NCBI GenBank assembly: GCA_023511585.1
Contig: JAIMBF010000015.1
Span: 1 to 47,945, forward strand
Length of the DNA stretch: 47,945 nt
Reading direction: 5' to 3'
Origin: Terriglobia bacterium
GTDB taxonomy: Bacteria > Pseudomonadota > Alphaproteobacteria > Acetobacterales > Acetobacteraceae
Part shown: positions 1 to 47,945 of the stretch, in pieces
Layout of the letters: every line of letters begins with the position of its first letter
Numbering within the stretch: position 1 is the first letter of the stretch
Position numbers and translations under genes: made by a program
The notes under the pieces: model-generated
What the model was told of the DNA's origin: nothing
Seen by the model: only the letters and a program-made list of their open reading frames with translations
The model's database searches: none

Positions 1-1091
1 CCGCCATCGCCGAAGAAGACGCCGCAGCCTCCACATCGGAAGAGAAAACCGAACCCGCAACACCGCGAAGGCTGCAGCGCGCGCGCGAAGAAGGCCATGT
101 CGCGCTCTCGCGTGAGGTCTCCTCCGCCGCCGGGCTTGTTCTTCTTGCCCTGGCTTTGTTCTTTCTCGGCCCCGCACTCGGACGCGAGATTCTCGCCCGC
201 CTAAGCGTCTTCCTGGTCGGGCCGGACCCCTTCGGAAACCCGATCAAAGCCTTGCATGCCGGGCTCTCCGCCTGGCTTCATGCAACCTTGCCGCTGCTTG
301 CTCTCGCCTTTGCGGGTGCGATGGCGTCCACCTTGTTCCAAACGCGGGGGCTCGTGCATTGGCCTGCCATGCGGCCGGATTTCGGCCGGCTCAACCCAAG
401 GGCGAATCTCGGGCAGATTTTTTCCCGCAGCAACGCAATACAGCTGTTGCTGGCCGTGGTGAAAATGCTGGTCGCGGGCCTTGTCTGCTGGCGTGTGCTC
501 GGCGCCGACCTTGCCCGGCTCGCAACGGCGACATTCTGGGAAGCGCCGCAACTCGCGCGCGAGCTTTTGCGCCTCGGCTTTAAGGTGCTCTTTGCCATTG
601 CCCTCATGGAAGGCGTAATCGCGGGGCTTGATGTGTTGCGCGTGCGTCTGCAATACAATCGCAGGTTGCGCATGAGCCGCCAAGAATTGCGCGAGGAGAT
701 GAAAGAAACCGAAGGCGATCCGCAGGTGAAAATGCGGCTTCGCCAGCTTCGCCGCGCGCGCATGCGCAAGCGCATGCTTGCCCAGGTCAAGACCGCCGCC
801 GTGGTAATCACCAACCCCACCCACTACGCCGTCGCTCTGGCCTACGACCGGGAAAAACACGCCGCCCCGCGCGTGGTTGCTAAGGGTGTCGATGAACTGG
901 CTCTGCGCATCCGCGCCGCCGCCGAAGAACATCGCGTGCCGATCGTTGCCAACCCGCCATTGGCGCGTGCACTCTATCAAGTGCCGCTCGACGTCGAAAT
1001 CCCGCCGGAACACTACAAAGCGGTGGCCGAATTGATCGCCTATGTCTGGCGCCTGACCGGCCGCCTGAAAAGAAAAAGAGAGGCAGCATGA
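1..1091 (+). CDS. flhB: Flagellar export protein FlhB (5' end outside window)
   Basis: FlhB is an inner-membrane component of the flagellar type III export gate and switches substrate class from rod/hook to filament proteins. The reading frame is open from base 3. It begins with a charged stretch (EEKTEPATPRRLQRAREEG) typical of the extreme FlhB N-terminus, so only a few codons are missing. Hydrophobic membrane segments follow, then a basic linker, then the cytoplasmic domain with the self-cleavage motif NPTH at bases 813-824 (cleavage is known to fall between N and P). The frame ends in TGA at 1089-1091 and overlaps the next start codon by four bases (ATGA), which indicates translational coupling with the kinase downstream. 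Identification is firm; the true start lies outside the window. Confidence 0.95.
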   Translation, partial: AIAEEDAAASTSEEKTEPATPRRLQRAREEGHVALSREVSSAAGLVLLALALFFLGPALGREILARLSVFLVGPDPFGNPIKALHAGLSAWLHATLPLLALAFAGAMASTLFQTRGLVHWPAMRPDFGRLNPRANLGQIFSRSNAIQLLLAVVKMLVAGLVCWRVLGADLARLATATFWEAPQLARELLRLGFKVLFAIALMEGVIAGLDVLRVRLQYNRRLRMSRQELREEMKETEGDPQVKMRLRQLRRARMRKRMLAQVKTAAVVITNPTHYAVALAYDREKHAAPRVVAKGVDELALRIRAAAEEHRVPIVANPPLARALYQVPLDVEIPPEHYKAVAELIAYVWRLTGRLKRKREAA

Positions 1092-2806
1092 TGCTTCGCC
1101 GCTTTTTCCGTGCATCCTGGTTCCGCTCCAACATGCGGAGCCTATTGGACCGCTTCCGTCAGCCGCTTGGCGCGCTCGGCCAGGTCTTGTTCGAAGAAGC
1201 CACCGACGGGGTCGTGATTGTCGATCCCGCCTGCCGCGTGGTGCGCGCCAATACCACGCTCGCCCGCATGCTGGGCGCGCAGAACCCGATCAAGCCGGGC
1301 CAGCCTGCCGTAGACATCTTCGATGAAGAAACGCGCGCGAAATGCGCGGGGGCCTTTCGGGAAATCCTTGCCGCCGGAGCAAACGCCGCCGCGCCGGTGC
1401 GCCGATTCGTCGGTCGGCTTCATCGTTCCGGGAACACCGAAGAGCGGGTGGTGGATGTCGATATCGCGGTCGCGCCTTTGCGCGAGGGCGGCGGGAAAAC
1501 CGGCGGGTTCATTCTGCGCATTTCCGACATCACCCCGCTCAAGCGGCTGCAAGCGCAATTGGATCATAGTCGAAAGCTGCAATCGCTGGGGCAGCTTGCA
1601 GGCGGAATCGCGCATGATTTCAACAACTTGCTTACCGCGATTATCGCCGCGGCAGACCTTGCGCTCGGCCGCACGGGCTTAGACCAAGCCACGCTTTTCG
1701 AAGTCGAAGAAATCCGCCGCAACGCCGAACGCGGCAGCGCGCTCGTGCGGCAGCTGCTCGCCTTTTCCCGCCAGCAAACCCTGCAACCGCGGGTGATTTC
1801 CGTAAATGCCGCAATTCGCGATCTTTCCCGGCTTCTCCATCGGCTTCTTGGCGATCAAATCCGTCTGAAGCTTGAACTGGAAGAGCCGGGCTATTTCATC
1901 CGGGCAGACCCCTCCCAATTCGACCAGGTCTTGATCAACCTCGCCGTCAATGCGCGCGATGCCATGCCCGAAGGCGGTATTTTAACAATCCGCAATAGCC
2001 GTTTGATTTTATTCGCTCCTCGCCAGCTCGGCGTGGAAACCATGCCCCCCGGCCGCTACGTCGTCATCACCGTTGAGGATACCGGCACCGGCATCCCGCC
2101 CGAAATCCTGCCCCATATCTTCGACCCTTTCTTCACAACCAAACGCGACCGCGGCGGTTCCGGGCTGGGGCTCTCCACCGTGCACGGAATTGTCCGGCAG
2201 TCCGAGGGCTTCGTCGCGGTGGAAAGCACGCCCGGCAAAGGCACGGCGGTGCACATCTATCTTCCCCGTTGTGCGGCCCCCAAACAGGAGCCGCCGCAAG
2301 CCGCCGCGCCGAAAGCACCGCTCGGCCCCGCGAAAGAAGCCCAAAGCTCGGCGCCTCCGCGCCCGGCTGCCCAACCGCAGCCAAGCCCCGCGCCGGCGGC
2401 GGCCCCAAACCCCGCTCCATCCCGCACCGTGCTTGTAGTGGATGATGAGGCCTCGGTCCTCCGCCTCGCCTGTTATTTTCTCAGCCAGCGCGGCTTTGAC
2501 GTTCTGGCGGCAGAAACCGGTGAAGCGGCACTGGCTTTACTGGAAAATCACAATCTTACAACGAAACTTTCCGCTGTTGTCAGCGATGTGGTCATGCCGG
2601 ATATAGACGGGCCGAGTCTGCTCCGGCGCTTGCGTTCCCTACGCCCCGATCTGCCGGCGATTCTGGTTTCCGGCTATGCCGAGGAATCGTTAAGAAAAGA
2701 CGTTTCCGCAGAAAACGTCGTCTTCTTGCCAAAACCCTACACCCTGGCCGAGCTCGGCAATGCGCTCGAAAAAGTCATAAATTCCGTTGCTTGCACTGAA
2801 TTATGA
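1088..2806 (+). CDS. cckA: CckA-like hybrid histidine kinase/response regulator
   Basis: Predicted 572-residue hybrid sensor kinase. In order it has a PAS-like domain (about 30-150), a HisKA dimerisation helix with the H-box GGIAHDFNNLL (phosphoacceptor His176), a HATPase domain (N-box around Asn288, G-boxes DTGTGIPPE and GSGLGLSTVHGIV), a Pro/Ala-rich linker (about 395-446) and a receiver domain (acidic DDE at 452-454, phosphoacceptor Asp500, Lys549). The H-box and G2-box wording is that of CckA, which feeds phosphate through ChpT to the cell-cycle and flagellar regulator CtrA in alphaproteobacteria. Caulobacter CckA carries two N-terminal membrane helices; none is evident here, so this version looks soluble or peripherally bound. 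The overlap with flhB suits a role in motility control. The family is certain; orthology to CckA is an inference. Confidence 0.85.
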   Translation: MMLRRFFRASWFRSNMRSLLDRFRQPLGALGQVLFEEATDGVVIVDPACRVVRANTTLARMLGAQNPIKPGQPAVDIFDEETRAKCAGAFREILAAGANAAAPVRRFVGRLHRSGNTEERVVDVDIAVAPLREGGGKTGGFILRISDITPLKRLQAQLDHSRKLQSLGQLAGGIAHDFNNLLTAIIAAADLALGRTGLDQATLFEVEEIRRNAERGSALVRQLLAFSRQQTLQPRVISVNAAIRDLSRLLHRLLGDQIRLKLELEEPGYFIRADPSQFDQVLINLAVNARDAMPEGGILTIRNSRLILFAPRQLGVETMPPGRYVVITVEDTGTGIPPEILPHIFDPFFTTKRDRGGSGLGLSTVHGIVRQSEGFVAVESTPGKGTAVHIYLPRCAAPKQEPPQAAAPKAPLGPAKEAQSSAPPRPAAQPQPSPAPAAAPNPAPSRTVLVVDDEASVLRLACYFLSQRGFDVLAAETGEAALALLENHNLTTKLSAVVSDVVMPDIDGPSLLRRLRSLRPDLPAILVSGYAEESLRKDVSAENVVFLPKPYTLAELGNALEKVINSVACTEL

Positions 2807-2941
2807 AAGTATTGCGTACGCCCGACTCGACGTTTTTTATGTTCACTTTTTGTCCAAAACCCTCGGATTTGAAAACAAATGATGAACGATTCGTTAATGA
2901 CCCTCCCACCCTAGAATAAAATGTAAAATCTTTAATATTCG

Positions 2942-3730
2942 TTACTTCCCATGGAACTCAGGGGCTCTCCGCTCCGCCATGGCTTTCACCCCTTCCTGAA
3001 AATCCTTCGTCCGCCGCAGCCATTCCTGCTCCACAAGCTCCCGCTCCGTGGCCGCTTCAATCGCCTCCACGGCGCCGCGGCGAAGCGTGGCACGCGTCGA
3101 AAGCACCGCGAGCGGAGCCGACTGCGCAATTTCCTCCGCCAACGCAAGCGCGGCGTGCCGAAGCTCCGCCTGCGGCACCAGAACGTCGGCCAGGCCCATG
3201 GCAAACGCTTCCTCGCCGCGTATGCGCCGGGACGTGTAAAACAGCAGCGCCGCCTTCTGCGGCCCGACCAGTCGCGGCAGCGTATAGGTCAAGCCGAAGC
3301 CCGGATGAAACCCAAGCCGCGTGAAATTCGCGCAAAACCGCGCTTCGGGGCAAGCGACTCGGAAATCCGCAACCAAGGCAAGCCCAAGCCCTCCGCCTAC
3401 GGCCGCGCCCTGCACGGCCGCAATAATCGGCTTTTGCGTGCGAAACAGGCGGATCGCCTCTTTGTAGAGATGTTTGCCGCCGCCGGTTTCCTCGGTGCTG
3501 CCGGTTGCCGGCCGGCGCGCGAGATCCGCTCCGGCGCAAAAGTTCTTGCCCTGCGCGGCAAGTACGATCACCCGGCAGGAAGGCTCGGCATCGAACGCCT
3601 CAAAAGCCGCAGCGATCTCCGCAATCAGCGCTTTGTCGAAGTAATTATCCGGCGGGCGGCGCAGCTCCACAAAGCCCACATGCCGCTCCTGCCAAACGCC
3701 GATATCCTTGTAACCCGCAGCCTTGTTCAT
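2942..3730 (-). CDS. Crotonase-fold (enoyl-CoA hydratase/isomerase family) protein lacking both canonical glutamates
   Basis: 262-residue protein of the crotonase superfamily, which binds acyl-CoA thioesters and stabilises an enolate in an oxyanion hole. Family signatures are KNFCAGADL and the glycine-rich AAVQGAAVGGGLGLALVADF. Laid against mammalian enoyl-CoA hydratase, the catalytic Glu144 position (GGCELAM) is Gly and the Glu164 position (FGQPEILLG) is Phe (FCANFTRLG). It is therefore unlikely to be an ordinary hydratase and may be an isomerase, hydrolase or decarboxylase type. The ATG start at 3730 lies five bases after the stop of the acyl-CoA synthetase gene, so the two form an operon, which suggests shared acyl-CoA chemistry. 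A longer open frame upstream runs antisense through the synthetase gene and is not part of this protein. The exact reaction is unknown. Confidence 0.85.
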   Translation of the reverse strand: MNKAAGYKDIGVWQERHVGFVELRRPPDNYFDKALIAEIAAAFEAFDAEPSCRVIVLAAQGKNFCAGADLARRPATGSTEETGGGKHLYKEAIRLFRTQKPIIAAVQGAAVGGGLGLALVADFRVACPEARFCANFTRLGFHPGFGLTYTLPRLVGPQKAALLFYTSRRIRGEEAFAMGLADVLVPQAELRHAALALAEEIAQSAPLAVLSTRATLRRGAVEAIEAATERELVEQEWLRRTKDFQEGVKAMAERRAPEFHGK

Positions 3731-3735
3731 GGCTT

Positions 3736-5859
3736 TCACACCTTTGCATCCACGACAATCAGAGCATCGGCCACGCTCACGCCTTGGCCTTCCGCATGCA
3801 CCAGCACCGGATTGAGCTCCACCTCGGCAACCTCGTTCCGGCAAGCCGCGGCAAAGGCGGAAAGCGCCGCCGTCAGCCGCGCGAGCGCCACCACGTCCGC
3901 CCGCGGTGCGCCGCGATAGCCCGCCAGCAAACGCGCGTTGGCAAGCTCGGCGATCATCTCCATCGCCTCCGACTCGTCTACAGGGGCCAAGCGATAGGCG
4001 GTATCCTGCAAGAGCTCGGCCGCAATGCCGCCGGCCCCGAGCATCACAACCGGGCCGAAGGTCGCATCGCGCACCGCGCCCACGATCATTTCCACCCCCG
4101 GCGGCGCCATCGGCTCCAGCAACACGCCGGCAAGCGCCGCGCCGGCAACGCTGCGGCCCTTGTCCATCAGCGCGGCAAACGCTGCTTCCAACTCCGCCTC
4201 CGTGCGAATGTTCAGCTGCACGCCGCCCACATCGGTTTTGTGCAAAATGGCGGGAGATTGCACCTTCGCTGCCAGGGGGAAGCCCAAACGCCGCGCGGCT
4301 CTCGCAAGTTCCTCCTTGGTCCGCACCAAAATGCGCGGCGCGATGGGAATTCCCCATTCCGCCAGGACCTCCTTGGCGAAAAACTCCATCCACGGCCCCG
4401 GATGGGCGCGAAGCTTCTCAAGCAGGCTCTCGGAAGCACGCGCAACGGCCGAAGCGGGTTCGGCCCGCACGCGCACTTGGCTGCCAAGCGCCTTGGCGGC
4501 GGCAGAGAGAGCGTGAAGATTGGTGTGGATCGCAGCGCCGGCTTCCGCCAAACCCCGCCGCGCGAGGGGCGAAGGCAAGGTGTAGCTGAAAAACAGTACC
4601 GGCTTTTCGCGTCGGGCAAGCAGGGGCGCAAGCTCCTCCGGCTGCACGGAAAGGCGCGTATCGTTCGCCGCCGAGAAAGTCACGGCAATCAGGTCAACCT
4701 CGGCGCTGTCGGTCAAAAGCCCGATGGTGCGGTTCATGCCGCCGGAATGCACCGCTTGTGCGGTAATATCCACCGGGTTGCGGGTTGATCCGTAGGAAGG
4801 GATGTAGCTCCGAATTTCGGCCTGCAGGCCGGGCGAAAGCTCGGGCAAGGAAAAACCCGCGGCGGCCAGCGTATCGGCAAGCCACGCCCCCGCCCCGCCC
4901 GAGGTGGTAATAATGCCTGCCCGCCGGCCGCGTGCGGGCGGGCTTGTGGTCAACGCCGCCAAAATCGCCAGCGCCTCGTCCGGATCCTGCGCGGGAATCA
5001 TGCCCAAGCTGCGAAACGCCGCCCGATACGCGCACTCCCAGCCGGTCATGGCGGCGGTGTGAGAGGCGCTGGCCCGGCTGCCTCCTTCCGAATGCCCCAC
5101 TTTCACCACCACCACGCGTTTGCCCCGCTGGGCGGCAAGCCGGGCCGCTTCCGCAAAGCGCGCCGCATCGCGCACCGTTTCCAGAAACAAAAGCAAAGCG
5201 GCGGTCTCGTCATCGGAGACGAGATGCCAAAAGCAATCGGCCGCCGTGAGATCCGCCTCGTTTCCGGTGGTAATCAGAGACGAAAACCTCAGCCCCAGCA
5301 CCCGCCCGCGATTCAAAAAGGAAAACCCGATCCCGCCGCTTTGCGCCACCACGCCGATGCGCCCGGCGCCGGCAATGACCGGAGCATCCCCCGCATGCGC
5401 ATCGACCGCGGGGCTGAACGTAGCCGCCACGCCCGCAACGGCGTTGTAAAACCCCTCCGAGTTGGGACCCAGGATGCGCATCCCCGTTTCCTGCGCGATC
5501 TGCTTCAGCCGAGTCTGAAGCGCGGCCGCCGCGCCGCCCTCTTCGGCAAAGCCCGAGGAAATCACCACCGCATACGGAATGCCCGCCCGCGCGCAGGCCA
5601 GCAGCGAATCGGGCACATGCGGCGCCGGAATCACCACCACGGCGAGATCCACCGGCGCGCCGATGGCCGATACGTCTTTATAACAGCGGAGGCCGTCGAT
5701 TTCCGCATAACTTGGGTTGACCGGGTAGATCGGCCCGGCAAAGCCGCCTTTGCGCAGCAGCTGCAAAAGCCGGCCGCGAATCCGGCCGGCATCAGGCGAG
5801 GCGCCGATCACCGCAATGGCGGAAGGAGCAAACAAGCGCGAAAGCATGGCAGGAAGCAT
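3736..5859 (-). CDS. ADP-forming (NDP-forming) acyl-CoA synthetase, fused alpha-beta type
   Basis: About 707 residues. It matches the ADP-forming acetate/acyl-CoA ligase family, which couples acyl-CoA and ADP plus phosphate reversibly through a phosphohistidine. The N-terminus is a CoA-binding Rossmann domain (RLFAPSAIAVIGAS). A succinyl-CoA-ligase-like domain follows, with the SHTAA motif that carries the phosphorylated His in this family and IITTSGGAGAWLAD. The C-terminus is an ATP-grasp domain (AILHKTDVGGVQLN). Alpha and beta parts are fused, as is common in bacteria. The start is uncertain: ATG at 5859 has a GGAG about ten bases upstream, ATG at 5847 gives the tidiest family N-terminus, and a TTG at 5883 follows a G-rich Shine-Dalgarno-like run. 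It is the first gene of a pair with the crotonase and is divergent from recA. The acyl substrate cannot be told. Confidence 0.88.
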   Translation of the reverse strand: MLPAMLSRLFAPSAIAVIGASPDAGRIRGRLLQLLRKGGFAGPIYPVNPSYAEIDGLRCYKDVSAIGAPVDLAVVVIPAPHVPDSLLACARAGIPYAVVISSGFAEEGGAAAALQTRLKQIAQETGMRILGPNSEGFYNAVAGVAATFSPAVDAHAGDAPVIAGAGRIGVVAQSGGIGFSFLNRGRVLGLRFSSLITTGNEADLTAADCFWHLVSDDETAALLLFLETVRDAARFAEAARLAAQRGKRVVVVKVGHSEGGSRASASHTAAMTGWECAYRAAFRSLGMIPAQDPDEALAILAALTTSPPARGRRAGIITTSGGAGAWLADTLAAAGFSLPELSPGLQAEIRSYIPSYGSTRNPVDITAQAVHSGGMNRTIGLLTDSAEVDLIAVTFSAANDTRLSVQPEELAPLLARREKPVLFFSYTLPSPLARRGLAEAGAAIHTNLHALSAAAKALGSQVRVRAEPASAVARASESLLEKLRAHPGPWMEFFAKEVLAEWGIPIAPRILVRTKEELARAARRLGFPLAAKVQSPAILHKTDVGGVQLNIRTEAELEAAFAALMDKGRSVAGAALAGVLLEPMAPPGVEMIVGAVRDATFGPVVMLGAGGIAAELLQDTAYRLAPVDESEAMEMIAELANARLLAGYRGAPRADVVALARLTAALSAFAAACRNEVAEVELNPVLVHAEGQGVSVADALIVVDAKV

Positions 5860-5924
5860 GCCGCAAGCGCTCCGTTCCGCCAAGCGGCGGCTCCCCCCCT
5901 CTCTGCCTGTTGCCTAAGTGTTCC

Positions 5925-5947
5925 TATCTGTGAGAAACTAGCAGATA
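5925..5947. promoter_or_regulatory. Inverted repeat TATCTG-N11-CAGATA in the recA/acyl-CoA synthetase divergent region
   Basis: Perfect six-base arms at 5925-5930 and 5942-5947 separated by 11 bases, about 90 bases upstream of the recA start. It is neither the GTTC-N7-GTTC SOS box common in alphaproteobacteria nor the enterobacterial CTGT-N8-ACAG box, and neither of those was found in this region by eye. It could be an operator for either divergent gene. The assignment rests on symmetry and position only. Confidence 0.35.
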
Positions 5948-6034
5948 CCACTATTGGGCGAGATCACAAACGTACCTGCCGATGGTGGGTTGTGCCGAAA
6001 AGGGCTTGGCCTTTGCATACAGGGACAAATCGGA

Positions 6035-7075
6035 ATGGAAAAAGATAGAGCGCTGGAAGCGGCGCTGGCGCAGATCGAACGAAGCTTCGGCAAAGGCTCG
6101 ATCATGCGCATGGGGGCAAAACGCTCCGATGAGGCGATTGAGGTGATTCCCTCCGGCTCTTTGGGGCTTGATCTCGCGCTCGGCATCGGCGGGCTCCCCC
6201 GCGGGCGCATCGTGGAGATTTACGGGCCCGAAAGCTCGGGCAAAACCACCTTGGCGCTGCACGCCATCGCCGAGGCGCAAAAACGCGGAGGCACCGCGGC
6301 GTTCATCGATGCCGAACACGCCTTGGATCCCATCTACGCGCGAAAGCTCGGAGTCGATGTCGACAATTTGTTGATCAGCCAGCCCGATGCCGGCGAACAG
6401 GCGCTGGAAATCGCCGATACCTTGGTCCGCTCCGGCGCCGTGGATGTGCTGGTCATCGATAGCGTGGCCGCTCTCGTCCCGCGCGCCGAGCTTGAGGGCG
6501 AAATGGGTGATTCGCATGTCGGGCTGCATGCGCGGTTGATGAGCCAAGCGCTGCGCAAGCTCACCGGATCCGTCTCCCGCAGCAACACATTGCTGATTTT
6601 CCTCAACCAGATCCGGCTCAAAATCGGCGTGATGTTCGGCAACCCGGAAACCACCACCGGCGGCAACGCATTGAAATTCTATGCCTCGGTGCGCATGGAG
6701 ATCCGCCGGATCGGCCAAATCAAAGATCGTGACCAGGTGTCCGGCAACCAAACCCGCGTGAAAATCGTCAAAAACAAGCTCGCCCCGCCCTTCCGACAGG
6801 TGGAGTTCGACATCATGTACGGCGAAGGGATTAGCAAAGTGGGTGAGCTGATCGATCTCGGCGTCAAAGCAGGGGTGGTGGAAAAATCCGGCGCCTGGTT
6901 CAGCTACGATAGCCAGCGCATCGGCCAGGGGCGGGAGAATGCCAAGCTCTTCCTGCGGGATCACCCCGAAATCGCCGAGGCGATCGAGCGTAAGATCCGC
7001 GAACAGGCGGGCGTGGTCGCCAACGCCATGCTGGCGGCCTCCGATGAGGCCGGGGAGATGCAAGCCGCTGACTGA
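6035..7075 (+). CDS. recA: Recombinase RecA
   Basis: 346-residue RecA, the ATP-dependent strand-exchange protein that also triggers LexA self-cleavage. Key signatures are the Walker A motif GPESSGKTT, the segment [12 protein letters not shown] (Walker B), the L2-region stretch [18 protein letters not shown] and the usual N-terminus [20 protein letters not shown]. The start at 6035 is chosen because it begins with that conserved sequence and follows an AGGGA nine bases upstream; an in-frame ATG at 5954 would add 27 residues unlike the family. Length is normal for alphaproteobacteria. The upstream gap holds the inverted repeat at 5925-5947. The 3' end overlaps the probable start of the deaminase-like gene. 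Confidence 0.98.
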
Positions 7076-7532
7076 CCTTTCCCCTCTTTCCCGATCCGGG
7101 CCGCTTACCGAAGCCGCCGAACCGCTCAGCACGGAAGATCTCGCTCTGGTTGAGCAAGCGCGCGCCGCGCTCCTGCGGCATTATCGGCCGTTTTGGCACA
7201 CGCTTGCCGCAGCCATTCGCGGCACCGACGGGCGCGTCTGGACCGGCCTCCATCTCGGGGCAACCGTGGGGCGGCTTTCGATTTGCGCCGAGGCGGTTGC
7301 GCTTGGCCGGGCGGTCTTGGAAGGCGATGGCGGCGTTGAGACCGTGGTTGCGGTGCGCCATCCCAAGCCCGAGGAAGCATGTCAGGACCTTGAGGTTGTT
7401 CCCCCGTGCGGAGCATGTCGCGAAATGTTTTTTGATTTCAGCCCCGATGCCCGAATTATCCTGCCGGGGCCGGGAAAGGTGCTGTTGAAAGTTCCTCTGC
7501 GCGCCTTGTTGCCGAACCCCTATCGGCGATAA
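7044..7532 (+). CDS. Cytidine deaminase-like zinc enzyme
   Basis: Small deaminase-fold protein with the zinc and proton-shuttle motif SICAEAVAL (Cys-Ala-Glu) and the second zinc motif PPCGACREM. This is the arrangement of tetrameric cytidine deaminases and blasticidin-S deaminase relatives, which remove the 4-amino group of cytosine nucleosides. The start is uncertain. The ATG at 7044 lies inside the 3' end of recA (32-base overlap), and between it and the conserved core there is no other ATG, GTG or TTG in frame. A CTG at 7068, overlapping the recA stop, is possible. The full protein would be 162 residues from 7044, or about 154 from the CTG. It is probably co-transcribed with recA. Substrate is not proven; broader nucleoside or nucleoside-analogue deaminases share these motifs. 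Confidence 0.8.
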
Positions 7533-7560
7533 AACCGTATCGCTGAAGGGCCGCTTCGCA

Positions 7561-8766
7561 ATGCCGCCGATTCCCCGCTACAGGGCTCATGCCGGTCCGG
7601 CTGTGTTTTCCGCCGGCTTCCGCCCGTTCTTTCTGTTGGCCGCGCTGTGGGCGGGCCTTGCCATCCCGCTTTGGCTTGCCGCGCTGCACGGCGCCGAATT
7701 GCCAACCCGCCTGCCCGCGCTGGTCTGGCACATCCATGAAATGGCTTTCGGCTACGGTGCGGCGGTGGTTGCGGGCTTTCTGCTCACCGCCATCCCGAAT
7801 TGGACGGGAAGGCTGCCGCTGCAAGGCGTGCCTCTTGCCGTTCTCGCCGCGCTTTGGCTTCTCGGCCGCCTTGCCGTAACCGTGGGCGCCGGGCTGCCTG
7901 CGCCGCTGGTCGCGCTGCTCGATCTGATCTTCCCAGCCGTCTTCCTCGCCGTGGTGGCGCGGGAAATCATCGCCGGGCGCAACTGGCGCAACCTTCCCAT
8001 GCTGGCGGCGCTCGCTTCGCTGCTTGCCGGCAATCTGCTGGTGCATCTCGAGCTCTTGGGCGTTGCCGAGACCGCTCTCCTCGGCAATCGGCTCGGCGTG
8101 GCAACGCTTTTGATGTTGATCGGCTTTGTCGGCGGCCGGATCGTGCCGAGCTTCACCCGCAACTGGCTGGTGAAGCAGGACCCCGGCGCGGAGACCCCAG
8201 CCCCGTTCGGCTGGATCGACCGGGCGGCGATTGCTTTAAGCTTGTTTGCGCTGCTCTCCTGGGTGATCGCGCCGCAAAGCGGCCTCTGCGCGATCTTGGC
8301 AATCATTGCGGGGATTGCAGTGGCCCTGCGGCTGTATCGCTGGCGCGGCGAAAAAACCTGGGCGGAACCGCTGCTGGCCATTATGCATCTGGCTTACGGA
8401 TGGCTGGCATTCGGTTTTCTCCTGCTGGGGTTTGATCACTTTCTGCCGGTGCTGCCCGCAAGCACGGCGGTGCATGCGCTGACCGTGGGCGCCATCGGCA
8501 CCATGACCTTGGCGATGATGACGCGGGTCGCGCTCGGCCATACCGGCAGGCCGCTCGCCGCCGGCCCGGCCACGCGCGTGATCTACGCGCTGATCACGCT
8601 GGCTGCTCTCTTGCGCCTCTTTGCTCCGTTGGCTGGCGGAGGGTATTTTGGGGCGCTGCTGGCCGCGGGCATCGCGTGGAGCGCGGCGTTCGGATGTTAT
8701 CTTCTCTTCTATACGCCCGTGTTGGCGCTGCCGCGGGTGCGGGCGGAAGCCGCGCGGCCGGTTTAG
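7561..8766 (+). CDS. nnrS: NnrS family multi-pass membrane protein
   Basis: 401-residue, very hydrophobic protein with about twelve predicted transmembrane segments. The N-terminal pattern FSAGFRPFF, then WHIHEMAFGYGAAVVAGFLLTAIPNW, and later MTLAMMTRVALGHTGR match NnrS. NnrS proteins are heme- and copper-containing membrane proteins linked to nitric-oxide stress relief in denitrifying and pathogenic bacteria. The histidines in HIHEM and GHTGR are the likely metal or heme ligands (inference). It starts 28 bases after the deaminase stop, so it may be read through from recA. No FNR or NsrR-like palindrome is visible in the short gap. No denitrification genes lie nearby, so the NO connection is taken from family knowledge only. 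Confidence 0.85.
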   Translation: MPPIPRYRAHAGPAVFSAGFRPFFLLAALWAGLAIPLWLAALHGAELPTRLPALVWHIHEMAFGYGAAVVAGFLLTAIPNWTGRLPLQGVPLAVLAALWLLGRLAVTVGAGLPAPLVALLDLIFPAVFLAVVAREIIAGRNWRNLPMLAALASLLAGNLLVHLELLGVAETALLGNRLGVATLLMLIGFVGGRIVPSFTRNWLVKQDPGAETPAPFGWIDRAAIALSLFALLSWVIAPQSGLCAILAIIAGIAVALRLYRWRGEKTWAEPLLAIMHLAYGWLAFGFLLLGFDHFLPVLPASTAVHALTVGAIGTMTLAMMTRVALGHTGRPLAAGPATRVIYALITLAALLRLFAPLAGGGYFGALLAAGIAWSAAFGCYLLFYTPVLALPRVRAEAARPV

Positions 8767-8809
8767 CAGGCAAGCTTTCGCGGGCAGAAGAGCCTTGTTC
8801 GGGCGTCCT

Positions 8810-8838
8810 CTTGCTTCATCCGAAGCGGCGCGCCATCT
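8810..8838 (+). promoter_or_regulatory. Sigma-32 (RpoH)-like promoter upstream of hslVU
   Basis: A CTTGCTT element (8810-8816) and a CGCCATCT element (8831-8838) are 14 bases apart. The sigma-32 consensus is CTTGAAA, 11-16 bases, CCCCATNT, so the -10 matches at all but one position and the -35 keeps the essential CTTG. The expected start point falls only about three bases before the hslV ATG at 8848, which has no visible Shine-Dalgarno, so the mRNA may be leaderless. hslVU is a classical heat-shock operon and rpoH lies 9 kb away. Confidence 0.5.
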
Positions 8839-8847
8839 AGCGCCATC

Positions 8848-9426
8848 ATGTTCCCTTCTCGTCAAGAACCTGGCAGTGATTCCCTTTGGCACGGAACCAC
8901 GATCATTTCCGTGCGCCGCGGCTCGGAAGTGGCTATCGCCGGTGATGGTCAAGTGAGCCTCGGGCAGACCATCATCAAAAGCAACGCGCGCAAGGTGCGC
9001 CGCATCGGGGCTGGCGGCTCCGTGATCGCCGGTTTTGCCGGGGCGACGGCGGATGCCTTCACGCTGCTCGAGCGGCTGGAGGCGAAGCTTGAGCGTTTTC
9101 CCAATCAGCTGGAGCGCGCCTGCGTGGAACTGGCCAAGGATTGGCGGACCGATCGCTACCTTCGCCGCCTCGAAGCGATGATGATTGTCGCCGACCGCGA
9201 CCGCAGCTTCACCCTCACCGGAACGGGCGATGTGCTGGAGCCGGAAGACGGCGTCGTCGGCATCGGTTCCGGCGGGTCTTTTGCTTTGGCCGCCGCACGC
9301 GCGCTTTTGGAAACCACCGATCTCGGCGCCGAGGAAATTGCACGGCGTGCCCTTCGTATTGCCGCCGATATTTGCGTTTACACCAACCACCATATCGTCG
9401 TCGAAACTCTTCGGAAAGAAAGCTGA
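8848..9426 (+). CDS. hslV: ATP-dependent protease peptidase subunit HslV (ClpQ)
   Basis: 192-residue proteasome-like N-terminal-threonine peptidase. HslV forms a double hexamer that degrades proteins unfolded by HslU. The mature nucleophile is Thr17 in HGTTIISVR, so a 16-residue propeptide ([16 protein letters not shown]) would be removed, longer than the one-residue propeptide of E. coli but common in alphaproteobacteria. Further signatures are [11 protein letters not shown] and [20 protein letters not shown]. No other in-frame start exists before the nucleophile, so ATG at 8848 is taken despite lacking a ribosome-binding site. The stop overlaps the hslU start by one base (TGATG), a coupled operon. 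Confidence 0.96.
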
Positions 9427-10745
9427 TGGAAGTCCCGACATATTCTCCACGGGAAATCGTTTCCGAGCTGGATCGCTTCATCGTCGGCCAAGCCGAAGCC
9501 AAACGCGCCGTCGCCATTGCCTTGCGCAACCGCTGGCGCCGGCAGCAATTGCCGGAAGAAATGCGCGAAGAGGTGGTGCCCAAAAACATCCTGATGATCG
9601 GCCCCACGGGCTGCGGCAAAACCGAAATCGCTCGGCGCTTGGCCAAGCTGGCTCAGGCGCCTTTCCTCAAAGTCGAGGCCACGAAATTCACCGAAGTCGG
9701 CTATGTCGGCCGCGATGTGGAAAGCATCGTGCGCGATCTGGTGGAAGTCAGCATCAACATGTTGCGCGATATCGCTCGCCGCGCGGTCACGGCCCGTGCC
9801 GAACTCGCTGCGGAAGAGCGCTTGCTGACGGCGCTTGTCGGCGAGGGCGCAAGTGCCGAGACACGGTCCAAGTTTCGCCGCATGCTGCGCAACGGCGAGC
9901 TGGAACAGCGGGAAGTCGAAGTCAGCGTAACCGAAGCGGGTCCTTCCCCGATCGGCCAGATCGATATCCCGGGCTTGCCGCCGGCGCAAATGATCAACAT
10001 CTCCGAAATGATGCGCGGCCTCTTCGGCCGCCCCGCGCAGCGCCGGCGCATGACGGTCGAGGCGGCGCGGCGCGTGCTGGAGCGCGAAGAAGCCGACAAA
10101 CTTTTGGATAACGATCAGCTCGTCAAAGACGCCTTGGCCAATGCCGAAAACAACGGCATTGTCTTCATCGACGAGATCGACAAAATCTGCGGTCGCTCCA
10201 TCGAGGGCGGTTTCCGCGGCGCCGATGTCAGCCGTGAAGGCGTGCAACGCGATCTCTTGCCTCTGATCGAAGGCACGACCGTCTCCACCAAATACGGGCC
10301 GGTCAAAACCGACCATGTTTTGTTTATCGCCTCGGGCGCGTTCCACTTTGCCAAACCCTCGGATTTGCTGCCGGAGCTGCAGGGCCGGCTGCCGATCCGT
10401 GTGGAACTCGCGCCGCTTTCGCGGGCCGATCTCAGGCGCATCCTGGTCGAGCCGGAACACAGTCTGATCAAGCAATATCAGGCATTGCTCGCAACCGAGC
10501 GGGTGCAACTGCAGTTTACCGATGCCGCCATTGACGCGCTTGCCGATCTCGCCGCGGAAATCAATTCGCGGGTGGAAAATATCGGCGCGCGGCGGTTGCA
10601 TACGGTGTTGGAAAAACTCCTGGAGGAAATCAGCTTCACGGCCAGCGATCGGCCCGGAGAAACCATCACCGTCGATGCCGATTACGTGCATAACCGCGTG
10701 GGGCCGCTGGCAACGCAGGCGGATCTCAGCCGATTTATCCTCTAA
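9426..10745 (+). CDS. hslU: ATPase subunit HslU (ClpY)
   Basis: 439-residue AAA+ unfoldase that partners HslV. Signatures are the N-terminal [18 protein letters not shown], Walker [10 protein letters not shown], the GYVGRDVES pore-loop region, an inserted I-domain (roughly 110-230), Walker B VFIDEIDK, the sensor region [15 protein letters not shown], the arginine-rich [13 protein letters not shown], and the C-terminal tail LSRFIL that docks into HslV. The ATG at 9426 overlaps the hslV stop; the frame extends further upstream but only antiparallel to family sequence. Length is typical. Expected to be heat-shock regulated together with hslV. Confidence 0.97.
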
Positions 10746-10755
10746 CTCTCGGCGT

Positions 10756-11223
10756 ATGCAGGAAGCTTTTTATCAACCGCAAGATCCTTCCGCTGCCGCA
10801 GCGATTGCTTCCGTCAGCGAAGACCTCGCCCTCTTCGATGATTGGGAGGATCGTTATCATTACATCGTCGAACTGGGTCGCAAGCTTCCGGCTTTTCCGG
10901 CCGCCTGGATGCAAGATGCCTATCGTGTCGCGGGCTGCCAAAGCAAAGTCTGGCTTTATGCCGAGCTTCATGACGGAAAGCTTTATCTGGCCGGCGCCTC
11001 GGATGCCGCCATTGTTGCCGGGTTGGTGGCGCTTCTGCTCAGGGTCTATTCCGGCCGAACCCCGGAAGAAATTCTGGCCACCGATCCCGGTTTTTTGAAA
11101 CAACAAGGTTTACTGGAGGCGCTTTCCACCAATCGCGGCAACGGCGTCGCCGCGATGGTCAGGCGCATTCAGGCCCTCGCCCGCCGCGCGCTGGCAACCG
11201 AGGCGAACGCCGCCGCCAATTAA
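10756..11223 (+). CDS. sufE: Sulfur acceptor protein SufE
   Basis: 155-residue SufE. It accepts persulfide sulfur from the cysteine desulfurase SufS and passes it to the SufBCD scaffold for Fe-S cluster building. The active cysteine is Cys61 in the family motif VAGCQSKVWL; FDDWEDRYHYIVELG and the C-terminal NRGNGVAAMVRRIQ are also typical. It starts ten bases after hslU, so it is probably read from the same transcript, though no clear Shine-Dalgarno is seen. The stop TAA at 11221-11223 lies one base from the stop of the convergent dehydrogenase gene, so the two genes abut tail to tail. No suf cluster is visible nearby. Confidence 0.93.
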   Translation: MQEAFYQPQDPSAAAAIASVSEDLALFDDWEDRYHYIVELGRKLPAFPAAWMQDAYRVAGCQSKVWLYAELHDGKLYLAGASDAAIVAGLVALLLRVYSGRTPEEILATDPGFLKQQGLLEALSTNRGNGVAAMVRRIQALARRALATEANAAAN

Positions 11224-11224
11224 G

Positions 11225-12154
11225 TTAATCCGGCTGTGTGCGCTTATGCGCGGCAAGCGCCATCAAGCGCTTGTCCCGCCATGCCGTCCGCTCGGGAATC
11301 TTTTCTCGGGGCAAAACGGCGCGACGGGTGGCATCCAGCGCGGTCGCGAGTTCTTGCGTCACCGCTATGGGTTTCATTTCTTCTTGGATCTGATTGTAAA
11401 GGGCGCCGTAGCGGGCGCAATAATCGGCAAGCCCGCCCGGTGCATTGAGGTCGATCGTCTCAAACGGCCCCATGAACGACCAACGCAACCCAAGCCCGTG
11501 CTTGACCGTTGCATCCAGATCTTCTTGCGAGATCACCCCATCGTTTACCAGACGGAACGCTTCCGAAACCAACGCCACCTGCAAACGATTCAGAACAAAT
11601 CCCGGAATTTCCCGATTCACCGTGGCCGGAACCTGCCCGGCTTGCTGCATAAGGGCGCGGGTTCGCGCCAGCACTTCGGCATCCGTCCAAGGCGCGGGGC
11701 AAAGCTCCACCACGGGCACGAGATAAGGCGGGTTCACGGGGTGGGCGACAAGGCAGCGGGCGCGCCCGGCGAGGTTGCCGGTGAAGGCGCTTGCCGGAAT
11801 GCCGGAAGTGGAACTGGCAAGCACCGTCTCGGGCCCGGCCAGGCGATCCAGCAGAGCAAAAATCTCCGCCTTGTCTGTAACGCGCTCGGGGCCGTTTTCC
11901 TGCACATGCACCGCCGAAGCAACGGCTTCGGCAAGCGAAGAAGCAGCGGAAATGCGCGCCAGCACGGTCTCCGGTTGATCGCTCAGCAGCCCTGCCGCGG
12001 CCAGCTCGGGAAGCCGTTCGGAAATAAAGCCAAGCGCTGCCTCCGCGGCGCCGGGCGCCGGGTCCCAAAGGCTCACCTCAAACCCGGCGCGGGCAAACAC
12101 AATGGCCCAGGAACGCCCGATCAAGCCCGCACCCACCACAGCAACTTTTGTCAT
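11225..12154 (-). CDS. 3-hydroxyacyl-CoA dehydrogenase family protein, L-gulonate 3-dehydrogenase/lambda-crystallin type
   Basis: 309-residue NAD-dependent dehydrogenase. The N-terminus is a Rossmann fold (VAVVGAGLIGRSWAIVFARAG), followed by STSGIPAS and AHPVNPPYLVPVVE, then a C-terminal helical domain (GFVLNRLQVALVSEAFRLV). The wording around HPVNPPYL and the length match the lambda-crystallin/L-gulonate 3-dehydrogenase and carnitine-dehydrogenase-like branch rather than beta-oxidation FadB. The start ATG at 12154 is supported by a full AGGAGG five bases upstream; a longer frame runs antisense into hisZ and is discounted. The gene is divergent from hisZ and convergent with sufE. The substrate, some beta-hydroxy acid or its CoA ester, cannot be fixed from sequence. 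Confidence 0.85.
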   Translation of the reverse strand: MTKVAVVGAGLIGRSWAIVFARAGFEVSLWDPAPGAAEAALGFISERLPELAAAGLLSDQPETVLARISAASSLAEAVASAVHVQENGPERVTDKAEIFALLDRLAGPETVLASSTSGIPASAFTGNLAGRARCLVAHPVNPPYLVPVVELCPAPWTDAEVLARTRALMQQAGQVPATVNREIPGFVLNRLQVALVSEAFRLVNDGVISQEDLDATVKHGLGLRWSFMGPFETIDLNAPGGLADYCARYGALYNQIQEEMKPIAVTQELATALDATRRAVLPREKIPERTAWRDKRLMALAAHKRTQPD

Positions 12155-12168
12155 CCCTTCCTCCTTAG

Positions 12169-12202
12169 CCTCGCAGCTTTTGCGGCCGCCGATACTGCGA
12201 GG
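12169..12202. promoter_or_regulatory. Inverted repeat CCTCGCAG-N18-CTGCGAGG upstream of the dehydrogenase gene
   Basis: Eight-base perfect arms at 12169-12176 and 12195-12202, beginning 15 bases upstream of the dehydrogenase start (12154) inside the 118-base divergent gap with hisZ. It could form a hairpin in the dehydrogenase leader or serve as a split operator. No known regulator site is recognised. On the plus side a TATAGC at 12260-12265, about eight bases before the hisZ ATG, could be a -10 element giving a near-leaderless hisZ message. Confidence 0.35.
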
Positions 12203-12272
12203 AAACATCCCGCCTGCCAATGGGCAACGCGGCAGCTTTCTGGCTAACGGAAGCAATGCTATAGCCCGGCAA

Positions 12273-13424
12273 ATGACGGACGATCTGCCCCCGAACCCTG
12301 CCCTTTTGCCCGCCGGCCTGCGCGACTTGCTGCCCCCGGAAGCGGAAATCGAAGCCGCCTCCGTCGAGGCCATTATGGCCACCTTTGCCGCGCACGGATA
12401 CCAGCGCGTCAAGCCGCCGCTTTTGGAATTTGAAGAAACGCTGCTTTCCGGCCCCGGCGGGGCGGTGGCGGAAGATACGTTTCGTCTGCTCGACCCGGAT
12501 AGCCGGCGGATGATGGCTCTGCGCTCCGACACCACGCCGCAAGTGGCGCGTATTGCCAGCACAAGATTGGCGAAGGCTCCGCGCCCGCTTCGGCTTTCTT
12601 ATGCCGGGCAGTGCCTGCGGGTGCGCGGCACCCAGCTCGCTCCGGAGCGACAAGTAGCCCAAGCCGGAATCGAGCTGATCGGCCCCGACAACCCCCTCGC
12701 GGATGCCGAAATCATCCTGGTCGGCGCCGAGGCGCTGTCCGCGACCGGGCTTACCCGGCTCAGCTTTGATTTGACCTTGCCGCGGCTGGTTCCCACACTG
12801 CTGGCCGGGCTCGGGTTGCCCGCCGAGCAGGAACGCGCCTTGGTCCATGCCCTGGATCGGAAAGACACGGCCGCCGTGCGCGCGCATGGCGGCAAGCTGG
12901 CGGCCATGCTGGTGGAGTTGTTGCTGGCCGCCGGCCCCGCCGAAAAGGCGCTCGGGGTGCTGGAGCGCACGGCCTTCCCGGACGCGGCAAAAGAGCAAAT
13001 CGACCGCCTGGCCGAAATCGTGGCGGTGGTGCGGGCGCGCGCCCCGGCTTTGAAATTGACCGTGGATCCCATCGAGTTTCGCGGGTTTCGCTATCACACC
13101 GGCGTTTCCCTCACCGTGTATGCCCCGGGGCGGCATGAGGAGCTCGGCCGCGGCGGGCGGTATTTGTGCAGCAATGTCGAACCGGCCACCGGCCTGACCC
13201 TGTTCCCGGACGCCATCCTGCGCGCTGCCCCGCGGCTTGCCCCTCGCCCGCGGGTCTATGTGCCGCTTGGCGCCGATCCCGAGGCGGTGCGGGCGTTGCG
13301 CGCGCAAGGTTACGCCACCGTAGCGGCGTTGGAACCCGTCGCAGACGCAGCTGCCGAAGCGGAACGGCTTGATTGCGACCATATTCTTACGCCAACCGGC
13401 CTCTGCCGCGTGAAGGGCGAATAA
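12273..13424 (+). CDS. hisZ: ATP phosphoribosyltransferase regulatory subunit HisZ
   Basis: 383-residue histidyl-tRNA-synthetase paralogue. HisZ has no aminoacylation role; it assembles with the short form of HisG to make and regulate the first enzyme of histidine synthesis. Class II synthetase-like features are [17 protein letters not shown], the motif 2 region [16 protein letters not shown] and [12 protein letters not shown]. The protein ends without a HisRS-type anticodon-binding domain. The ATG at 12273 is chosen because the family sequence begins there; an upstream in-frame start at 12102 would run antisense over the neighbouring dehydrogenase start. purA follows after 19 bases, the usual arrangement in many alphaproteobacteria. 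Confidence 0.93.
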
Positions 13425-13443
13425 CGGGAAGGCACATACGCAT

Positions 13444-14733
13444 ATGGCCAATGTCGCTGTGATCGGCGCCCAATGGGGTGACGAAGGAAAAGGCAAGGTG
13501 GTGGACTGGCTGGCCAGCCGCGCCGATATCGTGGTGCGGTTTCAAGGCGGGCACAATGCCGGCCACACGCTCGTGGTGGGCAACCAAACCTACAAGCTAT
13601 CCCTGCTTCCCAGCGGGCTGGTGCGCGGCAAACTCGGCATTATCGGCAACGGCGTCGTCATCGATCCGAAAGCCTTACTCGAGGAAATCGCCCGCGTCCG
13701 CGCCCAAGGATTGGCCGTGGATCCCGGCAACCTTCGCATTGCCGAAAACGCACCGCTGATTCTTCCCGTCCATGCCGCCTTGGACCGAGCGCGGGAAAAT
13801 GCCCGCGGCGCGCGCAGGATCGGCACCACCGGGCGAGGCATCGGCCCCGCTTATGAAGACAAAGTAGCGCGGCGGGCGATTCGGGTTTGCGATTTGGCGG
13901 AGCCGGACACGCTGGATGCGAAACTCGACGAACTCTTGATGCATCACAACGCGCTGCTGGCCGGGCTCGGGGCGGAACCCTTCGAGAAAGCCGCGTTGCT
14001 CGCGGAACTTCTGGCGCTGGCGCCGCAAATTCTGCCCTTCGCCGAGCCGGTCTGGCAGCGGCTTGACGAAGCGCGCCGCACCGGCCGGCGCATTTTGTTC
14101 GAAGGCGCGCAGGCGGTGATGCTGGATGTGGACCACGGCACCTATCCTTTCGTGACCAGCAGCAACACCGTCGCGGCCACCGCTGCCGCGGGCTCCGGAA
14201 TCGGGCCGAGCGCGGTGGGTTTCGTTCTCGGAATCGCCAAAGCTTACGCGACGCGCGTCGGAGCCGGTCCCTTCCCCACCGAACTTCATGATGAAACCGG
14301 TATGCTGCTCGGCGATCGCGGCAAGGAATTCGGCACCGTCACCGGCCGGCGGCGGCGCTGCGGCTGGTTTGATGCCGCCTTGGTGCGCCAGGCGGTCAAG
14401 GTGGGGGGCATTCAAGGCCTGGCGCTGACCAAGCTCGATGTGCTCGACGGCCTGGCCGAATTGCGGATCGGCGTCGGCTACCGCATCGGCGGCGAGATTT
14501 TCCGGCACCTGCCGGCCGCTCCCGGCGCGCAAGCCGCGGCGGAGCCGGTTTACGAGACCATGGAGGGTTGGTGCGAATCCACCCGCGGCGCCCGCTCCTG
14601 GGGCGAGCTGCCGGCGCAAGCGATCAAATACATCCGACGCATCGAGGAACTGATCGAAACGCCGGTGACCTTGCTCTCCACCAGCCCCGAACGCGACGAT
14701 ACGATTTTGATGCGCGATCCGTTTGAAGATTAG
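13444..14733 (+). CDS. purA: Adenylosuccinate synthetase
   Basis: 429-residue GTP-dependent enzyme joining IMP and aspartate to adenylosuccinate in AMP synthesis. Signatures are the N-terminal [20 protein letters not shown] (P-loop-like, with Asp in WGDEGKGK), [11 protein letters not shown], the switch region [35 protein letters not shown] and [16 protein letters not shown]. The C-terminus is [14 protein letters not shown]. Length is standard. A GGGAAGG lies 16 to 10 bases before the ATG. It follows hisZ closely and is probably co-transcribed with it. Confidence 0.97.
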
Positions 14734-14816
14734 GATCGGTCTTTGCCGGCCCTGTCGTTACGAAAATTCTAACCAAGGCATGTGATGATGCGCCCCGGTT
14801 CGATCGGGTGCAGGCT

Positions 14817-16832
14817 ATGGGCACTTCCCTGGGCGCTTTTCCTTCCTCTTCTGCCGCCGGCGTGAAGCTTCTCAACGGCCAGTATGAAGTCCTCACCGCG
14901 CTGCCGCTGCCCGGCGCCGGCGGCGGGCTGCCGGCTTTCGCCGCGCGGCATCAGCCGAGCGGGCGAACCGATTTCATGGCGGTCCGCGCAAGCCCCGGCG
15001 CGCCGCCGCGCGCCAACACGCTCGCGCGTCTGGAAGGCGAAGTGATCCCCGGCCTCTTGACCCCGCTCGCCCACGGTCCCGGTCCCGCTCCGGAAGGCGG
15101 CGAAGCCTACTACGTGATCTGCCCCGAGCCGCCCGGCCCTTCGCTGGCAGCACCGGCGGCAAGCGGCTCGCCATGGGGCGAAGCCGAGATTTTGCACTAT
15201 GTGCTCCGCCCCGCAGCCCACGTGCTCGAGGCGTTAAAAAGCCGCGGGCTGACCCATCGCGCCATCCGCCCGGACAATATTTTTTCCGGCGGGGCGAAAA
15301 ACCCCGTGGTCTTGGGTTGCGCCTGGGCCGCCCCGCCGGCAAGCCTGCAGCCGGCCGTCTTCGAACCACCCTACATGGCGATGTGCGCCCCCGCCTGCCG
15401 TGGCGAGGGCAGCATCGCAGACGACGTCTACGCCTTAGGGGTCACGCTGCTTACGCTGGCACTCGGGCGCACGCCTCTGGCGGAACTCGATACCGAAGCG
15501 ATCATCTTGAGAAAACTCTCCCGCGGCAGCTTCGAGGCCTTGGCGGCCGATGCGGAGCTTCCCTCGCTGCTGGCCGATCTGCTGCGCAGCATGCTGGCCG
15601 AAGACCCCGCCCATCGGCCCTCGCCCGCTTTGCTCTTGGATACCTCCACAGCCCGCAGCCGGAAAGTCACAACGCGTCCGCCGCGGCGCGCGCAGCGGCC
15701 GCTCACACTCGATGCGAACCCGGTTTGGGATGTGCGAAGCCTCGCCTACCAAGTCGCCACGCACCCCGAACCAGGCGCGCGCATGCTCCGCAACGGCGCA
15801 GTGACGGATTGGATCCGTCGCGAGCTCGGCGCGAACCAGATGGCAAGCACGCTCGAAGAGCTCGTGCGTTGGCGCGCCCGCGAAGGCGGCACGGAGGACC
15901 GGCGGGCAGATTCGATCCTTGTTTTACGCGCCGTCGCCGTGCTCGATCCCTTGGCCCCGCCGGCCTGGCGCGGGATCCTGCTGTGGCCGGACGGGGTCGG
16001 TCCCGCCCTCGCCGCCGCAATGGCCAAAGGCAACGAAGAGCTCGCAGAACTCAGAGACTTCATCATCAGCCACGCGATCACGCTTTGGGCTGCGCAACAA
16101 GGAAGCCGGGTCGATGCCGCCACGCTTCGCCAGCAGGCCCAGCAAATGGAGCTCTGGCTCCGCGCGCGGGCTTGGGAAACCGGCATCGCGCGGCTGGCCT
16201 ACGCGTTGAACCCCTTGATGCCGTGTGCCAGCCCGCTGCTTAGGGGCCGCTGGGTGATCTCCGCCGCCGAGCTGCTCAAAGCCCTGGATGCCGCCGCCGC
16301 CCAGCCGGAAGTCCGCCGCCTGGCGCCGATGGATACCCACCTCGCCGCCTTCATCGCCGTTCGGCAAGATCATTCATTCTATCTCGATGTTTGGGAAGCC
16401 GCCCGCGCCGGGCCGCCGGCGCGGCTGGTCTTGGCCGAGCTCAACTTGCTGGTCGCCGTGGAAACACGCAACAATCTCGGCCCCCTCCCCCAGCTTTCCG
16501 CCTGGGTCGGCGAGCACGCCAAAGCGGCGCTGGAGCTCTGGCATAGCCGCACCCGCAGAGCCGCTCTTCAGCAACAACTGCAAGCCTTGGCAACGGGCGG
16601 GCGCCTGCAGCCGATCTTAACCCTGCTGGATGACCCAGCGGCTTTGCAGGCCGATGCCGAGGGGCTGCAGCACGCTCTTGCGCGGATCGGCGAAATCGAT
16701 GCGGAGCTTGCCCAGATCGCGGCCGGAAGCAGCACGCGTGCGGCATTGGCCGAACGCATCGGGCGTGAGTTCGCCGCAGGCGCCACTTTGGCCGCCTTGA
16801 CGGCGGCCTTGGTGGCGGCAGCCCTCGGGTAG
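14817..16832 (+). CDS. Protein pseudokinase with C-terminal membrane tail
   Basis: About 671 residues. The N-terminal third has the shape of a eukaryotic-type Ser/Thr kinase. There is an AVR where the VAIK lysine belongs, HRAIRPDN where active kinases have HRDxKxxN (the catalytic Asp is Ala), LGCA where DFG is expected, PPYM followed by no APE glutamate, and a well-kept helix-F region SIADDVYALGVTLLTLALGRTPL. All three catalytic motifs are altered, so phosphotransfer is unlikely and it is best called a pseudokinase. The middle is helical with no recognised domain. The last 25 or so residues are hydrophobic (GATLAALTAALVAAALG), suggesting a tail anchor. ATG 14817 or GTG 14808 may start it. The next gene, four bases on, is a membrane protein, possibly its partner. 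Confidence 0.75.
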   Translation: MGTSLGAFPSSSAAGVKLLNGQYEVLTALPLPGAGGGLPAFAARHQPSGRTDFMAVRASPGAPPRANTLARLEGEVIPGLLTPLAHGPGPAPEGGEAYYVICPEPPGPSLAAPAASGSPWGEAEILHYVLRPAAHVLEALKSRGLTHRAIRPDNIFSGGAKNPVVLGCAWAAPPASLQPAVFEPPYMAMCAPACRGEGSIADDVYALGVTLLTLALGRTPLAELDTEAIILRKLSRGSFEALAADAELPSLLADLLRSMLAEDPAHRPSPALLLDTSTARSRKVTTRPPRRAQRPLTLDANPVWDVRSLAYQVATHPEPGARMLRNGAVTDWIRRELGANQMASTLEELVRWRAREGGTEDRRADSILVLRAVAVLDPLAPPAWRGILLWPDGVGPALAAAMAKGNEELAELRDFIISHAITLWAAQQGSRVDAATLRQQAQQMELWLRARAWETGIARLAYALNPLMPCASPLLRGRWVISAAELLKALDAAAAQPEVRRLAPMDTHLAAFIAVRQDHSFYLDVWEAARAGPPARLVLAELNLLVAVETRNNLGPLPQLSAWVGEHAKAALELWHSRTRRAALQQQLQALATGGRLQPILTLLDDPAALQADAEGLQHALARIGEIDAELAQIAAGSSTRAALAERIGREFAAGATLAALTAALVAAALG

Positions 16833-16836
16833 CGCC

Positions 16837-17322
16837 ATGCCGAAGTCCGCCCGCCGCTTGGATACCGGCCATCCCCGCTCGCTCCTCTGGGTGGAGGGCG
16901 CCCTTTGCGGCATCGCCGCGGCACTTTCCCCGGGCACGGCGCTGTTGTTGGTCGGCCTTCTGGCGCCGGGGCTTGTCTCGCTCGCTCTCGACGGCGCGCC
17001 CGGCAAGCCGATGGCGCGCGCCGTCCTACTTGCGGGCGTAACGGCCAGCATTTCCGCGCTCCGCCAACTTTGGCTGGACGGCGCGAGCCTGGACGCCGCG
17101 CTCAATTTGCTGGAAGACCCGCTGCGGCTCGGCACCGCTTGGGCGGCGGGCGCCACCGGGTGGCTGATCTCGGAGCTTGCGCCGATCATCACGCGCCTGC
17201 TGCTCGATGCCCGAAGCCTGATCCGGGCTAAAGAGCTCCGCGCCGAACGGGAACGCTTGGAAGCCGAATGGAGCCTCCCGGCCGGCCATCCTCCGCCTCC
17301 GTCGCCACCCCCCGCGTCTTAG
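16837..17322 (+). CDS. Small membrane protein of unknown function
   Basis: 161 residues with about four hydrophobic segments (for example GIAAALSPGTALLLVGLLAPGL and ARAVLLAGVTASISAL), then a charged helix (LIRAKELRAERERLEAEW) likely to form a coiled coil, and a Pro-rich end. No family recognised. It begins four bases after the pseudokinase stop, so the two are surely one operon and may act together at the membrane. It runs convergently towards rpoH with a 64-base gap that shows no clear terminator. Confidence 0.7.
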   Translation: MPKSARRLDTGHPRSLLWVEGALCGIAAALSPGTALLLVGLLAPGLVSLALDGAPGKPMARAVLLAGVTASISALRQLWLDGASLDAALNLLEDPLRLGTAWAAGATGWLISELAPIITRLLLDARSLIRAKELRAERERLEAEWSLPAGHPPPPSPPPAS

Positions 17323-17386
17323 CGGCGATGATTCGCAGAACCGCGCTGCGCCGCGACGATGAGTCAGACGGGCCGCAACGGCCCGA

Positions 17387-18280
17387 TCACCCGGCCGATT
17401 GCTGCTGCGCCAGGCGACGCTCCGCCACTTGCGCCTTCATCGCCTTCTGCAACTTCTCGAAAGCGCGAACTTCGATCTGCCGCACGCGCTCGCGCGAAAT
17501 CCCGTAGTGTTTGGAGAGATCTTCCAAGGTCGTCGGGTTGTCCTTCAGCCGGCGCTCGATCAGGATATGGCGCTCGCGTTCGTTCAGCGTTTTCAACGCA
17601 TTGGCAAGCAGCGTCTGCCGGCCGGCAAGTTCCTCGCGTTCGGCAATCGCGCTCTCCTGGCTTTCGCTTTCGTCGATCAGCCAGTCCTGCCATTCCCCTT
17701 CGCTGTCCAGTCGCACCGGCGCATTCAGGCTATGGTCCGGTGCCGCCAAGCGCCGATTCATATTGATGACATCTTGCTCGGGCACTTCCAGCATCCGGGC
17801 AATCTCGGCCACCTGTTCGGGTTGCAAGTCGCCCTCTTCGATCGCCTGCATCTGCCCTTTCAGCCGGCGAAGGTTAAAGAACAGCTTCTTCTGCGCGGCC
17901 GTGGTGCCCATTTTCACCAACGACCAGTTGTGCAGAATATATTCCTGGATGGCCGCGCGAATCCACCACATCGCGTAGGTCGCCAAGCGGAAGCCGCGAT
18001 CCGGGTCGAAGCGTTTCACCGCTTGCATCATGCCGACATTTCCCTCGCTGATCAGCTCGGAAAGCGGCAAGCCGTAACCGCGATAGCCCATGGCGATTTT
18101 CGCAACCAAACGCAGGTGAGAGGTCACCAGCTTATGCGCGGCTTCAATATCGTGCGCATCACGCCACCGGCGTGCGAGCTCCAGCTCCTCCTCCGCCGAA
18201 AGCATGGGGTACTTCCGGATTTCCTGCAGGTAACGCGCGAGGTTGCCCTCGGAAGGGGCGGGAATAGCGGGCGCGGCCAT
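17387..18280 (-). CDS. rpoH: RNA polymerase heat-shock sigma factor RpoH (sigma-32)
   Basis: 297-residue sigma-70-family factor. It has region 2 (LVTSHLRLVAKIAMGYRGYGLPLSELISEGNVGMMQAVKRFD and ATYAMWWIRAAIQEY), the RpoH box QKKLFFNLRR that marks sigma-32 and is a target for DnaK/FtsH control, and region 4 (NERERHILIERRL...ISRERVRQIEVRAFEKL). The ATG at 18280 is preceded by AAGGAGAGGA; an in-frame start 17 codons upstream is less likely. Expected to direct heat-shock genes such as hslVU in this same window. A near-consensus promoter lies about 210 bases upstream. Alphaproteobacteria may carry more than one RpoH, so it may not be the only one. Confidence 0.95.
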   Translation of the reverse strand: MAAPAIPAPSEGNLARYLQEIRKYPMLSAEEELELARRWRDAHDIEAAHKLVTSHLRLVAKIAMGYRGYGLPLSELISEGNVGMMQAVKRFDPDRGFRLATYAMWWIRAAIQEYILHNWSLVKMGTTAAQKKLFFNLRRLKGQMQAIEEGDLQPEQVAEIARMLEVPEQDVINMNRRLAAPDHSLNAPVRLDSEGEWQDWLIDESESQESAIAEREELAGRQTLLANALKTLNERERHILIERRLKDNPTTLEDLSKHYGISRERVRQIEVRAFEKLQKAMKAQVAERRLAQQQSAG

Positions 18281-18486
18281 GAGGCAGTCCTCTCCTTTCA
18301 CGGCTAGCTTCTTGCCCTGATCACGGCGCAAGATGACGTAGAATTACAACCTTTTGTCGGCTCAGGCGCGATAAAAACCGTTCATTTTTCCGAAACTGCC
18401 CCGTAATGGCGGCAAGATTTCGGCCAATCCGCCTGCTTGGTACAAAAGTCTCTTCTCACCACGACCTCAATGATCTGGGTCAAATC

Positions 18487-18515
18487 TTAATAGAGGACTA
18501 AATCGGTCCTGTCAA
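18487..18515 (-). promoter_or_regulatory. Sigma-70 promoter for rpoH with an inverted repeat in the spacer
   Basis: Read on the minus strand, TTGACA (18515-18510) is followed after exactly 17 bases by TATTAA (18492-18487). The -35 overlaps the rluD stop codon. The spacer contains AGGAC-N7-GTCCT, a symmetrical element lying between the two promoter boxes and a plausible operator. Transcription would start near 18480 and give rpoH an untranslated leader of about 200 bases, long enough for RNA-level heat control, although no thermometer fold could be proved by eye. Confidence 0.7.
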
Positions 18516-19531
18516 GGCAAAGCGCGAGCAGCCCTCGGCTCGGCGCTTTCAAGAAGGGTGCAGAGCGAGCGCAGATCCTCGGGCAATTCGGTTCGAAAGA
18601 ACAACGGCGCACCGCTCCGCGGATGCGCAAACCCGAGTTCCATGGCATGCAATGCTTGGCGCGGGAAATCCAAAAGCTGCCGCCGGAGCGGCTCCGGTAG
18701 GCTGCGCGCCGCGGCCGGTATGCGCTTGAGGTAAACAGGGTCCCCGATGATCGGATGGCCGGAATGCGCCATCTGCACCCGAATCTGATGAGTCCGGCCT
18801 GTGGCAAGCCGGCATTCCACCGCCGCCACCGAGCCGTGCCAAACGCGCTCGGTCCGATAGCGTGTCTCTGCGGGTTTGCCGCCCGCCTTCAGGACCGCCA
18901 TGCGCTTGCGGTCCCGCGGATCGCGCCCGATCAGGCCGAAGAGCACCCCTTCCGCAGGGTTCGGAATGCCCCAGCACAAGGCCCAATAGGCGCGGCGCAG
19001 GCGCCGTTCCGCGAAAGCTTTAGAGAGCGCGGCGTGCGCAAGCTCGGTTTTCGCCACCACCATCACGCCGGAGGTGTCTTTATCGAGCCGATGCACAATC
19101 CCCGGCCGCTTCTCTCCACCGATGCCGGCAAACTCGGCCCCGCAATGCGCAAGCAAGGCATTGACCAATGTGCCGTCCGGGTTGCCCGGTGCCGGGTGCA
19201 CGACAAGCCCGGCCGGTTTGTCGAGCACGATCAGATCGGCATCCTCGTAAAGGATCTGCAGCGGGATGGTCTCCGCCGCCGGCTTCGTCGCAACAGGGGG
19301 CGGAATCTCCAGCGTGTAGGCAAAACCGCTGCGCACGGGGGCTGAAGGATCCTGCAAGATTTTGCCGTTGCAACGCGCATAGCCCGCCGCGATCAGCGCT
19401 TTGATGCGCGAGCGCGAAAGGGCAGGAAACTCCTTGGCAAGAAAGCGGTCCAAGCGCTCGCCTGCCGCCGCGCTCTCACAAACGGCGCAAAGCCGTTGCA
19501 CGTCCGGCACTTCCGGGCCGAGATGCTGCAT
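18512..19531 (-). CDS. rluD: RluD-family 23S rRNA pseudouridine synthase
   Basis: 339-residue enzyme converting specific uridines of large-subunit rRNA to pseudouridine. It has an N-terminal S4-like RNA-binding domain (about 22-75: GERLDRFLAKEFPALSRSRIKALI) and a catalytic domain with VLDKPAGLVVHP and the motif HRLDKDTSG, where Asp150 is the nucleophile; ATGRTHQIRVQMAHSGHPIIGD is the second family block. The start ATG 19531 gives the family N-terminus; a longer frame overlaps the divergent gene. RluA and RluC relatives are similar, so the precise target uridines are inferred. It is followed by rpoH on the same strand. Confidence 0.9.
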   Translation of the reverse strand: MQHLGPEVPDVQRLCAVCESAAAGERLDRFLAKEFPALSRSRIKALIAAGYARCNGKILQDPSAPVRSGFAYTLEIPPPVATKPAAETIPLQILYEDADLIVLDKPAGLVVHPAPGNPDGTLVNALLAHCGAEFAGIGGEKRPGIVHRLDKDTSGVMVVAKTELAHAALSKAFAERRLRRAYWALCWGIPNPAEGVLFGLIGRDPRDRKRMAVLKAGGKPAETRYRTERVWHGSVAAVECRLATGRTHQIRVQMAHSGHPIIGDPVYLKRIPAAARSLPEPLRRQLLDFPRQALHAMELGFAHPRSGAPLFFRTELPEDLRSLCTLLESAEPRAARALP

Positions 19532-19574
19532 CACGCCGCTATTCTGCGAATCGAACGGAGAAAGGAAAGTCTGC

Positions 19575-19862
19575 ATGCGTGCATTGTTGGCTGCCGTTAT
19601 TGTCATGGGCGTGCTGATCGTTGCCGGCACCGCAACGCTTTTGGTGCTGATCGCGCATCGCATGAGCGGCGCGATCCATGCGCCTCCATCGGAAGTCAAC
19701 GCCACGCTCGAACTTGGCGAACCCGCGGGCACGCACATCTCCGGCATCACGGCTGCGGGTGACCGCGTCGTTCTTTACCTTTCCGGCGGCGGCGCCGATC
19801 GGCTCGTGTTCATCGACCCGCACCGCAACGAAGTGGTCGGGCGCGTGACCATCGTCCGCTAA
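19575..19862 (+). CDS. Small single-span membrane protein (DUF6476-like)
   Basis: 95 residues: an N-terminal transmembrane helix (LLAAVIVMGVLIVAGTATLLVLIA) followed by a small periplasmic domain of about 60 residues containing GTHISGITAAGDRVVLYL and DRLVFIDPHRNEVVGRV. Such proteins (DUF6476, from memory) lie divergent from rluD in many alphaproteobacteria. Function is unknown. The ATG follows a purine-rich GGAGAAAGGAAAG. It shares a 43-base divergent gap with rluD. It reads towards rplQ, which is on the other strand; no terminator is evident in the 75-base gap. Confidence 0.75.
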   Translation: MRALLAAVIVMGVLIVAGTATLLVLIAHRMSGAIHAPPSEVNATLELGEPAGTHISGITAAGDRVVLYLSGGGADRLVFIDPHRNEVVGRVTIVR

Positions 19863-19937
19863 GCGCGGATAAAGACCGCGTGCGGGCCGCAGCTTGGCCT
19901 TTGCAGCCGGTTCAGCCGCGCAAGCCGTTTCGGCCGC

Positions 19938-20372
19938 TTACGCTGCGCTCTCCTGCTCGGCCGCCTCGCCTTCGGCTTGCGGCTTCGGGCCGCTATCCTG
20001 ACCCTTGGCGGAGGGGTCGCGATCAACCAGCTCGATCACCGCCATGCTCGCGGCATCCCCATAGCGCACGCCGGCACGCAGCACGCGCGTATAACCGCCC
20101 GGCCGCTCGCGATAGCGCTCGGCAAGGGTGGTGAACAGCTTCTCCACAATGCGGTCGTCGCGCAATCTGGCATAGGCCAGGCGGCGCGCGTGCAATCCGC
20201 CGCGCTTGCCCAAGGTAATCAGCTTCTCCGCAACCGGGCGCAACTCCTTGGCCTTGGCAAGGGTCGTGGTGATTTGCTCATGCTTGAACAAAGCCACCGC
20301 CATGTTGCGGAACATGGCCAGGCGATGGCTTGACGTAACCCCAAGCTTGCGGCCTGCAATTCGGTGACGCAT
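19938..20372 (-). CDS. rplQ: Ribosomal protein bL17
   Basis: 144-residue large-subunit protein L17, recognised from [49 protein letters not shown] and [22 protein letters not shown]. It has a charged Ala/Glu/Gln tail of about 25 residues beyond the conserved core. It is the last gene of the long ribosomal block, 22 bases after rpoA. No GC-hairpin plus T-run terminator is clear beyond it. Confidence 0.97.
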
Positions 20373-20394
20373 TTGCCTTTCCCCTCCTTGCCGA

Positions 20395-21414
20395 TCAGAA
20401 CGGCTCTTCCAGCCGTTTGGCCAGTTCCTCGATATTTTCCGGCGGCCAGCCCGGCACTTGCATCCCGAGCGAAAGCCCCATCGAGGCCAACACTTCCTTG
20501 ATTTCGTTCAGCGACTTCCGCCCGAAATTGGGCGTGCGCAACATTTCCTGCTCGGTTTTTTGCACCAGATCGCCGATGTAAACAATGTTGTCGTTCTTCA
20601 GGCAATTGGCGCTCCGCACCGAAAGTTCCAGCTCGTCCACCTTGCGCAAGAGGTTGCGGTTGAACGGAAGCTCCTCGCGCGGCGACTCCTCGCGGGCAAT
20701 CTGCGGCTCTTCAAACGTAATGAAGTGCTTGAGCTGCTCTTGCAGAATGCGGGCCGCGAGCGCCACCGCATCCTCCGGCGAGACCGCTCCGTTCGTTTCC
20801 ACCGTCAAGAGCAGGCGGTCATAGTCGGTCACTTGTCCCACGCGCGTCGGCTCGACCCGATACGCCACCCGCCGCACGGGGGAATAGATCGCATCTACCG
20901 GAATCAGGCCGATCGGGCTGTCTTCCTCGCGGTTCTGCGCCGCCGGCACCCAGCCTTTGCCCGTATTCACGGTGAATTCCATGCCGAGCTTGGTCGCTTC
21001 GTCCAAGGTGCAGAGCACGAGATCCGGGTTCATGATCTCGATATCGTGGCCGGGCTCGATCTGGCCGGCTCTGACCTCGCCGGGGCCGGTCACGTTCAGC
21101 GTCATCCGCTTCGGCCCCTCTCCGTGCATACGCAGTGCCAGCTGCTTGATGTTGAGAACGATATCCGTCACATCTTCGCGCACGCCGGGAATGCTGCTGA
21201 ATTCGTGCAGCACGCCGTCAATCCGCACCGCGGTCACGGCCGCGCCTTGCAAGGAAGACAGCAAAACGCGCCGAAGCGCATTCCCGAGCGTCATGCCGAA
21301 ACCGCGCTCCAGCGGTCCGGCAATGATGGTCGCTTCTTGGCCGCGACGCACGCCCGGTTCCACCTGAAGCTTTTCCGGCTTGATAAGCGCCTGCCAATTT
21401 CGCTGATTAATCAC
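20395..21414 (-). CDS. rpoA: RNA polymerase alpha subunit
   Basis: 339-residue alpha subunit. The N-terminal domain dimerises to start core assembly ([43 protein letters not shown]), and the C-terminal domain binds UP elements and activators ([21 protein letters not shown] and [17 protein letters not shown]). The start is taken as the GTG at 21414 ([21 protein letters not shown], the alphaproteobacterial N-terminus), which has AGAGG seven bases upstream; the frame is open 14 codons further. It lies in the alpha operon between rpsK and rplQ. Confidence 0.97.
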
Positions 21415-21507
21415 GCTCTGCCTCTTGTCCAATAATAGCGGCCAGGGCGCCCGCAACGGGTAGAGCGGCCCGGCCTTGTGCTGCTGTTCGTCCGCGTCCT
21501 GATCCCC

Positions 21508-21903
21508 TCAGACCCGCCGGCGCTTGCGTGGCCGGCAGCCGTTGTGCGGAATCGGGGTGGTGTCGCGGATCGCGGTAATCGTGAAGCCGACCGCCTGCAA
21601 CGCGCGGAGCGCACTCTCCCGCCCGGCCCCGGGGCCGGCGACTTCAATCTCCAGCGTCTCCATCCCGTGTTCGCGCGCCTTGCGCCCGGCGTCTTCGGCG
21701 GCAATCTGCGCGGCGTAGGGGGTGGATTTGCGGCTGCCCTTAAACCCCTGGCTGCCGGCCGAAGACCAGGCCACCGTGTTGCCTTGGGCATCGGTGATGG
21801 TGATGATGGTGTTGTTGAAGGTCGCGGCCACGTGCGCAATGCCGGAGGTGATGTTTTTGCGTTCCTTCTTGCGCGGGCGCGCAGAGGCGGCGGGTTTCGC
21901 CAT
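21508..21903 (-). CDS. rpsK: Ribosomal protein uS11
   Basis: 131-residue small-subunit platform protein. Recognised from [48 protein letters not shown] and the C-terminal [16 protein letters not shown]. Standard length. It lies between rpsM and rpoA in the alpha operon, with gaps of 85 and 93 bases that show no other feature. Confidence 0.98.
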
Positions 21904-21988
21904 GGTCTGTCAATCCTGCTGCTGTTCGTGCGTTAGGGTGTGAAACACGGGCCAGAAAACGCGAAGCTTACGCTGCCGGCGCCGTCAC

Positions 21989-22366
21989 TTACTTGGTCAC
22001 CTTCTTCTTGCCCGCGATCGGCACGGCCTTGCCCTTGCGGGTGCGGGCATTGGTATGCGTACGCTGCCCGCGCACCGGCAAGCCCTTGCGGTGCCGCAAG
22101 CCGCGATAGCATCCGAGATCCATCAAACGCTTGATATTCATCGCCACTTCGCGGCGGAGATCTCCTTCCACCCGATAGTTCCGGTCGATGAATTCGCGAA
22201 TCCGCAAAATTTCCTCATCGGAGAGCTGGTTCACCCGGCGCTCCTCGGGAATTCCCAGTTTCTCGCAGATTTCCCGAGCCTTCGTCGGCCCGATGCCGTA
22301 GATATAACGCAAACCGATTTCAACCCGCTTGTTTGTCGGGATATTCACCCCGGCTATGCGCGCCAC
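21989..22366 (-). CDS. rpsM: Ribosomal protein uS13
   Basis: 125-residue small-subunit head protein. Recognised from [30 protein letters not shown] and the C-terminal [27 protein letters not shown]. In most relatives it follows adk directly; here a racemase-family gene intervenes and a new promoter stands in front of rpsM. A seven-base-stem hairpin (TTCGCCG, loop TGAG, CGGCGAA; 22386-22403) lies about 20 bases upstream of its start, within the leader. Confidence 0.98.
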
Positions 22367-22488
22367 GCCTTTTCACTCCTGCATGTTCGCCGTGAGCGGC
22401 GAAAACACTACCCAAATTTTTCGGTAACCCAAGCGAAAACACGGCATGCCGCAACAGCGCCCGGTCCGAGCGGCAGCCGAAGACCTGA

Positions 22489-22516
22489 GATATAGCGACG
22501 AGGCCGCCGAAGTCAA
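22489..22516 (-). promoter_or_regulatory. Promoter at the end of the racemase-family gene, reading into rpsM
   Basis: On the minus strand TTGACT (22516-22511) overlaps the racemase-family stop codon and is followed after 16 bases by TATATC (22494-22489). Both boxes are close to sigma-70 consensus. It would start transcription near 22480 and supply rpsM-rpsK-rpoA-rplQ independently of the upstream spc genes. Its position right after the inserted gene makes functional sense. Unproven without start-site data. Confidence 0.5.
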
Positions 22517-23625
22517 TGCTGCTTCGCCTCAAAGCCGCCTACACGGCAATCGCGGAGAATTCCCGGCTTGAACAGAAGTCCGTGCCCGGGCCTCTCCGGC
22601 GGGCGCAATACGCCGTTGACCGGAATCGCCGGATGCACCCAAAGATCGTCGTTCCAATCCATGTATTCGAGATAGTTCGCATTCGGAATGGAAGCGAGCA
22701 CATGCACGGCCAGCTCATGAAAGCAATGCGGTGCAATCTGAATCCCCCAAGTCTCGGCCACGGCGGCAATCTTGCGCATCTCGGTCAAACCGCCGCGCAT
22801 GGGGTCGGGCTGCAGGATCGGCGTCAGCGGGTGTTCGAAAAACGGGCGCATATCAAAACGCGTAAAGTGGCTCTCTCCGCCGACGACGCGCGTGCGCAAA
22901 GCCTCGGCAACCCGGCGATAGCCGCTGAAATCCTCGCAAACAACCGGCTCTTCCAGCCAATAGATATCCGCCTCGTCCAGATACCGGCCGGCTTGAATCG
23001 CGGTATCGGCGGTCCAGCCCATATTCACATCCACCATGATCTCGATCTCGGGGCCGAGCGCCTCGCGCATGGCATGCACGTTCCGCACGTCTTCGCGCCA
23101 CGGCCGGATATGGGCGACCTGCATCTTGATGGCTTTCAGCCCCATTTCGGTGAAATGCCGGGCGCGGGCGATCATCCCCTCGCGTCCGAGCCCGCGCCAG
23201 CAGCCCGAGCCGTAAGCCGGAACCTCGTCCCGGCACTTGCCCCAGAGCCGATAGAGCGGCAAACCGGCCCGCTTTCCGACGATATCCCATAACGCAATAT
23301 CGACGGCGGAGAGGCAAAACACGGCAACGCCGGCGCGACCGAGCCAATAGGTGCTCTTCCATAGGGTCTGCCAGATGCCCTCAACCTCGGTGGCATCGCG
23401 GCCGAGCAGCTTCGGCGCGATCATCTCGCGCATGCAGGCATCAAGCGTCTCAAGCCCGCCCGCCAGCGGCTGCAAATAGCCCATCCCCGCAATCCCGCCG
23501 CGCGTTTGGATCTCAAGAACCAGCAGTTCGCGGGCTGCCGGGGGCATGATGCCGTTGGCCGGCGGCTCGCCCGCCCAGGGAATCCGCAGCAAAGTGGTGC
23601 GAAGTGCCGTGATGGTGGTGTCCAT
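22513..23625 (-). CDS. Mandelate racemase/muconate lactonizing enzyme family protein (enolase superfamily)
   Basis: 370-residue member of the mandelate-racemase subgroup, whose enzymes take a proton from the carbon next to a carboxylate (racemases and sugar-acid dehydratases). The metal ligands are Asp199 (IMVDVNMGW), Glu225 (YWLEEPV) and Glu251 (GGESHF), the His-Asp pair is Asp274 (QPDPMRGG) and His300 (APHCFHE), and the lysine is Lys167. The second lysine of the KxK motif is Gln169 (IKMQV), so the usual S-face base is missing. It lies inside the spc/alpha ribosomal block between adk and rpsM, on the same strand, an abnormal position. A sugar-acid dehydratase or epimerase role is possible; the substrate is unknown. 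Confidence 0.87.
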   Translation of the reverse strand: MDTTITALRTTLLRIPWAGEPPANGIMPPAARELLVLEIQTRGGIAGMGYLQPLAGGLETLDACMREMIAPKLLGRDATEVEGIWQTLWKSTYWLGRAGVAVFCLSAVDIALWDIVGKRAGLPLYRLWGKCRDEVPAYGSGCWRGLGREGMIARARHFTEMGLKAIKMQVAHIRPWREDVRNVHAMREALGPEIEIMVDVNMGWTADTAIQAGRYLDEADIYWLEEPVVCEDFSGYRRVAEALRTRVVGGESHFTRFDMRPFFEHPLTPILQPDPMRGGLTEMRKIAAVAETWGIQIAPHCFHELAVHVLASIPNANYLEYMDWNDDLWVHPAIPVNGVLRPPERPGHGLLFKPGILRDCRVGGFEAKQH

Positions 23626-23714
23626 TGCGTTCCCCCCTGCGCCGAAACAGCTTGTCTTTTATCGGAATTATAGAGCCGAATCGCCGGGCGAAAGCGCGGT
23701 CTTGGAATCGCCTC

Positions 23715-24395
23715 TCAGTCCAGCTTTTCCGGGCAGCATTCGTGCAACACGGCCTCGATTTCGCGGCTGACCACGTCGATATCGGCCATTCCGTCCACCG
23801 AATAGAACCTTCCCTGGGCGCGATAATAGGGCAGAATCGGCTCGGTTTGCCGGTGGTATGCCTCCAGGCGGGCGGTTACGGTCTCGCGGTTGTCGTCGGC
23901 GCGCCGGACAAACTCCGTGCTGCCGCAGACATCGCAGACCCCGGGCACGCGTGGCGGATGGAAGCGCTCATGATAGTTGGCGCCGCATTTGGCGCAGCTG
24001 AACCGGCCGACAAGGCGTTCCGTCAGCGCCGCATCATCCACTGCAAGCTCGATCACCGCATCCAGCGCCAGGCCCTTTTTCTGCAAAAGCTTATCCAACG
24101 CTTCCGCCTGCGGCACGGTGCGCGGAAACCCGTCCAGAATAAACCCCTTCCGGCAGTCCGGCTGGTCCAGCCGCTCGTCCAGCATGGCGATAATGATTTC
24201 GTCGGGTACCAATTGCCCGGCTTCCATAATGGCTTTGGCCTGCTTGCCGATCGGGGTGCCGGCCGCGACCTGCGCGCGCAGCATATCGCCGGTGGAAATT
24301 TGCGCGATCCCGAAGCGCTCCTGCAGCCGCTTGGCTTGCGTTCCCTTCCCCGCCCCCGGCGGCCCCAGCAGAATCAGACGTAACCCCCCGCTCAT
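23715..24395 (-). CDS. adk: Adenylate kinase
   Basis: 226-residue enzyme interconverting ATP plus AMP and two ADP. P-loop [16 protein letters not shown]-binding STGDMLR and [12 protein letters not shown], and a LID domain with four cysteines (CAKCGANYH...GVCDVCGS) that should bind zinc, a form typical of Gram-positives and found in some alphaproteobacteria. Long form with a complete LID. Its start overlaps the secY stop by four bases. It is followed by the inserted racemase-family gene after 89 bases instead of directly by rpsM. Confidence 0.97.
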
Positions 24396-25735
24396 CGTCC
24401 GCGCCCTTTCACCCGTGCCTTGCGGATCAATCCTTCATACTGATGCGCAATCAGATGCGACTGAATTTGCGTAATCGTGTCGATGGTCACCGAGACCACG
24501 ATCATCAGGCTGGTCCCTCCGAAATAGAACGGCACGCCGTATTTGCTGATCAAGATTTCCGGCAGCAAACAGACCACCACAAGGTAGAGCGCGCCGATAA
24601 CGGTAATCCGCGTCAGCACGTAATCGAAATACTCGGCGGTGGCGCTCCCGGGGCGGATGCCGGGAACAAAACCCCCGTATTTCTTCAGATTCTCCGCGGT
24701 TTCCTGGGGGTTGAAGACCACCGCGGTGTAGAAGAAGGCGAAAAAGATAATCAGCAGCGCATAAAGGATCATATACAGAGGTTGGCCGTGCCCGAGCTCG
24801 GTTGCGATAAAGCTCAGCCAGCCGGGCGAATTGGCCGACGCAAAGCCGGCCACCGTTGCCGGAATCAGCAAAATGGAGCTGGCAAAAATCGGCGGGATCA
24901 CGCCCGAGGTATTCACCTTCAGCGGCATATGCGTGGAATCGCCGCCGAAAAACCGCGTGCCGACCTGCCGCTTGGGGTATTGGATCACCACCCGCCGGTG
25001 CGCCCGTTCCATGAACACGATAAAGGCCACCACGCCCACCGCGATGACCAAAAACGCGATAATGAAAATCGTGGACAGCGCGCCGGTCCGCCCGAGCTCG
25101 AGCAAGCTGGCCAAGGCGTGCGGCAGATTCGCGACGATTCCGGAAAAGATAATCAGGCTGGTGCCGTTGCCCACGCCGCGGGCGGTGATCTGCTCGCCGA
25201 GCCACATCAGGAACATGGTGCCGCCCACCAGCGTCACCACGCACGAAAACCGAAAGACCGCGCCGGGAAAGAGCACCGCCGAGCCGTTTGCCCCGTGCAT
25301 GCTCTCAAGCCCGACGGCGATGCCGTAGGCCTGAAACGCCGCAATAAATACGGTCAGATAGCGCGTGTATTGATTGAGTTTTTTCCGCCCCAACTCGCCC
25401 TCTTTCTTCAAAGCCTCCAAGGAAGGCAGGGCAGCGGTCATCAGCTGGATAATGATGCTGGCGCTGATATAGGGCATGATGTTGAGGGCAAAAACCGTCA
25501 TCCGGCGCAGCGCGCCGCCGGTGAACATGTCGAACATGCCCAAAATGCCGCCGCCGTGTTGCGCGAGCAATTGCCCCATGACGGAGGCATCCACGCCGGG
25601 CAGCGGGATATAGGTGCCGATGCGATAGACAATCAGCGCGCCGAGCGTGAACCAGATGCGCTTCTTGAGCTCGGTCGCTTTCGACAGAACCCCGAGATTG
25701 AACGTTGCTGCCAGTTGCTCGGCCGCCGAGGCCAT
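24392..25735 (-). CDS. secY: Protein translocase channel subunit SecY
   Basis: 447-residue ten-span inner-membrane channel of the Sec translocon. Recognised from [24 protein letters not shown], the plug region and [26 protein letters not shown], the cytoplasmic loop [24 protein letters not shown] and the C-terminal [32 protein letters not shown]. Standard length and start. It follows rplO after a 153-base gap in which no gene or clear signal is seen, and overlaps adk by four bases. Confidence 0.98.
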
Positions 25736-25888
25736 GCTCAGTCCCCCTATTCACTGCCGGGCTCATTGCCGGCAGCCAAGATAATCCGCCACCGGCCCCG
25801 TGCGAAGCTTTCTCTTGGCGCGTCCTCCGTGCAAACCCGGCGCAGCGGCCCCGCGGCGCGGGCAAACCATGCTCCGGCGTTGCGGAGC

Positions 25889-26371
25889 TTAGCCTTCGGT
25901 CGGAGCGGCTGCGGCCTTGGTCGATACACTGCCCCCGGCCTTTTCCACCGCCGCAACCGCCGCGGCGGAAGCCCCGGATACGGTGATCTGAACAGGCACG
26001 GAAATGCTTCCTTTAGCCAAGAGGCGCACGCCTGCCACCTTGCGCGAACGCACAAGGCCGGCCTCGCGCAGGCTTGCTTCGGTAATCGGCTGGCCGGCGT
26101 CGAGGCGGCCGGCGGCAATCGCCGCGGCAAGCTGCCCGAGATTGAGGATCGCGTATTCCTTGCGCATGGGGTTGGTGAAGCCTCGCTTCGGCAGCCGGCG
26201 ATAGAGCGGCAGCTGGCCGCCTTCAAACCCGTTCAGCGCCACGCCGGTGCGCGCCTTCTGGCCTTTCACGCCGCGCCCGGAGGTTTTGCCTTTTCCGGAA
26301 CCGATGCCGCGGCCGAGCCGCTTGGCCTTGTACCGCGCTCCGGGATTATCCCGCAATTCATTGAGTTTCAT
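25889..26371 (-). CDS. rplO: Ribosomal protein uL15
   Basis: 160-residue large-subunit protein. Begins [34 protein letters not shown] and contains [18 protein letters not shown]; the C-terminal GYE-like domain ends in an Ala-rich stretch ([12 protein letters not shown]). Slightly longer than the E. coli protein because of that tail. Lies between rpmD and secY in the spc operon. Confidence 0.97.
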
Positions 26372-26400
26372 GGTTTTCTCTCCGCCCGAGGCGCCCCTTC

Positions 26401-26592
26401 TCAGCCGAGCTCCTCAACTTTTACCAGGTGCGCCACTTTGCGAATCATGCCGCGGACGGCAGGCGTGTCCTCCAATTCCCGAACCCGGCGGAGCTTGTTC
26501 AAGCCGAGCCCGATCAGGGTCTCCTTTTGGCCGGGCTTGCGGCCTGCCGCGGATGCGACCTGAATGACCCGAATGCGTCGCCGCTCAGGCAT
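26401..26592 (-). CDS. rpmD: Ribosomal protein uL30
   Basis: 63-residue large-subunit protein beginning [21 protein letters not shown], with [30 protein letters not shown] as the family core. The start at 26592 lies eight bases inside the 3' end of rpsE, so the two are coupled. The frame is open further upstream but that part only shadows rpsE. Confidence 0.95.
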
Positions 26593-27217
26593 CGGCCTGG
26601 GCCTCCTGGCCTGGCTGCGCGGATGGAACCGGCTGGGCCGATTGGGCCGCTTGGGCGGGTTCGCGCCGGCCGAAGATTTCCGCAACCTTCTTGCCACGGC
26701 GCGCCGCCACCGCGCGCGGGCTCGCGCAACGCTGCAGCGCGGCGAAGGTCGCCTTCACCATGTTGTGGGGGTTGCGGCTGCCCAGGCTCTTGGCCACCAC
26801 GTCGGCAATCCCCAGCGTTTCAAAGACGGCCCGGATCGGCCCGCCCGCAATAATGCCCGTGCCCGCTGGAGCCGAGCGCAACACCACCGCGCCCGCGCCG
26901 TATCGGCCCAGCACATCGTGGTGCAGCGTGCGCCCTTCTTTCATCGGCACCCGAATCATCGAGCGCTTGGCGCGGTCCGTGGCTTTGCGAATCGCCTCGG
27001 GCACTTCGCGGGCCTTGCCGGCGCCGTAGCCCACGCGCCCCTTCTGGTCGCCCACCACGACGAGCGCGGCAAAAGAAAACCGCCGCCCGCCCTTCACCAC
27101 TTTTGCCACGCGGTTGATGCTGACCAGCTTATCGATCAGCTCTTCGCCGCCTTCCCGTTCGCGCTCGCGGTCCCGATCACGATCGCGGCTGCGGCTTTCT
27201 TTCGGCTCTCGTGCCAT
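26585..27217 (-). CDS. rpsE: Ribosomal protein uS5 with low-complexity extensions
   Basis: 210 residues, about 40 more than E. coli S5. The core ([70 protein letters not shown]) is standard and holds the decoding-fidelity region. The N-terminus carries a strongly charged alternating repeat ([14 protein letters not shown]), and the C-terminus an Ala/Gln/Pro-rich tail of about 25 residues ([17 protein letters not shown]). Both tails would lie on the ribosome surface. Alphaproteobacterial S5 proteins often have basic or acidic N-terminal extensions; this one is unusually repetitive. Overlaps rpmD. Confidence 0.97.
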
Positions 27218-27227
27218 CGGCCTCTCC

Positions 27228-27590
27228 TCAGAACGACAGCCCGGCTTCGCGGGCGGCCTCGGCCAGGGCCTTCACCCGGCCATGATACAGATAGGCGCCC
27301 CGGTCGAACACCACTTTGCTCACCCCCGCGGCCAGTGCGCGCTCGGCGATCAGCTTGCCCACCGCGCTCGCGGCTTCTTTGTCGGCGCCGGTGCGCAGCG
27401 TCTCGCGCAGCGCGCGCTCCAGACTGGAGGCCGCCGCCAAGGTGCGCCCCGCCGCATCGTCGATCACCTGCGCATAGATATGCTTGTTGGAGCGGAACAC
27501 CGACAGGCGCGGACGGCCCCCCGCCTTTCGGCGCAACTGGAAGCGGAGCCGCTTGCGTCGCCGCTCCTGCAATTCCTGCTTTGCGGTCAT
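27228..27590 (-). CDS. rplR: Ribosomal protein uL18
   Basis: 120-residue 5S-rRNA-binding large-subunit protein. Recognised from [35 protein letters not shown] and the C-terminal [30 protein letters not shown]. Standard length; ten bases separate it from rpsE and one base from the rplF stop. Confidence 0.97.
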
Positions 27591-27591
27591 G

Positions 27592-28125
27592 CTACTTCTT
27601 CTTGCCTTCCTTGCGGCGAATAACCTCGTTTTCGTACTTCACGCCCTTGCCCTTGTAAGGCTCGGGAGGCCGGAAACTGCGCAGCTCCGCCGCGACCTGC
27701 CCAACCAGGCGCTTGTCCGCGCCTTCAACGGTAATCGCGGTCGGCCGCGGCGTGGTGATTTTCACCCCCGGAGGAATGTCATAGGCAATCTCGTGCGAAT
27801 AGCCGAGATTCATCACCAGCTTCGAGCCCTGCACGGCCGCGCGATAGCCGGTGCCGTTGATCTCCAGCGATTTGGAAAAGCCCGCGGAAACCCCGTGCAC
27901 CATATTCGCCACCAGCGCTCGCGTCGTGCCCCACATCATGCGCGCCTGGCGCGCCTCCGTGCACGGGCGGATGCGGACCTGGTTGCCCTCGATCGCCGCC
28001 TCCACATGCTCGGTGAGCTCCAGCGAAAGCTCGCCGAGCTTGCCTTTCGCCGTCAGCCGCTTGCCGGCAATGCTCACTTGCACGCCGGCGGGGATCGGCA
28101 CCGGTAATTTACCTATGCGTGACAT
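27592..28125 (-). CDS. rplF: Ribosomal protein uL6
   Basis: 177-residue large-subunit protein. Starts [19 protein letters not shown], which fixes the start at 28125 although the frame is open upstream. The duplicated fold is seen in [19 protein letters not shown] and the end in [29 protein letters not shown]. Lies between rpsH and rplR in the spc operon. Confidence 0.98.
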
Positions 28126-28180
28126 TCGCTTTCGCCTCTCTGCCTCGCGGGGATGGTTCTGCAAAGCGTCGGAAGACGCG

Positions 28181-28579
28181 TTAGAAAACGCGGCATAACA
28201 CTTCGCCTCCGACCCGCGCCGCCCGCGCCTCGGCATCGCTCAGCACACCGCGCGGCGTGGACAGGATCGAGACCCCGAGCCCGCCCGCAACCCGCGGCAA
28301 CTCGTCGATTTTCGAATACACCCGGCGCCCCGGTTTGGACACGCGGGTAATCTCCTTAATCACCGGCTCGCCGTCATGGTATTTGAGCTCGATGCGCAAC
28401 TGCGCCACGCCGGGCCGCAGCACTTCGGTCGTATAGCCGCGGATAAAGCCCTCGCGTTTTAAAACATCCAGCACATGCGCGCGCAATTTCGAAGAGGGTG
28501 CAACACAGACGGAATGCCGCGCGCGCTGTGCGTTGCGGATGCGCGTGAGCATATCGCCAAGAGGATCAGAGAGCGCCAT
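28181..28579 (-). CDS. rpsH: Ribosomal protein uS8
   Basis: 132-residue small-subunit assembly protein. Recognised from [22 protein letters not shown] and the C-terminal [33 protein letters not shown]. In E. coli S8 is the translational repressor of the spc operon; whether that holds here cannot be told from sequence. Standard length and place. Confidence 0.98.
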
Positions 28580-28591
28580 GGCATCCCCCCT

Positions 28592-28897
28592 TTACCAGCT
28601 CGCCTTGATCATGCCCGGGATTTGGCCTTTGCCGGCCAACTCGCGCAGCATAATACGGCAGAGCTTGAATTTCCTGTAATTGCCGCGCGGGCGCCCCGTC
28701 AGCTCGCAGCGCAACCGCACGCGCGAAACCGCCCCGTTGCGCGGCAGCTTGGCAAGCTTCAGGCTTGCCTCGAAACGCTCCTCGATGGGGCGGTCGCGGT
28801 CCATCACAATCGCCTTCAGCGCCGCGCGCTTGGCCCGATCGCGTTCCGCCATCCGCTCGCGTTTCTTGTTTCGGTTGACCGCAGAAACCTTGGCCAT
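28592..28897 (-). CDS. rpsN: Ribosomal protein uS14
   Basis: 101-residue zinc-free (long, C-minus) form of S14: [28 protein letters not shown] and the C-terminal [39 protein letters not shown]. The CxxC zinc ribbon of the short paralogue is absent. Twelve bases before rpsH. Confidence 0.98.
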
Positions 28898-28977
28898 CCT
28901 GTCTTTGCCCTCCGGAACCTTCCAGCTACTGCCAGCGGTTTTCCATCGCTTGGTTAATCCCCTGCCGGCCCGTTCGC

Positions 28978-29541
28978 TTAGCCGGCAAACGGCAAGCCGA
29001 AGCCGCGCAGCAATGCTTTTGCTTCGGCATCGTTTTTTGCCGTCGTCACGATCACGATATCCATCCCCCGGATCGCATCGACCTTGTCGTAATTGATCTC
29101 GGGAAAGACGATCTGCTCCTTCAGCCCCATAGCGAAGTTGCCGCGGCCGTCGAAGGATTTTCCGGTAATGCCGCGAAAATCCCGCACGCGCGGAAGGGCG
29201 ATGGTAATCAGCCGATCCAGGAACTCATACATACGCGCGCGCCGCAGCGTCACCTTGCAGCCGATGGGCAGGCCTTTGCGGATCTTAAAGCTCGCAATAG
29301 CCCGTTTCGCCAAAGTTTTCACCGGCTTCTGGCCGCTGATCAAAGCCAGATCCGCCATTGCGGCATCCAGCTTTTTTTGGTCGCCGACCGCTTCGCCGAC
29401 CCCCATGTTGATCACAATCTTCTCAAGCCTCGGCACCTGCATCGGGTTCTTGTATCCGAACTCTTTTTGTAGCTCGGCAACCAACTGCTCCCGATAGAGC
29501 TTTTGCAGGCGCGGCAGCGGTTTTGCCTCGGTTTCGCTCAT
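28978..29541 (-). CDS. rplE: Ribosomal protein uL5
   Basis: 187-residue 5S-rRNA-binding protein. Recognised from [33 protein letters not shown] and the C-terminal [29 protein letters not shown]. The ATG at 29541 (MSETEAKPL) is preferred because GAGG lies nine bases upstream; ATG 29559 is an alternative, inside the rplX stop region. Either way it overlaps or nearly abuts rplX. An 80-base gap separates it from rpsN. Confidence 0.96.
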
Positions 29542-29551
29542 CGCCGCATCC

Positions 29552-29872
29552 TCAACCATCAATCACGTTGCCGCTGCGTTTCGCCACACGCACCTTGCGC
29601 CCGTCTTCCAGAATGCGGAACCCGACGCGCGTGGGCTTGTCCGTTTGCGGGTCAATCAGCATCAAGTTGGAGATGTGAACCGGCATCTCCTTTTCCACAA
29701 TGCCGCCGGGTTGGCCGAGACCGCGCGGTTTTTGATGGCGCTTGGCAACCGCAACGCCGCGCACCACCGCACGATTTTCCTTCGGCAGCACCTGCAAGAC
29801 CTCACCGCGCATGCCCTTGGCGGCACCGGTGATCACCTCGACCCGATCGCCTTTTTTGATTTTTGCCGCCAT
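29552..29872 (-). CDS. rplX: Ribosomal protein uL24
   Basis: 106-residue assembly-initiating large-subunit protein with the KOW motif [23 protein letters not shown] and the segment [20 protein letters not shown]. Standard length; the start is three bases from the rplN stop. Confidence 0.97.
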
Positions 29873-29875
29873 CGC

Positions 29876-30244
29876 TTACAGAACCTCCGGGGCAAGCGAA
29901 ATAATCTTCATGAATCGCTTGGCGCGCAATTCCCGCACCACCGGGCCGAAGATGCGTGTCCCGATCGGCTCCATTTGCTTGGTAATCAATACGGCGGCGT
30001 TGCGATCGAAACGGATCACGCTGCCGTCGGGCCGGCGCACCGGGAACGCGGTGCGCACGATCACCGCGTGGTGAATATCGCCCTTTTTCACTTTACCGCG
30101 CGGAATCGCCTCTTTGACGGAGACCACGATCACATCCCCGACCGAAGCCGTCTTGCGCTTCGAGCCGCCAAGCACCTTGATGCATTGTACGCGCCGGGCG
30201 CCGGAATTGTCCGCAACATCCAAAGTGGTTTCGGCAAGAATCAT
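29876..30244 (-). CDS. rplN: Ribosomal protein uL14
   Basis: 122-residue large-subunit protein at the 30S interface, beginning [27 protein letters not shown] and ending [16 protein letters not shown]. Standard length. Its start overlaps the rpsQ stop by four bases, so translation is coupled. Confidence 0.98.
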
Positions 30245-30546
30245 TGGCTGGGCCCTCCGCTCGTTGCCGGCGCCGGGGCGCTTGTCGGCGCGAAGGGCGA
30301 AGCAACGGCCTCGCCGTTGCGTTCGATAACCGCCCAGGTCTTGCGCTTGCTAATCGGCCGGCATTCGATAATGCGCACAACATCGCCGACTTTGCAGATA
30401 TTATCCTCGTCGTGGGCTGCGTATTTCTTCGAACGGCGGATGAACTTTTTATAAAGCGGGTGCATCACATGCCGCTCCACCAGCACCGTTACGGTCTTGT
30501 TCATTTTATCGCTCACCACGCGGCCCACCAAAATGCGCTTCGGCAT
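30241..30546 (-). CDS. rpsQ: Ribosomal protein uS17
   Basis: 101-residue small-subunit protein. The core [42 protein letters not shown] is standard, and a Pro/Ala-rich tail ([18 protein letters not shown]) adds about 15 residues over E. coli. The start at 30546 is set by the core; the open frame further upstream is a shadow of rpmC. Overlaps rplN by four bases. Confidence 0.96.
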
Positions 30547-30556
30547 CACGCTTCTC

Positions 30557-30778
30557 CTATGCCTTGGGCGCGGCGTCCGCCGCGACGGATGTGCGCCTCT
30601 CCCCCAAAAGGGTCTTGATACGGGCAATATCGCGGCGCACTTCGCGAATACGAGACAGTTTCTCAAGCTGCCCGGTTGCCCGTTGAAAACGCAAATTGAA
30701 GCGCTCCTTTTGCAACTCGCGCAGCATGGTTTTCAATTCGTCGGGAGTTTTGGCGCGCAAATCACTTGCTTTGGTCAT
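30557..30778 (-). CDS. rpmC: Ribosomal protein uL29
   Basis: 73-residue helical protein at the exit-tunnel rim, a docking site for SRP and trigger factor. Recognised from [33 protein letters not shown] and [16 protein letters not shown]. Standard place between rplP and rpsQ. Confidence 0.96.
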
Positions 30779-30790
30779 GACCGTCTTTCT

Positions 30791-31207
30791 CTATGCCTCC
30801 GCAATGCGGGCCACGAATTTGGTGCGTATCGGCAACTTTGCGGCGGCCAACGCAAACGCATCGCGCGCCACGGCTTCGGAAACGCCGTCCACCTCAAACA
30901 GAATGCGCCCCGGCTTCACGCGGCAAACCCAAAACTCCGGGCTGCCCTTGCCCGAACCCATCCGCACTTCGGCGGGTTTGCGCGTCACCGGCACGTCGGG
31001 GAAAACCCGAATCCATATGCGCCCGGTGCGCTTCATCGCGCGGGTGATCGCCCGGCGCGCCGCCTCTATCTGGCGCGCGGTCACCCGTTCCGGCTCCAGC
31101 GCTTTCAAGCCGTAGGCGCCGAAGTTCAGCGTATAGCCGCCCTTGGCATTGCCGTGAATGCGCCCCTTGTGGGCCTTGCGAAATTTCGTGCGCTTCGGTT
31201 GTAGCAT
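30791..31207 (-). CDS. rplP: Ribosomal protein uL16
   Basis: 138-residue large-subunit protein near the A-site. [51 protein letters not shown] and [22 protein letters not shown] are family blocks. ATG at 31207 chosen; an upstream TTG would add three residues. Tightly packed between rpsC and rpmC. Confidence 0.97.
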
Positions 31208-31221
31208 CGCCGTCAATGCTC

Positions 31222-31899
31222 CTAACGCTGCGGTGCCTGTTCGGAGGCGCGCCGATCTTGCGCCATGGGGTCATGCGCCATGATCTCGCCCTTGAAGATG
31301 TAAACCTTCACCCCGCAGGTCCCGTACGTGGTCTTTGCCGTTGCAAGGCCGAAATCGATATCCGCGCGCAAGGTGTGCAGCGGCACCCTTCCCTCGCGAT
31401 ACCATTCCATCCGCGCAATCTCCGCCCCGCCCAGCCGGCCGCTGCAATTGATGCGAATCCCCTGCGCCCCGAGCCGGATCGCCGATTGCACGGCCCGCTT
31501 CATGGCCCGTCGAAACGCCACCCGCCGCTCAAGCTGTTGCGCAACCGATTCGGCCACCAAGGTCGCATCGATCTCGGGCTTGCGAATTTCCACGATATTC
31601 AAAGCAACTTCGGTGCCGGCCATCGCCGCAAGCTCTTTGCGGAGCGATTCGATCTCTTGGCCTTTTTTGCCGATCACCACGCCCGGCCGCGCGGCGTAAA
31701 TCGTCACCCGCGGCTTCTTTGCGGGCCGCTCGATCACCACGCGAGAGACGCCCGCTTGCGCAAGCTTCGTGCGCAAATGGTTGCGCAGCCGTAAATCCTC
31801 GTGCAGCAACTTCGCATAATCGCGCTCGGCATACCAACGGCTATCCCAGGTGCGATTGATGCCGAGCCGAAGACCGATCGGGTTGGTTTTCTGTCCCAT
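31222..31899 (-). CDS. rpsC: Ribosomal protein uS3
   Basis: 225-residue small-subunit protein at the mRNA entry channel. [25 protein letters not shown] fixes the start at 31899; the KH domain is seen in [20 protein letters not shown], and the C-terminal domain in [34 protein letters not shown]. Standard length. Three bases separate it from rplV. Confidence 0.98.
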
Positions 31900-31901
31900 C
31901 G

Positions 31902-32321
31902 CTACGCAACCTCCTGCTTGGGCCCGGCGCCCGCCTCCGCTTCCGCTTCCTGCGGCCGTTCGCTCACCACAATGCGCAAATGGCTGAACCATTTCTCAAT
32001 CCGCGCCGCGCGGCCGCGCGCACGCGCGTGCAGCCTGCGCATCACCACCGAGCGGCCGACCTCGGCCCGCGTCACCACCAGCCGATCGACATCCAATTGG
32101 TGGTTGTTCTCGGCATTGGCGATGGCGCTTTCCAAGGCTTTGCGCACGGTCACCGCAATCCGCCGCTTGCTGAAACGCAGCCGCGCAACCGCTTCGGCCG
32201 CATCCACATTGCGAATCAGCGCGGCAACCAAATTGAGCTTCCTCGGGCTTACCCGAATATTGCGCAGAATCGCCTGCGCCTCGTTATCGCCCAGCATACG
32301 AGGGAACTTCGGTTTGCTCAT
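31902..32321 (-). CDS. rplV: Ribosomal protein uL22
   Basis: 139-residue large-subunit protein lining the exit tunnel. [47 protein letters not shown] and [13 protein letters not shown] are family blocks. A Glu/Ala-rich tail ([19 protein letters not shown]) extends the C-terminus beyond E. coli. Overlaps the rpsS stop by four bases. Confidence 0.97.
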
Positions 32322-32602
32322 TTCTCAGCCCGCTTCGCCTTTCTGTCCCCGGCATGCCCGGTAAAGGTGCGCGTCGGCGCAAATTCTCCGAATTTGTGCC
32401 CCACCATGTTCTCGGTCACCAGCACGGGAAGGAATTTCCGCCCGTTATAAACGCCGAACGTCAGCCCCACGAATTGCGGCAAAATCGTCGAGCGGCGCGA
32501 CCAGATGCGAATGATCTCGTTGCGCCCGGACGCGCGCGCAGCCTCGGCTTTCGCCAGCAAATACCCGTCGACAAACGGCCCTTTCCAAACCGAACGCGGC
32601 AT
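32318..32602 (-). CDS. rpsS: Ribosomal protein uS19
   Basis: 94-residue small-subunit head protein: [37 protein letters not shown] and [25 protein letters not shown]. Standard. Three bases after the rplB stop. Confidence 0.98.
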
Positions 32603-32605
32603 GGC

Positions 32606-33439
32606 TTAGCCCTTTCCCGCCTTGCGGCGACGAATAATGAACCGGTCCGTCCGCTTGTTGGAGCGCGTCTTGTAGCCCTTGGTCGGCTTGCCCCAAGGCG
32701 TGCAGGGATGCCGCCCGCCGGAAGAGCGGCCCTCGCCGCCGCCCAGCGGATGATCGACCGGGTTCATGGATACGCCGCGATTGTGCGGCCGCCGGCCCAG
32801 CCAACGGCTGCGTCCGGCCTTGCCGATATGCTCGTTGCCGTGATCGGGGTTGGAAACCGCGCCGACGGTGGCCATGCATTCGGCCCGAACCACGCGCAGC
32901 TCGCCCGACATCAGCTTGATCTGGGCATAGCCCGCATCCTTGCCGACCAGCTGCGCATAGGTGCCGGCCGCCCGCGCAATCTTGCCTCCCGCTCCGGGCT
33001 TCATCTCCACATTATGCACAATGGTGCCCACCGGAATGGCCGAAAGCGGCATGGCATTACCAGGCTTGATATCCACGCGCTGGCCCGAAACCACCTGGTC
33101 TCCGGGGCGCAAACGTTGCGGTGCCAGAATATAAGACAGTTCGCCGTCGGCATATTTGAGCAGTGCAACGAACGCGGAACGGTTGGGATCGTATTCCAGC
33201 CGCTCCACCGTTGCCGGCACATCGAATTTGCGGCGTTTGAAATCGATCAGCCGATACGCCCGCTTGTGGCCGCCGCCGCGAAAGCGAACGGTAATCCGGC
33301 CGTGGTGGTTGCGCCCGCCGGTGCTCACCTTGCCGCGGGTCAGGCTTTTCACCGGCTTGCCTTTCCAAAGCTCGGCTCGGGAAATCAAAATGGTGTGGCG
33401 CAAGCTCGGAGTCACCGGCTCAAATTGCTTCAGTGCCAT
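32606..33439 (-). CDS. rplB: Ribosomal protein uL2
   Basis: 277-residue large-subunit protein required for subunit joining and peptidyl transfer. [50 protein letters not shown] and [56 protein letters not shown], in three separate blocks, carry the conserved His-bearing loop. Standard length, nine bases after rplW. Confidence 0.98.
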
Positions 33440-33448
33440 TTTCAGCTC

Positions 33449-33796
33449 CTACGCAAGCTTACTCGTCAAATCGATGCTTTGGCCTTGCGCCAACCGGACA
33501 TAAGCTTTCTTCACGTCGCTGCGCCGTCCGGGGCGGCCGCGAAACCGCTTGGTTTTGCCTTTCACCACGAGCGTGTTCACCGCCTCCACCTTCACCCCGA
33601 AGAGCCCTTCCACCGCGGCCTTGATCGCGGGCTTCGTCGCGGAAAGCGCCACGCGGAAGACCACTTGCTGCCGTTCGCTCAAGCCGGTGGCTTTTTCCGT
33701 AATCACCGGCCCGCGAATAATCTCGTACATCTCTTCCCGGCTCAGCTTGGCTGCCCGAGCACGCGCGGCCAATGCCGATTTCTGCGGCGAACTCAT
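33449..33796 (-). CDS. rplW: Ribosomal protein uL23
   Basis: 115-residue exit-tunnel protein that docks trigger factor and [52 protein letters not shown] and [15 protein letters not shown] are family blocks. Its N-terminus is about 15 residues longer than the E. coli form ([19 protein letters not shown]). Overlaps rplD by four bases. Confidence 0.97.
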
Positions 33797-34422
33797 TGCG
33801 AAGCCTCCACGCCGAGCCGCGATTTCAACCCCTCGACCCCGGCCACGGTAATCGCCAAAACATCATGGGTCAGAATGTCATAGACATTGGCCCCGATGGT
33901 CGGCAGCACGTCGATCCCCGGAATATTCCGGCTTGCTTGCAAAAACCCGGGATGCACCGATTGATCCACAATCAAAGCCGATTGCCAGCCAAGAGCTTTC
34001 AATTTCTGGGCAAGGGGTTTGGTTTTGCCTTCCGTTTCCGCAGCCGCCAAAACCACCAGCTTGCCCTCGGTGTATTTCTGCGCGAGCGCGGAAATAAGCC
34101 CGAGTCTGCGCACTTTCTTTGGCAGCCGATAGCCGTGATCGCGCACCACCGGTCCGTGCACCACGCCGCCTTTGCGAAACTGCGGGGCCCGCAAGCTGCC
34201 CTGCCGCGCGCGTCCGGTGCCCTTCTGCCGCCAGGGCTTGCGCGTGGTTCCGGTCACTTCGCCCATGCCCTTGGTCTTATGGGTTCCGGCACGCCGTTTG
34301 GCCAGCTGCCAATGCACCACCCGCGCCATGATATCGGCTCTCGGGGTGGCGCCGAAAATCGCATCCGGCAGCTCTATCGTGCCGGCGGTCGCGTTATCGA
34401 GCGTTTTGATTTCGATCTGCAT
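33793..34422 (-). CDS. rplD: Ribosomal protein uL4
   Basis: 209-residue large-subunit protein; in E. coli it also represses the S10 operon. Recognised from the tunnel loop [45 protein letters not shown] and the domain with [15 protein letters not shown]. Standard length; eleven bases after rplC. Confidence 0.98.
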
Positions 34423-34433
34423 GCACCCGCCCC

Positions 34434-35108
34434 TTACTCTGCAAGCGCCGCAGGATAAGGCGCCTCCGCCGGGCGCGCGCGTTTCACCGCATCGCGCACC
34501 AAGACAAAGCCGCCTTTCGCGCCGGGCACGGCGCCCTTGAGCATAATCAGCCCCCGCGCCGCATCCACGTGCGCCACTTCAAGATTCAGCGTGCTCACGC
34601 GTTCCGAGCCGAGATGGCCGGCCATTTTCTTGTTTTTGAAGACGCGGCCCGGATCCTGCCGGTTGCCGGTCGAGCCGTGGCTGCGATGGCTGATGGAAAC
34701 GCCGTGGCTGGCCTCCAAACCGCCGAAGTTCCAACGCTTCATCGCGCCGGCAAAACCCTTGCCTTTGCTGATCCCGGTCACATCGACGCGCTGGCCGACC
34801 ACGAAATGGTTCGCCGAAAGCGTGGCACCGACGGGCAGCACCGCATCCTCGCTCACGCGAAATTCCACAAGCTTTTTCTTTGGCTCAACCTTTGCGCGCG
34901 CAAAATGACCCCGATTGGGCTTGCTCACGTTCTTAACCTTCGCTTTTCCCCAACCGAGTTGCAAAGCGGTATAACCGTCCTTTTCCTTCGTACGAACGGC
35001 CACCACCTGCACCGAATCCAGATGGAGAACCGTCACCGGCACGTGCGTGCCGTCGTCGCGGAACAGCCGGGTCATACCCAGTTTTCTGGCTAACAATCCG
35101 GTACGCAT
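34434..35108 (-). CDS. rplC: Ribosomal protein uL3
   Basis: 224-residue large-subunit protein close to the peptidyl transferase centre. [44 protein letters not shown] with [28 protein letters not shown] are the conserved parts. The C-terminus has a short Ala-rich tail. Fifteen bases separate it from rpsJ. Confidence 0.98.
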
Positions 35109-35123
35109 CGCAGAACCTCAAAT

Positions 35124-35432
35124 TCAGATCTTGATCTCGACGTCCACGCCTGCCGCCAAGTCAAGCTTCATCAACGCATCCACCGTCTGCGGCGTCGGCT
35201 CGACAATGTCGAGCAAGCGGCGATGCGTGCGAATTTCAAATTGTTCGCGGCTTTTCTTGTCGATATGCGGCGAACGGTTCACGGTAAAGCGCTCGATATG
35301 CGTCGGCAGCGGGATCGGTCCGCGAACCCGCGCGCCCGTACGCTTGGCCGTATTCACAATCTCCTTCATGCTGTTGTCCAGCACGCGATGATCGTAGGCT
35401 TTCAGGCAAATGCGGATGTTCTGGTTTTCCAT
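35124..35432 (-). CDS. rpsJ: Ribosomal protein uS10
   Basis: 102-residue small-subunit protein; also the antitermination factor Nus[27 protein letters not shown] and [34 protein letters not shown] are family blocks. First gene of the S10 part, 41 bases after tuf, with no separate promoter evident, so str and S10 may form one unit. Confidence 0.98.
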
Positions 35433-35473
35433 CGATCACTGATCCGGGTTCGCGTAACCGTTTCTGCCGCTCT

Positions 35474-36664
35474 TTAGTCGAGAATCTTCGCCACCACTCC
35501 GGCGCCCACGGTGTGCCCGCCTTCACGAATGGCGAAGCGGAGCCCCTCATCCATCGCGATCGGCGAAATCAGCTCCACTTCCATTCGCACGTTGTCGCCG
35601 GGCATCACCATCTCGGTGCCTTCGGGAAGCTTCACAACGCCGGTCACGTCGGTGGTGCGGAAGTAGAATTGCGGACGGTAATTGGTGAAGAACGGCGTAT
35701 GCCGCCCGCCCTCCTCTTTCGTCAAAATGTAAGTTTCGGCCTCGAACTTCCGATGCGGCGTGATCGAGCCGGGCGCGGCAAGAACCTGGCCGCGTTCCAC
35801 TTCCTCGCGCTTCGTGCCGCGCAAGAGCGCGCCGATATTGTCGCCCGCCTCGCCTTGATCAAGCAGTTTGCGGAACATCTCGACGCCGGTCACCACCGTC
35901 TTCTGCGTCGGCCGCAGGCCCACAATCTCAACCTCGTCGCCCACCTTGATGACGCCGCGCTCAATGCGCCCGGTCACCACGGTACCGCGGCCGGAAATGG
36001 AGAACACATCCTCGATCGGCATCAAGAAGGGCCGGTCCTTCGGACGCTCCGGCTGCGGAATGTAGTTGTCGATCGCATCCATCAGCTTCAGGATCGATTG
36101 CTCGCCAAGCTCCGGATCGCGCCCTTCCAGCGCATAAAGCGCCGAGCCGCGAATAATCGGAACCTCGTCGCCGGGGAAACCGTATTGGCTCAAGAGCTCC
36201 CGAACTTCCATTTCCACCAGATCCAAAAGCTCGGGATCGTCCACCATATCGACCTTGTTCAGGTAAACGACGATGGCCGGCACGCCCACCTGCCGGGCCA
36301 GCAGAATATGCTCGCGGGTCTGCGGCATCGGGCCGTCGGCGGCGGAAACCACCAGAATGGCGCCGTCCATCTGCGCCGCGCCGGTGATCATGTTCTTTAC
36401 GTAGTCGGCATGCCCGGGGCAGTCCACGTGCGCGTAGTGGCGCTTGGCGGTCTCATACTCCACATGCGCGGTGGAGATGGTAATGCCGCGCGCCCGCTCC
36501 TCCGGGGCCTTGTCGATTTGATCATATGCGGTGAACACCGCCCCACCCGTCTTCGACAGCACCTTGGTGATCGCGGCGGTCAGCGTGGTCTTGCCGTGAT
36601 CGACGTGGCCGATCGTGCCGACGTTGCAATGTGGCTTGGTGCGCTCAAACTTCGCTTTGGCCAT
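35474..36664 (-). CDS. tuf: Elongation factor Tu
   Basis: 396-residue GTPase delivering aminoacyl-tRNA to the ribosome. GTP-binding motifs [30 protein letters not shown] and NKVDMV; effector region [15 protein letters not shown]; domains 2 and 3 with [13 protein letters not shown] and [20 protein letters not shown]. Complete, standard length. It stands 52 bases after rpsG, the place where fusA would normally lie in between. Whether a second tuf exists elsewhere cannot be told. Confidence 0.98.
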
Positions 36665-36716
36665 TGGTCTTCTCTCCGTATCCGCCGTCTGCGGAAGTAG
36701 ATGATTTGGTTTTCCT

Positions 36717-37193
36717 TTACCAGCGATAGTGGCTGAAAGCCTTGTTGGCCTCAGCCATGCGGTGGGTATCCTCGCGCTTCTTCACCGCGACGCCGCGATT
36801 ATTCACCGCATCCATAAGCTCGTTGGCAAGCCTTTCCTGCATCGTGTGTTCGCTCCGTTTGCGTGCGGCTTCGATCACCCAGCGGATCGCCAGCGCCTGG
36901 CGCCGCTCGGGGCGCACTTCCACCGGCACCTGGTAGGTCGCGCCGCCCACCCGGCGCGAACGCACTTCCACCGCCGGTTTTACATTATCCAAAGCCTCAT
37001 GAAAGGTGCGCACGGGGTCGGCTTGCGCCCCGCCGCGCCGCTTGAGGATGTCCAGCGCCTCATAGACGATGCGCTCGGCAACCGATTTCTTTCCGCAGTG
37101 CATCAGCGCATTGGTGAAGCGCGAGATCACCACATCGCCGAATTTCGGATCCGGCAGAATGTCGCGTTTGATCGCACGACGACGGCGGCTCAT
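36717..37193 (-). CDS. rpsG: Ribosomal protein uS7
   Basis: 158-residue small-subunit head protein. [44 protein letters not shown], split over the conserved start, and [30 protein letters not shown] identify it. Standard length, twelve bases after rpsL. In E. coli S7 is the str-operon repressor. It is followed directly by tuf rather than fusA. Confidence 0.98.
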
Positions 37194-37205
37194 CGCACCC
37201 CTCCG

Positions 37206-37577
37206 CTATTTCGGCCGCTTGGCGCCGTACAAGGAACGGCGCTGACGGCGCTTGGCAATGCCTTGGGTATCCAAAACACCGCGCAGAATGTGATAGCGCA
37301 CCCCCGGCAGGTCTTTCACGCGGCCGCCGCGGATCAGCACCACGCTGTGCTCCTGCAAATTGTGCCCCTCGCCCGGAATGTAGCTCACCACCTCGTAGCC
37401 GTTGGTCAGCCGCACCTTCGCCACCTTCCGCAAGGCCGAGTTCGGCTTTTTGGGCGTGGTGGTATAGACGCGCGTGCACACGCCGCGCTTTTGCGGGCAA
37501 CCCTGCAGCGCGGGCACTTTGTTGCGGCGCCGGCGCGGCTCGCGCCCCTTGGCAATGAGCTGGTTGATCGTCGGCAT
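37206..37577 (-). CDS. rpsL: Ribosomal protein uS12
   Basis: 123-residue decoding-centre protein. [37 protein letters not shown] (with the Lys affected in streptomycin resistance, here the sensitive-type KKPNSALRK), and [32 protein letters not shown] are family blocks. First gene of the ribosomal block; about 220 bases of leader lie between it and the promoter at 37806-37834. Confidence 0.98.
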
Positions 37578-37656
37578 CAGCCTTGTTCCAAACCTCTCTG
37601 TATCCCCAATCGTCTCTCTCAGCCCGGACGGTCCGCTTTCTGCCGATCACAGCCGA

Positions 37657-37690
37657 ACCCCGCCCGCACGGCTTGCCCGCGCGGCGGGGT
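37657..37690. repeat. GC-rich inverted repeat in the rpsL leader
   Basis: Eight-base perfect arms ACCCCGCC (37657-37664) and GGCGGGGT (37683-37690) with an 18-base, also GC-rich, centre. It lies about 80 bases upstream of the rpsL start, inside the predicted leader. There is no T-run on either strand, so it is not a standard intrinsic terminator. It could be a leader hairpin for str-operon control or have no role. Confidence 0.35.
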
Positions 37691-37805
37691 GAACCATGCC
37701 CGCGGCCTAAGCCCTCCGTTATACCGGAAGCGGCGGCGCCGCAAGCGAGGGAACCTGCAATCAAGAAAGCCGCCCCGCGAACAGGGGAACCGGCCGAAGG
37801 CGCGG

Positions 37806-37834
37806 AACCTACGAGCGGCTCGGCCACAAGTCAA
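37806..37834 (-). promoter_or_regulatory. Promoter of the rpsL (str) operon
   Basis: On the minus strand TTGACT (37834-37829), preceded by C, is followed after exactly 17 bases by TAGGTT (37811-37806) and then CCGCG. This CTTGAC-N17-TAGGTTCC layout is typical of strong alphaproteobacterial housekeeping promoters. It lies just downstream of the GH28-like gene stop at 37867 and separates that operon from the ribosomal block. Confidence 0.6.
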
Positions 37835-37866
37835 GCACCCCCAATGCGCCAAAGCCATGATCCCGA

Positions 37867-39453
37867 TCACGGAAGCCGCGCATCGGCCGCCTGCCCCAGC
37901 GTACCATCGGCCAGCGGGGGGCTGGCTCTCACCGCAAACTCTTTCACCGCGCGCAGGCGAAATACCGGCGCTCTGCCCGGGGGTGAGGCCTTCAAGCGGA
38001 AAAAACTTGCCCCCGCAACATCCTCAAGCCAGACAAAGGCGCGCGCATCCGGGGCAAGGCTTGTGATCTCGAGATGGCGGCATTCCAAATTCCGCACATG
38101 GCGCACGAACAGCCCTTGCGCCGGCAGCGGGCCGAACCGGGCCGGCTCGGGATAGTCGCGCTCGGCCTCGGGCGGCCCGGCATCCGCCATCACCGGCGAA
38201 CCGCCGCCTTTTTGGATCATCACCACATCGCGGATGCTGACATCCTCAACCGGGTGCCCGGGAATCCCGGCGATGATCGCGGGCATCGCGTTTCCCGGGG
38301 CATCGCACATCATATTGCTGATGCTCACCCGCCGCAGGCTGCCCACGCTGCTCCCCGGCGGGGCGCGCAAGCGTGCGCCGAGCCGCAAAAAGAACGGCGC
38401 GTTGCGAATATCCCGCATCACGAGGTTGCTGAAGCTGAGATCCTCGACGCTGCCGCCATCGACGCATTCCAAAGCCAAGCCGCGGCAACTTTCAAAAACG
38501 CAGTTGCTGACGGTAATGTTCCGAAACCCGCCGTTGGATTCGGTGCCGAATTTGATGCGCCCGGTGGGCTCGCCGAAATCGTGCGTGATGAGCCGCCGAT
38601 AAGAACCGTCCAGCATCGCCCCCGGCGCAAACCCGCCGGTCACGTAACAGTCGCTGATCGTCACGTTCTCCGTGGGGCGCGCCTCGCCGAGCGCATACGA
38701 GCTTTTCAGGCAGATGCCGTCATCATGCGGGGAGTTCACGCTGCAACCCGAAATCCGCACATTGCGGCAGCAATCGATATTCATCCCGTCGCGGTTGGCA
38801 TCGATCTTCAGATTCTCAAGCACGAGATTCTCAACGCCGGTGGCAAGAATGCCGAAATGGCCGCTGACGAGAATCGCGAAATCCCGCAGCGCCACGTTGG
38901 CGCAGCGCTTGAGCGCAATCGCCTTGTTCGCCGCGCCCGGCGCATCTTCCCGCGGCAATTCCGAACTCGGCGAAAAATCGCGGGCAAGCGTTTGGGCCAC
39001 GATCCGGCCCGGCCCCAAATCCGCGATATCTTGAAGATTTTCGCCCCAAATCAGGCTGTTGTGCCAATGGTTGTGCCCGAAATCCTGATAGGCTTCCCAA
39101 GGCGTGTTCGGCTCCGCGGCGTCGAACCCGCCGCTTTGCGCGGCACGAATCGTCGCGCCCGGCCCCAAGAAGAGCGCAACGAAGCTTCGCAGCCGAATGG
39201 AATGGCAGGCATAGCTGCCCGCCGGAAAAAAGACGATGCCGCCGCCCGCCGCTGCAGCGGCCGCAATCGCTTGGTTCACCGCATCGGTATCGAGGTGTTT
39301 CCCATCGCCCGCGGCCCCGAAGCTCCGGACATCAAAGAACGGGCGCGCAAGCAGCGGCTCGGCCGAGGCAGGCGCAAAGGCGGCGGCCGGCAGCGAAGCG
39401 CCGGAAAGACCTAAAGCCGCAAGCTTGAAAATCTCTCTCCGCGAGAGCAACAC
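37867..39453 (-). CDS. GH28-like right-handed beta-helix glycosidase with Tat signal
   Basis: 528 residues. The N-terminus SRREIFKLAALGLSGASLPAAAFA is a twin-arginine-type signal, so the protein is likely periplasmic. Next come the pectate-lyase-superfamily start VRSFGAAGDGKHLDTDAVNQAI and a parallel beta-helix. GH28 (polygalacturonase) signatures are NRDGMNIDC (Asp222, Asp227), HDDGICLKS (Asp244-Asp245) and GRIKFG (RIK). The usual GHG motif between them is replaced by APGAMLDGS, so activity may differ from true polygalacturonases. The start is GTG at 39453, six bases after the aldo-keto reductase stop. It is the last of four clustered genes. A role on galacturonan or a related acidic sugar polymer is an inference. 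Confidence 0.82.
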   Translation of the reverse strand: MLLSRREIFKLAALGLSGASLPAAAFAPASAEPLLARPFFDVRSFGAAGDGKHLDTDAVNQAIAAAAAAGGGIVFFPAGSYACHSIRLRSFVALFLGPGATIRAAQSGGFDAAEPNTPWEAYQDFGHNHWHNSLIWGENLQDIADLGPGRIVAQTLARDFSPSSELPREDAPGAANKAIALKRCANVALRDFAILVSGHFGILATGVENLVLENLKIDANRDGMNIDCCRNVRISGCSVNSPHDDGICLKSSYALGEARPTENVTISDCYVTGGFAPGAMLDGSYRRLITHDFGEPTGRIKFGTESNGGFRNITVSNCVFESCRGLALECVDGGSVEDLSFSNLVMRDIRNAPFFLRLGARLRAPPGSSVGSLRRVSISNMMCDAPGNAMPAIIAGIPGHPVEDVSIRDVVMIQKGGGSPVMADAGPPEAERDYPEPARFGPLPAQGLFVRHVRNLECRHLEITSLAPDARAFVWLEDVAGASFFRLKASPPGRAPVFRLRAVKEFAVRASPPLADGTLGQAADARLP

Positions 39454-39459
39454 GGCACG

Positions 39460-40356
39460 CTAGAGACTTTCCACAAACTGAACCATCCGCGCGCGTTCGG
39501 CCGCATCCGGCAGCCGCCCGCGCAGGGCGCCGAGATTATCGGCCATATGCGCCGCATTCGCCGTGCCGGGAATCACCGCGGTCACGCGTTCATCCGCCAG
39601 CACCCATTTGAGGAAGAATTGCGCCCAGCTGGCGGCAAAAGGTTTGGCCCAGTCCGGCATCGCCTTGCCGCGCACCTTGCGCAACAGCCGCCCGCGCCCG
39701 AGCGGCAGCGCCACCAGCACCGCCGCCTTCACCTCCGCGGCCAGCGGCAGAATCCGCCGCTCCGCCGCGCGGTCCGTGATGGAATAGTCGATTTGCACAA
39801 AATCCGGCCGCTCGCGCGCAAGCACCGATTCCACGGCGGGGAAATCGCCGTGAAAGGTGGAGGTCACGCCGATGTAGCGGCAAATGCCTTGCTCTTTCCA
39901 CGCGCGAAAGGCGGCCAGCGATTGCTTGGGGTCGCTCACGTTATGCAGTTGCAACACATCGATCGTTGCGGTTTGCAAACGCGTGAGCGAACGGCGGAGT
40001 TCGCTCTCGTTCGGCTCCTCCAGCTTGGTGGCGATGAAAAGCTTCGCGCGCAATTTCGCCTCGGCAACGGCTTTGCCGATCACGCTTTCCGCATCGCCGT
40101 AAGTCGATGCCGTGTCGATCAGCCGGCCGCCGGCACGCACCAAGGTTTGGATCACCGCAAGCGCCGCGCGATCGGTCTCCGCATCGTCGTTATCGAAGAC
40201 CCGCGCCGTGCCCAAGCCCACCGCGGGCAGCTTCTCACCCGTGCTCGGGATCGCGCGCAGCAGCACCGGCTCCGCCGGCTCCGTGGCGAAGGCCGGCGGC
40301 GCCAGCAGAGCGGCGCCCGCAAGCCCGACTGCCTCCCGTCTGCGCAAACGTCGCAT
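39460..40356 (-). CDS. Aldo-keto reductase with Tat-like signal peptide
   Basis: 298-residue member of the aldo-keto reductase superfamily (NADPH-linked TIM barrel). The catalytic tetrad is complete: Asp81 and Tyr86 (LIDTASTYGDAE), Lys111 (FIATKLEE) and His138 (LQLHNV). The C-terminal VTAVIPGTANAAHMADNLGA is the cofactor-binding block. Unusually, it starts with RRLRRREAVGLAGAALLAPPAFA, a Tat-type signal, implying export of a folded, cofactor-loaded enzyme. It lies four bases after the transporter gene and six before the GH28-like gene. The natural substrate, perhaps a sugar or sugar acid, is not known. Confidence 0.87.
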   Translation of the reverse strand: MRRLRRREAVGLAGAALLAPPAFATEPAEPVLLRAIPSTGEKLPAVGLGTARVFDNDDAETDRAALAVIQTLVRAGGRLIDTASTYGDAESVIGKAVAEAKLRAKLFIATKLEEPNESELRRSLTRLQTATIDVLQLHNVSDPKQSLAAFRAWKEQGICRYIGVTSTFHGDFPAVESVLARERPDFVQIDYSITDRAAERRILPLAAEVKAAVLVALPLGRGRLLRKVRGKAMPDWAKPFAASWAQFFLKWVLADERVTAVIPGTANAAHMADNLGALRGRLPDAAERARMVQFVESL

Positions 40357-40360
40357 GCCC

Positions 40361-41656
40361 TCACTCTCCTTGCACCGCCGCCGGGGCCAGCCGGGCGCGG
40401 CGCTCCTGCGCGCGGCCGAGCAGCGCCGAAAGCACCAGCCAGCCCCCCGCCACCGGCAGCGCCGCCAGCGCGATCATGCCAAGCTTCAGGCCGAGCGCCT
40501 GCAATGCGTCGAACACCCAGGCATAAAGCGCATCCGAGCCGCGATACACCACGACGTCGATCAAATTCTTCGCCTTATATTTCTCTTCCCGCGCGACCAC
40601 CGTGTAAAACACCTGCCGCGCCGGGTTGGCGATGGCGTAGTTCATCCAGCGTTGCACCACCTGAATGCCGACCGCAACCGCCAGCATCGGTGCCATCGCC
40701 AGCGCCGCGAAGCCCACCAGATAAACCGCCGGCAGCGCGCTCGCCGCCGCGCCGGTTCCGAACCGCTCCAAAAGCCGCCCGGTGGCGAAAACCTGGGTGG
40801 CGAGCGTCAAAATCTGCACCGCGAGATCCATGCCGGCAAAAAGTTGCGTCTGGCGGCCGGCACCGTGCACATGCGCGGCCACCAGATGCGCCTGCTCCAA
40901 ATACAGAATCGTCGCCGCGAAGGAGACAAGGCTCACCCAGGCGCCCACACCCAGCAGATAGGGCGAGCGCACAAGCTCCGGCAGGGCCGCAAAGGCGCTG
41001 CCGCCGATCCGCGCGCCGGCCACGGCCTGCCGGCGCGGGCCGTGCAAGGCGATGGCGGCCTGCTCCAGCCGATGCGCGCAATAGACCGCAAGCTCCAGAA
41101 AGAGAATCGCGGCGATCAGCAAGTTGGTGGGGCCGAGCGGCCCCGCAAGGCCGATGGTGATCACCGGGCCGAGCAAGGCGCCCGCGGTGCCCCCCGCGCC
41201 GATAAAGCCAAAGAGGCGCTTGGCTTGTTCCGGGTCGAACACATCCGCCATGAACGACCAAAACACCGTGACCGCAAACAGATTAAACACGCTCACCCAG
41301 ACAAAAAACACGCGGGCCAGGGCAACCTTGCCCAAGCCGAGTGCCGCCAGCAGCCAGAAGATCGCCAAATTCGCGGCAAAGAAATGATACACGATAGGAA
41401 TGAATCGGGTGCGCGGCAGCCGCGCCACGAGCTCGCCGTAGAGCGGCTGCGCCAGCAGCAAAACGAGAAAGGTCGCGGTAAACAGCCACGGCAGGTTCCG
41501 CACGCCGCCGGCAATGCCCATTTGGTCGCGCAGCGGCCGCAGCACGTAATAGCCGGCGAGCAGCGTGAAAAAATACGCAAACGACCAAATCGCCGCGGCC
41601 CGCTCGGCACGCGTGCCCGGAATCGCCCAACTCAGGCCGCCGGCGCGCGCGTTCAC
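40361..41656 (-). CDS. MFS-type multi-pass transporter, resembling nucleotide (ADP/ATP) translocase family
   Basis: 431-residue membrane protein with about twelve hydrophobic helices. The N-terminal block FAYFFTLLAGYYVLRPLRDQMGIAGG and FWSFMADVFDPEQAKRLFGFIGAGGTAGALLGP resemble proteins annotated as MFS transporters or Npt1/Npt2-like nucleotide carriers; a free-living alphaproteobacterium probably uses it for something else. The start is GTG at 41656, which overlaps the upstream stop (GTGA). In the operon it sits between two Tat-exported oxidoreductases, so it may move a substrate or product between periplasm and cytoplasm. Substrate unknown. Confidence 0.8.
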   Translation of the reverse strand: MNARAGGLSWAIPGTRAERAAAIWSFAYFFTLLAGYYVLRPLRDQMGIAGGVRNLPWLFTATFLVLLLAQPLYGELVARLPRTRFIPIVYHFFAANLAIFWLLAALGLGKVALARVFFVWVSVFNLFAVTVFWSFMADVFDPEQAKRLFGFIGAGGTAGALLGPVITIGLAGPLGPTNLLIAAILFLELAVYCAHRLEQAAIALHGPRRQAVAGARIGGSAFAALPELVRSPYLLGVGAWVSLVSFAATILYLEQAHLVAAHVHGAGRQTQLFAGMDLAVQILTLATQVFATGRLLERFGTGAAASALPAVYLVGFAALAMAPMLAVAVGIQVVQRWMNYAIANPARQVFYTVVAREEKYKAKNLIDVVVYRGSDALYAWVFDALQALGLKLGMIALAALPVAGGWLVLSALLGRAQERRARLAPAAVQGE

Positions 41657-42420
41657 GGCGAGAGCGAAAGCTTCTGCTTGAGCTCCTCCGCGCTCACCGC
41701 CTGGCCGTACCCCGGCTGCCCGCGCTGGAAGCGGCGGGCGGCGGCAAGCTTGCCCACCAGCACGGGGTCGAACCCGGCATCGCGCACCAAAGCGGCCGCC
41801 ATTTCCACCGCGCCCGGATCATCCCCGGCAATCGGGATGGCGAGCCTGGGCGGCGGCCGGTTCGCCTCGCGCGCAAGGATGCGGTAATTCAGCGTGTTGA
41901 AGGCGCGCACCAGCCGCGTACCCGGCAGATATTTCTGCGAGACGATGCCGATGCCCTCGCGCTCCACCTCCTCGGCAATCGCGGCCCCGTCGCGTTGCGG
42001 CACGGCGTTGCCGGCATCCAGCACGATCTTGCCCTTCAGCGCCGGCCCGTATGTGCGGCCGAATTCCGGCAAGGCGCCGTAGGGAATCGCGAGGAAAATC
42101 ACCTCCCCGAAGGCGATTGCCTCTGCCACGCTGCCCGCATGCGCGAGCGGCCCGAGGCTCTCCACCAGGTCTTTCAACTGCTCGGGGTGGCGCGAGGCGA
42201 ACATCACCGGGTGCCCCGCCTCCACCCAGAGCTTGCCGACGGTGCTGCCAATCCGGCCCGCCCCGATCACCCCGATCGGCACCTTGGTCGGGCTTCGCCG
42301 CTCCTCTGCCCGTGCGCTTTGGGCCAAGCCCCATCCGAGGGCGAGAGAAAACGCCCCGGCGGCGCCGAGCAGCCTCCGTCGCGAGACGCGTGAGAAGAGA
42401 GGGGGTCGAAAAACCGGCAT
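41653..42420 (-). CDS. Tat-exported NADP oxidoreductase (F420-dependent reductase-like fold)
   Basis: 255 residues. SRRRLLGAAGAFSLALGWGLAQSARA is a twin-arginine-type signal peptide. A Rossmann domain follows, with GVIGAGRIGSTVGKLWVEAGHPVMFASRHPEQL, typical of the NADP-oxidoreductase F420-dependent family; the R after S in ASRHP suits NADP. Later FLAIPYGALPEFGR, KIVLDAGNAVPQRDG and LVRAFNTLNYRILA match that family, which in most bacteria lacks F420 and has unassigned roles. The ATG at 42420 follows a GGAGGAG about ten bases upstream. First gene of a four-gene unit running to 37867. Confidence 0.82.
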   Translation of the reverse strand: MPVFRPPLFSRVSRRRLLGAAGAFSLALGWGLAQSARAEERRSPTKVPIGVIGAGRIGSTVGKLWVEAGHPVMFASRHPEQLKDLVESLGPLAHAGSVAEAIAFGEVIFLAIPYGALPEFGRTYGPALKGKIVLDAGNAVPQRDGAAIAEEVEREGIGIVSQKYLPGTRLVRAFNTLNYRILAREANRPPPRLAIPIAGDDPGAVEMAAALVRDAGFDPVLVGKLAAARRFQRGQPGYGQAVSAEELKQKLSLSP

Positions 42421-42501
42421 GGCAATCGTCTCCTCCGCCGGGTGCACGGCGCTCCGCGCCGCAAGCCGGAGCTTGTGGTGAAATCCTGCGCAGCTAGGGG
42501 A

Positions 42502-43002
42502 TCAAAACGGAATTTCGTCGTCAAGATCGCCGGGCGTGGGCTCCCACGCCTGGCTGGTGCCGCGGCCGGCGCCGCGCGCGCGCTCGGTGCGGTTGTTGTT
42601 GCCTGATCGCGCCGCGCCCTCGGCGGCGGGGGTGCCGGGCGTTTCGGCGGGCCGATCCAGCAAGGTCAGCTCGCCGCGGAAGCGGCCGATCACCACCTCG
42701 GTGGTATATTTGTCCTGGCCGGACTGGTCGGTCCATTTGCGGGTCTGCAGCGCGCCCTCCACGTAGACTTTGCTGCCCTTGTGCAGATACTTCTCGGCCA
42801 GCTCGCCGAGCCGCTCGTTGAAGATCACCACCCGGTGCCATTCGGTGCGTTCCTTGCGCTCGCCGCTTTGCCGGTCGTTCCAGCTTTCGCTGGTGGCCAC
42901 GGAAAGCTGCACGATTTTCGCGCCGTCCTGGGTGGTACGCACCTCGGGGTCACGGCCCAGATTGCCGATGAGAATCACCTTATTCACTGTTCCTGCCATC
43001 AT
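42502..43002 (-). CDS. ssb: Single-stranded DNA-binding protein
   Basis: 166-residue SSB. The OB-fold core is seen in [35 protein letters not shown] and [31 protein letters not shown]; a Gly/Arg/Asn-rich linker follows; the tip DDEIPF is the acidic tail that recruits replication and repair proteins. Two adjacent ATG codons (43002, 42999) may start it. It is followed on the same strand by the Tat oxidoreductase operon after 81 bases but is probably a separate unit. Confidence 0.97.
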
Positions 43003-43376
43003 ATGCTCACCCGGTTGGGTGCCTTTTGGTTCATAGTTTTTCCGCTTTCGTTCTCATCCCCCTCTCTGCCTGCAGGGGCGGATCGGAGCCCCACATCACT
43101 CGCCGGACTTGTGTGGGGTCCCGAAGAGAGCCGGTGAGGTGCCCGCCACCATATCGCGTCTGCCGCCCACGGGCCAGAGCGGATTTGCCGAAACCGTGCC
43201 CCAAAGCGCGTGTTCCGCCCGCGGCCCGGCCCTGGGGCCTATTCGGCCCTCGATCGGACGCCCTTTGCCCCGCTCCTCTCCGCCCCGGCGGCGCACGCGG
43301 TTTTCCGCGCGCTTTTTTTCGCGCACGCACGGCGCAGCGCCTGCGCCGGGTGCTCATGGAACCGGCACGTTTTCTC
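43003..43376. other. Gene-free region between ssb and arsR with a strong hairpin
   Basis: No convincing coding sequence is seen here. A strong hairpin lies at 43084-43123: arms CGGAGCCCCACA and TGTGGGGTCCCG (seven perfect central pairs CCCCACA/TGTGGGG, extended by a wobble and a one-base mismatch) around a 16-base loop. It could belong to the ssb leader (minus strand) or to a small RNA ending at the plus-strand terminator at 43296-43319. No Rfam family is recognised. Confidence 0.4.
43296..43319 (+). terminator. Intrinsic terminator upstream of arsR with no obvious gene before it
   Basis: Stem CGCGG (43296-43300), loop TTTT, stem CCGCG (43305-43309), which can be extended by GC past one mismatch, followed by a run of seven T (43313-43319). 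It is oriented for plus-strand transcripts, yet the only plus-strand gene upstream within 23 kb is the one ending at 19862. It either shields the arsR promoter or ends an unannotated RNA. Confidence 0.6.
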
Positions 43377-43425
43377 TTGACACGCAACCTTACGGTTGCC
43401 TATTAATAGGCAACCTCTTGGTTAC
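43377..43425 (+). promoter_or_regulatory. arsR promoter and palindromic operator
   Basis: A perfect -35 TTGACA (43377-43382) is followed 18 bases later by TATTAA (43401-43406). The -10 lies in the centre of a perfect 22-base palindrome (43394-43415; half-site GGTTGCCTATT). The same half-site core recurs as GCAACC at 43384-43389 and GGTTAC at 43420-43425, giving four alternating half-sites across the promoter. Occupation by the ArsR protein encoded just downstream would block polymerase, so self-repression is likely. Confidence 0.75.
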
Positions 43426-43449
43426 GTTATATCGTCAAGACAAATCACG

Positions 43450-43779
43450 ATGGGAACGATCGATGACGACGCCGTCTTTCGCGCTTTGGCAGACGCCAAC
43501 CGTCGCCGTTTGTTGGACCGGTTGCACCGGAAAAACGGCCAGACGCTCGGCGAACTTTGCGAGGGGCTGGAGATGACGCGCCAAGCGGTTGCCAAGCATC
43601 TGAAGGTTCTCGAACAGGCCAATCTCGTCTCCTGGCAACGGCGAGGCCGGGAGAAACTGCACTTCATCAACCCCGTTCCGATTAACGCCATCGCCGAACG
43701 TTGGATTCGAAAATTCGAGCGCCGTCGCTTGGCCGCGCTTTCCGCACTCAAGAACAAACTGGAAGGAGAAAACCGATGA
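43450..43779 (+). CDS. ArsR-family transcriptional repressor
   Basis: 109-residue winged-helix regulator. DAVFRALADANRRRLLDRLH is the classic ArsR N-terminal block, and TLGELCEGLEMTRQAVAKHLKVLEQANLVSWQRRGREKLHFIN the helix-turn-helix and wing. No CxC metal motif is seen, so this is the non-metal branch usually paired with a SRPBCC/AHSA1 protein. The ATG at 43450 starts the family block; the frame is open 18 codons further upstream, through the operator. Its stop overlaps the next gene by four bases (ATGA). Self-regulation through the palindrome at 43394-43415 is inferred. Confidence 0.9.
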   Translation: MGTIDDDAVFRALADANRRRLLDRLHRKNGQTLGELCEGLEMTRQAVAKHLKVLEQANLVSWQRRGREKLHFINPVPINAIAERWIRKFERRRLAALSALKNKLEGENR

Positions 43780-44237
43780 CAAATAAAGGCAGCAGCTTTG
43801 TTTACGTCACCTACATCCGCACCACACCCGAGCGTTTGTGGTCGGCGTTAACCGGCAAGGAATTCGGGCAGCAGTATTGGCGCGGCGCCTCTCCCGAAGC
43901 CGATTGGAAACTCGGCGGATCGTGGAGGCTCATCCGTCCCGACGGCCAAGTGAACGATATCGGCGAGATCGTCGCCTTTGAGCCCTTCAAGCGTTTGAGC
44001 ATCCGTTGGCGTAATGAGTTCAGGCCCGAACTGAAAGCAGAGGGATGGTCGCTCTGCACTATGGAAATCGAGCCCGTGGACGAAGTCGTAAAACTTACGC
44101 TGACCCACAGCATCGAACGCGAGAGCTCCAAGTTCATCGAGGCCGTCTCCGGCGGCTGGCCGCTGATTCTTTCGAACCTGAAATCGTTGCTCGAAACCGG
44201 CTCGGTCGGCTCGGGGCCCATGCTGTGTCGGGGATGA
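43776..44237 (+). CDS. SRPBCC (AHSA1-like, START-fold) domain protein
   Basis: 153-residue protein of the activator-of-Hsp90-ATPase-like branch of the SRPBCC fold, a hydrophobic-ligand cavity. Signatures are VYVTYIRTTPERLWSALTGKEFGQQYW, KLGGSWRLIRPDGQVNDIGEIVAFEPFKRLSIRW and the C-terminal GGWPLILSNLKSLLETG. The start overlaps the arsR stop, so the two are one operon. This ArsR-SRPBCC pairing is widespread and is suspected to sense or handle small hydrophobic molecules; the ligand is unknown. Confidence 0.88.
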   Translation: MTNKGSSFVYVTYIRTTPERLWSALTGKEFGQQYWRGASPEADWKLGGSWRLIRPDGQVNDIGEIVAFEPFKRLSIRWRNEFRPELKAEGWSLCTMEIEPVDEVVKLTLTHSIERESSKFIEAVSGGWPLILSNLKSLLETGSVGSGPMLCRG

Positions 44238-44351
44238 GCGTGCAAAGTTGCAAGCAAACGAACCCGGCCCGATGACATCTTAAGAACGATCATCACGGCG
44301 GAGGCGATTGAAAATGTGTTGGTTCGCCTTTGCCTTCTCTTTTTTATTGCG
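44238..44351. other. Gap between the SRPBCC gene and the CRISPR locus
   Basis: 114 bases with no gene. It holds a weak hairpin, AGGCGA (44302-44307) with TCGCCT (44324-44329), and a run of six T at 44340-44345 ten bases further on. That is too loose for a standard terminator but may end the arsR transcript. No leader-like or anti-repeat sequence is evident, although GACATC at 44274-44279 recalls part of the repeat. Confidence 0.3.
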
Positions 44352-44434
44352 GCTGCGGTTTGCGCCCAGTCAAACGTGCCTTAACGGCACGTTTGACGAC
44401 ATCGCTATAATTGCCTCATGCCGCGTGCGGCGTT
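44352..44434 (+). repeat. Hairpin-bearing CRISPR repeat variant, unit 1, with 23-nt spacer
   Basis: An 83-base unit. It starts with the first 16 bases of the array repeat (GCTGCGGTTTGCGCCC) and its repeat part ends at 44411 with the last 14 (GACATCGCTATAAT). The six middle bases GCATCA are replaced by one base plus a 29-base perfect hairpin: arms GTCAAACGTGCC (44369-44380) and GGCACGTTTGAC (44386-44397), loop TTAAC. The 23-base spacer (44412-44434) is shorter than the usual 30 and itself can fold (GCCGC/GCGGC). It differs from unit 2 at only two positions (44368 and 44385). The spacing between the repeat's -35-like and -10-like boxes is broken here. Confidence 0.85.
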
Positions 44435-44517
44435 GCTGCGGTTTGCGCCCGGTCAAACGTGCCTTAATGGCACGTTTGACGACATCGCTATAATTGCCTC
44501 ATGCCGCGTGCGGCGTT
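44435..44517 (+). repeat. Hairpin-bearing CRISPR repeat variant, unit 2, with identical 23-nt spacer
   Basis: Direct tandem copy of the previous 83-base unit. Hairpin arms are at 44452-44463 and 44469-44480, with loop TTAAT. The spacer at 44495-44517 is identical to that of unit 1. The two differences are G for A at 44451 and T for C at 44468. The next base begins the first intact repeat. The tandem copy must have arisen by duplication of repeat plus spacer after the hairpin was gained. The role of the units is unknown. Confidence 0.85.
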
Positions 44518-46599
44518 GCTGCGGTTTGCGCCCGCATCAGACATCGCTATAATAGCTATCACAGTATAATCCTCTTACTATTTGCTGCGGTTTGCGCCCG
44601 CATCAGACATCGCTATAATTGCCAGTATGGTAGTAAATATACCATAATGGCTGCGGTTTGCGCCCGCATCAGACATCGCTATAATTGCGCAATTCCGCTA
44701 TTTGGGCTTTTATGGGCTGCGGTTTGCGCCCGCATCAGACATCGCTATAATAATAGAATATGCTCATAAACGGCCAAATTTGCTGCGGTTTGCGCCCGCA
44801 TCAGACATCGCTATAATAATGTGCGCCATTGCGGATATGGTGCTCATGCTGCGGTTTGCGCCCGCATCAGACATCGCTATAATAGTCGCAATTCTGCGTA
44901 CGCTGTGGGCGGAGCTGCGGTTTGCGCCCGCATCAGACATCGCTATAATTGGGACGTTGCGAAGGCGTTGTGATTGGGTGCTGCGGTTTGCGCCCGCATC
45001 AGACATCGCTATAATGCAAGTTCGCCGAGGCCTCTGCGTCGATCGGCTGCGGTTTGCGCCCGCATCAGACATCGCTATAATGGAATTCGTGGTGGATGGA
45101 CCCGATCCATCGCTGCGGTTTGCGCCCGCATCAGACATCGCTATAATCCCTGGGGGCATCTTACCCGCGAGAATGTCGCTGCGGTTTGCGCCCGCATCAG
45201 ACATCGCTATAATCCGGCAAGGTGCCGCTGTTCGTGGCGATAAGCTGCGGTTTGCGCCCGCATCAGACATCGCTATAATCGTCACCGTGAACGAAACAAT
45301 CGGAAGCGTGCTGCGGTTTGCGCCCGCATCAGACATCGCTATAATTCCTGCAGAAGGAATACCACCCGGAAGTCCGCTGCGGTTTGCGCCCGCATCAGAC
45401 ATCGCTATAATTAGGTATTCGCTCATTGCTTCTCTCCTTTAGCTGCGGTTTGCGCCCGCATCAGACATCGCTATAATCGCGAACGCAATATCCGTTGCTT
45501 GTGGTTGGCTGCGGTTTGCGCCCGCATCAGACATCGCTATAATCCAGATATCGAAACATTAAGTGGTTCCGTAGCTGCGGTTTGCGCCCGCATCAGACAT
45601 CGCTATAATATTACGTAAAAGAACCATGCATCACCGCCTGCTGCGGTTTGCGCCCGCATCAGACATCGCTATAATCTTCATTAGATAGGAAAGTAGACGA
45701 ATGCCGCTGCGGTTTGCGCCCGCATCAGACATCGCTATAATAAGAGGAGTGCAAGAAACTTCTCAATTCGGGCTGCGGTTTGCGCCCGCATCAGACATCG
45801 CTATAATCGGAGCGCCTGGCAGTATGGGCGGGCTGCCGCTGCGGTTTGCGCCCGCATCAGACATCGCTATAATTATCCAAAATGAGTTTGTATCTTACTG
45901 CATGCTGCGGTTTGCGCCCGCATCAGACATCGCTATAATTGGTAAGGTATTAGATGAACACGTTTCTCTGCTGCGGTTTGCGCCCGCATCAGACATCGCT
46001 ATAATCGAGCGATATAAGGATGTTATCCTAGATCAGCTGCGGTTTGCGCCCGCATCAGACATCGCTATAATCGTTTCGTATCAACAACAATAAACGCAAA
46101 AGCTGCGGTTTGCGCCCGCATCAGACATCGCTATAATCACGCCGTTCGAGGGAGATCGGTGGCGTCAGCTGCGGTTTGCGCCCGCATCAGACATCGCTAT
46201 AATCCGCATGCGCTTGCCTGCCTTGATGCGCGCGCTGCGGTTTGCGCCCGCATCAGACATCGCTATAATCTTCGCAGCGAGCGCTGCGTTGACCCGGCTG
46301 CTGCGGTTTGCGCCCGCATCAGACATCGCTATAATCGATTTCTGAGAGTGATGTCGGCACCCTCGGCTGCGGTTTGCGCCCGCATCAGACATCGCTATAA
46401 TGCCGAGCAAAACGGGGGCTGTTGGACCGTTGCTGCGGTTTGCGCCCGCATCAGACATCGCTATAATTCAGCGGGCGAGCGTTGTTTGATGCCCACGGCT
46501 GCGGTTTGCGCCCGCATCAGACATCGCTATAATGGAGACGACGATCGATATGTTGTGGCGGACGCTGCGGTTTGCGCCCGCATCAGACATCGCTATAAT
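44518..46599 (+). CRISPR. Type II-C-like CRISPR array: 32 identical 36-bp repeats, 31 spacers of 30 bp
   Basis: Repeats start every 66 bases from 44518 to 46564 without exception, and all 32 copies appear identical by eye. Each begins GCTGCGGTTTGCGCCC and ends CAGACATCGCTATAAT, with GCAT between. Length and wording are those of alphaproteobacterial type II-C repeats. The 3' end TATAAT with TTGCGC 16 bases before it makes a promoter in each repeat, as known for Neisseria meningitidis, so crRNAs would be read on the plus strand, towards cas2. All spacers are 30 bases and no two are alike. Many are AT-rich (for example 1-4, 16-19, 21-24), others GC-rich (25-31). No spacer was seen to match elsewhere in the window. 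No leader longer than 50 bases separates the array from cas2. Confidence 0.98.
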
Positions 46600-46620
46600 C
46601 GCCTTAGCATAAAGCACGGA

Positions 46621-46671
46621 ATCAAAAAGAAAAATCCCCGGCCCGGCTCAAAAAAGTTCCAGCTGGGCCGG
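46621..46671. terminator. Bidirectional terminator-like hairpin between array and cas2
   Basis: Arms CCGGCCC (46638-46644) and GGGCCGG (46665-46671), extended by GCT/AGC across a wobble pair. On the minus strand the hairpin is followed by GGATTTTTCTTTTTG, a good intrinsic terminator for the cas operon. On the plus strand it is followed by a weaker CCTTTTC and could stop array transcripts. The stem overlaps the last seven codons of cas2, whose stop is at 46648-46650. Confidence 0.65.
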
Positions 46672-47001
46672 AGCCTTTTCTGGGGATTTCCTCCGTTTTC
46701 CCACATACACCTCAATCCGCGCAAACTGCGCATCCGTCACCGTCAAAAAGCGAACCTCACCCTCGGCCGGCACGCGCGCGCCCATCCGCCGAATATGCGC
46801 CGCCGCGCTCTCGCGGCTCGCACAATGCCGAAAATACACGCTCAACTGCATCATGGCAAACCCATCTTCCAGCAAATCCTTGCGAAAACGCGCATAAGCC
46901 CGACGCTGCGCCTTGGTCTCCATCGGCAAATCAAACAACGCAAACACCCACATGCTGCGCCACGCAATGGGGTCAAGCAGCGGAGGGCGTGGGCGCCTCA
47001 T
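46648..47001 (-). CDS. cas2: CRISPR-associated endonuclease Cas2
   Basis: 117 residues from ATG 47001, or 101 from ATG 46953. Cas2 dimerises and bridges two Cas1 dimers in the spacer-integration complex. The ferredoxin-like start MWVFALFDLPMETKAQRRAYARFRKDLLEDGF with the conserved Asp and the YFRHC block match type II Cas2. The start at 47001 is preferred because AAGAGG lies just upstream and type II-C homologues have about a dozen residues before the MWVF strand. It then overlaps the cas1 end by 29 bases. Downstream lies the terminator and the array, which is read from the opposite side. Confidence 0.92.
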   Translation of the reverse strand: MRRPRPPLLDPIAWRSMWVFALFDLPMETKAQRRAYARFRKDLLEDGFAMMQLSVYFRHCASRESAAAHIRRMGARVPAEGEVRFLTVTDAQFARIEVYVGKRRKSPEKAPAQLELF

Positions 47002-47917
47002 CGTCATCCTCTTCGGCCGCCGGCAACCCCGCAGGCCCCTCCGGCAAGCGCAGAAGAACCTTCCGCTGCGCAAAGCTCTCGGCAAGCGAAGCCGCCGCCC
47101 GCTGCAACGCAAGCGAAAGCGGCATCGCCTGTCCATCCATCGCCACCCCCACCTGGAGCACCCCGAGAAGATGCGCCTTGCGGGTGCGATCGAGCTCCCC
47201 TTCCGCCATCCCGGCGCGCCAGAGTTCCCAGGCGATCCCATCCACAAACGGGCGGAACGGTTCCATCAAATCGCTGGCCAAGGCAAAGGCATCGCCGCGA
47301 TTGGCATGAAACACGCCAAGGCCCGCCAAAAGCCCGGCCCCCACCACCGCCCGCGCCGTGGCCGCGCGCAGCACCGCATAACCGTAGTTCAGTAGATGGT
47401 TCGGCGGCTCCCCCGCCCGCTCGCGCCGAAATGCCGGGCCGAACAGAAGCGGCCAGTACCGTTGCGCCGCCTGCGCTTCCAGATTGTCGGGGTCTCCGGA
47501 GCGAACGCGCGCGGCCATCGGCCGAAGCCCGCCATGGTGCCCGGCCGTGCGCTCCAACAAATCCGCCTGCCGTCGCAGCTTGCAGGCAACGATGGCCTGC
47601 CAAAGCCGTTTGGCAAGCGGGCGCGGGCAAGCCAACTGCTGGCGCAACCGTTCGCCCGCCAGGGTATGTGCCGCATACGGCAGCAAAACGCCGGCGGGCA
47701 GATGATCCGGCCCGCAAATCACCACCGCAACTTTGGCTTCCGCCAGAGCGGCAAGCAAGGTGTGGGTGTAGGTCACTTGCGGGTTATCCACCACGAGCAA
47801 GGCCAGGTCTTCGATCGGAACCGTGGGCGCGGTGCCGTCTTCGCGCGCCATCACAAGCTGGCGATGGCGGAACGAAAGGCGCCCGGCGCTGGAGATTTCA
47901 ACGGTTCGGGTACTCAT
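46973..47917 (-). CDS. cas1: CRISPR-associated integrase Cas1 (type II)
   Basis: 314-residue spacer integrase. The N-terminal beta domain has AGRLSFRHRQLVM and PIEDLALLVVDNPQVTYT, and the C-terminal helical domain holds the metal-binding catalytic set Glu147 (NLEAQAAQRYW), His204 (FHANRGDAF) and Glu219 (ASDLMEPFRPFVD). The spacing matches Streptococcus type II Cas1 (Glu148, His205, Glu220). The C-terminus is acidic (EEDDDEAP). The ATG at 47917 overlaps a TGA in another frame (ATGA), the likely stop of cas9. It works with Cas2; in type II systems Cas9 and tracrRNA also take part in choosing spacers with the right PAM. Confidence 0.96.
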   Translation of the reverse strand: MSTRTVEISSAGRLSFRHRQLVMAREDGTAPTVPIEDLALLVVDNPQVTYTHTLLAALAEAKVAVVICGPDHLPAGVLLPYAAHTLAGERLRQQLACPRPLAKRLWQAIVACKLRRQADLLERTAGHHGGLRPMAARVRSGDPDNLEAQAAQRYWPLLFGPAFRRERAGEPPNHLLNYGYAVLRAATARAVVGAGLLAGLGVFHANRGDAFALASDLMEPFRPFVDGIAWELWRAGMAEGELDRTRKAHLLGVLQVGVAMDGQAMPLSLALQRAAASLAESFAQRKVLLRLPEGPAGLPAAEEDDDEAPTPSAA

Positions 47918-47945
47918 CGCGCAGGCGTCACGCGGCCGATGGGGT
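47914..47945 (-). CDS. cas9: Possible last codons of cas9 (rest outside window)
   Basis: On the minus strand the edge of the window is open in one frame for nine codons (PIGRVTPAR), ending in TGA at 47916-47914 that overlaps the cas1 start as ATGA. In type II-C loci cas9 immediately precedes cas1 on the same strand, often with such an overlap, and several Cas9 proteins end in a short GRV-containing strand. Nine codons are too few for identification; the call rests on synteny. Confidence 0.4.
   Translation of the reverse strand, partial: PIGRVTPAR

Follow-up and report, generated by a model that had tools for sequence, protein, structure and literature searches.

A tandemly duplicated, hairpin-interrupted extra repeat at the cas-distal end of a putative type II-C CRISPR array

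In the window (the whole 47,945-nt stretch of DNA analysed here), the CRISPR array ends, on the side away from its cas genes, in two tandem 83-nt units whose repeats are each interrupted by a perfect hairpin. The hairpin-interrupted pair is confirmed on the sequence of the draft assembly, where its copies are distinct at two bases. We read it, with a probability of about one half, as an extra repeat that was disrupted by a hairpin and then duplicated, the formation of extraneous crRNA (ecrRNA) probably being lowered. The units are probably an unusual variant of a known extra-repeat theme, in which a damaged end repeat weakens the production of a useless guide RNA. The question how II-C systems keep Cas9 from being wasted on a guide from the spacer-less extra repeat has been raised only recently, and a published survey left 71 of its 260 systems, about a quarter, unexplained (PMC12080349). 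The mutation analysis in that work removed repeats differing in length by 2 nt or more, so a hairpin-interrupted extra repeat would have gone uncounted; it is a testable member of the survey's blind spot for length-altered repeats. We found no earlier description of a hairpin inside the extra repeat in the open-licence literature that we searched.

Each unit is made up of GCTGCGGTTTGCGCCC, a single base (A or G), a palindrome of 29 nt (perfect stem of 12 bp, 5-nt loop), GACATCGCTATAAT and a 23-nt spacer. Sequence comparison and repeat search recover both units, at 44352-44434 and 44435-44517, 98% identical and in tandem at the cas-distal end, as the initial annotation had them. On the plus strand, the interrupted repeat of unit A, which is the first ('extra') repeat of the array, spans 44352-44411 and is followed by spacer a (44412-44434), a self-complementary 23-mer (GCCGC GT GCGGC). 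That of unit B spans 44435-44494 and leads into spacer b (44495-44517), identical to spacer a, after which comes the first normal repeat. The stem search places hairpin A at 44369-44397 (loop TTAAC) and hairpin B at 44452-44480 (loop TTAAT), neither being assigned to a strand. The first 16 and the last 14 bases of the repeat are unaltered in both units, just as annotated, and the shared spacer is indeed foldable: its predicted folding energy is -7.7, compared with an average of -3.5 over the last 24 nt of the normal spacers, and four of those 31 fold more strongly. A further statement, that six central bases of the repeat had been replaced, is accurate for unit A and needs correcting for unit B. 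There the single base is a G, as in the consensus, so that unit B keeps 17 bases of the 5' part and only five have been replaced. The two bases that distinguish A from B are this single base 5' of the hairpin and one base of the loop.

The palindrome pattern, with up to three mismatches allowed, occurs twice in the window and in none of 100 shuffles. Hairpins A and B are the sole perfect stems of at least 10 bp (loop 3-8) in the window, and 60 first-order Markov sequences contained on average 0.95 stems of at least 10 bp and 0.15 of at least 12 bp. One insertion-replacement event followed by tandem duplication would be the simplest account of the two units; the earlier point that drift would not build a perfect stem twice is better read as one such event, later copied. 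The accompanying argument, that the stem is conserved while a loop base differs, is weak. Two substitutions placed in 83 nt both miss the 24 stem bases with P = 0.50, so they give no sign of selection.

The normal part of the array (44518-46599, plus strand) comprises 32 identical 36-nt repeats and 31 spacers, all of 30 nt; each repeat terminates in GCTATAAT and has a -10-like TATAAT at its 3' end. Beyond it, on the minus strand, lie cas2 (46648-46953; TIGR01573, PADLOC Cas2_II; start placed at the onset of the profile match) and cas1 (46973-47917; TIGR03639, 259.5 bits; PADLOC Cas1_II). The genome is a 3.14-Mb draft in 201 contigs, and the contig of the window stops just past the cas1 start. 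Contig C40 of this genome (locus L013) ends in 77 nt identical to those that close the window, and on it lie the beginning of cas1 and a 1053-aa Cas9 (TIGR01865, 637.5 bits), so that profile matches were obtained for Cas1, Cas2 and Cas9 alike. No profile match to csn2 or cas4 was found in the five neighbouring proteins (L013:3-488; window 43776-44234, 43450-43776, 42505-43002 and 41656-42447). Gene content, repeat form and array layout, rather than a Cas9 tree, make this by prediction a type II-C system. Directly upstream of the cas9 start on C40 (L013 719-744) is a 26-nt perfect match to repeat positions 9-34. Read divergently from cas9, this anti-repeat leads into several stem-loops and then a strong hairpin of terminator-like form, and the whole is a good tracrRNA candidate. 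With a tracrRNA candidate beside cas9, it is unnecessary to invoke, as the initial annotation did among its options, an anti-repeat RNA read from the minus strand of the hairpin units. No known RNA family matched positions 41500-47945 at E ≤1. The protein at 43450-43776, adjoining the cas-distal array end, is an ArsR-type regulator; PADLOC Csa3 profiles match it as well (E 4e-14), probably because of a shared helix-turn-helix domain.

II-C arrays take up spacers at their last, cas-proximal repeat; their first repeat, the oldest, is the 'extra' one and would yield ecrRNA (Feussner et al. 2025, PMC12080349). Three countermeasures are known, namely mutation of the extra repeat, a terminator placed upstream and a hairpin that covers the guide, with tests in C. 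jejuni (PMC12080349). In that species every repeat closes with an extended -10 box, and transcripts begin at the fifth position of each spacer (PMC3656092). Relatives of the window's array follow the same polarity. Sixty-four other arrays have a cas-distal flank of 400 nt or more; in 28 of them the first repeat carries at least two mismatches, as opposed to 5 of 1531 non-first repeats across the 88 parsed arrays (window included), which identifies the cas-distal repeat as a relaxed extra repeat. Because the degenerate first repeats mark the cas-distal end, we place the hairpin units at the trailer end (oldest, transcription-upstream and cas-distal), in the extra repeat, with the direction of transcription taken from the repeat form and from published II-C arrays. 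This polarity makes it unlikely that the units block or anchor integration, another of the proposals made at the outset, since acquisition occurs at the opposite, cas-proximal end (PMC12080349) and the relatives' degenerate first repeats agree.

The reading that we favour can be laid out as follows. In the terminal extra repeat of a II-C array, a 29-nt palindrome would have taken the place of five to six central bases, and the altered end unit would then have been duplicated in tandem. In a transcript entering the array from upstream, the stable hairpin would cut the tracrRNA pairing of the extra repeat in two, and extraneous crRNA from the hairpin units would likely be poorly made or poorly used. 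Calculated pairing energies are consistent with this. Against the anti-repeat region the consensus repeat forms a 28-bp duplex with an interaction of -44.5 kcal/mol, while the 60-nt hairpin variants reach -28.3 and -30.8 kcal/mol, weaker than the consensus in both cases. Their duplex consists of two arms, between which the hairpin stands out as a side stem, and both halves are still able to pair. Taken over its first 24 nt the consensus gives -24.3 kcal/mol; the value for unit A, cut off after its hairpin, is -12.2. The pairing loss comes from the interruption and not from the stem, because 200 shuffled inserts of the same composition weaken pairing as much (mean -25.3, sd 3.4). In addition, positions 1-16 equal the consensus in both units, which leaves the Cas9-facing first ~15 nt unchanged. 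Changes in that segment of extra repeats are a published tendency ('most mutations') and no strict criterion (PMC12080349). That the first 16 bases, which face Cas9, are intact is nonetheless the chief objection to reading the units as a plain 'inactivated repeat'. Among the options of the initial annotation, a structured cap or insulator ahead of the first crRNA is the best fit and sits well in the published frame of ecrRNA suppression (PMC12080349); the intact positions 1-16 and the equal effect of shuffled inserts tell against the favoured reading.

Comparison with known systems brings out both the kinship and the oddity of the units. As in II-C extra-repeat mutation (PMC12080349), the altered repeat is the first-transcribed, oldest and cas-distal one, its calculated tracrRNA pairing is weaker and the -10 end is kept, the TATAAT being retained in units A and B. 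With this -10 end and a -35-like match in unit B, promoter function may persist despite the 24 extra bases that, as the initial annotation pointed out, the insert puts between the promoter boxes. The published mutations, however, lie mostly in the first 15 nt (PMC12080349), whereas here a 29-nt hairpin replaces five or six central bases and positions 1-16 are intact. The II-C strategy of an upstream hairpin or terminator over the ecrRNA guide (PMC12080349) has a possible likeness in the terminator-like hairpin with a U-run upstream of the array and in the self-folding spacer before the normal repeat; the hairpin of the units, in contrast, lies inside the repeat and not upstream of it. The leader-repeat hairpins of II-A and type VI systems (Liao 2022, cited in PMC12080349; PMC13187072) also sit at the extra repeat, where they lower extraneous crRNA, but there the leader pairs with the repeat and here a self-contained hairpin breaks the repeat apart. 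Finally, an altered oldest repeat is common to degenerate trailer repeats in general, which differ in having scattered substitutions in place of an inserted perfect palindrome and a tandem duplication.

The relatives were sampled through a Cas1 search (E ≤0.001), which gave matches in 31 of 147, 76 of 397, 3 of 7, 68 of 385 and 87 of 398 genomes, in overlapping sets; many matches were weak and to other Cas1 types, and 31 of the 87 in the last set were above the family cut-off. From these, 118 stretches were taken (23 + 31 + 38 + 26), 27 without and 91 with an array, or 92 with the window included. Four arrays were dropped before counting: in L140, L121 and L152 the repeat had been delimited wrongly, and L154 is apparently turned around, its repeat reading opposite relative to cas1 compared with the other arrays. 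This left 88. In 65 of them (window included) the cas-distal flank is 400 nt or longer; arrays outside the flank counts are cut by, or lie near, contig ends. A scan for split repeats required both 13-nt repeat ends with up to two mismatches, so that more decayed repeats would escape it. Among the 88 parsed arrays, only the window has a hairpin inside a repeat, and the hairpin-bearing edge repeats in several II-C arrays that were to support a function did not turn up. The other cases are a short insertion (L090), a repeat one base shorter (L130) and an insert of about 1.4 kb (L133). An apparent split repeat in the dropped L152 proved to be just two neighbouring units. In L090, whose Cas1 is 78% identical to the window's and whose array contains a long N run, the insertion is G+C-rich and lies in the second repeat from the cas-distal end.

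These results bear most directly on neutral decay, which we consider quite possible, if short of an even chance. Under this account the oldest repeat, being weakly constrained, suffered a chance lesion (deletion plus a fold-back or template-switch insertion) and was duplicated by slippage or recombination, without any function. It is favoured by the broad degeneracy of first repeats (28 of 64), by the uniqueness of the hairpin-in-repeat case, by the different short insertion found in the second repeat of the relative L090, by the two A/B substitutions, which say nothing of selection, and by the shuffled inserts, which cost equal pairing. It sits less easily with the palindrome itself, a clean perfect stem between unaltered repeat halves, since decay in the other arrays mostly erodes positions 1-12 (106 of 168 mismatches in the 28 degenerate first repeats). 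Nor does either arm resemble the repeat by eye, so that a simple fold-back copy of the repeat would not yield the palindrome. Carried by one genome only, the insert may have been selected or may be tolerated decay; Feussner et al. for their part could not attribute extra-repeat mutations to selection (PMC12080349). For the reading of a disrupted extra repeat with lowered ecrRNA, we infer the reduction of ecrRNA in the cell, selection for that reduction and the palindrome's mode of arrival.

The flanks of the arrays bear on the published idea of a 'helix over the guide' (PMC12080349). Across 49 arrays (window included), the 400 nt that precede the first repeat contain 11 hairpins of at least 12 pairs and with an energy below -22. 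Counted to the first repeat, they stand at -5, -4, -2, -1, -1, 1, 3, 4, 14, 146 and 162 nt, a negative value meaning that the stem runs into the bases of the first repeat. Eight of the 11 are thus within 5 nt, which sharpens the idea; at least eight falling in a ten-base band under uniform placement has P = 2e-11, with arrays taken as independent and the band picked post hoc. Sixteen further arrays added one more flush hairpin (L166), bringing the total to 9 of 64 arrays, window excluded. The nine (L050, L089, L091, L094, L099, L125, L133, L137 and L166) have 13-27 pairs at the first repeat; Cas1 identity to the window's is 80% for L089, 73% for L091 and 48% for L094. Between 12 nt ahead of the first repeat and 14 nt inside it, none of the nine shows four or more consecutive T, so that the hairpins resemble covers of the ecrRNA guide more than U-tailed terminators. 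When flanks are divided into 50-nt bins, energies below -30 kcal/mol occur beside the first repeat in 8 of 49 arrays and in 0 of 196 of the next four bins. The 50 nt past the last, cas-proximal repeat are also below -30 kcal/mol in 5 of 49 arrays, so strong hairpins mark both array edges, which argues against specificity to the first repeat. A first repeat with fewer than two mismatches accompanies 7 of 9 flush hairpins and 29 of 55 other cases, a difference that is not significant (Fisher P = 0.28).

The window's own upstream hairpin falls below the limits of this count. It lies on the plus strand at 44297-44346, ends five bases before unit A and has a predicted RNA fold of -20.2 kcal/mol, with an 11-bp main stem and an imperfect inner part followed by TTCTCTTTTTTA. 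A simple consensus scan, with a loop limit of 8, does not list it. The hairpin could block read-through into the array. The short 23-nt spacer before the first normal repeat is self-foldable, and if transcription started from its fifth base, as in C. jejuni, the result would be a 19-nt guide, itself able to fold. Under the reading of a disrupted extra repeat, terminator-like hairpin and spacer would act in the same direction as the interrupted repeat. Two points qualify the lowering of ecrRNA: a crRNA with a short guide could still arise at spacer b, which precedes a normal repeat, and a working upstream terminator would possibly leave no ecrRNA to suppress. One could go further and envision a fourth route of ecrRNA silencing in II-C systems, in which a self-contained hairpin in the extra repeat acts with the upstream terminator and the self-folding short spacer and has been tandemly amplified into two inert 'cap' units that separate outside transcription from the first real crRNA. 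We think this extension rather unlikely.

That the palindrome is a mobile or dispersed element (REP-like, MITE-like or the joined ends of a deleted insertion sequence) that landed in the repeat centre is improbable. Element insertion at this place does occur, as array L133 illustrates: about 593-2052 nt after its first repeat, a II-C repeat is split at its centre by the ~1.4-kb insert, which has inverted-repeat-like ends and an apparent 8-nt target duplication. In the genome of the window, however, the palindrome (up to three mismatches) has no third copy, both copies being in the array end units, and it is found in 0 of 146 other genomes, all relatives; the multicopy dispersed palindrome for which own and related genomes were to be searched was not found. 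A single arm with up to one mismatch occurs at 21 sites, or 17 without the four array copies, compared with 16 for a reversed-pattern control. Exact scans for the 11-bp stem with a 3-8-nt loop, which diverged copies would escape, gave nothing in viral contigs and one match in a species-genome collection, a terminator-like hairpin straight after a stop codon in an Algiphilus draft. No target-site duplication is visible by eye around the palindrome. The small mobile palindrome suggested by the initial annotation is therefore unsupported.

Least probable of all is a regulatory element, either a promoter-adjacent operator bound by a protein or a scaRNA-like product with a truncated, structured guide: the perfect dyad does adjoin the -10 box on its upstream side, unit B acquires by sequence match a -35-like ATGGCA at 16-nt spacing to that box, the 23-nt spacer with a normal repeat behind it could give a short-guide crRNA, and CRISPR-linked scaRNAs exist in F. 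novicida and N. meningitidis (PMC13431127), but a palindrome found nowhere else in the genome (up to three mismatches) leaves no second operator and, within the same limit, the spacer matches nothing in the genome outside the two units. The spacer also has no exact match in viral contigs, and a phage-derived or self-targeting origin was rejected on these grounds. Searches by BLAST gave six phage records for the array, all weak (E 0.7), and two weak plasmid matches for 44352-44553 (E 0.2 and 0.6). Palindromic spacers were also considered as a cas-distal trait and discarded, the longest stems being spread along the arrays in the 732 spacers checked. In L065 and L092, the first visible spacer is palindromic (8-bp stems, 3-nt loops) and lies at the cas-distal edge, where the two contigs break off.
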